Of a stretch of 64,000 nucleotides of DNA, positions 1 to 64,000 are shown piece after piece. The notes under the pieces were generated by a model. That model saw only the letters and a program-made list of their open reading frames with translations, ran no database searches and was not told the DNA's origin. The position numbers and the translations under genes were made by a program. The first letter of the stretch is position 1. Each line of letters starts with the position of its first letter. The stretch comes from Spirochaetota bacterium (lineage in GTDB: Bacteria > Spirochaetota > JAAYUW01 > JAOAHJ01): NCBI GenBank assembly GCA_026415295.1, contig JAOAHJ010000017.1, forward strand, positions 1 through 64,000, given 5' to 3'.

Positions 1-22
1 TTTTTTATATTTAAAAAATATA

Positions 23-36
23 GGTATTATAATACC
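23..36 (+). promoter_or_regulatory. Palindromic candidate operator/-10 region of the hcp operon
   Basis: The 14-base sequence GGTATTATAATACC is a perfect palindrome and contains a TATAAT-type -10 element (28-33). It lies about 80 bases before the first gene of the ferredoxin-hcp pair. A symmetric site over a -10 box suits a repressor. hcp genes are often controlled by nitrosative-stress or redox regulators, but this sequence does not match a site I know. A matching -35 box is not clear, so the promoter role is inference. Confidence 0.35.
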
Positions 37-113
37 ATAATGCTAATATATATAAGAGATTCTTTAGAAATAAAATAAAAAAATTAAAAAATAAAAATCA
101 GGAGGTATTTATT

Positions 114-995
114 ATGAAAAGAAAAATTATTGAAATTGATCAAGATTTATGCAACGGTTGTGGGTTATGTGCTAATGCTTGCCCTGAAGGAGCTATTAAG
201 ATGATAGATGGCAAAGCCCATATTGTAGGAGAATTTTTATGTGATGGCCTTGGTGCATGTGTTGGTGAATGTCCTGTTAATGCTATTAAAATAGTTGAAA
301 AAGAAGCAGAACCTTACAATGAAATTAAAGTTATACAAAATCTAATCCCAAAAGGAGAAAATGTATTGATAGCACACTTAAAACACCTTTATGATCATGG
401 ACAAATTAATTGGTATAATGAAGCTTTAAAATATCTTAAAGAAAATGGAATAAATATCAATCAAAGTTTTATTTCTTCTGCATCAATTTATAATCAAAGC
501 CCTTGTTGTGTTAATTTTCAAAATGTTAATTCTTTTCCTAAAGAAACTAAATTTCAAAAAGATAATAATTATAATCAACAATATGAAAACAATAATTCAA
601 ATACTAGTATAATTTCTGAAATTTCAAATTGGCCAATTCAACTTCACCTTATCAACCCAAATGCTCAAATTTTTAATAATGCTGATATTTTAATCGCAGC
701 AGATTGCACAGCATTTGCTCTTGGTTCATTCCATAAAGATCTATTAAAAGGTAAAAAACTAATTATTGCATGTCCCAAACTTGATGCTAATAAAGAGATA
801 TACATCGAAAAACTCTCTTTCCTCTTTTCCAATATAAATATAAATAGTTTAACAATCGCTATTATGCAAGTTCCTTGTTGTAGAGGGCTTGCAAATCTTG
901 TCAATGAATCACTTCAAAAAGCTCAGAAAAATATTTCTTATGATTTAATTATTATATCAATAGATGGAAAAATACTAACTAAAATTAAAGTTTAA
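114..995 (+). CDS. 4Fe-4S ferredoxin-type protein, hcp partner
   Basis: Probable electron-transfer protein for the hybrid cluster protein encoded next. The N-terminus carries a full 4Fe-4S motif (C13, C16, C19, C23) and a second one reading C43-DGLGA-C49-VGE-C53, in which the usual second Cys is Leu46. As I recall this is normal for the family found beside hcp. Residues about 120-175 are an Asn-rich low-complexity insert. The C-terminal part holds more conserved cysteines (around IACPK and VPCCRG), as in the family. Start is ATG with a strong AGGAGG site at 101-107. The gene lies 38 bases upstream of hcp and is very probably cotranscribed. Exact partner and redox role are inferred. Confidence 0.85.
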   Translation: MKRKIIEIDQDLCNGCGLCANACPEGAIKMIDGKAHIVGEFLCDGLGACVGECPVNAIKIVEKEAEPYNEIKVIQNLIPKGENVLIAHLKHLYDHGQINWYNEALKYLKENGININQSFISSASIYNQSPCCVNFQNVNSFPKETKFQKDNNYNQQYENNNSNTSIISEISNWPIQLHLINPNAQIFNNADILIAADCTAFALGSFHKDLLKGKKLIIACPKLDANKEIYIEKLSFLFSNININSLTIAIMQVPCCRGLANLVNESLQKAQKNISYDLIIISIDGKILTKIKV

Positions 996-1033
996 TAATT
1001 TAACAATAAATTAAAAATAAAAGGAGAATTTTT

Positions 1034-2677
1034 ATGTTTTGTTATCAATGTCAAGAAACTATGAAAAATGCTGGTTGTAATTTAAATCAAGGAGTTTGCG
1101 GTAAATCTTCTCAAACTTCTGATCTTCAAGATCTTTTAATTCATATTTTAAAAGGTATATCTACTTTAGTAGTAGAAGCAAAAAATAATAGGATTTCAAC
1201 TGAAAAAGAGGATGAATTTTTACTTGGATCTCTTTTTTCAACAATAACAAACGGTAATTTTAATGAAAATTGGTTTATTAAAAGAATAACTGAAGCAATA
1301 AAATTAAGAGAAGAATTAAAACATAAAATTGTCTCAAAAGGTGTTTCATTAAATACAATAATTAATAATCTTGATGCTGTAAACTGGAAAGGAGATGAAA
1401 GCATCTATTTAAATAAATCCAAGGAAGTTGGTTTTCTGTCAATAAAAGATACAATGCGAAGATCCCTTATAGCTACAATCATTTATGGACTAAAAGGGAT
1501 GTCTGCTTATGCTGATCATGCTTTTGTATTGGGCAAAAAAGATGATACTATTTTAGAATTTATGCATCATGCTTTATCTTCTACATTAAATAATGACTTA
1601 AGAAATGAAGATTTAATTAATTTAATAATGAAAACTGGTGAATTTGGAGTAAAAACAATGGCTTTGTTAGATAAAGCTAATACAGAAAATTATGGACAAA
1701 TGGAAATTACATCTGTTAATATAGGAGTAAGGGATAAACCAGGTATTTTAATTTCAGGGCATGATTTAAAAGATCTTGAAATGCTTCTGGAACAATCAAA
1801 AAATACAGGTATAGATATTTATACTCATAGTGAAATGCTACCTGCTCATTATTATCCTTATTTTAAGAAATATTCTCACTTTGCTGGTAATTATGGAAAT
1901 GCTTGGTGGAAACAAAAAGAAGAATTTGAAAAATTTAATGGTCCAATTTTAATTACAACAAACTGTCTTGTTCCACCTTCAGATACCTATAAAAATAGAC
2001 TATTTACAACAGGAATAGTTGGGTTTGATAAAGTTAAGCATATTGATTCAGCCAATAATGGATATAAAGATTTTACTTCAATTATTGAACTTGCAAAAAC
2101 TTGCCCACCACCAACTCCAATTGAAGAAGGACAAATACTCGGTGGATTCAGTCATACAGTTATAGAAAAATTAGCAGATAAAGTTGTTAATGCTATTAAA
2201 AGTGGAAAAATAAGAAAATTTGTTATTATGGCAGGTTGTGATGGAAGGATGCCATCTCGAAAATATTATGAGGATTTTGCAAAAGCTCTCCCAAAAGATA
2301 CAGTTATTTTAACAGCAGGTTGTGCTAAATATAGATATAATAAGTTAGAGTTAGGTGATATTGAAGGAATTCCTAGAGTTTTAGATGCAGGTCAATGTAA
2401 CAATTCATATTCAATTGCTATAATAGCTTTAAAATTAAAAGAAATATTCAATCTCGCTGATGTAAATGATTTACCTGTTGTTTTTAATATTGCTTGGCAT
2501 GAGCAAAAAGCAGTTTTAGTATTGCTATCTTTACTTTCATTAGGATTTAAAAATATTCATATTGGTCCAAGTTTACCTGGATTTTTAGCTCCAGAAGTTG
2601 CAAAATTTATAATAGAAAATTTTGGTCTTGCAACTATTAAAGATGTTGATTCTGATTTGAAACTCTTAATCGGTTAA
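1034..2677 (+). CDS. hcp: Hydroxylamine reductase / hybrid cluster protein (Hcp)
   Basis: Hcp holds a cubane and a hybrid Fe-S-O cluster. It reduces hydroxylamine to ammonia in vitro and is linked to nitric oxide and nitrosative stress defence. The N-terminus shows the cluster ligands C3, C6, C15 and C22 (CX2CX8CX6C spacing), the arrangement typical of anaerobes rather than the longer enterobacterial type. Downstream are family blocks [35 protein letters not shown] and HEQKAV, which include the hybrid-cluster Cys and Glu ligands. 547 residues is the normal length. A clear AAGGAGA site precedes the ATG. It forms an operon with the ferredoxin-like gene. Confidence 0.97.
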
Positions 2678-2850
2678 TATTTTATCAATATATTTATTGA
2701 CTTGAAAATTAATAAACTAAAGATTTTTTTGAAAAACAACTTTTATAAAATATATTTTATAAAATTGAATTTTTATCAACTTAATAATTTATAAATTTAT
2801 TATTTTAACTTCTTAATTTTATTATTTTATTTTTCTGATATTTTTTAATT

Positions 2851-4095
2851 GTGAAAATTAATTTATATATTTACAAAAATCTATCACCTGAAGTATATAA
2901 ACTTGCAATTATACGATTCTTTCTTTCAATGGGAAATTTTATTTCACCTTTTATGACTTTGCTTTTAGTTAAAAAGCTTTTAATTCCACCTCATATAGCT
3001 TCATTATTTGTCATTTCTGCTGGTTTTATGTTTATTCCTGCAAGTATCTTATCTGGAAAAATTTCAGACAAAATTGGAAGAAAATTTGTACTTCTCTTAT
3101 CTTTCAGCATTTATATATTAATAATTTTTATTATATTTTTAATTTATCAATTTAATATATTTCATAATGTTATTATTGCAATTTTGTTAATATTTGCCAA
3201 CCTTTTTATTTCTATGACTCAAGCTCCAATTGCTGCAATTATCACTGATGTAACAGAACCCTCTAATAGAAATGAATCTTTTTCCCTTGTCTATTTAGCT
3301 GTAAATGTTGGATTTGCTTTTGGACCCCTTATTGCTGGTTTTTTATTTGAAAATTATACTACTATGATTTTTTTAGGAAATGGGATTGCATCTCTCATAG
3401 GACTTACCATTTTAACTGGGATTAAAGAAACTAGACCTAATTTAAATATGATTCTTTTAGAATCAAACTCAAATAATTTTAATATTAATACTAATAAGTA
3501 TCACAACTCATCTATAAAATTTATTCTTAATGATAAAGTTTTTTTTATATTTATTTTGGCTACAATTTTTTATTCTTTTACTTATTCACAAGTAGGATTT
3601 ACTTTACCTATATTTCTTACTAAACTTTTTGATAAAAAAGGTGCAAAATATTATGGGATTTTACAATCAACAAATGCTATTTCAGTTATTCTGTTTACAC
3701 CACTTATATCTATTTTAGCAAGAAAAAGATCTCCTTTTTTAATGGTCTCTTTAGCAGGAGTATTTTATGCTTTTGGGTTTGGTTTATACTTTTTAATTAA
3801 TTCTATTCCCATGTTAATTTTAACAACAGTTATATGGAGTATTGGTGAAATTTTGCAAATCACAAATCAAAATGTTTTTATAGCAAATAGAACCCCAACA
3901 AATATTCGTGGAAGAATAAATGGAACATTTCAAATTCTAAATGGTTTAGGTTTTATGCTTGGTCCAGTTTTTAGTGGATTCTTTCAAAAACATTTTCCTA
4001 TTAATTTTGTTTGGATAGTAGTTTTTATAATTAGTTTTATAGGTTCTATAGAACTTTTAGTTAGTTATTTTAAAATGAAATCAAACATTTTTTAA
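2851..4095 (+). CDS. MFS transporter
   Basis: Integral membrane permease of the major facilitator superfamily with about 12 hydrophobic helices in 414 residues. The loop between helices 2 and 3 shows the family motif (GKISDKIGRK), and a second-half counterpart is weak. The type resembles drug or sugar efflux proteins, but the substrate cannot be read from sequence. The start is GTG with no clear Shine-Dalgarno site; the first hydrophobic helix follows directly, so a much later start is unlikely. It stands alone between hcp and bcp. Confidence 0.85.
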   Translation: MKINLYIYKNLSPEVYKLAIIRFFLSMGNFISPFMTLLLVKKLLIPPHIASLFVISAGFMFIPASILSGKISDKIGRKFVLLLSFSIYILIIFIIFLIYQFNIFHNVIIAILLIFANLFISMTQAPIAAIITDVTEPSNRNESFSLVYLAVNVGFAFGPLIAGFLFENYTTMIFLGNGIASLIGLTILTGIKETRPNLNMILLESNSNNFNINTNKYHNSSIKFILNDKVFFIFILATIFYSFTYSQVGFTLPIFLTKLFDKKGAKYYGILQSTNAISVILFTPLISILARKRSPFLMVSLAGVFYAFGFGLYFLINSIPMLILTTVIWSIGEILQITNQNVFIANRTPTNIRGRINGTFQILNGLGFMLGPVFSGFFQKHFPINFVWIVVFIISFIGSIELLVSYFKMKSNIF

Positions 4096-4205
4096 AATTA
4101 AATTCACATAAATTTAACTAAATATATTTTTTAATAATCTTTAGTTGTCAATTAATTTTTCTTTTTTTATACTTATATAAAGTTGTAATTTTTTTGGAGA
4201 AGAAA

Positions 4206-4667
4206 ATGGAAAAATTACTTAAAGAAAACGAAATAGCTCCAGATTTTTCTTTACCTGATGAAAATGGGCAAATTAATAGGCTTTCTGATTTTAGAGGTAA
4301 AACTGTTGTGTTATATTTTTATCCTAAGGATGATACTCCTGGATGTACAAAAGAAGCATGTAGTTTTAGAGACTATTTTTCTCAAATTATCCAAAAAGGT
4401 GCAGTTGTAATAGGAATATCAAAAGATAGTAAAAAATCCCATGAAAAATTTAAGATTAAATATAATCTTCCTTTTATTCTCTTATCTGATGAAAAAGGTG
4501 AAGTAATAAAATTATATAATAGCCTTGGTGAAAAAAATATATTTGGCAAAAAGATTTATGGAATATTAAGAAAAACTTTTATAATTGATAAAAATGGTGT
4601 TATAAAAAAAATATTTGATAATGTCACACCGGAAGAGCACGGAAAAGAAGTATTAGAATATTTATAA
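4206..4667 (+). CDS. bcp: Thioredoxin-dependent peroxiredoxin, Bcp/PrxQ type
   Basis: Reduces hydrogen and organic peroxides using thioredoxin, in the cytoplasm. The motif DDTPGCTKEAC gives the peroxidatic Cys47 and resolving Cys52, the atypical two-cysteine pattern of PrxQ. Length (153 residues) is normal. I chose the ATG at 4206 because GGAGA at 4196-4200 sits six bases ahead; an in-frame TTG at 4194 would add four residues but overlaps that ribosome site. It is a single gene and fits the oxidative-stress defence of an anaerobe. Confidence 0.96.
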   Translation: MEKLLKENEIAPDFSLPDENGQINRLSDFRGKTVVLYFYPKDDTPGCTKEACSFRDYFSQIIQKGAVVIGISKDSKKSHEKFKIKYNLPFILLSDEKGEVIKLYNSLGEKNIFGKKIYGILRKTFIIDKNGVIKKIFDNVTPEEHGKEVLEYL

Positions 4668-4716
4668 AAATTTTTAAAAATTTGAACTTTTTTTATGAAT
4701 AATTTTTTTATTATTT

Positions 4717-6864
4717 TTATGTTTTAAATTTTTTTATATCAAATTCAACTCTTTCAATATTTTTCTTATTATCAATTGAAATTTTTTCTATATTCAATAG
4801 TGAATTATTAATTGAAGAGAAAGCATCATCCATTTCTACTATAGACATATTTATTTCTTCAGTCAAATTATTCATTTTCTCTATATCTTCTTTAATCAGA
4901 TGCCCCAATTGTAATATCGAATTTGAGGATATTTTTATCTTATTTGTAATATCCTTCATTAAGGCTATAGAGTTACTTATCTCCTGTAAATTTTTATTCT
5001 GCTCAAAAATAGAATTTTCTACAATATCCTCTTCATAACTTATAATTCTTGTTAAATCAAGAACACCTTCATAAAATATTTCATTATCTTTAACTTTTAA
5101 ATAAACTTCATCAAGATATATTTTAATAGACTCAATAATATTAAAAATACCGTTTTTGTTTACACTTAGATTTTCGTATATTTCATTAAAATAATTTCTT
5201 AATATTTCATTTTTATTTTTAATTTTTCTATTTGTCTCATTTTTATCTATAAAATTATTTATTTCTAATTTTTCTAAATCGTTAAAATTTAATTTTTTAG
5301 TAATCTCATTAAAATTAACTATAATTTTATCTAATTCTTGAAAAAAATCTGGATTTTTTTGTATAAGATTTCTTAACTCAACTACTTTTTCATAATTTTT
5401 TTTATAAAGCTGAAGAAGTTTTTTTATAGAATTATAGTTTGTTTCAAAAATAGCACCTGATTTTTCAATATTTTTTACAATCTTTTCAACATATCCTGAT
5501 GATTCATATAAGAATCCTGACTGACTTTCTATTAACTCATTTAATTTCTCTATATCATTGAGCATACTCATAATTGATTCAGATGATTTTATAAAAAATT
5601 CTTTTTGGTTAGTAGCTAAATGTTTAATATTGTTTGTGTTTAAAGTTAATTCATTAACAGATGTAGTTGTAGTCATCATATTTGTTGATAAAATTTCTCC
5701 AATAATTTTTAAATTTTTAATAGAATCCTTTAAATTTGAAACTATTAGTCTTAATCTATCAATAAATAAATTAAAATTTGTGGCTAACACACCAATCTCA
5801 TCTTTTGTTTTAATTTCTATTTTATGTGTTAAATCCCCTTCACCACTTGATAACTCGATAAAAAAATTATCTATTTTTATAATATTGCTAGTTATTAGAT
5901 TACTTACAATATTTGATATTAAAGAGACTAATATAAAAACTATTATTAATGTTATAATTATAGCTTTTATTAGATTTAATATTGGAAAAAAAAGTTCCCT
6001 CTCTTCAATTGCAATTCCTACTATCCATCCTTTAGTATACCTAATTTTATTATATATCAATATTTCTTTTATCCCATCAGGTCTAATTATTTTTATTAAG
6101 CCACAATTATCTTTATTTAATTTTTCATAAATTTTTTTAACCCCCTTATATTTAAGTTTTTCAAGTTCATCTATCTTCATTTTCATAATAAAATCTTTAT
6201 TCTTATGAGCAAAAATAGTACCATCTGAACCTATCGCCCAACCATAAGCAGTCTTACCAACTCTCAATCCTTCAATAATTTCTGTTAATTTCTCAAGTGT
6301 AACATTTACACTTATTATTCCATTAGTCTTATTGTCGTTATTAACAACCCTATGAGATATCACAAAAACTTCTTTTCCTGTAGATTTAGAAATAATTGGA
6401 TCACTTACAAAGTATTCTTTATTATTGATTATTATTTCTGTAAAAAACTCTCTTTCTTTTTCATTTCCCATAGCTCCTGTTGTTGTTATAAAATTACCAT
6501 TTTCATCAGTATAAAAAAGAATTTCATATAAAGGATTTAAATTCTTATTTATAACTTCAAAAGTTTTATTAACAAGGTAAAAATTTCCACCAAGAAAATC
6601 TATTTTTATTCCATCTTTAATAATCTTTCCTTCTCTAAAATCATCCAAAAAAGATAAAGTTTTTAATTCTGAAATTATTCCAAATATTATATTTTCTATA
6701 GCAACAGTTCCTTTTTTTAAAATCTCAAACTGAAGAAAATTTATATAAGGCTCAATATTATATTTTATAAAATATATTATTAAAAAAGATAAAATTATCA
6801 AAGTAGCAATGGATAATATCAAAGAAGAAAACATTATTTTTTCTTTTATAGAATTACCTAACAT
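4717..6864 (-). CDS. Methyl-accepting chemotaxis-like protein lacking the signalling tip
   Basis: Membrane sensor with an N-terminal helix (about 10-32), a periplasmic Cache-like region (about 35-290), a second helix (about 295-325) and a HAMP-type segment (motif GEGDLTHKIEIKTKDEIG). The cytoplasmic part is predicted coiled coil, and its last ~100 residues match the C-terminus of treponemal chemoreceptors, ending KKFKT. The near-universal hairpin tip (NLLALNAAIEAARAGE type) that binds CheA and CheW cannot be found; a Lys/Asn-rich stretch occupies its place. It may bind ligand without driving CheA, or act on other partners. A good AAAGGA site precedes the ATG. Confidence 0.8.
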   Translation of the reverse strand: MLGNSIKEKIMFSSLILSIATLIILSFLIIYFIKYNIEPYINFLQFEILKKGTVAIENIIFGIISELKTLSFLDDFREGKIIKDGIKIDFLGGNFYLVNKTFEVINKNLNPLYEILFYTDENGNFITTTGAMGNEKEREFFTEIIINNKEYFVSDPIISKSTGKEVFVISHRVVNNDNKTNGIISVNVTLEKLTEIIEGLRVGKTAYGWAIGSDGTIFAHKNKDFIMKMKIDELEKLKYKGVKKIYEKLNKDNCGLIKIIRPDGIKEILIYNKIRYTKGWIVGIAIEERELFFPILNLIKAIIITLIIVFILVSLISNIVSNLITSNIIKIDNFFIELSSGEGDLTHKIEIKTKDEIGVLATNFNLFIDRLRLIVSNLKDSIKNLKIIGEILSTNMMTTTTSVNELTLNTNNIKHLATNQKEFFIKSSESIMSMLNDIEKLNELIESQSGFLYESSGYVEKIVKNIEKSGAIFETNYNSIKKLLQLYKKNYEKVVELRNLIQKNPDFFQELDKIIVNFNEITKKLNFNDLEKLEINNFIDKNETNRKIKNKNEILRNYFNEIYENLSVNKNGIFNIIESIKIYLDEVYLKVKDNEIFYEGVLDLTRIISYEEDIVENSIFEQNKNLQEISNSIALMKDITNKIKISSNSILQLGHLIKEDIEKMNNLTEEINMSIVEMDDAFSSINNSLLNIEKISIDNKKNIERVEFDIKKFKT

Positions 6865-7080
6865 AAAAATCCTTTAAAAAAATTATATATATTCAATAAT
6901 AATTCTATTATTATTTTTATTTATTTATTAAATAATTCAACAAATTTTATTAAATTTAATAAATTAATTAATTACTAAAATATTCTATTTTGTAAGATTG
7001 AAAAAAATTATTTTTAGCTTATTTTTTAATTAAGTTAAAATTATTAAATTTATTTTTTATTAGATCTTTTATTAAAATTA

Positions 7081-8176
7081 ATGAATAAAGAAATTGAACA
7101 GATAAATAGTCAAATAAAACACTATTCAAAAATATTTCAAAGTTATGAGTATATCCAAAACACCGAAATATTTTTTGAAATTATTTTAAATGAAATAAAA
7201 AAAAAATTTTTCTTCATTCAAAGTCGGTTTTTTATACTTTGATAAAGAATTAAATGAATTTTATATTAAAGGTGAAAAAATATCTTACAATGAATATTAT
7301 AAAAATTATATAGATAAATCCTTTTATATCGAAAAAGTTTTTACAGAAAGGGAAATTCTTATAATCAATTTAAATCAAGAAAATAAAGATTTTTATAAAG
7401 GAATATTTATCCCTTATGTTAAATCTATTATAATAATACCAATATTTTCATCTAATAATTTTTATGGTATTATGGTTTTTGAAAATGAAAACAATATTAA
7501 TTTAACAGATATTGAAATTTCTACATTAAATATCATTTCTTCTAATTTGAATTTGTTTTTTCATACATTTTACTTTCATCAAAAAATTGAAAATGATCTT
7601 CTAAATACATTAAAAGCTTTAGTTTCATCTATTGAGATTAAAGATCATTATACTAAAGGTCACTCTTTAAGAGTAATGAATTATGCAATAAAATTTGCAT
7701 TTCTTCTCAATTTAGAAGATAAAATTATTGAAAAAATTAAATGGGCTTCTTTACTTCATGACATAGGGAAAATTGGAATTCCAGAAAGTATTTTAAATAA
7801 AACTCTTCCTCTAAGTGAAAATGAATTTATAATAATGAAAAAACATGTTTTTTTTTCTTATCAAATTTTGCAACCTCTATCATTTCTCGAAGAGGAAAGA
7901 AAAATAATTCTTCATCATCATGAAAAATGGGATGGTACGGGTTATCCATATGGACTTAAAGGTGAAGAAATTCCCTTCGAATCAAGAATCATTTCAATAG
8001 TTGATTCTTTTGATGCAATGAATACAAATAGACCTTATAGAAAAAAAGTTAATATGGATTATATAAAAAATCAATTTATTGAAAACTTGGGAAAACAGTT
8101 TGATCCAATTTTAGGTGAAAAATTTATACAATTTTTAGAAAATAAAGATATAGTAGCAGAAAATCTAATTTCATAA
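7081..8176 (+). pseudogene. HD-GYP phosphodiesterase gene, frameshifted in a poly-A tract
   Basis: This is a GAF-like sensor followed by an HD-GYP domain, the family that hydrolyses cyclic-di-GMP. The first frame starts at ATG 7081 and fails after a run of ten A (7197-7206); the rest continues in the next frame to 8176. Removing one A gives a continuous protein whose first 54 residues align without a gap to the intact paralogue at 40406-41491. The catalytic half is complete (HDIGKIGIPE, HHHEKWDGTGYPYGLKG), and a shorter protein could start at ATG 7472. Whether this is a true mutation, a phase-variable tract, transcriptional slippage or an assembly error cannot be decided here. Confidence 0.85.
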
Positions 8177-8769
8177 TATATTATAAAAATTATTAGTTAA
8201 AGTATTTTATTATTTAATAATTTAAACTTTTATTAAATTAAAAAATTTTTTTTTATTATTTATTTTTTAATTATTAAAATTAGCTAATACAATTTTTACA
8301 GTTATTATATTTATTCTACTATCCTATTAAATTTATCTTATTTATGCTTAATTTTTCATCTATATAAATAAGTTCTCCTAATTTTATCTCTTTCCAATTT
8401 TCATCTGTCAATTTTTCAGAACAAATTAAAACTGCCTCTTCTCCCTCTTTACTTTTAGATTCTAGAATCATATTTGTTTCTTGAGAAGAGTAGTTTATAG
8501 ATGATAAAATATGATGAAACTTTCCATTGAAAATTCTAGATCAAAATCCTTATTTGCTCTAAGTCCTAGTAATCTACATATATAAATACCCCTTAATAAA
8601 AATTTTGTACACTTTTAAAAATTCAAGTTACTTAATAATTATTTATTTGCATTTTATTATTAATATTTATTTGAAATAATCAAATTAATCTACTAAAATT
8701 AATTATAAAATAAATTTAGTTAATTTAAAGTTCCTTTAATTTTTTTAATTTATTTTTGGAGGAATAAAA
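8177..8769. other. Long spacer with a gene remnant
   Basis: This 593-base spacer contains no intact gene. Its middle (8319-8581) is the remnant of a glutamine amidotransferase on the minus strand, listed separately. The rest is nearly pure A/T. The end carries the GGAGGA ribosome site (8758-8763) of the downstream carrier gene. I see no RNA gene or convincing terminator. Confidence 0.6.
8319..8581 (-). pseudogene. Class II glutamine amidotransferase remnant (YafJ-like)
   Basis: On the minus strand, 8576-8578 downward encodes CRLLGLRANKDFDLEFSM, the N-terminus of the YafJ-type class II glutamine amidotransferases, where the Cys after Met is the nucleophile. The start codon is ATA instead of ATG. 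Near 8510 the reading shifts frame and the sequence jumps to the family C-terminus (AVLICSEKLTDENWKEIKLG), ending at a stop at 8319-8321. Some 170 or more internal residues are missing. It is an internally deleted, frameshifted, start-less fossil gene. Recognition rests on my memory of the family. Confidence 0.7.
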
Positions 8770-10215
8770 ATGGGAAACAATACTCTTGTTATTAGTAAAA
8801 AAGCATTTATTTCCACTTTTATAATATTACTTGTTCTCACTATAATATCTGGGATTTTAACTCAAATTATACCTCAAGGAAAATATGAAAGAACTATATC
8901 TGAAGAAGGAGAAAAGATAATTGCAGATTCTTTTAAATTTATTAAAGAAAAACCATTGCCAATTTATCACTGGTTTTTAGCTTGGATTGAAGTTCTTTTT
9001 GATAAAGGAAATATTTTAATAATTTCAATTATTTTATTTATTTTAATAATTGGTATATGTTTTTCAATAATTAACTATACAGGAATTTTAGAAATTATAA
9101 TTAAAATATTATCTTATAAATTTTACAAAAACAAATTTCTTCTTCTTTCTATAATAACACTTTTTTTTATGATTTTAGGTTCTATGTTTGGAATATTTGA
9201 AGAAATGCTTCCTCTTATTCCTTTAATTTTATTACTATCAAAAAATTTTGGATGGGATCAATTAACTGGTCTATATATGAGTCTTCTTGCCACTGGTTGT
9301 GGCTTTGCTGCTGCTATTTCAAACCCTTTTACTTTAGGAGTAGCCCAAAAATTAGCAAATATTCCTGTTCTTTCAGGGGCAGGTTATAGAATTTTCATTT
9401 TTATTTTTATATATTTTATTCTAATAACTTTTATAGAAATTTATATTAAAAAAATAACAAAAAATTCAATTGTAGAAAAAGGGAGCAATTATAGTACAAA
9501 TTATATAGAAAATTTTAATATTTCAACTATGGAAAATAAAGATATAGAAATTATTAACAAAAAGAAAAAATCAATAACTTTTTTTATTATTATGATTATA
9601 ATTATGTTTTGCTTCATAATAACAACATTATTTATTAATAATATTGCTAGTTTTTCAATTCCTATTATTGCTTTAATTTTTATAATAATCGCTATTGGAA
9701 CAAGTATAATAGAAAGAGTTTCTGCAAAAGAAATTATAAAAATTGGGATGAAAGGCTTATCAGGAATATCACCTGCTATAATTCTTATATTATTAGCTAT
9801 GGGAATTAATTATATAATAAAAAAAGGAAACATTATAGACACTATTCTATTTTATTCATCAAATGAATTAAAAAAAAGTGGCCCCTACATAACATCTTTA
9901 GGAATTTATCTTATAACTCTTTTTTTAAATTTTTTTATAGGTTCAGCTTCTGCAAAAGCTTTTCTCCTAATGCCTATACTTACTCCACTTTCAGATATAA
10001 CTGGCATCTCAAGACAAATAATAGTTTTAGCTTTTCAATTTGGAGATGGATTTTCAAATGTAATCTATCCAACAAATCCAGTATTAATAATAGGTCTTGC
10101 TATATCAGGAGTTTCATATTTAAAGTGGTTTAAGGCAACAATTCTTCTTCAAATAATTATTTTTATTTTAACCTCTATATTTCTTTTGATAGCTGTATCT
10201 TTTGGATATAAATAA
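8770..10215 (+). CDS. YfcC/DcuC-family carrier (dicarboxylate, amino-acid or peptide transporter)
   Basis: Integral membrane protein of 481 residues with about 12 hydrophobic helices. The N-terminus (ILTQIIPQGKYER), the GSMFGIFEEMLPLIPL stretch and the ATGCGFAAAISNPFTLGVAQ motif are typical of the YfcC family within the DcuC/ArcD-like carriers. A second conserved part (QFGDGFSNVIYPTNPVL) is near the C-terminus. Proteins of this type move C4-dicarboxylates, arginine/ornithine or other amino acids; the substrate here is unknown. GGAGGA precedes the ATG. The next gene, 75 bases on, encodes an M14-like peptidase, which suggests uptake and trimming of peptides or amidated amino acids. Confidence 0.87.
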   Translation: MGNNTLVISKKAFISTFIILLVLTIISGILTQIIPQGKYERTISEEGEKIIADSFKFIKEKPLPIYHWFLAWIEVLFDKGNILIISIILFILIIGICFSIINYTGILEIIIKILSYKFYKNKFLLLSIITLFFMILGSMFGIFEEMLPLIPLILLLSKNFGWDQLTGLYMSLLATGCGFAAAISNPFTLGVAQKLANIPVLSGAGYRIFIFIFIYFILITFIEIYIKKITKNSIVEKGSNYSTNYIENFNISTMENKDIEIINKKKKSITFFIIMIIIMFCFIITTLFINNIASFSIPIIALIFIIIAIGTSIIERVSAKEIIKIGMKGLSGISPAIILILLAMGINYIIKKGNIIDTILFYSSNELKKSGPYITSLGIYLITLFLNFFIGSASAKAFLLMPILTPLSDITGISRQIIVLAFQFGDGFSNVIYPTNPVLIIGLAISGVSYLKWFKATILLQIIIFILTSIFLLIAVSFGYK

Positions 10216-10290
10216 AGCTCATATAATAAACTAATTTAAAGATACAATAAATTAGAAAATATCTATTACTAAAAATAGTAAGGATTTTAT

Positions 10291-11430
10291 ATGTTTTTAC
10301 ATGAAAAAATTAAAAATATCGATGATATTAAAAAATTTATTCCAGAAATTTTAGAAAGTTTAAAAAAGCTCGATTATGATATATCTTTTGAAAACAATAA
10401 TGACTGTTTTATAATAAGAGCAAAAAAGAAAAATAATAAAAATCATTTAATTTTACAAAGTGGACTCCATGGAATAGAAGGTTATGCAGGTTTTATATTT
10501 ATTTACAATTTTGTTAATAAAATATTAATTAGAGAATTAACAGAAAAAAATAAAAACTTTAATACTATCAATCAGATAGTAAATAAATTTGATTTTTCAT
10601 TTATCATTAATGCTAATCCATATGGAGTAAAAGCTAAAAGAAGAGTTAATGAAAATAATGTTGATTTAAATAGAAATTTTCTATTAAGCAGTGAAGAATT
10701 TTATAAAATAGACGATGAATATTTACTTATTGATAAATACATTAATATAGAAAAAAAGGTAAAATGCTTTTTTAGATCAATATTAAATATAATATATAAT
10801 ATAATAAAAATTATTACTAAAATTGGCCAAAAAAAGTTTAAAGAAATTTTATTGATAGGTCAAAATTTAAATCCAAATGGATTATATTATAGTGGAAACG
10901 GCTTTGAAAAAGAGACACTTTTTCTAATAAACTTATATGAAAATATTTTCAGTGAGTATTCTCCTGAAAATACTATATTCATTGATCTCCATACAGGTTA
11001 TGGCCCAAAATCTCAGATGAGCATTGTTAATTCTTTTTATTTTAATAATAATGAAATAGAAAAATTTATTAATAAAAACTATCCTCTTGTTTCAAAAGTT
11101 AATACTGATAGTTTTTATAAAATAAAAGGGGACCTTATAGATTTTATTTATAACAAATATCCATCAATTAAATATGCTACAACTTTTGAATTTGGAACTT
11201 TCGGAGATTCTTTAATAGGAAATCTTAAATCTCTAATAGCTTTAATTTTAGAAAATCAATATTATAACACTAATATAAAAGGCAAAAACTTAAATAAAAA
11301 TACTATAAATTTTACTGGTAAAAAAGTTCTATCCTTTTATGAAAAAGCTTTTTACCCAAATAGTAAAAAATGGTGGAGAAAAGCTTTATTAGATTTTGAA
11401 AAGGCAATAATAGCTATTCTCCACCTTTAA
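10291..11430 (+). CDS. DUF2817 / M14-like zinc carboxypeptidase
   Basis: Predicted zinc metallopeptidase. GLHGIEGYAG provides the His and Glu zinc ligands, VDLNRNF the substrate-binding Asn-Arg pair, IDLHTGYGP the third ligand His, and TFEFGTFG the likely catalytic Glu. These blocks identify the DUF2817 branch of the M14 carboxypeptidases. There is no signal peptide, so it should act in the cytoplasm. Residues about 145-200 form a poorly conserved, Ile/Lys-rich insert. AAGGA precedes the ATG. It probably shares an operon with the YfcC-type carrier and may process what that carrier imports; this link is inferred. Confidence 0.85.
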   Translation: MFLHEKIKNIDDIKKFIPEILESLKKLDYDISFENNNDCFIIRAKKKNNKNHLILQSGLHGIEGYAGFIFIYNFVNKILIRELTEKNKNFNTINQIVNKFDFSFIINANPYGVKAKRRVNENNVDLNRNFLLSSEEFYKIDDEYLLIDKYINIEKKVKCFFRSILNIIYNIIKIITKIGQKKFKEILLIGQNLNPNGLYYSGNGFEKETLFLINLYENIFSEYSPENTIFIDLHTGYGPKSQMSIVNSFYFNNNEIEKFINKNYPLVSKVNTDSFYKIKGDLIDFIYNKYPSIKYATTFEFGTFGDSLIGNLKSLIALILENQYYNTNIKGKNLNKNTINFTGKKVLSFYEKAFYPNSKKWWRKALLDFEKAIIAILHL

Positions 11431-11616
11431 ATTATAATCTTTTTTATATTATCCTGTAAAACTATTTTATTTATTATATTAAAATCTATTATTTAATTCA
11501 AACAAAATTCTTACAATAAATCATTATGATTATATTTTTATTAATTTCTATCATACAAATAAGTCAAATATTTTATTATTTGTTAAAATTAAATTCTTTT
11601 AGAAGTTTTATTATTT

Positions 11617-12159
11617 TTAAAAATAAAAACCATAGCTAAAGATACTATTAAATGCTATTGCAACACCTCCAGGTAAAGGACCACCTCCTAAAGATATTAT
11701 TAAATAGAGTCCGATTCCAAAATTTATATAATTACTTTTACTAACTAATATTTGACTAATAATATTTCCATTAATTTCAATAATTGGTACAAAAAAATCA
11801 CCATAATAGTTTAATCCTGTTATCATTTCTCCTTTTAAACCAACTTGAGCTTGGGCAAATATTCTTCTATTATCCATTTTATTTAAATAAAAAACAGGAC
11901 CAGTTTTAAAAGCAAATCCCCAACCACCAAAAACAACATGGTAATAAAAGTGGGTAGACCATGGTAATTTACTACCTAAATAAAAAAAATAGCTAAACCC
12001 AAAATCAATATTAAAACCAATTTTTGAACCTATTACTGTTCCAACTAAAATGTCAAAACTTAAAGAATTTGCATTAGGATCAGCTTGTTCCTGGGAATAA
12101 ATTTTTAATGGAAAAATAGAGATAATTAAAATTAAAACTAAAATAAAGACTTTTCTCAT
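11617..12159 (-). CDS. Exported outer-membrane-type protein, unknown function
   Basis: I do not recognise a family. The 180-residue product starts with a clear signal peptide (MRKVFILVLILIISIFPLKIYS). The mature part alternates aromatic and small residues, is rich in Gly/Phe/Tyr and ends in Phe (YGFYF), as outer-membrane beta-barrels do. AAAGGAGAG lies just before the ATG. It is flanked by spacers on both sides and seems to be transcribed alone. Confidence 0.7.
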   Translation of the reverse strand: MRKVFILVLILIISIFPLKIYSQEQADPNANSLSFDILVGTVIGSKIGFNIDFGFSYFFYLGSKLPWSTHFYYHVVFGGWGFAFKTGPVFYLNKMDNRRIFAQAQVGLKGEMITGLNYYGDFFVPIIEINGNIISQILVSKSNYINFGIGLYLIISLGGGPLPGGVAIAFNSIFSYGFYF

Positions 12160-12428
12160 TTTTCTCTCCTTTAAAGATTTTTTATTTAATTAAAAAAATT
12201 TTTTTACAGAAGAACATTGTATTAATTAGTTTATATATATTAATAAAATGAATAATACAATGCAATATATTTCAAATTATATGACATTATTATTTAAATT
12301 TCAATAAAAAAATTTAAAAAAAATTTTAAATTTATATAATCCTTTTAGAAAATTCTTTAATATTTTTAATTAAGTATTATTAAAAATTGCATGCTTATTC
12401 CTTAAAAATATATTTATTAAGGTTATTT

Positions 12429-13460
12429 ATGAAAAATAATAATGAAAATTTAAAAGGTATTTTAGCTTTATGGTTTACTGTTTTCTTATGGGGAATTCAT
12501 GGTCCTTCCGCAAGGTTTCTTACTCAAAACAATATCTCCCTAATTGCTGTAGCAGAAACAAGATTTTTAATTGGTACTTTTGTATTTTTATTTTATCTCT
12601 TAATTAAAAAAAGTTTCTTACCATTATTAAAAAACTTTTCTATTGATATTATTATTCTTTCTATAGTAGGTTTGTTTTTTAATTCTATCTTCTATCACTT
12701 AGGATTAAAATATATTCCTGCTACACTTGTTATGATATTAGAAAATTTAACTCCATTTTTTGTTATTTTTTTTAATCTTATCTTTGATAAAATTAAACCA
12801 GATAAATATATTATTATTTCTTTAACAATCTCTTTTACTGGTTTATTTTTAATAGGAATAGGCAAAGGTGGCCTTAATTTAAATGACAATTCTTTCTATA
12901 TAGGACTTATTTACGAAATAATTGCAGGGATTACTTTTGGTTTTTATACATACTATAGTGGAAAGACTTTAAATAAACTAAAAAATTATTATAAAAATTA
13001 TAATAATATAAACAACCAAAATATTATAAATCAGAATAAAATTCAATCTATTATATTTAAATATTCAGAATTTAATATTATTATAAACCTTCTTTTCTAT
13101 GTATTTATTATATCAACTTTAGCTGGATTTCCATTTATTCTTGATTTTAAGAATAATAAAATAACAACAATAGATTTGATTGTTATCCTTCAAATGGGTT
13201 TATTTGAATCTGGTCTTGCTTACATTTTGTGGAATTATGGAATTTCAAAAGCTGGATCATCAAAAGCTTCAATACTTTTTTTAATGACTGTTGTTTTTAC
13301 TCTTATTAATGAGATTATTTTTTTAAAATTTATCCCTTCAATAATTTTAATTATTGGTGGTTTTTTAATAATGGCTGGTTCTTTATACATAACAATTAAT
13401 AAAAATAAACCAAATGAAATAGTAAATAATTTAATTAGAAATAATAAAAATATAACTTGA
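12429..13460 (+). CDS. DMT-superfamily (EamA) permease
   Basis: Inner-membrane drug/metabolite transporter with two EamA repeats and about ten helices. The first repeat starts LWFTVFLWGIHGPSAR and ends about residue 145; the second ends in the GGFLIMAGS helix. A charged, Asn-rich loop of about 40 residues (around 185-225) separates the halves. Start ATG 12429 is preferred over an upstream in-frame TTG at 12387 that would add 14 residues; only a weak AAGG precedes it. Substrate unknown. A small membrane protein gene follows after 66 bases. Confidence 0.87.
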   Translation: MKNNNENLKGILALWFTVFLWGIHGPSARFLTQNNISLIAVAETRFLIGTFVFLFYLLIKKSFLPLLKNFSIDIIILSIVGLFFNSIFYHLGLKYIPATLVMILENLTPFFVIFFNLIFDKIKPDKYIIISLTISFTGLFLIGIGKGGLNLNDNSFYIGLIYEIIAGITFGFYTYYSGKTLNKLKNYYKNYNNINNQNIINQNKIQSIIFKYSEFNIIINLLFYVFIISTLAGFPFILDFKNNKITTIDLIVILQMGLFESGLAYILWNYGISKAGSSKASILFLMTVVFTLINEIIFLKFIPSIILIIGGFLIMAGSLYITINKNKPNEIVNNLIRNNKNIT

Positions 13461-13526
13461 AAATAAAGTTAAATAATGATTATATAAATCAAATAGAAAA
13501 ATTATTAAATATAAAAGGAGTTAAAT

Positions 13527-13883
13527 ATGATTATAAACATCATATTGATAGTTTATTTAATTTTAGGAGTTTTATATACTGCCTTATCAAAGCAGAGCAA
13601 TATTATTCTATTTTTCTTCTATTTTACATTCAGTTTTGGATTAAGCTTAATTAAAAATATTGCATATAAAGATTCTAAAAGTCCATTTATAAAATATTTA
13701 CAATATTTCGCTTCTCTTATTTTTATAACAATTATGTATATAAATCTATATTTTTTTCAATTCAAATATATCTTGGGTGTAAATTTTAGTTTACTATTTG
13801 CACAAGGAGTTTATTTTTTCTATACACTGTTACCACTATCAGCTTTACTTGATATATTATTTGAAAGATTTAGAAATAGATAG
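13527..13883 (+). CDS. Small membrane protein, unknown function
   Basis: A 118-residue protein made almost entirely of four hydrophobic helices with short loops and a basic end (ERFRNR). I do not recognise the family. The ATG has a good AAAGGAG site (13514-13520), which supports this frame over the overlapping TTG-started reading at 13457-13654. It follows the DMT permease closely, so cotranscription is likely. Its stop lies 11 bases from the end of the converging threonine aldolase gene. Confidence 0.65.
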   Translation: MIINIILIVYLILGVLYTALSKQSNIILFFFYFTFSFGLSLIKNIAYKDSKSPFIKYLQYFASLIFITIMYINLYFFQFKYILGVNFSLLFAQGVYFFYTLLPLSALLDILFERFRNR

Positions 13884-13894
13884 ATAAACTAACA

Positions 13895-15070
13895 TTAACT
13901 ATTTTTACTTTTATTAAATACAATACTTTCAAGATAATTTAAAAATTTATCTATATCATCTTTTGTATTATCCCAACTTGTAACAAACCTTACAATCTCT
14001 TCCTTTTCATCCCATATATAAAAAGGAAACTTTTTTGATAATTTTTTGTAATATATTAGAGGAAAAAATACAAAAATTTGATTAGTTTCCCTTTTTTTGT
14101 ATAATTTAAAATACTTATCTGAATTTTTATTATTTATATTTTTAATAAACTCACTCCTATTGTCTCTATTATTATTTAAAAATTCTTCAAACTTAAATCT
14201 AAATTCGTTAATCTTATTTTCAAAATATAAAGCTAAATCATTTGAATTTTTAGCAAGCTCATATGGTAAATCTGAGTTTAAATATCTTAAATATTGAGCT
14301 GATATAAATCTCATTTTAGAATGAAGTTGCATTCCTTGTTTTCTAACAAATTTGAAATCTTTTATTAAATTATTTATTATTTTTGATTTAAAAGTTTTTT
14401 CTTTTTGTTTTAAATTTACCATATTAAAAACAACAACTTCTCCAAACATTAATCCATTTTTAGTTCCTCCAAAAGATAAAACATCACAGTATTTAAATAT
14501 TTCATCTATTTTAACTTTTAGAAAGTCACAAGCATTAAAAATACGTGCCCCATCAATATGAAGAAACAAATTATTTTCAAAACAAAAAGTCTTTAGTTTT
14601 TCAAGTTCATTTAAACTATAAACAGTACCAAGTTCTGTTGGTTGGGAAATAGAAACAATCTTTATCTGAGCAACATGTTCATCACCAATTTCTTTAAGAT
14701 TATTAATAATATATTCTAGTTTAATCTTACCATCTTCAGAAACATCATAAATTATTTTATTTCCAGCAAATCTTTCTAGACCACCTGTTTCATGATGATT
14801 AATATGAGCACTTTTAACAGTAAATACGCTTTCATATGGCTTTAATAAACTTGAAATTGCTAAAATATTTGCTCCTGTTCCATTATATACAAAAAAAGGT
14901 ATACAATCGAGTCTCATAACTTTTTTAATCAATTTTATAGCAAGATATGTTGTACGATCATATCCATAACCTAATGAATGCCCAAAGTTTTCCTCTTCTA
15001 AAGCTTCTAAAATTGTAGGATAAACTTTAGAGCAATTATCTGATGCAAAAAATCTTATCTCTCTTTTCAT
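13895..15070 (-). CDS. ltaE: Low-specificity L-threonine aldolase
   Basis: PLP enzyme that splits L-threonine (and allo-threonine) into glycine and acetaldehyde. The N-terminus (RFFASDNCSKVYP) is the family start, HINHHETGG and HIDGARIFNA are conserved active-site blocks (the Asp of DGAR contacts the PLP ring nitrogen), and SFGGTKNG holds the PLP lysine. At 391 residues it is longer than usual (about 340); the extra length is a Lys/Asn-rich stretch around 290-330. No strong ribosome site is seen. It converges with the small membrane protein gene. Confidence 0.93.
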   Translation of the reverse strand: MKREIRFFASDNCSKVYPTILEALEEENFGHSLGYGYDRTTYLAIKLIKKVMRLDCIPFFVYNGTGANILAISSLLKPYESVFTVKSAHINHHETGGLERFAGNKIIYDVSEDGKIKLEYIINNLKEIGDEHVAQIKIVSISQPTELGTVYSLNELEKLKTFCFENNLFLHIDGARIFNACDFLKVKIDEIFKYCDVLSFGGTKNGLMFGEVVVFNMVNLKQKEKTFKSKIINNLIKDFKFVRKQGMQLHSKMRFISAQYLRYLNSDLPYELAKNSNDLALYFENKINEFRFKFEEFLNNNRDNRSEFIKNINNKNSDKYFKLYKKRETNQIFVFFPLIYYKKLSKKFPFYIWDEKEEIVRFVTSWDNTKDDIDKFLNYLESIVFNKSKNS

Positions 15071-15160
15071 AAAAAAAATATTAACCTTTATATTTTTTTT
15101 AATTTTTTATTAGTTTTCCTAAAGTAAAATTAAAACTATTTTCAGCAATTATTATATTTT

Positions 15161-15997
15161 TTATATATTCTTTTTAGCCCCCTTTTTTGCAAGTTGATCA
15201 ACATAATCATTCCACTTATTACCAGAATGACTTTTTATTTTTATCCATTCTATTTCAATGTTTTCATTTAGAAAATTTAATATTTCATTTTTATAATTAA
15301 AAGTTTGTATATTCTTAACTTTCCATAATCCTTTAACCCACTTCTCAAGCCCTTCGTAATCGTAAAATATTTTTATTTTATAATCTTTATAATTTTTTAT
15401 ATTCTCTTTAACCCATTTTAACCCTATTACTACAGATTCAATTTCTCCTCCAATTTGTCTTAATCTTTTTATATTTTCATCATTTATTTTACCATAATAT
15501 TCATATAAAACAATATTTTTGGGTGAAAGAATAACTCCACCGTAACCTGTTTCCCCATCAATATATGAACCATCAACATAAATAAAAATTTCATTATCAT
15601 TTACATTTTGGGTATTTAGTTCACCTGTATTTTGTATTTCATCAAGTTTCTCAGGATACAAATTCAAATTATTATTTTTTATATTTTTCTCACTAAATTT
15701 TTGAGAATTTAAAAACTCTTCAGCAAGAGAAGAAAGTATTTTTAATATATTTTCATTTTCAATATTAAAAGAATTAATTTTGTCTGCAAAATTAAAAGTA
15801 AATCTATTTTTTTTTGGTGAATAATATATAACTATATCTTTTTCAAAATTTTCTTTATTCTTTTTTACTTTTATCTTAAAATTATAATCTCTTAAGCTTT
15901 CTTCATACAGATTAATTGATAAATCATAATATTTAGAACAATTATCTGAAATAAATTTATAAAAATTAATATATAAATCTTTATATTTGATCATCAT
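15161..15997 (-). CDS. rnhA: Ribonuclease HI with an N-terminal extension
   Basis: The C-terminal 140 residues are an RNase H domain that cuts RNA in RNA:DNA hybrids. Catalytic residues are visible in order: Asp in FIYVDGSY, Glu in GGEIES, Asp in FYDYEG, and the late His and Asp in SHSGNKWNDYVDQLAK. The first ~135 residues are unlike the usual hybrid-binding domain; they are charged, and I do not recognise them. The ATG lies inside the end of the Na/Pi symporter gene (17-base overlap), with an AAAGGA site within that gene, so translation is probably coupled. Confidence 0.88.
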   Translation of the reverse strand: MMIKYKDLYINFYKFISDNCSKYYDLSINLYEESLRDYNFKIKVKKNKENFEKDIVIYYSPKKNRFTFNFADKINSFNIENENILKILSSLAEEFLNSQKFSEKNIKNNNLNLYPEKLDEIQNTGELNTQNVNDNEIFIYVDGSYIDGETGYGGVILSPKNIVLYEYYGKINDENIKRLRQIGGEIESVVIGLKWVKENIKNYKDYKIKIFYDYEGLEKWVKGLWKVKNIQTFNYKNEILNFLNENIEIEWIKIKSHSGNKWNDYVDQLAKKGAKKNI

Positions 15998-17618
15998 TTA
16001 CAAAATTTTCCTTTAAGGCAAATGCTTCTGCAATATTAGTTAAATGATCACCAATTTTTTCAAGATTGATGATAATATCATAATATATGGTAGAAGTTAT
16101 AGAATCTCCCTTCTCAGATTTTAGTACTTCATAATAATTATTTCTATACTTATCTCTTAATAAATTAATCTCTTTCTCAAAATTATAAGCTTTTTCTAAA
16201 TTTAATTTATTACAATCTACAGAACAAGTTATCTCAAGATAATTAATATATTCTATTATTTTATCAACCATTAAAGATAGATCATTCCTATTTCTTTCAG
16301 ATAATTTTATTTTATTATCAACACATCTTATAAAAATATTGTATAAATTTTGGGAATGATCCCCTATTCTTTCAAAGTCATTAACGGCATGAATTATTTT
16401 AGGTATAATAGATGCCTCATTTTTAGATAGCTCATTTGTTGTTAATTTAACAAGATAGTTTGAAATTTCATATTGCATATAATCAAGAACTGTCTCATTT
16501 TCATTCATTAGATACAATCTTTTTGTATTACCATTTATGAGAAAATCTTTTGCAACTTCCATAGCTTCTTTACAAATATGGATCGCTCTTATAACCTCTT
16601 TTTTTATTGATTCAATTGCTATTTCTGGGTTATCCAAAAGATTTTTATCAAGGAAAATTGTATATTTTTCTCTTTCTTCCTTTTTACCTTTAAATAAATA
16701 ATTTATAAAAGCAACAAAATATTTAGTAAAAGGTAAAAATATAATTGTATTAAACACATTAAAAAAAGTATGAGAGTTTGCAGCTTGTCTAACTGGATCA
16801 CTTGAAGTTAAAGTAATAAATTTTATATATGGATTAAGAATATTTAAAAAAATAATAGTGCCAAAAACATTAAAAAATATATGAGCATAAGCTACTTTTT
16901 TAGCATTTATATTTGCATTTAAAGAAGCTATAAATGCAGTTATGCATGTTCCTATATTATCTCCAAAAATTATAGGGATAGCACCTTTAATATCAATAAG
17001 CCCCTGGCTTACCAATGTAATAACCATACCTACAGTTACTGAAGAAGATTGTAATATTATAGTTATAATTAAACCAGTCAAAACTCCTAACAGTGGATAA
17101 TAAGAAAATTTAATAAAAAATTCTTGGAATGATTTTGATTCCCTCCATGGTTTAATTCCTAATTTCATAAAATACATACCTATAAAAATAAGTCCAAGTC
17201 CAACAAGAAAAGAACCAATATATTTAAGCCTATTATTCTTACCAAATAAATAAAAAATAGCTCCTATAAAAACAAATATAGGAGCTATATCTTCCATTTT
17301 AAAAGCCATAATTTGTGCTGTAACTGTAGTACCAATATTAGCACCATAAACTATTCCTACAGCTTGAATAAGATTCATTAAACCTGCATTAACAAATCCA
17401 ATAGTTAAAACTGTAGTAGCCGAAGAACTCTGAATAATTGAAGTTACAATTAATCCTACTAGCATTCCTGAAATAGGTGAAGATGTAACTTTAGAAAGAA
17501 ATTCTTTTACTTTTGCAGAAGAAATTTTTTTTAATGCTTCAGAAAAATTATTGATCCCAAGGAAAAATATCCCTAGTCCTCCCAAAGAAAATATTAATGA
17601 ACTCAATATTTTATTCAT
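15981..17618 (-). CDS. Na/Pi cotransporter family protein with PhoU-like tail
   Basis: Sodium:phosphate symporter (PNaS family) of the inner membrane. The hallmark repeat occurs twice: IIQSSSATTVLTIGF in the first half and ILQSSSVTVGMVITL in the second. Residues about 330-530 form a PhoU-like helical domain (DFERIGDHSQN and NLEKIGDHLTNIAEA), as in the larger members. Length of 545 is normal. Its ATG overlaps the stop of the phosphoglucomutase gene (ATGA), and its own end overlaps the RNase H start, so the three genes form one tight leftward operon. Confidence 0.93.
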   Translation of the reverse strand: MNKILSSLIFSLGGLGIFFLGINNFSEALKKISSAKVKEFLSKVTSSPISGMLVGLIVTSIIQSSSATTVLTIGFVNAGLMNLIQAVGIVYGANIGTTVTAQIMAFKMEDIAPIFVFIGAIFYLFGKNNRLKYIGSFLVGLGLIFIGMYFMKLGIKPWRESKSFQEFFIKFSYYPLLGVLTGLIITIILQSSSVTVGMVITLVSQGLIDIKGAIPIIFGDNIGTCITAFIASLNANINAKKVAYAHIFFNVFGTIIFLNILNPYIKFITLTSSDPVRQAANSHTFFNVFNTIIFLPFTKYFVAFINYLFKGKKEEREKYTIFLDKNLLDNPEIAIESIKKEVIRAIHICKEAMEVAKDFLINGNTKRLYLMNENETVLDYMQYEISNYLVKLTTNELSKNEASIIPKIIHAVNDFERIGDHSQNLYNIFIRCVDNKIKLSERNRNDLSLMVDKIIEYINYLEITCSVDCNKLNLEKAYNFEKEINLLRDKYRNNYYEVLKSEKGDSITSTIYYDIIINLEKIGDHLTNIAEAFALKENFVNDDQI

Positions 17619-19318
17619 TTAAGTACCTCAAAAATTCTTTCTTTTAATTTTTCATTTAAATAAAAAGCTTCCTCTTTTGTTTTAGCTGAAGTCTGAAAAT
17701 ATATTTTTATTTTTGGTTCTGTTCCAGAAGGCCTAACTGTGATTTTAAAATTTTCTCCAAAAAACTGTAGAACATCAGATTTAGGCAATCCAGTATTATC
17801 ATTTTTATAATCTATATATTTAACAATATTTAAATCTGGAAGAAGATTGCATTTTTTAGTTCTTAAATTCTCCATTATATTTTTCATTTTCTCCATACCT
17901 TCAAGTCCTTCCAAATTTAGAGAATAAACTGTATTTTTATAATATCCATATTTTTTATAAATATTATCAATAAAATCTTCAACTTTAATACCTTCTTGCT
18001 TTAAATATGAAAAAAGTTCTATTAATAATAATATTATGATGATAGCATCTTTATCCCTTGCATGATCACCAACAAGATATCCATAACTTTCTTCTCCTCC
18101 AAATACAAAGTCCCTACCTTTATTTTTATTAATAATTTCTCCAATATATTTAAACCCTGTAAGAACTCTATAAAATTCTACATTAAAATCTTTAGCAATC
18201 AATTCATGCAAATCTGTAGTAACTATAGTATTTATAGCATAAGGATTATTTTTATAATCTCTATTTTTTAAAAGATAATAAAAAATCATAGTGGCAATCT
18301 CATTACCATCAGGAAAAAATTTATATACATCCCCTTTTTCATCTTTTTGTAGAAAAACAACCCCAACTCTATCAGCATCAGGATCAGAAGCAAGTACAAT
18401 TTCTGCAGAAATTTTTTTTGCTTTTTCTATTCCTAAATAGAAAGCTTCTTTATCCTCAGGATTTGGTAATTTAACAGTAGAAAAATTACCATCAGGAGTT
18501 ATTTGCTCATCAACATAATATAAATTATTTATACCAAGTCTCTCAACTATCCTCTTTATTGGTGCTATTCCTGTCCCATGAAGTGATGTATAAACTATTT
18601 TAAAATTATTTAAATTTTTCTTTAAGATTGAAATATCGATATTTTTGATAATTTCATCAATATAACTATTGTAAAAATATTCTTCATCTATAAATTCTAT
18701 TTTAGAATCTTTTACTAAACTTTCAAAATCTCCAAATTTAATAGTTTTTAAATCATCTATACTGTTAACCTCTTTTATAATTTCTTTATCTATAGGTGAA
18801 GTTATTTGACATCCAGTATTATCATATAACTTATAACCATTATATTCTTTAGGATTATGAGAAGCAGTAATCATAACACCAATTGTAGTTTCATACTTTC
18901 TAACCGCATAAGATAGACAGGGTGTTGGAGCTGGATTTTTCATAATATAAACTTTAAAACCATTAGAAGCCAAAATTGCTGAAGTAATTTTTGCAAATAA
19001 ATAAGAATTATTTCTTGTGTCATAAGATATACATGCCTTTTTTTCTTTGACCCCTGTTTTTATAAAATAATTAGCAATACCTTGTGTAGCTTTACCAACA
19101 GTATATTTATTCATTCTAAAAGAACCTATACCCATTATACCTCTTATACCACCTGTCCCAAACTCAAGATCATAAAGAAAAGCTTCTTCCAATTCTTTAT
19201 TAGAACTTTTATTTACAAAATCTTCAAGCTCCTTTCTATCAATATTTTCAATACTTTCATACCATTTTAATATTTTATTTTTTAAGTTATTATTTAAATT
19301 TTCACTTAAATTCAACAT
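17615..19318 (-). CDS. Phosphoglucomutase / phosphomannomutase (PGM2-like)
   Basis: Converts glucose-1-phosphate and glucose-6-phosphate (or other hexose or pentose phosphates). The phosphoserine loop is ITASHNPKEYNGYK, the metal loop SDPDADRVG, the sugar-binding loop GGEESYG and the phosphate-binding loop RPSGTEPKIK, all in family order. I chose ATG 19318 because AAGGGGAG lies just before it; the frame is open 15 codons further upstream, but that extension has no ribosome site. The product is 567 residues, normal for the longer bacterial branch. First gene of the operon with the Na/Pi symporter and RNase H. Confidence 0.94.
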   Translation of the reverse strand: MLNLSENLNNNLKNKILKWYESIENIDRKELEDFVNKSSNKELEEAFLYDLEFGTGGIRGIMGIGSFRMNKYTVGKATQGIANYFIKTGVKEKKACISYDTRNNSYLFAKITSAILASNGFKVYIMKNPAPTPCLSYAVRKYETTIGVMITASHNPKEYNGYKLYDNTGCQITSPIDKEIIKEVNSIDDLKTIKFGDFESLVKDSKIEFIDEEYFYNSYIDEIIKNIDISILKKNLNNFKIVYTSLHGTGIAPIKRIVERLGINNLYYVDEQITPDGNFSTVKLPNPEDKEAFYLGIEKAKKISAEIVLASDPDADRVGVVFLQKDEKGDVYKFFPDGNEIATMIFYYLLKNRDYKNNPYAINTIVTTDLHELIAKDFNVEFYRVLTGFKYIGEIINKNKGRDFVFGGEESYGYLVGDHARDKDAIIIILLLIELFSYLKQEGIKVEDFIDNIYKKYGYYKNTVYSLNLEGLEGMEKMKNIMENLRTKKCNLLPDLNIVKYIDYKNDNTGLPKSDVLQFFGENFKITVRPSGTEPKIKIYFQTSAKTKEEAFYLNEKLKERIFEVLK

Positions 19319-19457
19319 AAAAACTCCCCTTTTTAATTTTATTAACTTTTTGTTAATTTTCAATTTTAATTTTAGTTTTTGTTAAATATATGTTAATTTA
19401 TTTTTTAGGAAATTTAAAATTGATTACAATTTTTAATCTATTATTTTCAAAGCAGTA

Positions 19458-20888
19458 TTACAACTTATTTAGTGAATTTTCTTGAATTCTTTGATTATCT
19501 TTAGAATAATATTCTTTGGCTTTTTGAATAAGAAATTCATAATTATTTTTAGTTGGGTCTTCTATAACAATGTCCAATAAATAATTTAAAATTTCTCCAA
19601 TTTTTCTAGATGGGGGAATTTTTAATTCTCTTTTTATATCATTACCATCTATTTCAAGATCTGTAACTTTTAGGGCACTGTCTTCTTCAATAACTCTTTT
19701 TATTTTCTCATAAAACTCAATTAAAATCTGAGGATAACTTTCGCTTTTGCCATTTCCAATTCTATCAGCAACTCTTAGTGAAAACAATGGAGCAATTAAA
19801 TCAAGTCCCACTCTCTTAATAAATCTTCTTACAGCCCCATCTGTCCATTCTTTTGTATAATGGAACATATGATATCTTATTAATCTAGTTACAATATTTA
19901 TTTGTTGATTTGAATATCTATATTTTATCATAAAGTTTCTTGCAATCTCTTCAGAATACTTTTCATGATCATAGAAAACATTCCCATCTATTCCTTGGCC
20001 TTTAAAATAATAAAGTGATTTTAATTTACCTACATCATGAAGTAAAGCAGCAAGCTTTAAGTTTATATCATTTTGAGCAGCATCACAAGTATAAAGTGAA
20101 TGCCAATAAATATCATATTTATGAAAAACATTTTGTTCTATACCTATACATTCTTCGAGTTCTGGCAATATCATAGATAAAATTCCTGTTCTTCTAAGCA
20201 TATCGATACCAAAAGATGGCTTTGCTGATAAAAGTATCTTATTAAATTCATCTCTAATTCTTTCTTTTGATATATTTAATAGAGAATTTTTATATTTTTT
20301 AATTGCTTCAAAAGTCTTTTCTTCTATCTCAAAATTTAATGTTGTTGCAAATCTAATAGCTCTAATAATTCTTAAGGCATCTTCTTCAAATCTTTTTTCT
20401 GGGTCTCCAACTGTTCTAACTATATTTTTTATTAAATCATCATAACCATTATAGGGATCAATAAAAACATTTTCTAAGGGATCATAAGCTATAGAATTTA
20501 TCGTAAAATCTCTTCTTGATAAATCTTCATAAATATTATCAATATATTTAATGTCTTCAGGATGCCTATTATCAAAATAATTAGATTCAATTCTAAAAGT
20601 AGTTATTTCAAAATCAATATTCTTAAATAAAACAGTAACTGTCCCATGTTTAAGGCCTGTTGGAATGACTTTTTCAAACATATTTAATATATCTTCAGGA
20701 TAAGCAGAAGTAGCAATATCTATATCTATATGTTCAAGTTTAACACCTATATTTCTTTTCAAAATAATATCTCTTATAAATCCACCAACAATGTAACACT
20801 TATAACCATGTTCTTTTATAATTTTACAAACTTCAATTGCTTCAGAAGGAATAAAATTTTGTATTAAATTTTTATCTAATAAATACAT
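19458..20888 (-). CDS. cca: CCA tRNA nucleotidyltransferase with HD domain
   Basis: Adds or repairs the 3' CCA of tRNAs. The nucleotidyltransferase head shows YIVGGFIRD and the metal-binding DIDIAT (about residues 35-70), followed by DLSRRDFTINSIAYDP and the RIRDEF motif. The middle has an HD phosphohydrolase domain (LAALLHDVGKL) whose relatives have phosphatase or phosphodiesterase activity. I prefer ATG 20888; a GTG codon directly before it is also possible, and no ribosome site is visible. The poly(A) polymerase relatives share the head domain, but the HD domain and length favour CCA addition. Confidence 0.92.
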   Translation of the reverse strand: MYLLDKNLIQNFIPSEAIEVCKIIKEHGYKCYIVGGFIRDIILKRNIGVKLEHIDIDIATSAYPEDILNMFEKVIPTGLKHGTVTVLFKNIDFEITTFRIESNYFDNRHPEDIKYIDNIYEDLSRRDFTINSIAYDPLENVFIDPYNGYDDLIKNIVRTVGDPEKRFEEDALRIIRAIRFATTLNFEIEEKTFEAIKKYKNSLLNISKERIRDEFNKILLSAKPSFGIDMLRRTGILSMILPELEECIGIEQNVFHKYDIYWHSLYTCDAAQNDINLKLAALLHDVGKLKSLYYFKGQGIDGNVFYDHEKYSEEIARNFMIKYRYSNQQINIVTRLIRYHMFHYTKEWTDGAVRRFIKRVGLDLIAPLFSLRVADRIGNGKSESYPQILIEFYEKIKRVIEEDSALKVTDLEIDGNDIKRELKIPPSRKIGEILNYLLDIVIEDPTKNNYEFLIQKAKEYYSKDNQRIQENSLNKL

Positions 20889-21046
20889 CACTTAAAAAAT
20901 AAATATTTATTTTTTTTTTTCAATTTTTATTAGAATTTAAATTATTAAACTTTATTCTTTCACAAAAAATTTTTGTATTTTTAAAAATATTTTTTATAAA
21001 TTTAGCTAAAAAATTAAAATTATTTTTACTATATTACAATATAAAA

Positions 21047-21070
21047 AAAGGTGGGAACCTTCCCACCTTT
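21047..21070 (-). terminator. Rho-independent terminator of the flagellin gene
   Basis: An 11-base-pair perfect stem (AAAGGTGGGAA with TTCCCACCTTT) with a 2-base centre starts 9 bases after the flagellin stop. On the minus strand it is followed by a run of T. The GC-rich stem stands out strongly in this AT-rich spacer. Confidence 0.9.
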
Positions 21071-21078
21071 TCCATTTT

Positions 21079-21951
21079 TTACCTTAATAACTGAAGAATT
21101 TGTTGTGGTTGAGCATTTGCTTGGGCAAGCATAGCTGTAGCAGCTTGTGTTAGAATATTGTTTTTTACGAACTCTGACATCTGAAAAGCCATATCAGTAT
21201 CTCTTATTCTACTTTCAGCTGCTTGCATATTTTCTGCACCATTTAAAAGACCTTTTGCCATAAATTCTAATCTTTCTTGATATGCTCCAAGGTTAGCTCT
21301 TTCTCTAGCTACTCTAATCAAAGCAGCATCTACTATACCAAGTGCCATATTTGCTTTATCTTGAGTAGATACAGAAATATGAGTAGCAGTAACAGCTCTA
21401 CCTATTGGAGATCTTAAACCAAGTCCCTGTGAAGACATTGTGCCAATATAGATTCTTATTCTCTGATCCATATTAGCACCTACATGCAACCACATTGACG
21501 CTGCAACTTCTGAAGAAAGCTGTGGCCTTGCAAACCTACCAGTAAGAAGATTAATACCATTAAATTGTGCATGAGAAGCTATTCTGTCAATTTCATCAAT
21601 AAGTTGAGCTACTTCTACCTGAATATTCATCCTGTCATCATCATCGTAAACACCGTTTGCTGATTGAACTGCAAGTTCTCTTAATCTCTGCAAAACATCC
21701 ATAGTCTCTCTTAAGTAGCCCTCTGCTGTTTGAATCAATGAAATACCATCTTCAACATTCTTTTCAGCTCTAACAAGACCTCTAATCTGGGATCTCATTT
21801 TTTCAGAAACAGCAAGACCAGCAGGGTCATCAGCTCCATTATTAATTCTTTCTCCAGAAGATAACTTTTCAATGTCTTTTCTAGTCTGCCAAGAATTAAA
21901 TTTAATCTGCCTAGAAGCAAACAACGATGATATGTTGTGATTAATAATCAT
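21079..21951 (-). CDS. flaB: Flagellin, spirochaetal FlaB type
   Basis: Structural core protein of the periplasmic flagellar filament. The N-terminal D0/D1 region ([39 protein letters not shown]) and the C-terminal region ([31 protein letters not shown]) are conserved, and the block [16 protein letters not shown] is typical of spirochaete FlaB. At 290 residues there is no large variable centre, also as in FlaB. GC content and codon choice are visibly richer than in neighbours, as expected for a very highly expressed gene. AAGGAGGACC precedes the ATG; a sigma-28-like promoter and a strong terminator bracket it. Confidence 0.97.
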
Positions 21952-21997
21952 AAAGGTCCTCCTTGATTAATTAAATTAACATCCCTGTTTACTTCAT

Positions 21998-22023
21998 TAA
22001 TCGACAACATACCAAAATCTTTA
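21998..22023 (-). promoter_or_regulatory. Sigma-28 (FliA)-like promoter of flaB
   Basis: Reading the minus strand, TAAAG (22023-22019) and GTCGATTA (22005-21998) resemble the FliA consensus TAAA-N15-GCCGATAA, with a spacer one base shorter and two -10 mismatches. It is about 46 bases ahead of the flagellin ATG, a suitable distance. Flagellin genes are classic FliA targets. Confidence 0.6.
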
Positions 22024-22049
22024 GCTAAAAAAAAATTATTTTATAGATA

Positions 22050-22244
22050 TTATTTCTTATATGTTTCTTCAAGCTCTTTAACTATCGCTTCTACATTAAC
22101 TCCGTGCACCATTAATCCTTCTTTTAAAGTTTCTCCACTTGCTGCAAAACATCCTATACAACCAATATTATATTTTGACAAAATTGATGCAGCTTTTGGA
22201 TGAATAGATAAAACATCAATAATTTTCATATTTGCCCAATCCAT
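22050..22244 (-). CDS. DUF1858 redox-disulfide domain protein
   Basis: A 64-residue single-domain protein. The core IHPKAASILSKYNIGCIGC followed by ETLKEG matches the DUF1858 / hybrid-cluster-protein-associated disulfide domain, with its CxxC pair. Members are thought to take part in redox or metal handling, often near hcp genes. Here it is 20 kb from hcp, between flagellin and rseP. GGAGG lies about ten bases ahead of the ATG. Biochemical role unknown. Confidence 0.85.
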   Translation of the reverse strand: MDWANMKIIDVLSIHPKAASILSKYNIGCIGCFAASGETLKEGLMVHGVNVEAIVKELEETYKK

Positions 22245-22355
22245 ATATTTATACCTCCATTTATCTAAATTTAATAAAAAATTTTATTATAGTAAATAAA
22301 AAAATGTAAACTACTTAAATTTATTAGTTTCAAAAAAATATTTAATATTTCAAAA

Positions 22356-23645
22356 TTATTTTTTTAGAAAAAAAAGTATATCGTTTATAAAAACAAACCC
22401 CATTAATATAAATAAAAAAATCATCCCAATAGTTTGAATTTTAATTATCAATTTTTTATTAAGAGGTTTTCTCAAAATTACTTCAAGCAAGAAGAATAAA
22501 ACATAAGAACCATCAACAGCAGGAATTGGTAAAAGATTCATAATGACTAAAATAACTGAAAGAAGCCCATAAAACTCTAAAAAGTTTCTAAATCCAGTTT
22601 TTGCAATCTCAGAAGAAAAATATATTATTTTTATTGGCCCCCCAAGTGATTCATTTACATTAACTTTGCCTGTAAATAATAGTCTTAAACTTTTAAAAAA
22701 AAGATAAACTGTATCTTTCATTGTTTTAAATGACTTTAGAAAAGCTTTATTAAAACTTAATCCTTTTATCAAAACAGGATCTGGAAGGAAGCTTATTTTT
22801 AAATCCATATTTCTTAGCAAATAAATGTTACCATTTATAATCTTACCATCAGTTTTTTCTATCTCAAAATGTACATCTCTCCCTATAAGACTATTTAGCT
22901 TTTCAATGAAGTCAACCTCAGTTAAAATTTTTTCACCATTTATAGCAACTATTCTATCCCCTTTTTCAACTCCAAACTTTTTTAGTTCAGAGTCATCTGC
23001 AATATAAGTAATTTTTGTTTCTATATAATTCATTATCCCTATTATGGATCTGCCTGTTTGTTTATCTATATTTGGAGTAACTTTAACATTTTCTAATTTC
23101 CCTTCATATTCAAATAAAATATTTAAATCCTTCCCCATAGAAGTACCAACTATTTGAACAATTTCATTATAAGAGTTTATTTTTATACCGTTTATTTCTT
23201 TAATAATAGCTCCACTTCTTAAACCAGCTTTATAAGCAGGGTACTCATATAATTTTTCAGGAATATAAATCTTAGGTGGTAATAAAACTTCATACTTAGA
23301 TAACATATTAACAGAAGTAAATAAAATAATTGCAAATATAAAATTAAAAAGGACTCCACCTATTGCTATTAATATACGAATATGAGGAGGTTTACTGTAA
23401 AATTCATATTCTTCACCCTTTAGTTCATCCTTTATGTCATCTCCTGCTAGTTTACAAAAACCTCCAAATGGAATAATGGAGAGCTGATATAATGTTTCTC
23501 CTCTTTTATATTTTAATATAGAAGGTCCAAAACCAATAGAAAATATTTCTACTCTTACCCCTGTTAATTTAGCAAATATAAAGTGTCCAAGCTCATGAAT
23601 AAAAATTATAACACCAAATCCTATAATAGCTATAACTATACTCAT
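22356..23645 (-). CDS. rseP: Site-2 intramembrane metalloprotease RseP
   Basis: Membrane zinc protease that cleaves anti-sigma factors or signal-peptide remnants inside the bilayer. The first helix has the zinc motif HELGH (H17, E18, H21), the last part NLLPIPAVDGS with the third ligand Asp. Two PDZ domains lie between (about 120-200 and 205-280), as in E. coli RseP. I took ATG 23645; the codon before it is TTG. Last gene of the conserved rpsB-to-rseP block. Confidence 0.95.
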   Translation of the reverse strand: MSIVIAIIGFGVIIFIHELGHFIFAKLTGVRVEIFSIGFGPSILKYKRGETLYQLSIIPFGGFCKLAGDDIKDELKGEEYEFYSKPPHIRILIAIGGVLFNFIFAIILFTSVNMLSKYEVLLPPKIYIPEKLYEYPAYKAGLRSGAIIKEINGIKINSYNEIVQIVGTSMGKDLNILFEYEGKLENVKVTPNIDKQTGRSIIGIMNYIETKITYIADDSELKKFGVEKGDRIVAINGEKILTEVDFIEKLNSLIGRDVHFEIEKTDGKIINGNIYLLRNMDLKISFLPDPVLIKGLSFNKAFLKSFKTMKDTVYLFFKSLRLLFTGKVNVNESLGGPIKIIYFSSEIAKTGFRNFLEFYGLLSVILVIMNLLPIPAVDGSYVLFFLLEVILRKPLNKKLIIKIQTIGMIFLFILMGFVFINDILFFLKK

Positions 23646-23742
23646 CAAAACCCTCTCTACTTTTTACTTTAATAAAAAACCAAAGAACATTGATTTATGT
23701 AAATATATAAAATATAAAAAATATTGAATATTTATAAATAAA

Positions 23743-25293
23743 TTAAACAATTATCTTTATGAGTTTATTTTTAAAGCAATCAAAATTATCTATTAAATTT
23801 TTAAGCCAATTTTTTATCTTACTTCTAACTTCAAAATTAAGAGAAAAATCTTTATTATAAAAATTATTTATTATATCATTAAAATCATTTAAAAAAGATT
23901 TTTCAAAAATATCTATTTTAATAGCAACTTTAAGATAATATAAAAATTTTTCTATAAATTGATAAAGATTAATTTCATTTTTAAAAAGTTTATCCTGCAT
24001 TATTTCATTAAGAATAATTAGTTTTGTTCCCATAAAATTTTTCGAATCATAATTTTTAGTTATGAAATCAGTTATTTTAAAAAAATCATAGCTATACTCT
24101 TCTATTTTATAATCAATAAAATAATTTTGAAGCTTTTTATATTCATAGTCAGTATCTATTTTTAAAATGTTTTTTATGAAATAATTAATAGATTGGTGCA
24201 TATCGGGGTGTGAAGCATCAATATAAATTGATTCAGTCTTATCCACAACTGCTCCATGAATAAATGAACTTTTACTCACACCTATCTTTATTTTTTCTTT
24301 TTCAATATTAAAAAGATAAATAGCTTCTATAAATTCAAAACATTTATTTAAACCAGTGGATGAGTCTATCGTAATTCTCTTACCCATTCTCCAATTAGGA
24401 TGATTTAACAGTTCATCAACTTTTATTTCTGAAAGGTTTTCAAAATTAAAATTATTTTTTAGCTTTTCATAAAATATACCCCCAGATGCTGTTATAATTA
24501 CATTTTTTAAGTCATCTTCTTTCGATAATATTTTTAACAATTTATATAATGAAAAATGCTCAGAATCAAGAGGAAATATAAAATCTGATAATTTAATATT
24601 TAAATTGATATTATTTAACAATTCTCCCAAAATTATCATCGATTCTTTATTTGCAGATGCACCAATTATATTATTAAATAAAAAATTTATTACTGCTGGG
24701 ATTATTCCTTTATATCCCATAATAGAATTAAAGTAGATAAAATTTTCTGCTTTATTATCTAAACTTAAGTTATTTTTTTCTTGAAAATTTCTGTCTATTT
24801 TATCTTCTATTTTTTCATTTTTCTTATAAATTATTTCATCAAGGATCTCAAATCTTTTTTTTATATCTAAAAAAAATAAAATATCTTTATTTTTCTTTAT
24901 TAAATTACTTTTATTATAAATATTTTTTTTAAAATAACTTTTGTAGATATCTTCGTATTTCTTCAGAAAAAAATAATTTTCATCTAATAGAAAATCAATA
25001 TATTCAATTTCATTTTTTAAAAAACAAGAATCATAATGTTCTGAAAAAACTTTTAATAAAGATTTATCCTTCTCTAACTTCTCTATATCTTCTATACTAA
25101 CATCAGAAATATATACACTTTCAGGGCAATATTTATTTATAAGATTCATCAATTTTTCAACATTTTTAGAACAACTCAATAATTTAAATTTAATATTATT
25201 GTTATGTGGAGATTTTATTTTAGAAATAACATCAAAAAACATAGTACCAACAGATCCAGTAGCTCCAAAAATGTAAAAACTAAATAACCGCAT
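23743..25293 (-). CDS. dxr: 1-deoxy-D-xylulose 5-phosphate reductoisomerase, enlarged
   Basis: Second enzyme of the MEP route to isoprenoids: makes MEP from DXP with NADPH. GATGSVGT (10-17) is the NADPH loop; SANKESMI, PLDSEHFSLY (metal ligands Asp and Glu), HPNWRMGKRITIDSST and HPDMHQSINYF are the catalytic blocks. It has 516 residues against about 390 normally; the extra ~110 residues are a Lys/Asn/Phe-rich stretch between the nucleotide-binding part and the SANKES block. Position between cdsA and rseP is the standard one. Catalytic residues look intact. Confidence 0.9.
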   Translation of the reverse strand: MRLFSFYIFGATGSVGTMFFDVISKIKSPHNNNIKFKLLSCSKNVEKLMNLINKYCPESVYISDVSIEDIEKLEKDKSLLKVFSEHYDSCFLKNEIEYIDFLLDENYFFLKKYEDIYKSYFKKNIYNKSNLIKKNKDILFFLDIKKRFEILDEIIYKKNEKIEDKIDRNFQEKNNLSLDNKAENFIYFNSIMGYKGIIPAVINFLFNNIIGASANKESMIILGELLNNINLNIKLSDFIFPLDSEHFSLYKLLKILSKEDDLKNVIITASGGIFYEKLKNNFNFENLSEIKVDELLNHPNWRMGKRITIDSSTGLNKCFEFIEAIYLFNIEKEKIKIGVSKSSFIHGAVVDKTESIYIDASHPDMHQSINYFIKNILKIDTDYEYKKLQNYFIDYKIEEYSYDFFKITDFITKNYDSKNFMGTKLIILNEIMQDKLFKNEINLYQFIEKFLYYLKVAIKIDIFEKSFLNDFNDIINNFYNKDFSLNFEVRSKIKNWLKNLIDNFDCFKNKLIKIIV

Positions 25294-25390
25294 AATTTTC
25301 TTTCTTGATATTAACCTAATAAAGTTTATTTCTTTTAAATGAATTTAAATCAATATAAACCATTAGTATAAATTTTAATAAAAAAATTAG

Positions 25391-26266
25391 TTAAAAATAA
25401 AATAAAATTAAATAATAAAATGGAAAAGCAAAAAGAATAGAGTCAACTATGTCTAATAATCCACCATGTCCTTTAAATAAATTTGAAGAATCTTTAACAC
25501 CAAAAAACCTTTTAATCATAGATTCAAATAGATCCCCAATTATTGTTAAAAAGTTTATAAAAAAAATAGTTAATAAAACTAAAATATCATTATTATTAAA
25601 CAATTTTAATCGTTTAAAAATGAAAACTTTATAAATAATAAAAGGTATTATAGTTCCAAAAACTAATGCTCCTAAAAAACCTTCTGATGACTTATTTGGT
25701 GATACAGGGAGTTTCAAAGGATGTCTATTTTTAACACCCATACCAACAATGTATGCAAAAGAATTTGAACACCAAACAATAGACAGAAAAAAAATAAAAA
25801 TATAAAAAGCATTAAAAGAATAATTTTTATAAAGTAAAAAAATTAATAACGGAGAAATTGATGAATATAAAATTGAAAAAATTAAATAGAGAGTATTAAA
25901 CAAACCTTGTTTTATCTCTTTTTTAAAAATATTAAAAACCACTACAATTAAGAAATAAAAGGAAAAAATAATAATATAAAATTGAAACTTATATGCTGAT
26001 AAATTAAGGAAATCTATTTTAATTACATTAAAATAATCTTTAATAAATAATGGTAAATAGATAAAAAATAAAAATAAAAAAGAAATAAATTTTAATATTC
26101 TATTTTCTTTAAAAAGATTGAAAAGTTCATTAAAAATCAAAAGATTTATTATTAATATAAATATTTTTAATACTATATAATTAAAATAACTAAACCATAT
26201 TAAAAATAAAAATATTGGCAATACGATTATAATAAAAACTAATCTTTGTAAAGTCTCTTTTGTCAT
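25391..26266 (-). CDS. cdsA: Phosphatidate cytidylyltransferase
   Basis: Makes CDP-diacylglycerol from phosphatidate and CTP in the inner membrane, the precursor of all phospholipids. The protein has about eight hydrophobic helices. The C-terminal signature is present: [12 protein letters not shown], then [18 protein letters not shown] and [11 protein letters not shown] with the conserved metal-binding Asp residues. Length 291 is normal. Follows uppS and precedes dxr in the conserved order. Confidence 0.94.
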
Positions 26267-26286
26267 TAACTAAATTCCTTAATTAA

Positions 26287-26997
26287 TTAAATTGCTCCAA
26301 ATCTTCTTTTCCTTTTCAAATAATCATTTATTGCATTAACAAAGTTTTCTTTAGAATATTCTGGCCAATATTGAGGTTCAAAATAAAGCTCCGAATATGC
26401 AGCTTGATAAATAAGAAAATTTGACAATCTAAGCTCTCCTGAAGTTCTTATTATAAGATCTGGCTCTGGATAACTTTTAGTATATAAATAATTAAATATA
26501 AATTTTTCATCAATATCTTCTTTTTTTATTAAACCTTTCTCAAAATCATAAAGTATATTTTTAATCGCATTAACTATTTCAAATCTCCCAGAATAATTTA
26601 AACAAATTAAAGCAACTAATTTATCATTTTCTTTTGATTCTTTTTCTATCTTATTCATAGTATCAAGAACATCATTTGGAATACCATTTTTATCACCTAT
26701 ATGAATAATTTTAACCCCCATCTGTTTAATTTTATCAAACTCATTTTTATAAGTTTCCTTTATTATTGAAAATATAGTTTCTACCTCATTTTTTGGTCTT
26801 TTCCAATTCTCCTTTGAAAAAGCATAAAAAGAAGCAATTTTTATTCCATATTCTATACACCAAGAACAAACTTCTTTTACTTTTTTAGCCCCTTCCTTAT
26901 GTCCAAATGTCCTAGGTTTACCATATTTTTGGGCCCATCTACCATTACCATCCATTATGAAACCAATATGAGTTAAAATATTAATAGATTCATTCAT
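26287..26997 (-). CDS. uppS: Undecaprenyl diphosphate synthase (isoprenyl transferase)
   Basis: cis-Prenyltransferase that makes the C55 lipid carrier for cell-wall synthesis. FIMDGNGRWA contains the catalytic Asp16, and GHKEGAKK the pyrophosphate-binding loop; RTSGELRLSNFL and EPQYWPEY close the family pattern. I chose the ATG at 26997; a TTG three codons upstream is possible, and neither has a clear ribosome site. Part of the rpsB-rseP block, feeding the same lipid pathway as dxr. Confidence 0.95.
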   Translation of the reverse strand: MNESINILTHIGFIMDGNGRWAQKYGKPRTFGHKEGAKKVKEVCSWCIEYGIKIASFYAFSKENWKRPKNEVETIFSIIKETYKNEFDKIKQMGVKIIHIGDKNGIPNDVLDTMNKIEKESKENDKLVALICLNYSGRFEIVNAIKNILYDFEKGLIKKEDIDEKFIFNYLYTKSYPEPDLIIRTSGELRLSNFLIYQAAYSELYFEPQYWPEYSKENFVNAINDYLKRKRRFGAI

Positions 26998-27052
26998 TTT
27001 TTTCAAAATTTTTATACTTTAATAAATATTTCTAACTTTTAATTATAATAAT

Positions 27053-27619
27053 TTATATTGTCATTATCTCTTTTTCTTTCTCTTCAAATATTTTATCTAT
27101 TTTTGAGATAGCTTTATTTGTAAATTCTTGCAATTTATCCTCTGCTTCTTTTCTTTCATCTTCAATTATCTCATCATTTTTTTCCATCTGTTTTATTTTT
27201 TCAAGAAAATCTCTTCTAATATTTCTAACTGCAACTTTTGATTCTTCACACATATTCTTCACTGTTTTTACAAGATCTCTTCTTGTTTCCTCAGTCATTT
27301 GAGGAAAAGCTAATCTTATTATTTTACCATCATTTACTGGATTAACATTTATATTTTCTTTTTGGATTGCTTTTTCGATAAAAGATAAATTTGCTTTATC
27401 CCATGGAGAAATAACTATAGTTCTAGCATCTTGTAAAGTAATAGTAGCAATAGATTGTATAGGCAAAATTTTCCCATCTGATAGTTCCACTTTAATATTT
27501 TCTACTATCCCTGCAGATATTCTTCCACCTCTAATTTTTTTTAACTCATTCTCAAGGTTTATTATTGGTTTTACCATTTTTATTTTAATATCCTCATAAA
27601 AATTATTTAAATTGGCCAT
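27053..27619 (-). CDS. frr: Ribosome recycling factor
   Basis: Splits post-termination ribosomes together with EF-G. The core block (KIRGGRISAGIVENIKVE) and C-terminal helix bundle (RRDLVKTVKNMCEESKVAVRN) are diagnostic, and 188 residues is normal. AAGGAGG lies in the end of pyrH; the start overlaps pyrH by 13 bases, which indicates coupled translation. Confidence 0.97.
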   Translation of the reverse strand: MANLNNFYEDIKIKMVKPIINLENELKKIRGGRISAGIVENIKVELSDGKILPIQSIATITLQDARTIVISPWDKANLSFIEKAIQKENINVNPVNDGKIIRLAFPQMTEETRRDLVKTVKNMCEESKVAVRNIRRDFLEKIKQMEKNDEIIEDERKEAEDKLQEFTNKAISKIDKIFEEKEKEIMTI

Positions 27620-28323
27620 TTTTCCTCCTTATATATAAGACTACCGACTATTTTTTTATTTAAGATTAAATCTTCTAAAACCTTTTCTTTATAATAATTT
27701 AATACAATAACAGGTATATTGGCATTTTTACAAATATCTATAGCAGTTAAATCTAAAATTGATAATTTTTTTGACAAATAATCTTCATATGAAATATATT
27801 TATAAAAAACAGCATTAATATTTTTTTCAGGATCATCACTATAAACACCATCTACCTTTGTTGCTTTAATTAAAATATCACAACTTGATTCTGCTGCTCT
27901 TAAAGCTGCTGCAGAATCAGTTGTAAAATAAGGGTTACCTGTGCCACCTGGGAATATACAAATATAATTTTCTTCAAATGCTCTATTTACATCCTGAACA
28001 TTATAATATTTAAAAATTCTGTTAAATTCTAGAGAAGAAAAAACTTGAGTCTTAACCCCATTTTTTACAAATACTTCCTCAATTGCTATAGCATTCATAA
28101 AAGTAGAAATCATACCTATATAGTGCGCCTTAAAATCAGTAAACCCTTTTTTAATTAAATTTTTACCTCTAAAAAGATTACCTCCACCAATTACAATCCC
28201 TACTTGAATTTTGTTATCATACAAGGGTTTTATCTGTTTTAATAAAAATAATATAGATTCATAACTTATAGGATCCTCTTTCTTTAAAGCCTCACCTGTT
28301 ATTTTTAACAAAATTCTTTTCAC
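27607..28323 (-). CDS. pyrH: UMP kinase
   Basis: Phosphorylates UMP to UDP. It is an amino-acid-kinase-fold protein with LKITGEAL at the start, GIVIGGGNLFRG as the phosphate loop, and TGNPYFTTDSAAALRAAE as the nucleotide-binding block. 238 residues is normal. The start is GTG with GAAGGA ahead of it. Lies between tsf and frr, as in most bacteria. Confidence 0.96.
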   Translation of the reverse strand: MKRILLKITGEALKKEDPISYESILFLLKQIKPLYDNKIQVGIVIGGGNLFRGKNLIKKGFTDFKAHYIGMISTFMNAIAIEEVFVKNGVKTQVFSSLEFNRIFKYYNVQDVNRAFEENYICIFPGGTGNPYFTTDSAAALRAAESSCDILIKATKVDGVYSDDPEKNINAVFYKYISYEDYLSKKLSILDLTAIDICKNANIPVIVLNYYKEKVLEDLILNKKIVGSLIYKEEKWPI

Positions 28324-28457
28324 TATATCCTTCTTTGAATTTTTTAAAATTAAAATAATATTTAAATTTAATAAAATTTTCTTAAAAAGATTTGTACTAA
28401 TAATTTATACTAATAATAAACTATGCTTAAAATTATATTTTATATTAATAAAATAAA

Positions 28458-29303
28458 TTATATTTTAACAAAGTAGAATTCCTCTATATCTAAATTAGCA
28501 CCTATTTTTTTTGAAACTTCAGAAATTAAAGTTTTTATATTTTTAGTTTCATCCTTGTAATATGGTAATTCCATTATACATTCATTTTGAAAATTTTTTC
28601 TTAACTTACCTTCAACTATATTAGAAAGTACATTATCTGGTTTGTTTGCAAATTTTGGATCATTTTTAAGTTCCTTCATCACTAATTCTCTTTCCTTTTC
28701 TAACCTTTCTTTTTCTATATTTTCATAAACTTTATATGATGGTTTATAGAAACTTGCAGTAACAGCAATATCCTCTAAAATTTCTTTTGTAGAATTATCT
28801 AAATTTACTTCTTTATCAAGTTTATATTTAATAATTGTTCCATCTTTACCCATTTGAATAAAAGTTACAATTGGATGCAAATTATCACCTTCAATGTATT
28901 TTATTCTATTAATTTTTATATTTTCGTTTAATTTAAGAACAGTTTCTCCTCTTAAACCTTCAACTTCAGAAGGAATATTTTCATTGCTTTTTACTTTGTT
29001 TTTTAATAATATTTTTGTCACTTTTTCACCAAAATCCCTAAAATCTTTTGAATTACCTACAAAATCTGTCTCACAATTAATTTCTACAAGGATACCACAA
29101 TTATTTTCCACAAGTCCAAATACTCTACCTTCTGAAGCTTCTCTATCTGCTTTTTTTACAGATTTAGCAAGACCCTTTTCTCTTAAATACTCTATAGCTT
29201 TATTAAAGTCACCATTTGTTTCCTCTAAAGCTTTTTTACAATCAGCTATACCACAACCAGTCATATCTCTTAGTTTTTTAATATCATCTTTTGATGCAAT
29301 CAT
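28458..29303 (-). CDS. tsf: Elongation factor Ts
   Basis: Guanine nucleotide exchange factor for EF-Tu. The N-terminal UBA-like part (LRDMTGCGIADCKKALEE) with GLAKSVKKADREASEG and the core block EINCETDFV are conserved. 281 residues matches the usual size. AGGAGG precedes the ATG. It follows rpsB with a 276-base AT-rich spacer in which I see no further gene. Confidence 0.97.
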   Translation of the reverse strand: MIASKDDIKKLRDMTGCGIADCKKALEETNGDFNKAIEYLREKGLAKSVKKADREASEGRVFGLVENNCGILVEINCETDFVGNSKDFRDFGEKVTKILLKNKVKSNENIPSEVEGLRGETVLKLNENIKINRIKYIEGDNLHPIVTFIQMGKDGTIIKYKLDKEVNLDNSTKEILEDIAVTASFYKPSYKVYENIEKERLEKERELVMKELKNDPKFANKPDNVLSNIVEGKLRKNFQNECIMELPYYKDETKNIKTLISEVSKKIGANLDIEEFYFVKI

Positions 29304-29579
29304 TTATTTCCTCCTAAAAATTAATAACTATTATATTTTTACTTTTACACATAATATTTATATATATATGTTATATACAAATAAATATAATATAATTAAT
29401 ACATCATCAAAATTAAAAAAACAAAAATAAACCCTACAATAAATATTAATATCTTAACATCTAATTAAAAACATACTTAAAATAAATAAAAAGAAAATAT
29501 TAATGGTTAAATTTCAATTAAATAAATTTGCTTAATAAAATCATTACATATAAGTATAAGAAAGCAATACTATTTTATT

Positions 29580-30398
29580 TTAAAAGAACTCTCTTTCATT
29601 AATGGATTTATCTTCATCAATATTATTTTCAATTACTTCTTTTTCCTTTTTTGAATTCTCATCCTTTGATTTACTCTCTTTTACTTTATTTTCATTTTGA
29701 GTTTTTAAACTAACACCTGTTTCATTTTGAGCATCTTTAACAGCTTTCGCAACAAGTTCACAGAATAAAGAAATTGCTCTAATAGCATCATCATTTGCTG
29801 GTATTGGATAATCAATTAAATCTGGATCAGAATTCGAATCAACAACCGCTACAATAGGAATATTTAGTTTTCTAGCCTCATTTATAGCATTTTCTTCAAC
29901 AACTGTATCAATTACAAACAACATTCCAGGCAATGAATCTAAATCTTTTAATCCTGCAAAATTTTTTCTTAATTTCTCAAGAACTTTTCTAGTTTTGGAT
30001 ATCTCTTTTTTTGACATCCCTGGAAAATTATTCTTTTCAAGCTCTTCTATCTCAATTAATTTTTTAATAGACAATCTAATAGTATCAAAATTGGTTAATG
30101 TTCCCCCCAGCCATCTATTGGAAACATATGGCATTCCACAATCTTTAGCCCAGTTTTCTACTTCATTCTGTGCTTGCTTTTTAGTTCCAACAAACAAAAT
30201 CTTTTCTCCTTTTTTCACAGTTTCTTTAATAGCTTCATAAGCTTTTTCACATGCAGGAACAGTTTTTTGTAAATCAATTATATGAATTCCATTTCTTTTT
30301 GAATAAACATATTTTGCCATTTTTGGATTCCATCTTTTTGTTTCATGCCCAAAATGAGCTCCAGCTTCCAAAAGTTGTTTCATTGTTATTACTGACAA
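29580..30398 (-). CDS. rpsB: 30S ribosomal protein S2
   Basis: Small-subunit ribosomal protein. Family blocks GAHFGHETKRWNPKM, KNGIHIIDLQKT (seen as RNGIHIIDLQKT), NRWLGGTLTNF and DSNSDPDLIDYPIP are all present. After about residue 225 comes a hydrophilic Lys/Glu/Asn-rich tail of ~45 residues not essential to the fold. AAGGAGG precedes the ATG. It opens the translation/lipid block, directly after maf (12-base gap). Confidence 0.97.
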   Translation of the reverse strand: MSVITMKQLLEAGAHFGHETKRWNPKMAKYVYSKRNGIHIIDLQKTVPACEKAYEAIKETVKKGEKILFVGTKKQAQNEVENWAKDCGMPYVSNRWLGGTLTNFDTIRLSIKKLIEIEELEKNNFPGMSKKEISKTRKVLEKLRKNFAGLKDLDSLPGMLFVIDTVVEENAINEARKLNIPIVAVVDSNSDPDLIDYPIPANDDAIRAISLFCELVAKAVKDAQNETGVSLKTQNENKVKESKSKDENSKKEKEVIENNIDEDKSINEREFF

Positions 30399-30410
30399 AG
30401 GTAACCTCCT

Positions 30411-31016
30411 TTATATTTTTAAGTCATTATTTTTTAAACTTTTATAGCATTTTAAAAATTTTTCAACTGGAAATCCAACTATATTTGTATATGAACCTTT
30501 AACTTTAGAAATAAAAATTATTCCCCATCCTTGAATTTTATAACCACCAGCAGCATCTTTCCCTTCACCACTTTTTATATATCTATCTATATCCCTATCC
30601 GTTAATTTTCTAAACCAAACATAAGAAACTTCGATAAATTTTTTTTTAAGAACATTATTTTTTAAAATTGAAACTGCTGTCCATACCTCTTGCTTTGCAC
30701 CAGATAAAATACTTAAATACTCTTTCCATTGTTCATCAGAATTAGGTTTTCCTAATATCCTGCCCTTAACTCTAACAATAGTATCTGCACCTACAACTAT
30801 ATAATTTTTATTTGGTAAAAAATCGCAAGAGTTTTTAAATTTTATAAATCCTTCTTTAGCTTTCTGAAATGATAAATCTAACAAATCAATTTTAAATTTA
30901 TTTTCTCTTATATTCTCTTCCACATCAGGTGAAACAAAATAAACTTTATCAAAAAGGTGTCTAAAAAACTCCTTTCTTCTTTCTGATGAAGAAGCTAATA
31001 CAACTTCCATATCCAT
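30411..31016 (-). CDS. maf: Maf-like nucleotide pyrophosphatase
   Basis: House-cleaning nucleoside triphosphate pyrophosphatase acting on non-standard or modified nucleotides, also linked to septum inhibition. LASSSERRKE is the phosphate-binding start, VVGADTIVRVKG the catalytic Asp block, and GGYKIQGWG the family C-terminal motif. 201 residues is normal. GAGGA lies just before the ATG. Upstream of rpsB in the same direction. Confidence 0.94.
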   Translation of the reverse strand: MDMEVVLASSSERRKEFFRHLFDKVYFVSPDVEENIRENKFKIDLLDLSFQKAKEGFIKFKNSCDFLPNKNYIVVGADTIVRVKGRILGKPNSDEQWKEYLSILSGAKQEVWTAVSILKNNVLKKKFIEVSYVWFRKLTDRDIDRYIKSGEGKDAAGGYKIQGWGIIFISKVKGSYTNIVGFPVEKFLKCYKSLKNNDLKI

Positions 31017-31095
31017 AAAATCCTCTATCTTAAATTAATAAGTTGTTTGTTTAATTTGAAAATATTTGTATTTTCAAAAGAAATTAATTAATTAT

Positions 31096-32472
31096 TTATT
31101 GTTCTTTACTTGCATTTAATTCTCTTAGTATTTTATTTAAATAAGATCTATCAAAATATTCAATAGGTCTTGTAGCAATATAATCTCTTGCTGATGGAGA
31201 TAAAGGACCAACTGTAATAAGAATAGATTTTGGTGCTTTAAGCTCTTTAGCTTTTAAATATAAGTCTTTAACAACTAACTCACCAACAGAATTTGTGTCT
31301 TTAACTATCCTTAATAGAATTATCACATTTTTAGTTTTTACCTGCTTATTTATTACTACATCAATAGTCTCATCATCAAGAATTTCTACATTATTTATCT
31401 TACATTTACCTACAATCCTTATAGCTAATTTTTTTGATATATTTATAAATTTCTGCTTATCTGATAACGAAAATTCTTTTATTATGTTATCTGATGATAA
31501 AGAACTATATTTTGACAATTTTATTGAAACATCTTTATATTCTGAATTTATAGCTATTATCTTATTCCAATATAGTACTGCATTTTCAATTTTTCCATTT
31601 TTTACATATAATTCACCTAAAATATAACAAGCTTCAAGAAAAATTTTTCTCTCAACATCAGAATCCTCTAAAATTTTCAATAATAAAAACTCAGAAGCTT
31701 TTAAATCATTTTGAACAAAAAATATGTTTGCCAGAGCAAGCATTGCTTCATGTCTATTCTCTTTTGATACTATAGCTTTTTTTAAATACTCTTTACTTTT
31801 TTCATAATCTGATTCTGAATAAAGAGAAATACCAAGGTAAAAATTAGCCTCTATATCATTTGGATATTTAGTAATGTATTGCTCTAATATTTTGATAGTA
31901 TCCATTACTCTACCAAGTTTATAACAATTAATTCCAAAATATTTTACAAACTCCTTATCCAATTTTACTTTATCCCTCATAGAATAAACTTTCTGAAAAA
32001 ATGAATCAGCTTTCTGATAATCCTTCAATAAATGATAAATAACTGCAAGTTGTTTCAAAACATCATTATTATTATTATTAAGTCCATAAATAGTTAAAAA
32101 ATATTTCAATGCTTTTTGATATTTTTTATTATTTTTTGCAGCTAAACCTGCTAAAAAAAGAATATTTTCTTGTCCCCACAATTTTAAAAGTGTAGGATTA
32201 TCAAGAGCTTTTTCAAGCACAACTAAAGCTTTAGAAAACTCTTCGTTTTTAAAGTATAAAGTTACTAAATTTTCATAAGCTTCTTTTTCATCTGGATGTT
32301 CCGCTATCATTTCTAAAAGCTTTTTTTCAGCTTCTGAATTAACTCCCTTTTTCATGTCAATTTGGGCATTTTTTAATTTAATTCTTTTTGTAATATAATT
32401 GTATACAAAAATCCCAGATATAAAAAATAATGCTACAAATAAAGAAATTATTATAGTTATGCTAAAATTCAT
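31096..32472 (-). CDS. Membrane-anchored TPR protein with Mrr-like C-terminal domain
   Basis: An N-terminal helix (about 5-27) is followed by at least seven TPR-type repeats (roughly 40-330). The last ~100 residues resemble the catalytic fold of Mrr-type restriction endonucleases: an ETIDVVI strand where the family has GxDxx, then LLRIVK where Q-x-K is usual, then SILITVGPLSPSARDYI and IEYFDRSYLNKIL, which fit the family ending. The Q-x-K motif is degraded, so nuclease activity is doubtful; it may be a binding module. The cytoplasmic part would be tethered to the membrane. Overall function unknown. Confidence 0.7.
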   Translation of the reverse strand: MNFSITIIISLFVALFFISGIFVYNYITKRIKLKNAQIDMKKGVNSEAEKKLLEMIAEHPDEKEAYENLVTLYFKNEEFSKALVVLEKALDNPTLLKLWGQENILFLAGLAAKNNKKYQKALKYFLTIYGLNNNNNDVLKQLAVIYHLLKDYQKADSFFQKVYSMRDKVKLDKEFVKYFGINCYKLGRVMDTIKILEQYITKYPNDIEANFYLGISLYSESDYEKSKEYLKKAIVSKENRHEAMLALANIFFVQNDLKASEFLLLKILEDSDVERKIFLEACYILGELYVKNGKIENAVLYWNKIIAINSEYKDVSIKLSKYSSLSSDNIIKEFSLSDKQKFINISKKLAIRIVGKCKINNVEILDDETIDVVINKQVKTKNVIILLRIVKDTNSVGELVVKDLYLKAKELKAPKSILITVGPLSPSARDYIATRPIEYFDRSYLNKILRELNASKEQ

Positions 32473-32475
32473 CTT

Positions 32476-33279
32476 CTATTCACCTGAAATTGTAAATGAT
32501 TTTTCCTTAATTGCAATATTATTATTCCAATCACTTATTAAAATCTTCATTTTATGCTTTCCATTGTTAACTTGAATGTTAGGAATAATTATAGTATAGT
32601 CATCATAGAATAGTCTTTTTAAATTAATAAAGTCATTATAATTTTGATATAAAAACTTTTTACTATAAAAAAGCTTTTCATCGATATATAAATTGATTTC
32701 GCTAATAGAATTATATTTTGTTATTCTTTCTATAAATTGAAGTATATAAGCTTTAATCCCAATAGAAATATTTCCTTTACTATAATATTCTCTAAAATAA
32801 CTCAAATTTCCATAATCATCAACATAATATATATTTGCAATATAAGGTTTTGAAAAATTTTTAAATTTAAAATAATTTAATGGATTTTCATAATTTCCAT
32901 TTTTAATCACAAAAATATCAAAAAGATTATTATCAATATCAAAATCAGTTTCATTTTCTTTTATAAAATTATCCTCAGTCCTTATTTTTATATCAGTCAA
33001 TATTATTTTTGTTTCATCATCAAGTTTTATAATGTAATAATTTTTATAAAAATTATTCCCATAAAAATAACCATTATTATGATAAACTATTTCTCCACTA
33101 AAAAAAGCTTTAATTGTAATTTCTTTACTATAAACAGTTAACCCAGGTTTAAAACCATTAAATGAAGACATATATGAGTAGTAAACAAATAGATTTATTG
33201 AAGAATTTGATAAACCAAAAAAAGTTGTATAAACAATCATAATTAATAGAATAAAAAAGAACTTTGAACTTATTTTCAT
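32476..33279 (-). CDS. Exported protein of unknown function
   Basis: A 267-residue product with a clear N-terminal signal or anchor helix and a Tyr/Asn-rich, beta-type sequence. The last ~40 residues (GKHKMKILISDWNNN) look like an Ig-like strand pair. I do not recognise a family. It begins with AAGG ahead of the ATG and its stop lies 3 bases before the TPR gene start, so the two, with the following 33302-34357 gene upstream, are probably one operon. Confidence 0.7.
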   Translation of the reverse strand: MKISSKFFFILLIMIVYTTFFGLSNSSINLFVYYSYMSSFNGFKPGLTVYSKEITIKAFFSGEIVYHNNGYFYGNNFYKNYYIIKLDDETKIILTDIKIRTEDNFIKENETDFDIDNNLFDIFVIKNGNYENPLNYFKFKNFSKPYIANIYYVDDYGNLSYFREYYSKGNISIGIKAYILQFIERITKYNSISEINLYIDEKLFYSKKFLYQNYNDFINLKRLFYDDYTIIIPNIQVNNGKHKMKILISDWNNNIAIKEKSFTISGE

Positions 33280-33301
33280 ACTTAACCTTAATTATATTTC
33301 T

Positions 33302-34357
33302 TTATTCTATCTTAAAAATCCAAAATCTCTCTTCCCCACAAATATATAAATAATTAGCATTTTCTATAATTTCTAAATATTCTATATTATTTAGCCACTT
33401 TATAAAGCTAAATTTATTCATCTCTCTATCATATATAATCAAAAAATATTTATTTTCTTGTATACCAACCCCAAAAGCATACTTATCCTCCCACTTTAAA
33501 TCGACAACTTTAATATTACTTTTTATTCTATTTTTTTCTATCAAATTATTATTTTGTAATTGAAATACTATTATATTTTTGTTATCAGAATATAAAAAAT
33601 AGTCATCATAAACACAAAAAATTTTACAATCACTACCTTCTGAATCAAACTCTTTAGAAATCTCTATACCCTTTGATACATCATAAATATATATAACTTT
33701 TCTTTTATCATACATATTAACAAAAATAGAATAATCACCATATAAAGATATATTTGAAGCTATTGATATTCCTCCTTTTTTCTTTTCATATATTTTTTTA
33801 TTTAACAAGTCAATAAAAACATTTCTACCATTAAAAAGACTTAAGGTTACAAGATTATCATTAAAACTAAAAGATAAGATTATTGAATCAGAAGAATATT
33901 TTATTATTGGTTCAGGATAAAAACTGAAAACATTATATCTGTAAATACTTACTTCCATTAAATTTCTAGATAATTCAACAAAAACATCTGTTTCTGGACT
34001 TATATAAACATTTTCTTTAAATATTATTTCTGATAGGTTTTGATATTTTTTATCATAAAAATTAATTTTGTTTTGATCATTAGTAAATTGAGCTATAAAA
34101 CTTTTGCCAAATTTGATATTATTCAATTCAATAATTTTAATTGATGTTAAATTAGAATCAAAAACTGAAATTTTTTGAGCTGATCTCAAATAAATTGGAT
34201 TAACTATATTTATCTTTTCTTTTTTTCTAAATTGATTTATTTCGTAAAAAACTTTAAGAGAAATAATTTTATTAAAATTAATCTTATATAGAAAATTATT
34301 ATAAATAATAAAAAGTAATAAAACTATGCTTAAAATTATTCCAACAATTTTTTTCAT
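33302..34357 (-). CDS. Membrane-anchored, WD/PQQ-propeller-like protein, unknown function
   Basis: A 351-residue protein with one N-terminal helix followed by repeated four-strand-like blocks (for example YGDYSIFVNMYDKRKVIYIYD and similar stretches), which suggest a degenerate beta-propeller. No catalytic motif is seen. Located 22 bases before the next exported protein in the same direction. The fold is my inference. Confidence 0.6.
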   Translation of the reverse strand: MKKIVGIILSIVLLLFIIYNNFLYKINFNKIISLKVFYEINQFRKKEKINIVNPIYLRSAQKISVFDSNLTSIKIIELNNIKFGKSFIAQFTNDQNKINFYDKKYQNLSEIIFKENVYISPETDVFVELSRNLMEVSIYRYNVFSFYPEPIIKYSSDSIILSFSFNDNLVTLSLFNGRNVFIDLLNKKIYEKKKGGISIASNISLYGDYSIFVNMYDKRKVIYIYDVSKGIEISKEFDSEGSDCKIFCVYDDYFLYSDNKNIIVFQLQNNNLIEKNRIKSNIKVVDLKWEDKYAFGVGIQENKYFLIIYDREMNKFSFIKWLNNIEYLEIIENANYLYICGEERFWIFKIE

Positions 34358-34411
34358 ATTTTTTATCTATTTTTAATTTTTTATTATCTATATCTTATTT
34401 TATAATTTTAA

Positions 34412-35152
34412 TCATTTTTTTACACATAATACAATTCCATCATCTATCTTAATAAAATTAACATAAAGGTCTTTCCTTTTAGAAATAAGATGATTAAAGT
34501 AATTTAACTTATTGGAAGTATCACAATATTTTGGTATATTATTTTTATTTAATTTAACAACTTTTCCATCAAAAAAAACATTATCGAAGATAAGAATTCC
34601 TCCTTTTTTTAATAAAGAAACAGTTTTACTTAATTGATCAATATAATTTTTTTTTACTGAATCTACAAAAATAAAATCAAAATAATCTTTCTGTTTAAAA
34701 AAATCATACCATTCATTAAAATCTTCATAAAAGAGCTTTATATTCATGTTTTTACTTTTAATAAATTTTACTCCTCTATCATATCGATCACCATTTCTTT
34801 CTAAACTTATAAATTCAATATCTCGGATAAAATAATCCTTCGAACTATCATCTGTTTTTCTTCTAAACATTATACCTGAATATATAGAAAAAGATGAATA
34901 GCCTGATCCATATCCTATTTCTAAAATTTTAGAAGGATTAAATAAATAAGAAATAATAAATAAAAACCTAGCTAAATTTTCACCTACAATAGGAACTTTT
35001 TCATATTTTAATTGTGATAAAAAAAAATCCTCTTTTTCAATTTCAATATTATTCTTATTAAGGTTAGTTAAATAACACTCAATTAGTAAATCTAAATTAT
35101 TAAAATCACCAAAATATTTTTTCATAATTAATCTTATAAATTTATATAACAT
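34412..35152 (-). CDS. O-methyltransferase (class I SAM-dependent)
   Basis: Small-molecule methyltransferase resembling the catechol-type O-methyltransferase family 3. SKILEIGYGSGYSSFSIY is the SAM-binding glycine loop, FDFIFVDSVKKNY carries the acidic metal/substrate residues, and GGILIFDNVFFDGKV is the late motif. Start is uncertain: ATG 35152 is used; ATG 35125 and TTG 35170 are also in frame and none has a ribosome site. Substrate unknown. Confidence 0.85.
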   Translation of the reverse strand: MLYKFIRLIMKKYFGDFNNLDLLIECYLTNLNKNNIEIEKEDFFLSQLKYEKVPIVGENLARFLFIISYLFNPSKILEIGYGSGYSSFSIYSGIMFRRKTDDSSKDYFIRDIEFISLERNGDRYDRGVKFIKSKNMNIKLFYEDFNEWYDFFKQKDYFDFIFVDSVKKNYIDQLSKTVSLLKKGGILIFDNVFFDGKVVKLNKNNIPKYCDTSNKLNYFNHLISKRKDLYVNFIKIDDGIVLCVKK

Positions 35153-35269
35153 TAAAAAAATAAATCTCAATATTTATTGTTTTTAAACAATTCTTTTATT
35201 ACTACATATTATATTTATAATAAAAAGTAATTATTAATTTCTTTGAACTTATATTTCGATAATTAAAGT

Positions 35270-36517
35270 ATGAGAAAAATTTTAAAAAATGACCTTGAGA
35301 ATTTACTTGAGATTTCTATAGAATTATCAAAAACTCAAAACTTAAAAACTCTCTTAGATAAAATTATTTTTAATGGGAGAAAAATAACTAATTGTGATGC
35401 AGGAACAATATATTTACTAGAAGAAAATAAATTAAAATTTTTTATTACACAATCAGATTTTTTATTAAAAAAATATGGAGAAAAAGAATTTAAAAATTTA
35501 TTTGATCCATTTGACCTTTTAATAAATGAAAAATCAGTTGCAGGTTATTGTGCTTTAACTCAAAAATCATTAAATATAAAAGATGTAAATAATTTAGATA
35601 AAAAATACCCCTTTAAGTATAACAATGCTTGGGATTTAAAAACCGGATATACAACAAAATCAATGTTAGTAATTCCTTTAATTCATTCTGAAATAGGACT
35701 TGTTGGTGTTCTTCAACTCATTAATGCACTTGATGAAGAGGGAAATATAATCGAATTTTCACATAGATTTGAAAAAATTTTAAATGTTTTAGCATCTTAT
35801 GCTGCTATTATAATTTATAATACAAAACTCCATACAAAATTAAAGGAATCTTATTTTGATACTGTAATCAAACTTGCTATAGCATCAGAATATAGAGATA
35901 AAGAGACATTTGAACACCTTTATAGAATAAGTTTTTTCACATATGAACTCGGAAAGTTAATCAATTTACCAGAAGAAGAACTAGAAGAACTTAAATTTGC
36001 TTCTATGATGCATGATATTGGTAAGATTGGAATTCCAGATTCTATTTTATTAAAACCAGGCAAATTTGATGAGAGAGAAAAAAAAATTATGGAATCTCAT
36101 ACTTTAATTGGAGCTAATATATTAAGGGGATCAAATTCTAGTTTATTAAAAAAAGCTGCCAAAATTTCACTTACTCACCATGAAAAATGGAATGGTCATG
36201 GTTATCCACTTGGTTTAAAAGGTTATGAAATACCTCTTGAAGGGAGAATAGTCTCAATTTGTGATGTTTTTGATGCCTTATCATCAAAAAGAGTCTATAA
36301 AGATTCTTTTCCTATTGAAAATGTTATAAATATGATGAAGGATTTAAAAGGCAAAGATTTTGATCCAATTCTACTAGAAACATTTTTAAATAATATAGAA
36401 GTTATATTAAAAAAATATGAAATAGAAAAAAATTTTATTGAATATCAAATCATAGAATATATTGAACCTGAAAAATTATTAGAAATAAGAAACGAATTTT
36501 CTAAAAAAATTTTATAA
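35270..36517 (+). CDS. GAF-HD-GYP cyclic-di-GMP phosphodiesterase
   Basis: Cytoplasmic regulator. Residues about 20-200 form a GAF domain (CDAGTIYLLEEN, SMLVIPLIHSEIGLVGVLQLIN). Residues about 210-390 are an HD-GYP domain with MMHDIGKIGIPD and HHEKWNGHGYPLGLKG, so the metal His/Asp and the GYP signature are present. Members hydrolyse cyclic-di-GMP to pGpG or GMP. It differs from the two other HD-GYP genes in this window, which are closer to each other. No clear ribosome site precedes the ATG. It converges with the exported protein gene that follows. Confidence 0.92.
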   Translation: MRKILKNDLENLLEISIELSKTQNLKTLLDKIIFNGRKITNCDAGTIYLLEENKLKFFITQSDFLLKKYGEKEFKNLFDPFDLLINEKSVAGYCALTQKSLNIKDVNNLDKKYPFKYNNAWDLKTGYTTKSMLVIPLIHSEIGLVGVLQLINALDEEGNIIEFSHRFEKILNVLASYAAIIIYNTKLHTKLKESYFDTVIKLAIASEYRDKETFEHLYRISFFTYELGKLINLPEEELEELKFASMMHDIGKIGIPDSILLKPGKFDEREKKIMESHTLIGANILRGSNSSLLKKAAKISLTHHEKWNGHGYPLGLKGYEIPLEGRIVSICDVFDALSSKRVYKDSFPIENVINMMKDLKGKDFDPILLETFLNNIEVILKKYEIEKNFIEYQIIEYIEPEKLLEIRNEFSKKIL

Positions 36518-36524
36518 TTAATTC

Positions 36525-37445
36525 TTATTTTCTTACAGGTGTTATTTCATAACCTATTATTAACCAGATTTGATCTTTTAGTCTCAAATAATATTCTGCT
36601 TGATATTTTTCAATGTAATTTTTATAAGAAAACTCAAGATAGGTATCTATTTTGCATCTATCTATTTCAATTAATACTTTTCTAATTTCAAAATATAGTA
36701 GGTCATTATAAAAAGTAGATATCAAATAATTCTTAAAATCCTCAATGATATTAAGTCTTGAACTTTCAGAAGCATACTTATATTTATCCCTATAAGAAGG
36801 ATAGTTCATAATAAATGAGTCAAAATCAATATATAGAAAAAATTCATTCCAATCTCTTCTTTGTCTTGCTTTAAGATGTAATTCAAGAATCTTATAAGGT
36901 GGAATCTCTTTAAGTTTTAATCTCTCTACTTCTGTTTGAAAAACTTTTTTTACAATTTGAGTTTCTCCTTCAAGTTTAGGTTTTAAATTTAATTTCAAAA
37001 TATTTTGAGAAATAATTCTCTCATTACTATCAATATAAGGATAAAAAACACCTTGAATAAAATACATACCCTCTTTTTTAAAATCAAACCATTGATTAAC
37101 ATCAATTTCGACAGAATAAGCTTCATTTGGTGAAAGCATTATTTCTTTTGTAAAAACTTTATCAATGGATCTTTTCTTTAATATATAATCTTCTTTATAT
37201 TCTATTTGTTCACCATCTGAAGAAATTATTATAAAATTAAAATTATATGAAATATCATTTGCAATTTGCAAAAAGTAATTATTATATGACTTATTAATTA
37301 TTTCAATTTTTAATACAATAGGTTTTCCCAAATAATATATCTGTTCATTTGAAAACTTAATGACACAAATTAAATTAAAATAAGCTTGTGAAGAAAAAAT
37401 AAAAAACAAAAATACCAATAAGAAAATAAAAATAAATTTCCTCAT
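36525..37445 (-). CDS. Exported protein of unknown function
   Basis: A 306-residue product with a signal peptide (MRKFIFIFLLVFLFFIFSSQ). The first 150 mature residues read like an Ig/transglutaminase-type beta domain (IYYLGKPIVLKIEI, FKKEGMYFIQGVFYP). The C-terminal ~110 residues (RRDWNEFFLYIDFDSF to WLIIGYEITPV) resemble an NTF2-like small alpha/beta domain. No enzyme motif is visible. The gene is divergent from rsmE and may share its promoter spacer. Confidence 0.65.
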   Translation of the reverse strand: MRKFIFIFLLVFLFFIFSSQAYFNLICVIKFSNEQIYYLGKPIVLKIEIINKSYNNYFLQIANDISYNFNFIIISSDGEQIEYKEDYILKKRSIDKVFTKEIMLSPNEAYSVEIDVNQWFDFKKEGMYFIQGVFYPYIDSNERIISQNILKLNLKPKLEGETQIVKKVFQTEVERLKLKEIPPYKILELHLKARQRRDWNEFFLYIDFDSFIMNYPSYRDKYKYASESSRLNIIEDFKNYLISTFYNDLLYFEIRKVLIEIDRCKIDTYLEFSYKNYIEKYQAEYYLRLKDQIWLIIGYEITPVRK

Positions 37446-37566
37446 CTTTATTTTATTCGGTAATATTTTAAAAGTTTAAATTGTTTTAATATAATTAATT
37501 TATTAATTTTTATTATGGAAACCTATTTATTAAATTATTTTTTATTATAAAGTATTTATATAAAAA

Positions 37567-38310
37567 ATGAGACACATATTTTTAAATAAAATAGAAGGTG
37601 AATATTTTATCCTTGACGGTGAAAAGTTTCATCATATTTATAATGTTTTAAGAATAAGGAAGACTGGAGAAAATATTAATGTAATCTTTAATAATAAGAA
37701 ATTTGAAACAATTATTGAGAAAATCAACAAAGACCATTTAAAATTAAAAATTATAAAATCTGAAGAAATTTATGATGAATTACCAAATATAGATATAATT
37801 ATTGCAAATATTGATTTTGAAAAAATAAAATTAATTGTTGAAAAACTTTCTGAAATAGGAATAAAAAAAATTTATCTATATAAATCACTTTATTCTCAAA
37901 TAAATAAATTCACTGAAAATAAAATTGAAAAATTAAAAAAAATTTGTTGCCTTGCATGTGAACAATCCGGTAATTTTTTCTTACCGCAAATTATACAATT
38001 AGAAAATATAGATAAATTTATAAAAAATGAAGGAAATAAATATAACTTAAAATTTATTCTAAATGAAAAAATAAATTATGAAAAAAATAGAGATTTATTT
38101 CTAGAATATATTAAAAAGTCAAATAATAGTAACAATCCAATAGAAAATATTGTATACATTGTAGGACCAGAAGGTGGATTTTGTAATGAAGAAATTGAGT
38201 ACTTCAAAAAAAATTATTTTTTAGAAGTAAATCTAGGGAAAAATATTTTAAGATCAGAAACAGCAGCCATCTCATTTGGTTTTTTGTTAAAATATCTATT
38301 TTCAAAATAA
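37567..38310 (+). CDS. rsmE: 16S rRNA m3U1498 methyltransferase
   Basis: SPOUT-fold methyltransferase that modifies U1498 in helix 44 of 16S rRNA. The signature is the knot sequence YIVGPEGGF and the closing NLGKNILRSETAAI. Family N-terminus (FHHIYNVLRIRKTGE) is also clear. 247 residues is normal. It is monocistronic, ending at a strong bidirectional terminator. Confidence 0.95.
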   Translation: MRHIFLNKIEGEYFILDGEKFHHIYNVLRIRKTGENINVIFNNKKFETIIEKINKDHLKLKIIKSEEIYDELPNIDIIIANIDFEKIKLIVEKLSEIGIKKIYLYKSLYSQINKFTENKIEKLKKICCLACEQSGNFFLPQIIQLENIDKFIKNEGNKYNLKFILNEKINYEKNRDLFLEYIKKSNNSNNPIENIVYIVGPEGGFCNEEIEYFKKNYFLEVNLGKNILRSETAAISFGFLLKYLFSK

Positions 38311-38341
38311 AAGGTGCTCCTCTTTAATGAGGAGCACCTTT
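38310..38341. terminator. Bidirectional rho-independent terminator between rsmE and groEL
   Basis: A 13-base-pair perfect stem (AAAGGTGCTCCTC with GAGGAGCACCTTT) and a 6-base loop, placed directly after rsmE and facing the end of groEL. Flanking A and T runs allow termination from both sides. Confidence 0.93.
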
Positions 38342-38400
38342 ATACTCATTTTTAGATAATTTATAGTTATTAAATTAAATTTAACTCATATTGATAATTT

Positions 38401-40405
<2,005 letters not shown>

Positions 40406-41491
40406 ATGATTAAAGATTTCGAATTTTTAATATCAAAACTATATGATTATTCAAAACTATTCCAAAATTTTGATCTCATAAAAGATACTGATAACTTTTT
40501 AAAAAGAATTCTTGATGAAATTAACAATATTTTTAATTTTGACCAGAAAGGTTTTTTATACTTTGATGAAACAAACAAAAAATTCTTTTTAAAAGGTGAA
40601 AGAATAACTTATACTTCTTTCGAGAAAAAATATTTAGAATCTTTCTATTATCTTGATCTTATCTACGATAAAAAATCTATCATCATAAAAAATTTAAATG
40701 ATGAAGAAAAAAGCTTACATAGAGGAATTTTTATAAGCTCGCCAGAATCCATTGTTATAATTCCTATATTTTTCTCAACAAACTTTTTTGGGGTTTTAAT
40801 ATTTGAAAACAAACAAAAAACAAATCTTTCATCTAATGATTTAGGGATATTAAATATTATATCTTCACAGTTGACCTATTATTTTCAAACTAATTTATAT
40901 TACAAAAATCTTCAAAACGATTTTTTAAATACGGTTAAAGCTTTAATATCTGCAATAGAACTTAAGGATTATTACACTAAAGGACATTCTCAAAGAGTCA
41001 TGAATTATGGAATTAAATTTGCTTTCTTATTACAACTAGATGATACTATTGTTGAAAAGATTAAATGGGCTGGACTTTTACATGATATAGGAAAAATAGG
41101 TATACCAGAACATATATTAAATAAAAATTCTCCTCTTGAACAATATGAGTTTGAAATTATGAAAAAACATGCTACATATTCCTATAAGATTCTTGAACCC
41201 CTTACATTTTTAAACGAAGAAAGAAAAATTATATTACATCATCATGAAAGATGGGATGGAAACGGTTATCCATATGGATTAAAAGGCAATAATATTCCAT
41301 TAGAGTCAAGAATTCTTGCAATTGTAGATTCTTTTGATGCTATGAACACAACTCGTCCTTATAGAGAAAAACTTAATTTAGAATTTATTATTCAACAAAT
41401 TCAAACAAATCTAGGCAAACAGTTTGATCCAGATATTGGAAAAATTTTCATAAATTTTATTAATGAAGGATCTTTCTCAATAGAAAATTAG
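40406..41491 (+). CDS. GAF-like HD-GYP cyclic-di-GMP phosphodiesterase
   Basis: The intact paralogue of the frameshifted gene at 7081-8176. Residues about 20-160 are a GAF-like sensor (KGFLYFDETNKKFF, IVIIPIFFSTNFFGVLIFENK). Residues about 170-350 are an HD-GYP domain with GLLHDIGKIGIPEHI and HHHERWDGNGYPYGLKG. Both metal and GYP motifs are intact. No ribosome site is evident before the ATG. The next gene encodes a ComFB-domain protein, a candidate reader of the same messenger. Confidence 0.9.
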   Translation: MIKDFEFLISKLYDYSKLFQNFDLIKDTDNFLKRILDEINNIFNFDQKGFLYFDETNKKFFLKGERITYTSFEKKYLESFYYLDLIYDKKSIIIKNLNDEEKSLHRGIFISSPESIVIIPIFFSTNFFGVLIFENKQKTNLSSNDLGILNIISSQLTYYFQTNLYYKNLQNDFLNTVKALISAIELKDYYTKGHSQRVMNYGIKFAFLLQLDDTIVEKIKWAGLLHDIGKIGIPEHILNKNSPLEQYEFEIMKKHATYSYKILEPLTFLNEERKIILHHHERWDGNGYPYGLKGNNIPLESRILAIVDSFDAMNTTRPYREKLNLEFIIQQIQTNLGKQFDPDIGKIFINFINEGSFSIEN

Positions 41492-41633
41492 TTAAATCTT
41501 TCACTTAAATTTTCTTTTATTAAAGTTTACTAATTATTTTTATTTTTAATTTGAATTTTTATTAATCACAATTATAATTATTAATGTTAAATATTGTTAA
41601 ATATTAAACAAATTAACAATTAAGAGGTAAATT

Positions 41634-42329
41634 ATGAGAATAAAAAATACAAATGAAGATTTAGTATTAAATCTTGCCCAAGTGATTTTAAGTCAAATAG
41701 ATGAAGATTACACAAAAAGTCCAAAATTTCTTCTTGATGTTGTATGTTATGTTTTAAATAGGATCAAACCAAACTATATTGTTTCGTCAAGAGGTCTTGC
41801 ACATCTTGAAAAAGCTTATGAAGAGGATAAACAATTTATAGCTGATATTATCACTTTAATATATGAAGCTATAGAAAATGTTAGTTCCAGAAGAGATACT
41901 GATTTTGATGATAATACTGTTTCATGGGATATTAGTCTTACAATAACAAAAGATTTTTATTTTAACTTCCCACAAATAATAGGAAAAGTCTATGATTCTA
42001 ATTCATTTGATTTAATCTATGATGCAAAAATATCATTATTTGATGAAGATGGTAAACTTGTACAAATGGCAAATAACTTATGGCCAAACCCCTATTTAAT
42101 TTCAAAATCAACACCGGGAATTTTTACCTTCTGGCCAAAAAGCGTTATAGCTAAAAAAGAAGAAGAAAACAAAATAAAAAAGTTTACATTTAAAATTGTT
42201 TGTGAACACAAAGATTATCTCAAAGAAGAAAAAATCCTCTCTATAGAAAAAAAAAGTGAACAAACTATTTTAGATTATATAAGAAAAGGTGATATAATTG
42301 AAATAGAACCTTTATATCTAGTAAAATAG
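41634..42329 (+). CDS. ComFB-domain protein, possible cyclic-nucleotide receptor
   Basis: Residues about 1-90 fit the late-competence ComFB family (FLLDVVCYVLNRIKPNYIVSSRG). ComFB-type proteins in cyanobacteria have been reported to bind cyclic-di-GMP. The remaining ~140 residues have a beta-rich sequence (PQIIGKVYDSNSFDLIYDA) without a family I know. AAGAGG precedes the ATG. Neighbour to an HD-GYP phosphodiesterase, which supports a signalling role. Ligand binding here is inferred, not shown. Confidence 0.7.
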   Translation: MRIKNTNEDLVLNLAQVILSQIDEDYTKSPKFLLDVVCYVLNRIKPNYIVSSRGLAHLEKAYEEDKQFIADIITLIYEAIENVSSRRDTDFDDNTVSWDISLTITKDFYFNFPQIIGKVYDSNSFDLIYDAKISLFDEDGKLVQMANNLWPNPYLISKSTPGIFTFWPKSVIAKKEEENKIKKFTFKIVCEHKDYLKEEKILSIEKKSEQTILDYIRKGDIIEIEPLYLVK

Positions 42330-42369
42330 AAAATTTATTTAAAAAATTATATTAAAAAGAGGTGGAATT

Positions 42370-43008
42370 ATGAATATTGAAACTTTTATTAATAATATCA
42401 CCCATTTAGGTCATGCATCTATTAAAATTAAATATAATAATAAAGTTATCTATATTGATCCATTTAAGATATCTAATAATGAAGAGAAGGCTGATTATAT
42501 TTTTTCTACACATCCTCATTTCGATCATTACTCTGAGGAAGATATAAATAAATTAATTTATAAAAATACTGTATTAATTGTTGTTGAAGAATTAAAAAAT
42601 AAAGCAAATAAGTTAAATGCAAAAGAAGTTATATTTGTTAATCCAGGATTTAAGCAAAATCACGATTCTATTATATTTGAAACAGTTTATGCATATAATA
42701 TTAACAAAAATTTTCACCCAAAATCAAATAATTGGGTTGGTTATATTATTGAAATAGATGGAATAAAAATTTATCACGCAGGAGACACAGATTTTATTCC
42801 AGAAATGAAAAATTTAAAAACTGATATTGCTTTTTTACCTATTGGGGGCACATATACTATGAATTATAAAGAAGCAGCAGAAGCTGCTAACTCTTTTAAA
42901 CCTAAAATTGCAATTCCTATACACTTTGGCTCTATAATAGGAACAAAATCTGATGCCCAAAATTTTATAAGTTTACTTAATAAAGACATTAAAGGTATCA
43001 TATTATAA
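42370..43008 (+). CDS. MBL-fold metal-dependent hydrolase (UPF0173-like)
   Basis: Metallo-beta-lactamase fold. The metal motif is THPHFDHYS, followed by YHAGDTDFIPEM (Asp ligand) and IPIHFGSIIG (late His). The start NITHLGHASIKI is typical of the YtkL/UlaG-like small hydrolases. 212 residues is normal. GAGGTGG precedes the ATG. It follows the ComFB gene by 40 bases; the substrate is unknown. Confidence 0.88.
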   Translation: MNIETFINNITHLGHASIKIKYNNKVIYIDPFKISNNEEKADYIFSTHPHFDHYSEEDINKLIYKNTVLIVVEELKNKANKLNAKEVIFVNPGFKQNHDSIIFETVYAYNINKNFHPKSNNWVGYIIEIDGIKIYHAGDTDFIPEMKNLKTDIAFLPIGGTYTMNYKEAAEAANSFKPKIAIPIHFGSIIGTKSDAQNFISLLNKDIKGIIL

Positions 43009-43127
43009 TCAATATAAGCTTAGTAAATTAACAGATAAAAATTCATAATATAAACTACTTTATTTTCATAAATAATTTATAATAAAACCAAAAGAAAAGA
43101 TTATATTAAATGTAATTTGAGGATATT

Positions 43128-44432
43128 ATGTTATTTAATTTTACTAAGTTAAAAAAAGAAAAATTTTTATTTTTATCTTTTCTTTCCTATTTTACCTTTT
43201 TAATATTGCTCTCTTTTTTATTTTTCGAGAAAAATAATAACATCAAAATCACTTTTAATCCTTTAGATACATTAAAGGGTTTTTTTAATATCATTTCCTC
43301 ACCTTCAAGACTAATAGTTGATTATTTTTATATATCTTCTCCTAATTCAGCTATATTTAATGCTTCAATATTAGCAATTTTATCTCTTTTAATTATTTAT
43401 TTTAACAAAGTTAAAATAGCTGGACCATCTATAGCTGCCATTTTTACTGTTTTTGGATTTTCACTTTTTGGAAAAAACATTTTTAATGTTCTTCCTATAA
43501 TTATAGGAGTATATTTATCTGCAAAATTTGTAAGAAAAAATTTCAATGAGTATATATTAATTTCACTATTTGGAACAGCCATTTCACCTATTGTTTCAAC
43601 AATTGCATTCGAATCTAACCTAAGTCTATTTTATTCTATACCTATTTCAATCTTTGTTGGTATATTAGTAGGATTTTTTCTTCCACCAATTGGTGTTTAT
43701 CTTTTAAGAATGCATCAAGGTTATAATTTATATAATATTGGTTTTACATGTGGTTTTTTTGGTTTATTTATAGGTTCTATTTTAAAAAAATTAAATTTTA
43801 ATCAAAATTTATTTCTTTTCTGGTTTCCTAAGAATTCTTACATTTCGATTTTCTTAATCATTTTTACTTTTATATTCTTTATATTTCTTACCCTTATTAA
43901 TATAAATAAATTTTCTAGTTTAATTAAATCTTTTATAAATTTGCAAAAAGAATCTGGGAGATTACCTTCTGATTTTATTACTACAAACAGTAATGATGCA
44001 GTATTTTTAAATGTTTCAATTTTAATTTTAGTATTTTTCTTAATATGCATTTTTTTTAAAATCCCTTTAAATGGACCTGTATTAGGTGGAATTTTCACTA
44101 TAATTGGTTTTGCTACTTTTGGAAAAAATCTTTATAATACTATATTTATAGTATTGGGGGTTATTTTATCTATAATGTTTTTTAGAAAAGAACTTAATTC
44201 TCCAGTACCAGCTCTTGCTATACTATTTTGTACTTCCCTAGCTCCATTTACAGGGGGCTTTGGGCCTATAATTGGAATAATAGCTGGTTTTTTGCATTTT
44301 ATAATTGTTAATTTTACAGCAAGTTGGGCTATGGGCATAAATCTTTATAATAATGGTTTTTCTGCTGGAATAGTTTCTATTCTTTTACTTTCTATTATAG
44401 ATTGGATATTTAATTATAGAATAAAAAAATAA
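43128..44432 (+). CDS. DUF1576-like membrane protein with internal duplication
   Basis: Integral membrane protein of 434 residues with 11-13 hydrophobic helices. Two halves repeat: the first has GPSIAAIFTVFGFSLFGK followed by IIIGVYLSAKFVRK, the second GPVLGGIFTIIGFATFGK followed by IVLGVILSIMFFRK; GYNLYNIGFTCG and GINLYNNGFSAG repeat likewise. This pattern suits the DUF1576 family, assigned from memory. An inverted-repeat transporter fold is possible. GAGGA precedes the ATG. Confidence 0.7.
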   Translation: MLFNFTKLKKEKFLFLSFLSYFTFLILLSFLFFEKNNNIKITFNPLDTLKGFFNIISSPSRLIVDYFYISSPNSAIFNASILAILSLLIIYFNKVKIAGPSIAAIFTVFGFSLFGKNIFNVLPIIIGVYLSAKFVRKNFNEYILISLFGTAISPIVSTIAFESNLSLFYSIPISIFVGILVGFFLPPIGVYLLRMHQGYNLYNIGFTCGFFGLFIGSILKKLNFNQNLFLFWFPKNSYISIFLIIFTFIFFIFLTLININKFSSLIKSFINLQKESGRLPSDFITTNSNDAVFLNVSILILVFFLICIFFKIPLNGPVLGGIFTIIGFATFGKNLYNTIFIVLGVILSIMFFRKELNSPVPALAILFCTSLAPFTGGFGPIIGIIAGFLHFIIVNFTASWAMGINLYNNGFSAGIVSILLLSIIDWIFNYRIKK

Positions 44433-44446
44433 AAAAAGGATAAAAT

Positions 44447-44824
44447 ATGAAAAACCAAGAGTTAATTTCTCAAATAGTTTCAGAAATTTTACATTTTCTA
44501 TTATCCTTTGATCCAAAAAACATTGTTATTTCAGTACATCAGGAGAAAGATGGTGTTCATATTTGTATAATTGATGATCTTAAAAGATCAAAAGAAGAAA
44601 TAGAAAAAATTAAAAACTCGTTATATGCAGAATATAGGCCTGAAGTTGCTGGATACTATGGTAATCTCATTGGCTATGACCTACTTGGTAAAACTAATTT
44701 ATCTTTATTAGGGTGGGATGTAAAATATATCAACTTTGAAGATACTAAAAAAGATGGAATAAAAATTGATATATGGATTGGAAGTTCTGAATTTGATCCA
44801 AAAAAATTTACAATACCAATATAA
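44447..44824 (+). CDS. Small soluble protein, unknown function
   Basis: A 125-residue protein, 14 bases after the DUF1576-like gene with AAGGA before its ATG, so almost surely in the same operon. The N-terminal helix (SQIVSEILHFLLSF) is followed by a beta-rich domain (VHICIIDDL, LSLLGWDVKYI). I do not recognise a family. It could be the cytoplasmic partner of the membrane protein. Confidence 0.65.
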   Translation: MKNQELISQIVSEILHFLLSFDPKNIVISVHQEKDGVHICIIDDLKRSKEEIEKIKNSLYAEYRPEVAGYYGNLIGYDLLGKTNLSLLGWDVKYINFEDTKKDGIKIDIWIGSSEFDPKKFTIPI

Positions 44825-44931
44825 TTCTTTTGAAAAAAAAGAAACAGCAAATTTATTTTAGATTATAAATTTTTTATATTATATTAAAAAATATATTAAA
44901 TTAATACAAATTGAGTAAATCAATTTTAATT

Positions 44932-46935
44932 CTAAAAACTTTTATTTATTAATTCTTCAAGCATATCATCATCTGCTATTTCTGGAATAGTTATATGTCC
45001 CTTATCTTTATTTTCTTCATTCCATTCCTTTGAAACCTCTAGAGCATGCTCGTTTCTGGCCCATGATCTTCTAGCTATTCCTCCCATAACATCCCATTCT
45101 AAAGCAGATTTTATAATCGAATCTGTTAATTCTGATCCATCAAGCAATAAACCAAAACCGCCATTAAAACTTTTCCCAATACCGACTCCCCCTCCATTTG
45201 ATAAAACAACAAGAGTCATACCTCTTGCAGCATTTCCTGCAAATGTATGAACAGACATTTCAGCCATAATATTTGAACCATCTTTAATATTTGCAGTTTC
45301 TCTAAATGGTGAATCTGTACCTGAAACATCATGATGGTCTCTACCAAGCATAATAGGACCTACTTCACCTTTTCTAACCATATCATTAAACTTTAATGCA
45401 ATTGACACTCTTTGTTTACAATCTGCATAAAGAATTCTTGCTTTTGTTCCAACAACAAGTTTATTATGCTTTGCATTTTTTACCCACTCAAAATTATCTC
45501 TATCTTGAGCTCTTCTTTTTGGATTAATTAAGCTCATTGCTGCTTTATCTGTTTTATCTAAATCTTCATCTTTCCCAGACAAACATATCCATCTGAAAGG
45601 ACCATATCCATAATCAAAACATAAAGGCCCCATTATATCTTCAACATAAGAAGGATAAATAAATCCATCTGAAGTATCTTCTCCATTTTTAGTTATCTCT
45701 TTTACACCAGCATCATAAACAGCTTTTAAAAAAGAGTTTCCATAATCCCAAAATTTTGTTCCCCTTTCACTCATTATTTTTATAAGTCTTATCTGTTCTT
45801 TTAATGATTCATTCACATATTTTCTAAATTTTTCAGGATCCTCTTTAATTAGCTTTCTCCCCTCTTCAAATGTTACTTGAAAAGGGGTATAACCACCTTC
45901 ATATACAGCATGGCATGAAGTTTGATCTGAAGCAAGATCAACCTCTATATTATTTTGAACTACATATCTCCATAAATTAACTACATTTCCATAATATGCA
46001 ATTGATAAAGGTTTTTTTTCTTTCTTTGATTTTAAAGCTAGCTTAAATATTTCATCAAGATTATCTGACACTAAATCAACCCACCCTTGTTTATATCTTG
46101 TGTCTATTCTTGATTTATCAACCTCTGCTATAATAGAAACTGCTCCTGCAATATTTCCTGCTTTAGGCTGAGCTCCAGACATCCCTCCCAAACCTGAAGA
46201 TATATATAAAAGTCCAGATGCATCACCATCTTGAGGAACATTTTTATAAAGTCTTGCTGCATTAAGAATAGTTATATAAGTTCCATGAACAATACCTTGA
46301 GGCCCAATATACATCCAGCCCCCTGCTGTCATCTGACCATAGTTTGCAACTCCAAGAGCAGCAGCCATAGCAAAATCTTTTGGATTATCAAACATACCTA
46401 TCATTAAACCATTTGTAGATATAACTCGTGGAGCATCCTTTTTTGTCTTAAAAAGACCTACCGGATGTCCTGAAGATACAACTAAAGTTTGATCATCATT
46501 CATAAGTTCAAGATACATTTTTATAAGCCTATATTGCATCCAGTTTTGCATAACCTGACCTGATTCTCCATAAGTTACCAGTTCATATGGATAAAGAGCA
46601 ATATCAAAATCAAGGTTATTATCAATCATTACCTGAAGTGCTTTACCAGCTAAACAGTGCCCTTTATATTCATCTATCGGTTTTGCTTTAATATTCCCAG
46701 CAGGTCTATACCTATAACCATAAATTCTACCATATGTTTTAAGTTCTTCTAAAAATTCTGGAGCTAATATTTTATGTAAATGTTTTGGAATATAACGTAG
46801 CGCATTTTTTAGAGCTAACTTTGTTTTTTCTTTATTTAGAAAGAAACCTCTAGAAGGTGCTCTTCTTATTCCTTCTATAAAAGGAGGGTAATCTGGTAAT
46901 TCATCAGGTAATTTAATGTTAAAATAATCAGACAT
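44932..46935 (-). CDS. hutU: Urocanate hydratase
   Basis: NAD-dependent enzyme converting urocanate to imidazolone propionate in histidine breakdown. The large conserved core is present (VVSSGHPVGLF, TAGGWMYIGPQGIVHGTY, SGLGGMSGAQPKA, GRDHHDVSGTDSPFRETA, NGGGVGIGKSFNGG). With 667 residues it belongs to the longer type found in anaerobes and Bacteroidetes-like groups. AGGAGAG precedes the ATG. No other hut gene is in the window; it lies downstream of the 2-oxoacid oxidoreductase genes, which could oxidise the 2-oxoglutarate formed from its pathway. Confidence 0.95.
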   Translation of the reverse strand: MSDYFNIKLPDELPDYPPFIEGIRRAPSRGFFLNKEKTKLALKNALRYIPKHLHKILAPEFLEELKTYGRIYGYRYRPAGNIKAKPIDEYKGHCLAGKALQVMIDNNLDFDIALYPYELVTYGESGQVMQNWMQYRLIKMYLELMNDDQTLVVSSGHPVGLFKTKKDAPRVISTNGLMIGMFDNPKDFAMAAALGVANYGQMTAGGWMYIGPQGIVHGTYITILNAARLYKNVPQDGDASGLLYISSGLGGMSGAQPKAGNIAGAVSIIAEVDKSRIDTRYKQGWVDLVSDNLDEIFKLALKSKKEKKPLSIAYYGNVVNLWRYVVQNNIEVDLASDQTSCHAVYEGGYTPFQVTFEEGRKLIKEDPEKFRKYVNESLKEQIRLIKIMSERGTKFWDYGNSFLKAVYDAGVKEITKNGEDTSDGFIYPSYVEDIMGPLCFDYGYGPFRWICLSGKDEDLDKTDKAAMSLINPKRRAQDRDNFEWVKNAKHNKLVVGTKARILYADCKQRVSIALKFNDMVRKGEVGPIMLGRDHHDVSGTDSPFRETANIKDGSNIMAEMSVHTFAGNAARGMTLVVLSNGGGVGIGKSFNGGFGLLLDGSELTDSIIKSALEWDVMGGIARRSWARNEHALEVSKEWNEENKDKGHITIPEIADDDMLEELINKSF

Positions 46936-46992
46936 AATCTCTCCTAAAACAATTATAAAAAAATAAAATAGATAAATTAAAATCTTTATTTT

Positions 46993-47535
46993 TTATTGAT
47001 TTTTTACACTTCTCATTCCTTCTTCAATAGCTTTGATATTAATTTCCAATAAGTTTGATTTTTTACCTGCAAAGTTTTCTTTTATTACATTTATAAAAAC
47101 ATCTAAGTTAACTAATTTAGTCTTTTCTATTATAGCTCCAGCCATTACCATGTTAGCTATTTTTAAGTTACCTAAATTGGATGCTATTTCATTAGCAGGA
47201 ACTCTATATACTTTTATATCTTTTCTTGATGGTTCTATATCAATAATAGAAGAATTCATAAAAAGTATACCATCTTTAACTAAAGTTTTTTCAAATTTCT
47301 CAAGAGATGGTCTATTCATAGCTACTACAATAGTACTATCTATAATTATTGGAGAACCTATTTGATCGTCAGAAATGATTACATTTGCATTAGCAGTTCC
47401 ACCCCTCATTTCAGGGCCATATGAAGGTAACCATGAAACATTTCTTCCTTCCTCCATAGCTGCTTCAGCTAAAAGCTTACCCAATAGTAATATCCCCTGT
47501 CCTCCAAATCCAGCTAAAATAATCTCTTCGTGCAT
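46993..47535 (-). CDS. 2-oxoacid:ferredoxin oxidoreductase gamma subunit
   Basis: Small catalytic-domain subunit of the TPP-dependent 2-oxoacid oxidoreductases. Core is ILAGFGGQGILLLGKLLA and the conserved SYGPEMRGGTANANVIIS. I took the ATG at 47535 because GAAGGAGG lies before it; the open frame extends 14 codons upstream into the beta-subunit gene without a ribosome site. 180 residues is the usual size. Last oxidoreductase gene before hutU. Confidence 0.94.
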   Translation of the reverse strand: MHEEIILAGFGGQGILLLGKLLAEAAMEEGRNVSWLPSYGPEMRGGTANANVIISDDQIGSPIIIDSTIVVAMNRPSLEKFEKTLVKDGILFMNSSIIDIEPSRKDIKVYRVPANEIASNLGNLKIANMVMAGAIIEKTKLVNLDVFINVIKENFAGKKSNLLEINIKAIEEGMRSVKNQ

Positions 47536-47536
47536 A

Positions 47537-48295
47537 TTAATTACCTCCTTCTTTATAAGGATCTCTATAATTTCCAAGTGGATAATATGGAATCATATTT
47601 TCTTTTAACCATCTTATAGATTCAACAGGTGTTAACCCCCAGTTAGTAGGACATGTAGATAAAAATTCTACCATAGCAAAACCTTTACCATCTATTTGAG
47701 TCTGAAAAGCTTTAAGTAAAGCTTTCTTTGCTTTTCTTATATTTGGAACATCATGGACAGATACTCTTTCTATAAAAACAGCACCTGGTATTTGAGCTAA
47801 CATTTCTGAAACTTTAAGAGGCATTCCACAATGATTTGGGTCTCTCCCATAAGGAGAAGTAGTAGTTTTTTGCCCTGGTAAAGTAGTTGGTGCCATCTGA
47901 CCTCCAGTCATACCATATATAGCATTATTAACAAAAATTACAGTTATTTTCTCTCCTCTATGTGCTGCATGAACTATATCTCCGGTTCCTATGGATGCTA
48001 GATCTCCATCCCCCTGATATGTAAAAACTACGGAATCAGGCCCTAAAGCTCTCTTAATTCCAGTAGCAACTGCTGGTGCTCTACCATGGGCAGCTTCATG
48101 CATATCACAATTAAAATAATTATAAGCAAAAACAGCACAACCTACAGGTGCTACTCCTACTGCTTTATCAAGAACATTAAGCTCAACAAGACACTCCCCA
48201 ACCAATTTATGAATTACACCATGTAAACAACCAGGGCAATAATGAAGTCTAGCATCTGTCAAACCGTTTGTTTTTTTATACACTATCTTCCCCAT
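47537..48295 (-). CDS. 2-oxoacid:ferredoxin oxidoreductase beta (TPP-binding) subunit
   Basis: Binds thiamine diphosphate and passes electrons to ferredoxin. The TPP motif is the GDGDLASIGTGD region ending in VNNAIYGMTGGQ; cluster cysteines include HYCPGCLHG near the start. 252 residues is normal. AAGGAGA precedes the ATG. Its stop is one base from the gamma-subunit start. Confidence 0.95.
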   Translation of the reverse strand: MGKIVYKKTNGLTDARLHYCPGCLHGVIHKLVGECLVELNVLDKAVGVAPVGCAVFAYNYFNCDMHEAAHGRAPAVATGIKRALGPDSVVFTYQGDGDLASIGTGDIVHAAHRGEKITVIFVNNAIYGMTGGQMAPTTLPGQKTTTSPYGRDPNHCGMPLKVSEMLAQIPGAVFIERVSVHDVPNIRKAKKALLKAFQTQIDGKGFAMVEFLSTCPTNWGLTPVESIRWLKENMIPYYPLGNYRDPYKEGGN

Positions 48296-48483
48296 CTATG
48301 TCTCCTTATTATTATACTAAATTTTAATTAATTTTATTTCAGTAATCTTTTTTATAATTACATATAAAAATTATTTAATAATATTTATAAAAAATATTAA
48401 TTAATAACTTTTCTTTTAACAAGAAAAAATTGCACTAAAATTAAAAATAACATCTTAGATTTATTTTATTAAAAATTTTTAAT

Positions 48484-49551
48484 TTATATAATTTTTAATT
48501 CTTTAATAAAATCGAAAACCTCTTTAGGTTCAGGAATCATACCACCTGGTCTTCCATAAAAATAAACAGGTTTTAAGCCTTTTACAGATAATTCAACATC
48601 TTCAACCATCTGGCCTAAACTCATTTCAACAGAAATAAAAACTTTTGAAATATTGTTTTTAGCAATTTCATAAATAGGTTTCTTTGGAAATGGCCAAAGA
48701 GTAATAGGTCTTATCATACCAACTTTTACACCATCTTTCCTGTATTTATTTACTACATTTCTTACTACTCTTGACATTGTCCCATAAGAAACAAATACAA
48801 TCTCAGCATCATCAGCTAAATAGTTTTCATATCTAACTTCGTTTTTTTCAATTTCATCATATTTTTTTTTCAATCTTAAATTTAACTCTTCAAGTCTCTC
48901 TGGTTCAATTGCTAAAGAATTTATAATTCTTCTTCTTCCCCCAGAATTTCTTGTCCCAGTAGTTGCCCAATCCTTTGGAGGAAGATTTAATTTAGGTCTT
49001 TCTTTAAATTCAACTGGCTCCATCATCTGCCCTATCATACCATCACCAAGAATTAATACTGGGTTTCTATATTTATCTGCAAGATCAAATGCATCTTGCA
49101 TAAGATCAACTGCTTCTTGTACTGAAGCAGGTCCAAAAACTATTATCTTAAAGTCCCCATGAGCCATACCTTTAGTTGATTGAAAATAATCGGATTGAGC
49201 TGGAGCTATATTTCCAAGACCTGGGCCACCTCTTGATATATTTACAATAACACATGGTAATTCTGCTCCAGCAATATATGAAATACCTTCCCCTTTTAAA
49301 GCAATTCCTGGTGAAGATGAAGAAGTCATGACTCTAGCACCAGAACCTGCTGCACCATAAACCATATTAATAGCTGCAAATTCTGCTTCTGCCTGTAAAA
49401 AAACTCCACCAGCTTTTGGTAATTCTCTTGACATATATTCAGGTATTTCATTTTGTGGAGTTATAGGATAACCAAAAAAAAGTTTACAACCAGCTCTAAT
49501 AGCTGCTTCTGAAATAGCTTCATTCCCTTTCATTAATATTTTTTTCCCCAT
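48484..49551 (-). CDS. vorB: 2-oxoacid:ferredoxin oxidoreductase alpha subunit (VorB/KorA type)
   Basis: Core subunit that binds the substrate and pyrimidine side of TPP. GNEAISEAAIRAGCKLFFGYPITPQNEI, shown here in part as GCKLFFGYPITPQ, is the diagnostic start; EAEFAAINMVYGAAGSGARV and TSSSSPGIALK are the domain core. 355 residues fits subunits oxidising 2-oxoisovalerate or 2-oxoglutarate; which of the two cannot be settled from sequence. TGGAGG precedes the ATG. A 188-base AT-rich gap separates it from the beta subunit, unusual within such an operon. Confidence 0.92.
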   Translation of the reverse strand: MGKKILMKGNEAISEAAIRAGCKLFFGYPITPQNEIPEYMSRELPKAGGVFLQAEAEFAAINMVYGAAGSGARVMTSSSSPGIALKGEGISYIAGAELPCVIVNISRGGPGLGNIAPAQSDYFQSTKGMAHGDFKIIVFGPASVQEAVDLMQDAFDLADKYRNPVLILGDGMIGQMMEPVEFKERPKLNLPPKDWATTGTRNSGGRRRIINSLAIEPERLEELNLRLKKKYDEIEKNEVRYENYLADDAEIVFVSYGTMSRVVRNVVNKYRKDGVKVGMIRPITLWPFPKKPIYEIAKNNISKVFISVEMSLGQMVEDVELSVKGLKPVYFYGRPGGMIPEPKEVFDFIKELKII

Positions 49552-49581
49552 ATTTCCTCCATTGTTACTCTAGTACATTTA

Positions 49582-49803
49582 CTAATCAAGTTCTTCAACT
49601 GTTATAACTGAATCTGGACACATTATAGCACATGAACCACATGCTATACACTTATCCATATCATTAATTGCTGCAGGATGATATCCAGATTTGTTTAGTT
49701 TATTTTTATCAAGCAAGATTATCTTAACAGGACATACACCTATGCAAAGTTCACAACCTTTACATAAATCAATATCAAAAGTAACTTTACCTTTTTTTGG
49801 CAT
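49582..49803 (-). CDS. 2-oxoacid:ferredoxin oxidoreductase delta subunit, 2x[4Fe-4S]
   Basis: A 73-residue ferredoxin-like subunit. Two complete motifs are seen: CKGCELCIGVCP and CIACGSCAIMCP. It carries electrons from the TPP site toward free ferredoxin. TGGAGG precedes the ATG, and its stop is 30 bases before the alpha-subunit start. Confidence 0.95.
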   Translation of the reverse strand: MPKKGKVTFDIDLCKGCELCIGVCPVKIILLDKNKLNKSGYHPAAINDMDKCIACGSCAIMCPDSVITVEELD

Positions 49804-49908
49804 TAAAAACCTCCAAAAATATTTTTATTATTGTTTTTTAATTATTTATTTTACTATTTTTTATATTAATAATTTTATATTTTTATTTACTTTGGGATAT
49901 AACTAATT

Positions 49909-50625
49909 TTATAATTTTTGCTCATCAAGCCATGTTGGTCTTAATTTAATATTAAGTTTAAATATTTCTCCTTTAATATTCCTTTTTACATTCTCCTCCC
50001 CTTCTTTTTCTAAAAGAAAATCTGGAACTACATTAAAAGCAAAAGGTATATTTGTTTTCTCTGAGAATTCTAAAGCAAGTTGATTCCCCTTTTTGATATC
50101 TTCAATACTTGTTTCATAAAGAAGGTGAGTTGAGTTTATAAGATAGTTAAATTTCAATCTCGTTGCACTTTCAATTTTAGAATAAAACTCATATAAACCA
50201 TCAAAATCCATTGTAAATGGTCTATTAGCATTAACAAGATAAAAGAAATCGTAGGGAACATTTGATAAATAATTATAGAAAAAACTTAAAACTTTTCCTC
50301 CTGCAGCGTCACCACCTAAATCAAAAATAACTTCCGTATCATCCATATCAAAAACAGAAAATATTTCAGGTGGTAATGCTGGAACATCTGCAAGCGTTAA
50401 TTTCTTTGAAGGCCCAAAAACTCTAATTCCTCTTTCTTCAAGCTTATCAGATATTCCTCTAGATGTAAAATAAGGGTTAACGACATCAAGGTCAACTATA
50501 GCAACTTTACAACCATTATTAATCAAACTAAATGCCCAGTTTACAGCAAGCTCACTTTTCCCACAACCATAATGACCAGAAATAATTTTTATTCTCTTAA
50601 AATTTTTAATAAAATCTATATTCAA
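49909..50625 (-). CDS. MinD/CobQ-type P-loop ATPase beside the oxidoreductase operon
   Basis: Soluble nucleotide-binding protein with a Walker-A-like GHYGCGKSE, VDLDVVNPYF (deviant switch I) and FDLGGDAAGG (Walker B region). Similar ATPases often sit beside 2-oxoacid:ferredoxin oxidoreductase genes in anaerobes; a role in assembly or cofactor insertion is a guess. The start is TTG, as no ATG is available, and no ribosome site is visible. A 13-base inverted repeat lies at both ends of the gene. First gene of the leftward operon. Confidence 0.8.
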   Translation of the reverse strand: MNIDFIKNFKRIKIISGHYGCGKSELAVNWAFSLINNGCKVAIVDLDVVNPYFTSRGISDKLEERGIRVFGPSKKLTLADVPALPPEIFSVFDMDDTEVIFDLGGDAAGGKVLSFFYNYLSNVPYDFFYLVNANRPFTMDFDGLYEFYSKIESATRLKFNYLINSTHLLYETSIEDIKKGNQLALEFSEKTNIPFAFNVVPDFLLEKEGEENVKRNIKGEIFKLNIKLRPTWLDEQKL

Positions 50626-50890
50626 GAGTTATATCCCAATTGTTAACTTTTGCTTAATTTTATTTAAAACAAATTTTTTGTCAAACTTTTAATTAATAAT
50701 AAAAAAACATAAATCTTTTTGTAACAAAAAGAAGCTAAAAAGATAGATACTTAAAAACAAAAAAAATACTTAATATGGTATATTAATATGGTAAAAGACT
50801 TAATATAATGTTTAAATTAAAACAAATAAAATGATAGATAAAAAAATTAAAATAAAAGTTAATAAAATTTAATCTTACTTAATGACTAAA

Positions 50891-53203
50891 TTAAAAATAT
50901 TGATAACCTCTTTCTTTGCTGTAAATACAAATCTTATTTTTTCCTGCTTCTTTCGCCTTATACATAACTTTATCAGCTAATTCTATAGTTTCATTAACAG
51001 TGTTCTCAAAAAATACTCCACCAACAGAGCATGATATTGTTTTTTCTGGGGCCTTTTTGCCTTTAAATTTTAATAGTTCTAATATATATTTATTTAGAGT
51101 ATTTAAATTTTCAACTATTCTTTTTGCAAGAATATAACTATTAGCAAGATTCACAGTTTTTGCAATTACAAGAAACTCATCACCACCTAACCTTATAGCA
51201 AAATCATTTTTTCTTGTGCTTTTAATAAGAATATTACCAAAATATTTTAATATAAGATCACCTATAGAATGTCCATAATTATCATTAAAATATTTAAAAT
51301 TATCTAAATCAAAATATAAAAATATATAATTTTTATCTATTTCATTATTATTAACTATATTTGTAGTAAAGAAATTTTTATTATAACAATTAGTAAGAGA
51401 GTCTATGTATGCTGTTTTCTCAAGCATATTAATTTTATAGGACATCTTTTTATAATAGAAATAATCTGGAGTTCTAAAATTCTCAGAAATATTGCTACTT
51501 TCAATCTCTTTTTTTGAATTATTTTCATTTATTTCTTTTTTCTGGATCGTAACATTATTTGATACTAACAATTTTTCTTCTTGTTTAATAAACTTATTTG
51601 AAGGATAAAAATTAAAAATAGATGATTTAGAATTAATAAAGTAATTGAAAATATTTAAAATATGAAAAAAAATAAAAAATAGATTAAGATTAACAAAAGT
51701 TTGGGATTCATCTGTTTCTGGAAAAGCTTCTTTTAAAGACTTAAATAACTTATCATCTTTATTAATCTCTACTTTTTCTTTATAATTTATAAAATATTTA
51801 GCTATATCATTTTCAGATTGAGTTCTCCTATCTAAATATTTTAAATGATTTGAAAATAGCACATAAACTTCATTTAATCTTTCATAAAAATTTTCTAAAA
51901 TAGAATCACTTAAAGCAATTCCTGTATAATGGTGATAATAATAATTTGGATAAATAAATTTCTTTTTTAAGAAATTCAATTCATCAGACAATCTTTTTAA
52001 AAATTCATTTTTTTCAAATGTTTCATTTACTTTTAAAAGATTCTGAAGCTCAACTAATATTTTTAAATAATTTTTTTCTATAAAATTTTCATAATCATAT
52101 ACAATTTTAGCAAATTTATCTAAAATTGTAGAATATTCTCCACTATCTTTAAAACTTAGATTTTTTAAGTATGGAATAAATCTTGAAACTAACTTCAAGA
52201 AAAAAATAAAAAAATTTATATTATCTTCATTTGAAACCCTCTTATATAAGTCCCCTTTTATAATATTAAATTTGTATCCCAAATCTATATAATCTGGAAA
52301 ATCCTGTAAATAATTAAATATATTTGTATTAAAAAAATATGAAAAAAGATCAATTGAAACCAAAACATCATCTGGTAATCTAATAATCTTTTCAGTTTCA
52401 TCTTCTTCATAAACTTCATCTTCTTCAATAAAAGGTGGTAAATCTCTAAATTCCTGGATTTTTTCTTTTATATCAAGAAGTTCGTCCACTTTATAAAATA
52501 GTATATCTCGATTCTTTCTGAAGGAAATATAATTATATCCAAGATATCTATAAATTAAAGGTAAAAATTGGAAAAAAGAGAAATCGAAAAGATAAGCAAA
52601 TGAATCACACATTCTTCCAAAATTAAAGGTTATAAATTTATCATCATAATTATAAACTTTTTTTGTTAAAACACATAATTTTGTAAAAGCAAAAAAGACA
52701 AAGCTTCTATTATAGTTTGTTATTTTTGGAAATATTCTTGAAATATTTGACTTTTCTTCTGATGTAAGCTCAACTCTAGAAAAAAGATAAACTTTTTTAA
52801 AAATCAATTCAAAATATTTATATAAAGATATATAGTTAAATTTTCCATTTTCTATCTCTCTTAATATTTCTTGAAAATCCAAAATATTATATTCATAAAG
52901 TTCATTTAAAATATAATAAACCCTTAAATTTATTCTTTTCATATCTTCAAGTATTGAAACATCATTCTTTATTAACTTCCTCATTGTAACAACAATAGTT
53001 TCAAGCTCATAAAAGGCTTTTTTAATAAAATGCAAAAACTCAACAGATGGATAATCATTTTCAAAATTAAAATCAACAAATTCTTTTAATATGTCTGCAA
53101 ATCTTTTATAATCAGAGTAACTTTTGGTTAATATATCTATTTTAATTCTTCCTATATATTTTTTTATAAAAGGAACTTTTAAAATATTTTCCAAATCTAA
53201 CAT
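50891..53203 (-). CDS. Diguanylate cyclase (GGDEF) with a large unknown N-terminal region
   Basis: Makes cyclic-di-GMP from GTP. The C-terminal ~170 residues are a GGDEF domain: AYIDSLTNCYNKNFF, FLYFDLDNFKYFNDNYGH, and the active site RLGGDEFLV. A possible inhibitory site RxxD (RKND) lies five residues ahead. The first ~590 residues are charged, Phe/Tyr/Lys/Asn-rich and helical; no transmembrane helix or known sensor domain is seen. GGGGGTA precedes the ATG. It is the only cyclase in the window, against two intact phosphodiesterases. Confidence 0.9.
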   Translation of the reverse strand: MLDLENILKVPFIKKYIGRIKIDILTKSYSDYKRFADILKEFVDFNFENDYPSVEFLHFIKKAFYELETIVVTMRKLIKNDVSILEDMKRINLRVYYILNELYEYNILDFQEILREIENGKFNYISLYKYFELIFKKVYLFSRVELTSEEKSNISRIFPKITNYNRSFVFFAFTKLCVLTKKVYNYDDKFITFNFGRMCDSFAYLFDFSFFQFLPLIYRYLGYNYISFRKNRDILFYKVDELLDIKEKIQEFRDLPPFIEEDEVYEEDETEKIIRLPDDVLVSIDLFSYFFNTNIFNYLQDFPDYIDLGYKFNIIKGDLYKRVSNEDNINFFIFFLKLVSRFIPYLKNLSFKDSGEYSTILDKFAKIVYDYENFIEKNYLKILVELQNLLKVNETFEKNEFLKRLSDELNFLKKKFIYPNYYYHHYTGIALSDSILENFYERLNEVYVLFSNHLKYLDRRTQSENDIAKYFINYKEKVEINKDDKLFKSLKEAFPETDESQTFVNLNLFFIFFHILNIFNYFINSKSSIFNFYPSNKFIKQEEKLLVSNNVTIQKKEINENNSKKEIESSNISENFRTPDYFYYKKMSYKINMLEKTAYIDSLTNCYNKNFFTTNIVNNNEIDKNYIFLYFDLDNFKYFNDNYGHSIGDLILKYFGNILIKSTRKNDFAIRLGGDEFLVIAKTVNLANSYILAKRIVENLNTLNKYILELLKFKGKKAPEKTISCSVGGVFFENTVNETIELADKVMYKAKEAGKNKICIYSKERGYQYF

Positions 53204-53271
53204 TTTACCCCCATTTAAAATTTCAAACTATTTTTATTTTTTATATTTTCTTAAAATATAATAAAAATTTT

Positions 53272-54447
53272 TTACAAATTTTTTAATAATTTACTTACAA
53301 ATGAATGTTTTATTTCTATTGCTTTTTGTGGGCATATTTCTTGACAACAAAAACATCTTATGCAAGTGTTATAGTTATATCTGAGAATAATTTTATTTTC
53401 TATTTTTTTTAATTTTTCTTTTATTATTGATTTCGGATTTGTTGGACATATATTGTAACACTCCATACATAAAATACAGTTTTTTCTTATAAAATAAGGC
53501 TTTGAACTCACAATATTATTATAAAAGAAACCTCTTCTAAATTTTGAAGGAATAACATTTTCTCTATAAAGGTGGATTTTATTAAATTCTTTTCTAAAGT
53601 TTAATTTATCACCATATATTTGATATGCTTTCGTATCAAAAATATTTAATGAAACATTATGTTTTTCTGAGAAATATTTTAAAAATGGAATTTTTTCAGG
53701 AATATAACCTACAAGAGTTGTTGCAAGAAGATCAACAACAAAAGGATTCTCTCCCAATATTAAATAACCTAATTTAATGGGGTTTCCTCCTCTTGGACCA
53801 TGTCCTTCGTGTGCTATTATACCATCCATTATACAAATGCTAGTATTTAGTGAATCAGCTAAATCTACAATCATTTTAGAAAACAGTATAGAATCTGGAA
53901 ATCTAGTATGATAATATGCCTTAATTTTCCCAGGAATTACACCAAAAAGATTCTTAATGCCACCAGTAAAAACAGTTAATGAATGATTCTTTAATTTTGG
54001 TAGAGATACAATTTTATTTTTGTCTTTAATCTCTTCTGCAACTTCAAAGATTTTAATTACATTTTTATTTGAACCTTTTATCACATATTTATTTTTAAAT
54101 TCAATAAAAGGAACATTATACTTTTTACAAACTTCATAAATTCCACTATCTTTTGAAACTTTTAAAGGAGAAGCAATAGCTGGAGAATCTCCACAACTAA
54201 GCTCGATGTTTAACTGATTTTTTTTTATTTCTTCTATAAAAAATTTAACAACTCCTTCAAAAAAAACTGGATGAGTAATAACACCAGTTGAAGGTGAATC
54301 AGATGCAAGAAGATTTGGTTTAAGCAAAACTTTGTCACCATTTGAAAAATAATTTTTAAAACCACCAAGAAAATCTAATCCTTCTTTAATTTTTGTTGAA
54401 ATAATATCTGAATCATATTCTTCTATGTTATAGAAAACAACTTTCAT
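53272..54447 (-). CDS. DUF362 protein with two 4Fe-4S motifs
   Basis: The first ~300 residues belong to the DUF362 family (KVLLKPNLLASDSPSTGV, LPKLKNHSLTVFTGGIKNL, DGIIAHEGHGPRGG). The C-terminus has a ferredoxin domain with CILCMECYNICP and CIRCFCCQEICP. Family members are redox proteins of unclear function in anaerobes. ATG 54447 is chosen since GAAGG precedes it; an upstream TTG would add 15 residues. Its stop lies about 70 bases from the GGDEF gene start. Confidence 0.88.
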   Translation of the reverse strand: MKVVFYNIEEYDSDIISTKIKEGLDFLGGFKNYFSNGDKVLLKPNLLASDSPSTGVITHPVFFEGVVKFFIEEIKKNQLNIELSCGDSPAIASPLKVSKDSGIYEVCKKYNVPFIEFKNKYVIKGSNKNVIKIFEVAEEIKDKNKIVSLPKLKNHSLTVFTGGIKNLFGVIPGKIKAYYHTRFPDSILFSKMIVDLADSLNTSICIMDGIIAHEGHGPRGGNPIKLGYLILGENPFVVDLLATTLVGYIPEKIPFLKYFSEKHNVSLNIFDTKAYQIYGDKLNFRKEFNKIHLYRENVIPSKFRRGFFYNNIVSSKPYFIRKNCILCMECYNICPTNPKSIIKEKLKKIENKIILRYNYNTCIRCFCCQEICPQKAIEIKHSFVSKLLKNL

Positions 54448-54727
54448 ATAAACCTTCTTCAAAATAGAATTATATTTTTTATATCTTAACAATTTTTAAA
54501 TTTTATTCAAAAAAAATTTAACAAAATATTGAAATTTTTAAAATTTAAATTTTAATATTTTAAAATGTTATTTTTAAATTAATTATTATAATATTAATAA
54601 ATTTATAATTTTTAAAAAATTAAAAAAATGTAAAAATTACAACTTTGATGCAAAAAAAAATTAAAATTAATAAAAAAAATATAAACAAAACTTAGATTAA
54701 AAAATAATTAAAAAGGATATAAATTTT

Positions 54728-55753
54728 ATGAAAAATTTAAATATTTTACAAGAATCTTTTAATCTTATATTTGAAATTCTCAAAACTGCAATAAATGTAG
54801 AATGTATGATTATAAGATATAAAAGTCAAAAATCAGATTTTTTTAAGATAGTTAAAAATGAAGGTTGTCCCGAAGAATTTTTAAACAAAATGAAATGTAA
54901 AGAAATATATTTTTACAACAATGAATTTAGAATAAATAATAATGCTAATACAGAAGATTGTCCATGTATTCTTATATTAAATAAAGTAAAAGAATTTCTT
55001 GAAAATGAAGAAGTCAAAGAGGTTTTTTCTTTTACAAATTTTGGTTCTTTTTATAGAAATAAAAAACTTTCTTTTGACAAATCAAGTTGCTCTATATTTT
55101 CCTCTCTTGCATTTGTCCCTATAAAAAAACCTTTCTTTGAAAATGAAAATTTTAATTCTTCAAGTTTTATAAATTCTAATAATTTTACAGATAAGAGCAA
55201 TGAAAATAATAATTATGATTCTAATAGTATAAACAATATTAATTATAAAGGTTTTTTCCAATTTTGTGACAAAAAGGAAGATATTTTTAAAAAATTTAAC
55301 ATAAATAAAATAGAAAAAATATCTACCTATTTCTCTCAACTTTTAAATGACATAGAAACTATATTAACTGCAAATATTTTTCAAAAATTCAAAATATTGA
55401 TAGTTGAAGATTCTTATGAAGTTAAAATTATTACTCATAAACTTCTTACAAAACTTGGTTTTAATACTTTATGTTCAGCAAATGGAAAAGAAGCTCTTGA
55501 AATAATAAAAAAAGAGAAAATTGACCTTGTTATAACAGATATTGTTATGCCTTACATAAATGGTCTTGATCTTATAAAGATGTGCTATGAAAAGTATGAA
55601 CATTATGGACCAAAATTTATTATCTTCACAACACACGATGAAAAAGTTTCAAACGATTTTATTAATAAATACAATGTGTTTTCAGTCCTTTCAAAACCCA
55701 TAACAGATCTTAAAAAACTCAAGACAACTATTGAAAGTTGTTTATTAAGCTAA
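54728..55753 (+). CDS. Response regulator with an N-terminal GAF-like region
   Basis: Residues about 220-341 form a receiver domain: ILIVEDS (acidic pocket), LVITDIVMP (phospho-acceptor Asp), FTTHDE (Thr) and LSKPI (Lys). Residues 1-210 look like a diverged sensor region with several Cys (EGCPEEF, DCPCILIL) and an Asn-rich loop; a GAF fold is plausible. No output DNA-binding or enzyme domain follows. AAAAGGA precedes the ATG. No histidine kinase is nearby. Confidence 0.83.
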   Translation: MKNLNILQESFNLIFEILKTAINVECMIIRYKSQKSDFFKIVKNEGCPEEFLNKMKCKEIYFYNNEFRINNNANTEDCPCILILNKVKEFLENEEVKEVFSFTNFGSFYRNKKLSFDKSSCSIFSSLAFVPIKKPFFENENFNSSSFINSNNFTDKSNENNNYDSNSINNINYKGFFQFCDKKEDIFKKFNINKIEKISTYFSQLLNDIETILTANIFQKFKILIVEDSYEVKIITHKLLTKLGFNTLCSANGKEALEIIKKEKIDLVITDIVMPYINGLDLIKMCYEKYEHYGPKFIIFTTHDEKVSNDFINKYNVFSVLSKPITDLKKLKTTIESCLLS

Positions 55754-55831
55754 TATCAATAATAAAATTATAATTAAAAATTATAAGTTAATAATAAAGA
55801 AAAACATAAATTAAATTTAACAGAATCTCTT

Positions 55832-56455
55832 TTAATAAAATCTTTGTAAACCAACAACTTTCCCTACTATCTCCAAATCTTTCCCTCTTACAATAATATC
55901 CTTCAAATTCTTATTTTCAGGATGAAGTATACATATTCCTTCATCTCTTTTTATATACAATCTTTTTAATGTAACTTCCCCATCAACCATTGCAACAACA
56001 ATATCACCCTCCACTACTCCATTTATACCATTATTAACAGGTTCAACTATAATATAATCACCTTCATAAATCCCTGCTTCTATCATTGAATCTCCTCTAA
56101 CTTTTAAAGCAAAATAGTTATCTTTAGGAAATTTTGTCCTATCCACAACTAACTCACCTTCTATATCCACCTCAGAAAATACAGGAGTTCCTGCAACTAT
56201 CCTTCCAAGAACTGGTATTTTTTTCTTTTTTAATATTTCAATCGCTTCTTCTGTTAAAATTATACTTCTTGATGCCCCATCCTTTCTTCCAATATAACCT
56301 TTATTCTGAAGTCTTAAAAGAAACCCATAGCATGTTTTTATATTTACATCTAATATTTCTGAAAGCTCTATAATAGTTGGGGGATAACCATTTTTTTTTA
56401 TAAAATCATAAATTTTTCTCAAAACTTCTTCCTGCCTTTTTGTTAACTCTTCCAT
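55832..56455 (-). CDS. lexA: LexA repressor
   Basis: SOS repressor, self-cleaving on contact with RecA filaments. The winged-helix N-terminus (LTKRQEEVLRKIYDFIKKNG, PPTIIELSEIL) is followed by the Ala-Gly cleavage site in GRIVAGTPVF, the catalytic Ser in GDSMIEAGI and the Lys in GEVTLKRLY. 207 residues is normal. AGGGG precedes the ATG. It is the last gene of the leftward imuB-like/dnaE/lexA set, 30 bases after dnaE, so it is probably under its own control through the shared promoter. Confidence 0.97.
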   Translation of the reverse strand: MEELTKRQEEVLRKIYDFIKKNGYPPTIIELSEILDVNIKTCYGFLLRLQNKGYIGRKDGASRSIILTEEAIEILKKKKIPVLGRIVAGTPVFSEVDIEGELVVDRTKFPKDNYFALKVRGDSMIEAGIYEGDYIIVEPVNNGINGVVEGDIVVAMVDGEVTLKRLYIKRDEGICILHPENKNLKDIIVRGKDLEIVGKVVGLQRFY

Positions 56456-56485
56456 AACTAACCCCTAAAATGAAATAATAAATTA

Positions 56486-59400
56486 TTATAAAAAAACATA
56501 ATAAAATAGATCTGTAAAAACACTCAAATTTTTAAATATTGCTTTTAAGTCAATTAGCTCATAAGTTTCAAGATCAAATTTAACAATACTTTTTAACTTA
56601 AGCATAAAAAACATACTATTTTTAATCTTAAAAATAAAACGTTCATACTTATCGGGGAAAATAACCACTTCAAAAAAATCCTTTCCATCAAAAAATGTTG
56701 CAAAACCCATCTTTTCACCTTTTCCAGTAAAGGCTGGTCTTCCTGTAATAAAAAATCCTATTTTTAATAAAATTTCATCTTTTAATTTTAAACAATTTAA
56801 ATTTTTATTAAAAACTTCATTATAAATTTTCAAATCCTTATCAAAGGATCTAATTTTCTTTGTATATGTTTGGTTAAAAGATCCAAACCTTTCAAAATCA
56901 ATCTTCACCAGTAAATCAATAATATCAAAAGGGGTTTTTCCTATAAAAAAACCATAATATTTATATTCAAAAAGAAAGTTGGACAATAAATTTTCACAAG
57001 CCAAGTTTAAATGCTTTATTTCATGGCTTTTGTTAAAAATATTAATATTATCTCTTTCTATTTCTATATTATTTTTTATATTTTTGTAACACTTAAGAAT
57101 GTAATAAAAGAGATCAAACTTGTTCAATTTATATACAAATGGGTCAAAAAAACCTACAAGGGCAAGCTTTATAAACTTATCAAATTTTTCTGAATTTTTT
57201 TTTAACCTTTTTTGTCTAAAGCAAATATATGAGCTGAAAAAATCTCTAAAAAAATATTCTATATTTTCTGAAGAAATATTTTCAAAATCTTTCTCTTTGA
57301 TTTTAAAATATTCACTACAAGATTTTTGATAATATTTAAAAAATTCAAGATCACATTCATCTAAAAAACTCAAATGGTCAAGACCTATAATAATAAATTT
57401 TTCTCCATTTTCTTTTTCTAAAACTTGAGTTTTTGTACTGTAAAGTCTTATATTACTTTTTAAAAACCTTATACCTTCTGTGCAACCTTTATAAATATAT
57501 GCTGCTGTTGGATAGTATCCACCTTTATTTTCTATCACTGATGCATAAAAAAGTTCAGGATAATAAATTTTTAAATATAAAAGTTTATAAGAAAGTATAG
57601 CATAAGAAGCAGAATGTGCTTTACAAAAAGAATATCCTGCAAATGATTCCATATATTTCCATAAAAGATAAACTTTTTTTTTGCTATAACCTTTAGATAA
57701 AGCTCCCTTAATAAAATCTTCTTTAAGCTCATTTATTTTTTCTTTTGATCTTAGTTTTCCACTCATTCCTTTTCTTAAAAGATCAGCTTTTTCATAAGAA
57801 AGTCCACCAATGTTATGTGCAACTTTCATAACATCTTCTTGATAAATCATTATTCCAAAAGTTTCTTCTAAAATATCTTTAAGCTCAGGTATAACATAAT
57901 CAACTTTATCAGGATTATTTTTGTAAAATATATATTTATCCTTCATTCCAGATTCAGAAACCCCTGGTCTTATAACAGATGATGCTGCAACTAATTCAAG
58001 ATAATTTTTACATTTAAGTTGCTTTAAAAGCCCTCTCATAGCTGGGGATTCTATATAAAAGCATCCAAGTGAGTCTCCAATTTGAAGTTTTTCTGATATT
58101 TTTTTATCATCTATTATACCAGAAATCTCTATTGGTTTAATAAGTTTTAAGTAGTCTAATTTTTCTCTTTTACATTTTTTGTTTTTAAGATAAAAAAGAC
58201 TATCTGAAAAAACCCCAAGTGCCCTTTGGGAAAGAATATCTATTTTTATAAGACCTGTATTTTCAATAGAATACATATCAAAACCTGTTATCAAAAATCC
58301 TTTAACACCATTGTATATAGGACAAAAATCAGTTATCTTCGAAGGAGCTATACATATACCACCAGGGTGAGTTCCTATGCCATAAGGTAGATCAATAATT
58401 CTTTCAACAAAGAAAAACAGATTCTCAAAATAATATTTGCAATAATCTTTAAATCTTTTCTTTAAATCAGAAATAGAGTCTCCCCATCCTATCAACTTCG
58501 AATATCTTGATATTTCAGACTCAGGTATACCAAGATATCTTGAAACAATACGAAATGCACCTCTTAACCCATGCTTTATCCTTGTTCCTATCATTGCACA
58601 ATTTTTGTATTCTTTTTCTTCAAATTCTTTAAGTTCACAATACATATCAAAGTTTTCACTTTCTTTACTAATGTATTTTTTAAGCAAGTTTTTACAAAAA
58701 TTAAAAAACTCTCTATTAAAGATCGATTTTATTACAAAATCTCTATCTTTCCATGAAAAATCAAGATCAATGTCAGGAGGTTCATCTCTCCCATAATTTA
58801 GAAACCTTTCAAAAAAAAGATCGTACTTTACAGGATCAACCTGAGTTATATCAAGCAAATAAGAAACAAGAGATGATGCTGCAGAACCTCTTCCAATATA
58901 AGGAATCCCTTTTTCTTTTACATAAAGAGTTAAAAAATATACAAAAAGAAAGTAGGAGCAAAGGTTTTTATCCTTTATTATCTTGTATTCATAAGACAGT
59001 CTTTCATAATATCTACAATCTTTTGAATTATTAAAAAAAATATTATTTTGTATTTTGCTAAAAAGAATATTATATAGCAATATCTCATCTTTCTCTTTGC
59101 TTCCAGAAATATTTATAAAAACATAATCATTTTTTCTAAAATTTTTTAATATATCTATATCTTTAACAAAATCGAAAATAGAATCAAAAATTTCTCTGCT
59201 TCTGCTCCCATATACCTTATAAAGCAAAATGTTTAACTCATCATAGGTTGATAAAACTGGTTTTCTTATAGAAAGATCTATAATATCTCTATCAATTAAT
59301 CTTTTTATAACTCTATTTTCATCAGAAGAGATTATTATATCAAAAACTGTTATACCATCCCTCTTTTCGAAATCCTCTTTTTTAAAAGAAGCAAAAAAAA

Positions 59401-59896
59401 GAGGCAAAACATTAAAGTATTTATCTTTTAAATAGAAGAAATCCCCCTTAAATATCCTTCCTTCAAATACACCAAGAAAACGATCTTTTAAACTTGCAAA
59501 CCTTTTAACAATACTCTCCTCATCAAAAAAAACAAATTTAACCCCATCAAAATAGTCTTTATCTGCTTTTAGTTTATCTTCAATAAAATCAGAAGGAGTT
59601 TTATAACCTAAAGCTCTATAAGAAATAAGTTCAAAAAAAATATTTTTCCTTTCCCAATCTTTTAAAAATACTAACATATTCTTATCTACATCTTCCCCTT
59701 GAAGTTCAACTCCGACAATAGGTTTAACATTATTTTCTTTTGCAAGTTTAATAAAGTTCCATATATCAAAAACATTTTCATAATCTGTTAATGTTACAAA
59801 ACAGGTTTTACCTTTTAAGCAACTATATTCAACAATATCCTGTATCTTAAGAGTACTTTGATAAAATGAATTTATACTTTTGCACCACAAAAACAA
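56486..59896 (-). CDS. dnaE2: Divergent DNA polymerase III alpha (DnaE2/ImuC-like)
   Basis: C-family DNA polymerase of 1136 residues. The catalytic core is present: IPYIGRGSAASSLVSYLL, PPDIDLDF, THPGGICIAPS, LRKGMSGK and AGYSFCKAHSASYAILSYK. In the PHP domain the usual HxH and TDH metal ligands read WCKS and TDY, so that site should be dead. GGYYPTAAYIYKG recalls the GFYSP stretch of error-prone DnaE2, and the C-terminus keeps an OB-like part (ITGRPAFTGKGEKMGFATF). The start is TTG; its AGGAG site lies in the end of the preceding gene. Linkage to LexA favours a damage-induced translesion role; a replicative role is less likely. Confidence 0.85.
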   Translation of the reverse strand: MFLWCKSINSFYQSTLKIQDIVEYSCLKGKTCFVTLTDYENVFDIWNFIKLAKENNVKPIVGVELQGEDVDKNMLVFLKDWERKNIFFELISYRALGYKTPSDFIEDKLKADKDYFDGVKFVFFDEESIVKRFASLKDRFLGVFEGRIFKGDFFYLKDKYFNVLPLFFASFKKEDFEKRDGITVFDIIISSDENRVIKRLIDRDIIDLSIRKPVLSTYDELNILLYKVYGSRSREIFDSIFDFVKDIDILKNFRKNDYVFINISGSKEKDEILLYNILFSKIQNNIFFNNSKDCRYYERLSYEYKIIKDKNLCSYFLFVYFLTLYVKEKGIPYIGRGSAASSLVSYLLDITQVDPVKYDLFFERFLNYGRDEPPDIDLDFSWKDRDFVIKSIFNREFFNFCKNLLKKYISKESENFDMYCELKEFEEKEYKNCAMIGTRIKHGLRGAFRIVSRYLGIPESEISRYSKLIGWGDSISDLKKRFKDYCKYYFENLFFFVERIIDLPYGIGTHPGGICIAPSKITDFCPIYNGVKGFLITGFDMYSIENTGLIKIDILSQRALGVFSDSLFYLKNKKCKREKLDYLKLIKPIEISGIIDDKKISEKLQIGDSLGCFYIESPAMRGLLKQLKCKNYLELVAASSVIRPGVSESGMKDKYIFYKNNPDKVDYVIPELKDILEETFGIMIYQEDVMKVAHNIGGLSYEKADLLRKGMSGKLRSKEKINELKEDFIKGALSKGYSKKKVYLLWKYMESFAGYSFCKAHSASYAILSYKLLYLKIYYPELFYASVIENKGGYYPTAAYIYKGCTEGIRFLKSNIRLYSTKTQVLEKENGEKFIIIGLDHLSFLDECDLEFFKYYQKSCSEYFKIKEKDFENISSENIEYFFRDFFSSYICFRQKRLKKNSEKFDKFIKLALVGFFDPFVYKLNKFDLFYYILKCYKNIKNNIEIERDNINIFNKSHEIKHLNLACENLLSNFLFEYKYYGFFIGKTPFDIIDLLVKIDFERFGSFNQTYTKKIRSFDKDLKIYNEVFNKNLNCLKLKDEILLKIGFFITGRPAFTGKGEKMGFATFFDGKDFFEVVIFPDKYERFIFKIKNSMFFMLKLKSIVKFDLETYELIDLKAIFKNLSVFTDLFYYVFL

Positions 59897-59898
59897 AA

Positions 59899-61017
59899 CT
59901 ATTCTCCTGTTCTTAAAATTTTTCCATATTTATTAAAAAGATAGCTTACTGCATCAAAAAGTCTTCTATCTTTGTTCTCATTTTTACCAAAAAGAGTTTC
60001 TTCTTCAAAATCAACTCCTTTATAAATATCAAGTACAACCTTTTTTATATTTACATCTCTCATTTTGTTTTTTATGATAATTCTTTTAATCTTTTCTATT
60101 GTAAAAATAAATGATTTTTCTTCATCGCTTCTTTGAACCACCCCTGCTTTGTAAATCTTACCATCACTATAAACTATTGATATAGAAATTTTTCTAAAAA
60201 ATATCCTTTTTATACTCAAAAAATAGAATAAAGCTTCTTTAAAATGTTTAAAATCATCTAGTTCAGTCCTCTTCATCCCTGAAAACTCAAAAATAAATCT
60301 CTCAAAATCTTCATTTTTTGACCAATTTCTAATATCAAATCCAAAAATTTGATGAAAGATTCTGAAAAATGAAAACTTTTTTTCAAAAAAACTATTAAAT
60401 AAAACTTTGCTCTTTTCACAAACATCAATAATAGAACTTAAATCAGCAAAAAGTTTACTTTTCTCATAAGGTTTAAAAGAGGAGGTTAAAAGTGAGATAA
60501 AATCTCTTTTTGCCTCAAAGGAAAAAGTCAGAATAAAAGAGAGAGGAAAATTGAAAAGATTTTTGTATTTAAAAGAGATGTATGGAAAAATATCAAGAAA
60601 AAATACTTTTGACAAAAAAACTTCTGGTTCAATAATATAAATAAAACCCGGTGAATCGAAAACTCTGCCAATAGAAAATGAACAGAAAGGATCAGGAGAA
60701 ACAACTAATTTGAACTCTAAATTTTCAAATTTTTTATCTAAAATATCTTTAATTCCCTCTTTTAAATCCTTTTTAAATTTACTATTAAAATCTATATTAA
60801 ATATTCTTTTTAACTTTTCTTCAAAATCAAAAAAGAAGAAAGGATCATTTACAAGATTGCCATAATTATCAACAAAATAGATTAAATAGTCATTATTTTC
60901 AAGAAAAGTAGCTTTAATTCCACACTCTTCAAATATACTTTGCAATTTTAGAGTAAATGTGTAAAAAAACAAACTAACCTGATCAAATTTTTTTAATATT
61001 TTAAGATACCCAAACAT
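59899..61017 (-). CDS. imuB: ImuB-like degenerate Y-family polymerase
   Basis: A 372-residue protein. Its last ~110 residues fit the little-finger domain of Y-family polymerases (ISIVYSDGKIYKAGVVQR, then IKKVVLDIYKG and DRRLFDAVSYLFNKYGKIL). The middle fits the palm/thumb (LEFKLVVSPDPFCSFSIGRV). The N-terminal palm with the first catalytic Asp and the SIDE motif is absent; the aligned stretch reads LENNDYLIYFVD. The start is secure (GGGGAAG before ATG), so the shortening is real. Loss of catalysis is the mark of ImuB. It is 2 bases upstream of the DnaE start. Identification is by pattern and context only. Confidence 0.6.
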   Translation of the reverse strand: MFGYLKILKKFDQVSLFFYTFTLKLQSIFEECGIKATFLENNDYLIYFVDNYGNLVNDPFFFFDFEEKLKRIFNIDFNSKFKKDLKEGIKDILDKKFENLEFKLVVSPDPFCSFSIGRVFDSPGFIYIIEPEVFLSKVFFLDIFPYISFKYKNLFNFPLSFILTFSFEAKRDFISLLTSSFKPYEKSKLFADLSSIIDVCEKSKVLFNSFFEKKFSFFRIFHQIFGFDIRNWSKNEDFERFIFEFSGMKRTELDDFKHFKEALFYFLSIKRIFFRKISISIVYSDGKIYKAGVVQRSDEEKSFIFTIEKIKRIIIKNKMRDVNIKKVVLDIYKGVDFEEETLFGKNENKDRRLFDAVSYLFNKYGKILRTGE

Positions 61018-61036
61018 AAATCTTCCCCTTTTAAAA

Positions 61037-61064
61037 ATAATAGGCCAAAATATTTTGGTGTCAA
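61037..61064 (-). promoter_or_regulatory. Promoter and candidate LexA operator of the imuB-dnaE-lexA operon
   Basis: On the minus strand TTGACA (61064-61059) and TATTAT (61042-61037) are separated by 16 bases, a near-consensus sigma-70 promoter. The spacer holds the perfect 14-base palindrome CCAAAATATTTTGG (61045-61058), directly next to the -35 box. This is a classic repressor position. Since the operon encodes LexA, an SOS box is the simplest reading. The first ATG lies 20 bases from the -10 box. Confidence 0.75.
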
Positions 61065-61110
61065 GTTTAAATTTTATTATTTACTTTATTTTTATTTTTG
61101 TTAAATTTTG

Positions 61111-61340
61111 GTATGAGGTGCTTATAAAGCTTAATAGGGAATGAGGTGAAAATCCTCAACGCACCTGGGCACTGTAAGAAGGAGTGTAAACTTACTAAAA
61201 GGTAAGTTTATGTAAGTATGCTTTATGTCACTGTGTATACAAGAAATTTTACAAAATGCAGTCATCTGCAATTTCTTGTATATATGGGAAGACATAAAAC
61301 AATTTAATCCTTCAAGTCAGGAGACCTGCCTCAGATTAAA
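61111..61340 (+). ncRNA. Cobalamin (B12) riboswitch
   Basis: Conserved parts in order: GAGGTGC (61115-61121), AGGGAATGAGGTGAAAATCC (61136-61155), GCACTGTAAGAAGGAG (61169-61184) and the B12 box AAGTCAGGAGACCTGCCT (61314-61331). Between them is a variable extension with a long stem (about 61233-61285) built on ATACAAGAAAT and ATTTCTTGTAT. A terminator-like hairpin follows, so B12 should reduce expression of the binding protein downstream. Confidence 0.92.
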
Positions 61341-61345
61341 TAAAC

Positions 61346-61372
61346 TCTCCACCAGGGTTAATGGAGATTTTT
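61346..61372 (+). terminator. Riboswitch expression-platform hairpin
   Basis: TCTCCA (61346-61351) pairs with TGGAGA (61362-61367) and is followed by TTTTT. Located just after the B12 box, it is the likely off-state terminator of the riboswitch. The loop ACCAGGG-type sequence could also take part in loop-loop contact with the aptamer. Confidence 0.65.
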
Positions 61373-61480
61373 CATTTATATTTAATATTTAAACTTTTTT
61401 ATTTTATTTAGCCATTTTTCTGAACTGCCCCTATTAATTATTGAAAAATTAAAAGTAAAAAAAATTTTTTTGGAGGTTTT

Positions 61481-62482
61481 ATGAAAAAATTATTTAAGAA
61501 ATCCATTTTACTATTAACAATTTTTGTTTTCCTATTCTTTAGTTTTGCTGTATTTTTTGCTGGTAAAAGTGGATCTTCTTCTGATTTAAACAAAACAACT
61601 CAACAAAATGTTGCTATTGACTCACTAAAAAGAAATGTTGAGATTAAGGATTACCAGAGAGTTGGTATTTTAAACCCTGCTGTTATTAGAAACCTTGCAA
61701 TAGCTGGATATAACTTTAAAAATGTTATTGGAGTAGATTCTTTTACAAAAGATACCTATTTTAACCAAAAATATTTAGATCCATCAAATTTTAAAAACTC
61801 CATTTTCGCTAAATATAACTATAAAGAATTGCCATTAAAATCTGTTGAAATAATAGGAGATTTTAATGGTCCTAATGTTGAAAAAATTGTCTCATTAAAA
61901 ATTGATCTATTAGTTATCGATGTATCTTTCCCACAAAAGATAAAAGATCAACTTGATCAATTAAAGATTAATTATTTTGTTTTCTCTACATACAATACTT
62001 ATGATAACTTAAAAAATGATATTAATAACCTTTATAAGCTTTTTAAAATTGATCAAAAAGCTATAAATGATATAAACGGTTCAATTGGTAAACTTGAAAA
62101 AGATCTTATTGAACTTGCAAATAAATTCAAAAATAAGAAGGTTTTAATCATTGTATGGTATGATAATGGTTTTATGTGTGCTGGAAAAGATTCATTTCTA
62201 TCATCATTTTTTGAAAAATTTGGCTTCATTAATGTCATAAATACAAATGGCTATCCTGTTATATCAGATGAAACTTTTATAAACTTAAACCCAGATCATA
62301 TACTTGTTGCCTCTTCATATATGAATGTTGATGTTCTTAAAAAAGATATATATAAAAATATAAATGCAATAAAGAAAGGCTCTATTGTAACTATAGATGC
62401 TGAATTTGAAAATAAACTCTTACAACCTTCAAAAGAATCATGGGAAGCTTACAAGGAAATTTTTGGAAAGTTAAAAGATTAA
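61481..62482 (+). CDS. Periplasmic substrate-binding protein, probably for cobalamin/corrinoid
   Basis: Binding protein of the TroA/BtuF type. A signal peptide (about 1-27) is followed by two alpha/beta lobes: IEIKDYQRVGILNP-type start, VEKIVSLKIDLLVIDVS, a long linking helix (SIGKLEKDLIELANKFKNKK), and INLNPDHILVAS. No lipobox Cys is seen. The cobalamin riboswitch upstream argues for a B12 ligand rather than haem or siderophore. No permease or ATPase gene follows; they must be elsewhere. GGAGG precedes the ATG. Confidence 0.85.
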   Translation: MKKLFKKSILLLTIFVFLFFSFAVFFAGKSGSSSDLNKTTQQNVAIDSLKRNVEIKDYQRVGILNPAVIRNLAIAGYNFKNVIGVDSFTKDTYFNQKYLDPSNFKNSIFAKYNYKELPLKSVEIIGDFNGPNVEKIVSLKIDLLVIDVSFPQKIKDQLDQLKINYFVFSTYNTYDNLKNDINNLYKLFKIDQKAINDINGSIGKLEKDLIELANKFKNKKVLIIVWYDNGFMCAGKDSFLSSFFEKFGFINVINTNGYPVISDETFINLNPDHILVASSYMNVDVLKKDIYKNINAIKKGSIVTIDAEFENKLLQPSKESWEAYKEIFGKLKD

Positions 62483-62553
62483 TTTAAACCCAAATTTTTA
62501 TTTAAATTACTAAAACTCAAAAAAACTAAAATAAAAATTATTTAAATCATAAA

Positions 62554-62585
62554 AAAATGGGGCTCAAAAATATGAGCCCCATTTT
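62554..62585. terminator. Bidirectional rho-independent terminator
   Basis: A 13-base-pair perfect stem (AAAATGGGGCTCA with TGAGCCCCATTTT) with a 6-base loop lies between two converging genes, with A runs on the left and T on the right. It can end transcription from both the binding-protein and the lipoprotein genes. Confidence 0.93.
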
Positions 62586-62627
62586 ATAATTTTGATTATA
62601 AAATAAATATAATCAAAGTATATCTAA

Positions 62628-63392
62628 TTATTTTATTTTCTTCTTAAACTCTTCAACTGGTACAATTTCAGCAATCTTCATCTCATCTTTCCAATCTTTT
62701 CCTACAAATCTCCATTCTGCAAATCCAAATCCTTTAGCAAATACAACATAACCTGTATAAGCAGCAGTTCCTGATCTTCCATCTTCAAGTTTAATAGAAT
62801 ATGTATAACCATACTTTAACTGTAAACCTTCATAATCTTTTCCTAAAATCTGAAGCTTAACAGGTTTATCAAAAAACTTCTTAACTTTGTAGTTAAGTGT
62901 CATATTTTGTTTATAGTTATCTGAATATTTTGTATATGAGTAAGCATATTCAACAAGAAAATCAGATTTTAAATTCCAATATATAAATACAGGGTTTGCA
63001 GGTTGGTAAACTATCTCAACAGGTTGTCCTTTTGAGAATGTGTATGATTTATAAGTAACAAGTCCATCAGCAGTTATCTCAAAAATATCATATCCATCTT
63101 TTTCAAAATTTTCTTTAAACATATAATCATATAAATACTTTTTACCACCTTCCTCTTTAATTTCAAACATTTCATAATAAACTTCTGAAAGCTCCCCATC
63201 AGTATAATATTCCCATTTCAAAACTTTTTTAGCCATCTCTTCTAATGGGAAGTAATCCTTAAAATTAAAAGTTTGAATAGCTTGGACAGGTTGTTGAGTT
63301 TGTGTTTGTGTCTGTGTTTTAGCTGTCTGTCCACAAGAAAAAAATAATAAAACAGATAAAACAATAATTAAAACAAAAAGAAATTTTTTCAT
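62628..63392 (-). CDS. Lipoprotein, unknown function
   Basis: A 254-residue product starting with a lipoprotein signal peptide (MKKFLFVLIIVLSVLLFFSC); the Cys is the lipidation site. A Gln/Thr repeat (KTQTQTQTQQPVQ) follows as linker. The mature domain is beta-rich (WEYYTDGELSEVYYEMFEI and similar strands), without a family I know. ATG 63392 is chosen for its AAGGAG site; an upstream in-frame start would add 20 residues and spoil the signal peptide. Confidence 0.85.
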   Translation of the reverse strand: MKKFLFVLIIVLSVLLFFSCGQTAKTQTQTQTQQPVQAIQTFNFKDYFPLEEMAKKVLKWEYYTDGELSEVYYEMFEIKEEGGKKYLYDYMFKENFEKDGYDIFEITADGLVTYKSYTFSKGQPVEIVYQPANPVFIYWNLKSDFLVEYAYSYTKYSDNYKQNMTLNYKVKKFFDKPVKLQILGKDYEGLQLKYGYTYSIKLEDGRSGTAAYTGYVVFAKGFGFAEWRFVGKDWKDEMKIAEIVPVEEFKKKIK

Positions 63393-63573
63393 TTTTGACT
63401 CCTTAAAATATCGTTTACTTAATTTTAACAAAAAAAAAATAAATTTAAACAAAAATATATAAATTTTTTACAACTTTTTATTTAATAATTTAATATTTTT
63501 TCTTGTTTAAAAAATTTTTTCTTTTATAATTTTTGAAATTAAATTAATTTTCAAATTAAAAATAGGAGTTATT

Positions 63574-64000
63574 ATGAAAACTAAACTTATCAAACTTAGT
63601 ATTCCAAAAATAAGTTTTAAAACTTTTATAGTTTTTATTATCTTTTCTTTGCTATTTCTTTTTTTAGCAGCTGATACAAATGAATACTATACCTACACAA
63701 AACTTTCAAATGGCCTTGAACTTTATCTTGTTAAAAGGACAAAAATACCACTTGTTGCTTTTTATCTTGCTTTTAAGACAGGTGCATATAGAGAAACACC
63801 TGAATACGATGGGCTTACGCATCTTTTTGAACATATGTTTTTTAAAGCAAATAAAACTATGAAAACTGCAGTTGATTACTATGAATTTATGAATCGAACA
63901 GGTATTACTTATAATGGATGGACATCACAAGAAGAGGTTGTATACTATTTCATATGTCCAAAAGATAACATTAGAGATGCTGCTGATCTTATGTATAACT
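63574..64000 (+). CDS. M16-family zinc peptidase, partial (runs off the window)
   Basis: The ATG at 63574 follows AGGAG. An N-terminal basic stretch and one hydrophobic helix (about 20-36) suggest export or anchoring. The sequence then reads as an M16 peptidase: TKLSNGLELYLVKR, the strand VAFYLAFKTGAYRE, and the inverted zinc motif HLFEH in LTHLFEHMFFKA. The later Glu ligand and the second M16 half would lie beyond position 64000. About 142 residues are seen. Confidence 0.9.
   Translation, partial: MKTKLIKLSIPKISFKTFIVFIIFSLLFLFLAADTNEYYTYTKLSNGLELYLVKRTKIPLVAFYLAFKTGAYRETPEYDGLTHLFEHMFFKANKTMKTAVDYYEFMNRTGITYNGWTSQEEVVYYFICPKDNIRDAADLMYN

Follow-up and report, generated by a model that had tools for sequence, protein, structure and literature searches.

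The window (the whole analysed stretch, 64,000 nucleotides of contig JAOAHJ010000017.1 from the Spirochaetota genome designated here G000) encodes what is very probably a self-regulated, DNA-damage-inducible translesion operon, namely an ImuA-less PolY–DnaE2 mutasome with its own LexA. Three minus-strand ORFs, separated by intergenic gaps of 2 and 30 bp, are arranged for leftward transcription behind the top promoter-like match within 55.5–61.6 kb (TTGACA-16-TATTAT at 61064–61037), which lies ~20 bp ahead of the ATG of the polY-like gene. The features of the locus are as follows.

61037..61064, minus strand: sigma70-type promoter of the operon, TTGACA-16-TATTAT, 11/12 match
61045..61058, no strand assigned: perfect palindrome CCAAAATATTTTGG, proposed LexA operator, within the -35/-10 spacer and conserved in three genomes
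59899..61017, minus strand: polY-like gene, first in the operon; 372 aa, catalytically dead Y-family relative, assigned by Y-family profiles and synteny
59920..60237, minus strand: residues 261–366 of its product, little finger and C-tail (hmmsearch domain coordinates), the sole demonstrable Y-family part
59989..60003, minus strand: EETLF where Y-family proteins have their beta-clamp-binding motif (QLxLF), from alignment to cassette PolYs bearing QLxLF-like motifs
59902..59961, minus strand: C-terminal LFDAVSYLFNKYGKILRTGE, RecA-N-terminus-like tail, from profile alignment, with weak direct similarity to the N-terminus of the organism's own RecA
56486..59896, minus strand: dnaE2-type gene, 1136 aa, TTG start; PHP, polymerase core and OB fold, no CTD
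55832..56455, minus strand: lexA, 207 aa, wHTH and S24 protease

The ORF positions, the two short gaps and the promoter match bear out the three-gene leftward operon behind one promoter that a sequence-only reading of the window had proposed. Its terminal placement of lexA is likewise matched by the ORF order, and the arrangement polY-dnaE-lexA is kept in G005 and G018 (second family within the order; in G018 the cassette dnaE is broken across two contigs). Because the gene order recurs in two other genomes, it is not attributable to chance. On the other strand, upstream of the operon, a cobalamin riboswitch and a btuF-like gene form a separate unit.

The third product, read from the outset as LexA, matches wHTH and S24 profiles as well as TIGR00498 (179.8 bits), and the cleavage-site AG, the catalytic Ser (GDSM) and the catalytic Lys are conserved in the alignment. 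PF01726 returned one LexA each in G000, G005 and G018 and none in a fourth genome, G030, which is 89% complete, so that absence of LexA there could reflect assembly loss; cassette DnaE and PolY were not found in G030 either. The proposed operator is identical in G005 and reads CCAATATATATTGG in G018. Exact matches to CCAAWATATWTTGG numbered one in each cassette genome (G000, G005 and G018), against an expectation of ~0.11 per genome and always within the -35/-10 spacer of the cassette promoter, and none in G030, the genome without cassette and LexA. Sites with a single mismatch were rejected as regulatory, all those checked except one lying inside ORFs. No operator copy was present in the sequences read upstream of recA, and recA would therefore not be induced through LexA. 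On this sequence evidence, LexA apparently controls this operon alone; the search could have missed degenerate LexA sites at other loci.

LexA proteins recognise widely varying motifs, which the protein sequence does not reveal, and the link between this LexA and the palindrome is a predicted one. The palindrome might accordingly be the operator of another regulator, with lexA merely co-transcribed. We consider this distinctly unlikely, given that the palindrome is conserved only at the LexA-encoding operon, sits in the promoter spacer as one copy per genome and is missing where LexA is missing. The Leptospira LexA operators, TTTGN5CAAA and TTGTAN10TACAA (PMC3789691), are unlike this palindrome.

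The second product is placed among DnaE alpha subunits by Pfam and NCBIfam, far under the replicative-equivalog cut-offs. A PF07733 search found only two C-family polymerases in the genome of the window, the other being encoded by an intact dnaE (G000:C23, ~39 kb, open over 1156 aa) that is a normal DnaE1 in the tree. In this tree, which was built without DnaE3 references, the window DnaE and its G005 and G018 counterparts formed their own clade (100/100), outside both the DnaE1 clade (100/100) and the proteobacterial DnaE2s, and constraining the window DnaE with DnaE1 was rejected (p-AU 0.0015). The separate DnaE1 and the rejected constraint support the earlier description of this protein as a non-standard DnaE and mark it as non-replicative; in its tree placement, separation from DnaE1 stood and grouping with the proteobacterial DnaE2s did not. 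The PHP metal residues present in DnaE1s (HxH, TDH, E, H, C and NDNH) are lost, and the polymerase aspartates PDIDLD and KID are intact; a degenerate PHP metal site with intact polymerase aspartates is a published criterion for DnaE2 (PMC3919608). The GRGSAAS signature and HPGG are also of the DnaE2 kind, and the tau-binding CTD is missing, the protein ending ~40 aa past the OB match at 1058–1096. By these sequence features the window DnaE is of DnaE2 type, yet it forms a separate branch.

An intact polymerase active site, together with the composition of the tree, could suit a duplicate of the replicative alpha subunit that takes part in normal replication, in a division of labour like that of DnaE3. 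Such a role is barely plausible for a protein that falls outside DnaE1, lacks the CTD, has a degenerate PHP domain and is encoded alongside LexA and a dead PolY; DnaE3, moreover, is always found together with PolC (PMC3919608), and the two polymerases found with PF07733 are the only ones of the C family in this genome. Beyond the phylum, the closest DnaE found belongs to a Chryseobacterium plasmid cassette (L122) made up of a divergent LexA-family regulator and dinB-dnaE. The support for this sister relation is weak (82/72), and transfer was not retained as a claim on that ground. The related-locus search of genome contigs returned solely a Pelagibacteraceae DnaE1-like gene clustering with E. 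coli DnaE1, and the viral-contig search returned DnaE genes at about 30–34% identity.

The first product is far more divergent. It had no significant Pfam, NCBIfam or PDB sequence match, single-sequence AlphaFold gave no usable model (pLDDT 34), and a phylum-wide search with the protein alone returned itself and chance-level matches only. It was found by Y-family profiles built from cassette PolYs and DinBs, with the query proteins left out (E 4.7e-6, 1.6e-6 and 8.6e-8 among 382 ORFs); the G005 counterpart, at 26% identity, was found at E 6e-8 among 382 ORFs, and no unrelated match fell under E 0.2 in that set. Of the thumb and little finger attributed to it earlier, the little finger holds, the profiles matching it and the C-tail in the C-terminal third. 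Residues 1–266 gave no match beyond chance to the remainder of the Y-family fold and, since residues 1–260 match nothing, the statement that the protein keeps the thumb is unsupported. In the alignment, the C-tail leads to YGKILRTGE. A RecA-N-terminus-like motif has been proposed as a dock for RecA or ImuA (PMC6511836); the tail described here is aligned in the profile, and its direct score is best, and convincing, in G005 only, weak in the window, where it was equalled or beaten by 6/264 unrelated ORF tails, and weaker in G018.

The Y-family proteins of G005 and G018 are full length (418 and 458 aa). Both have N in place of the motif-I D and lack the DE pair, and in the window protein the motif I region is unrecognisable. 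The catalytic D and DE pair are also lost in the phylum's other cassette PolYs that can be aligned at these motifs, and are kept in control DinBs and in the Chryseobacterium PolY. As its N-terminal part matches nothing, the polY-like gene could be decaying or have another role. If it were a decaying remnant with a non-functional product, LexA and DnaE2 would still be made, with DnaE2 acting alone or via another clamp adaptor; the undetectable catalytic centre, the loss from view of most of the fold in the window copy and the rapid divergence from G005 would all suit such decay. We regard it as unlikely nonetheless, because 372 codons have stayed stop-free in a window of 24% GC, the C-terminal third is recognisable, the 2-bp spacing to dnaE is intact and the gene is retained in three genomes.

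That the protein is an inactive relative of the Y family agrees with the earlier view that the catalytic start of the palm is absent, whereas its identification as ImuB was too specific, because the protein lacks an ImuB-C domain, no ImuA was found in the genome and the PolYs of sister cassettes are nearer to DinB/PolY. The hhalign comparison of the phylum's dead sister-cassette PolYs gave E 1e-50 to DinB/PolY against 8e-18 to proteobacterial ImuB. On sequence grounds, 'inactive PolY (ImuY-like)' would be the safer name. The reported absence of ImuA was upheld: the ImuA profile NF033429 matched RecA only in all four genomes (G000, G005, G018 and G030), and RecA is the sole RecA-family protein found in the genome of the window. 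No IMS-domain polymerase was found in that genome. Its order-mates have a DinB.

A true ImuB-type mutasome, whose ImuA and ImuB-C lie at other loci or have diverged beyond recognition, would fit a function and gene partners resembling those of imuB-dnaE2, and the absence of ImuB-C applies to the cassette proteins examined. This is very unlikely in view of the ImuA search and of the full-length relatives: the PolYs of the window, G005 and G018 each end at the RecA-like tail without ImuB-C. Moreover, ImuA is absent genome-wide in the published ImuA-less variants as well (PMC6511836).

For the phylum survey, loci were fetched around DnaE genes without a CTD, with the following configurations.

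G003, G173 and G086: lexA-polY-dnaE, lexA first
G211 (twice), G260, G096, G142, G193 and G081: DUF72-polY-dnaE
G067, G046, G028, G011 and G039: polY-dnaE

The dead-PolY–DnaE2 pair is therefore widespread in the phylum. Like the window operon, the cassettes of G003, G173, G086, G211, G260, G096, G142 and G193 have a dead PolY ahead of a CTD-less DnaE, and no adjoining ImuA gene was found; they differ in that their PolYs are of full length and carry QLxLF-like and RFG tails, and lexA is first or absent. The lexA promoters of G003, G173 and G086 carry direct repeats (TTTCAGTAAACTTTCAG and TTCGGTTAATATTCGG) and not the CCAAWATATWTTGG palindrome. In the survey, the lexA-last, palindrome-bearing version was confined to this order, in three genomes. 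The layout had been called unusual for a spirochaete; since the pairing is common in the phylum and three loci are lexA-first, the true oddities are the terminal lexA and the extreme erosion of PolY.

Mutasome cassettes are ordered lexA-imuA-imuB-dnaE2 in proteobacteria and imuA'-imuB/dnaE2 in mycobacteria. The window operon resembles both in being LexA-linked and in joining a dead Y-family adaptor to DnaE2, but it lacks ImuA and ImuB-C, its DnaE does not fall within the DnaE2 clade of proteobacteria and, unlike the proteobacterial cassette, it carries lexA last rather than first. Closer counterparts are the ImuA-less PolY–DnaE2 operons, often with lexA, described in 2019 (Timinskas and Venclovas, PMC6511836), which include the Bacteroidetes PolY2–DnaE2 (Cellulophaga) and Streptomyces scDinB2–DnaE2 and have no ImuB-C. 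The window operon shares with them the pairing of a Y-family protein with DnaE2 in a single operon, the lack of ImuA and ImuB-C and, as is often the case among them, a lexA; it differs in its terminal lexA, and whereas the Bacteroidetes PolY is active, the one here is dead, and in the window copy no palm, fingers or thumb can be detected. In Deinococcus, the induced lexA-imuY-imuB-C-dnaE2 operon (PMC8072749) likewise combines an inactive Y-family protein with LexA and no ImuA, and recA lies outside LexA control, as would be the case here; by contrast, it has a stand-alone ImuB-C and lexA in first place, and its ImuY is not reported as eroded. ImuA-less PolY–DnaE2(-LexA) operons are already published, and what is new is the placing of lexA at the end, the erosion of the Y-family partner and a LexA regulon that apparently comprises one operon.

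By analogy with known SOS responses and mutasomes, we infer that LexA dimers would occupy the palindrome in the -35/-10 spacer and thereby shut the single promoter, keeping all three genes, lexA among them, off. Upon damage, RecA filaments would trigger LexA self-cleavage and allow expression of the operon. DnaE2, without the PHP proofreading metals and the tau-binding CTD, would carry out error-prone synthesis, while the dead Y-family protein would act without polymerising, as an adaptor that uses its little finger, its clamp motif and its RecA-like tail to recruit DnaE2 to the clamp and to RecA, the latter replacing ImuA. LexA, as the last product of the operon, would re-establish repression once the damage clears.

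This apparently LexA-controlled operon of DnaE2 and a degenerated, non-catalytic partner would thus be a pared-down system of damage-induced mutation. A bolder proposal, which we hold tentatively and at somewhat less than even odds, is that of a minimal mutasome in which PolY has been cut to a little finger, a clamp motif and a RecA dock, its N-terminal two thirds being unrecognisable, and in which the sole LexA serves one operator and one operon. With the genome's only LexA controlling a single operon, the SOS response would have shrunk to a dedicated mutagenesis switch. If true, the operon shows that a DnaE2 mutasome can make do with a small part of a Y-family protein, supports the view that the Y-family partner serves to dock on clamp and RecA and not to synthesise DNA, and implies that RecA can take the place of ImuA. 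It would also provide an apparent natural case of a LexA with a single mutagenesis operon, which would help to separate SOS mutagenesis from SOS repair.

The operon is flanked on its promoter side by divergently oriented cobalamin-related elements and adjoined at lexA by a gene for a 341-aa protein, whose receiver domain is its sole part of known make-up:

54728-55753, + strand, gene for the 341-aa protein adjoining lexA, with a C-terminal response-regulator receiver domain
61099-61347, + strand, cobalamin riboswitch (82.1 bits), divergent from the operon
61481-62482, gene for a btuF-like periplasmic binding protein, downstream of the riboswitch and divergent from the operon

Whereas the window carries a palindrome, the lexA promoters of the lexA-polY-dnaE cassettes found elsewhere in the phylum (L131:2950-3260, L142:3030-3300 and L146:2480-2760) contain the direct repeats TTTCAGTAAACTTTCAGTATA and TTCGGTTAATATTCGGTTATA, which are candidate direct-repeat LexA operators. 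A further recurrent cassette type in the phylum joins DUF72, a Y-family relative without catalytic residues and DnaE2 (loci L136, L139, L141, L145, L156 and L164); we know of no mutasome role for DUF72. One genome, G211, encodes two near-identical DUF72-PolY-DnaE2 cassettes (L136 and L137), each adjoined by a divergent gene with weak similarity to LexA.

No Y-family polymerase with an IMS domain (PF00817) was found in the whole genome to which the window belongs; DinB is present in all three other genomes of its order. In family f18 (L040, L044, L048 and about 20 other genomes), dinB continues in frame, with no stop before the next long ORF, giving joined open frames of about 1350-2110 aa. The C-terminus of DinB passes straight into a sequence resembling a signal peptide, with a large, apparently exported protein after it. 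In these treponeme-like genomes the arrangement is a putative DinB fusion or read-through, and it is conserved among them.
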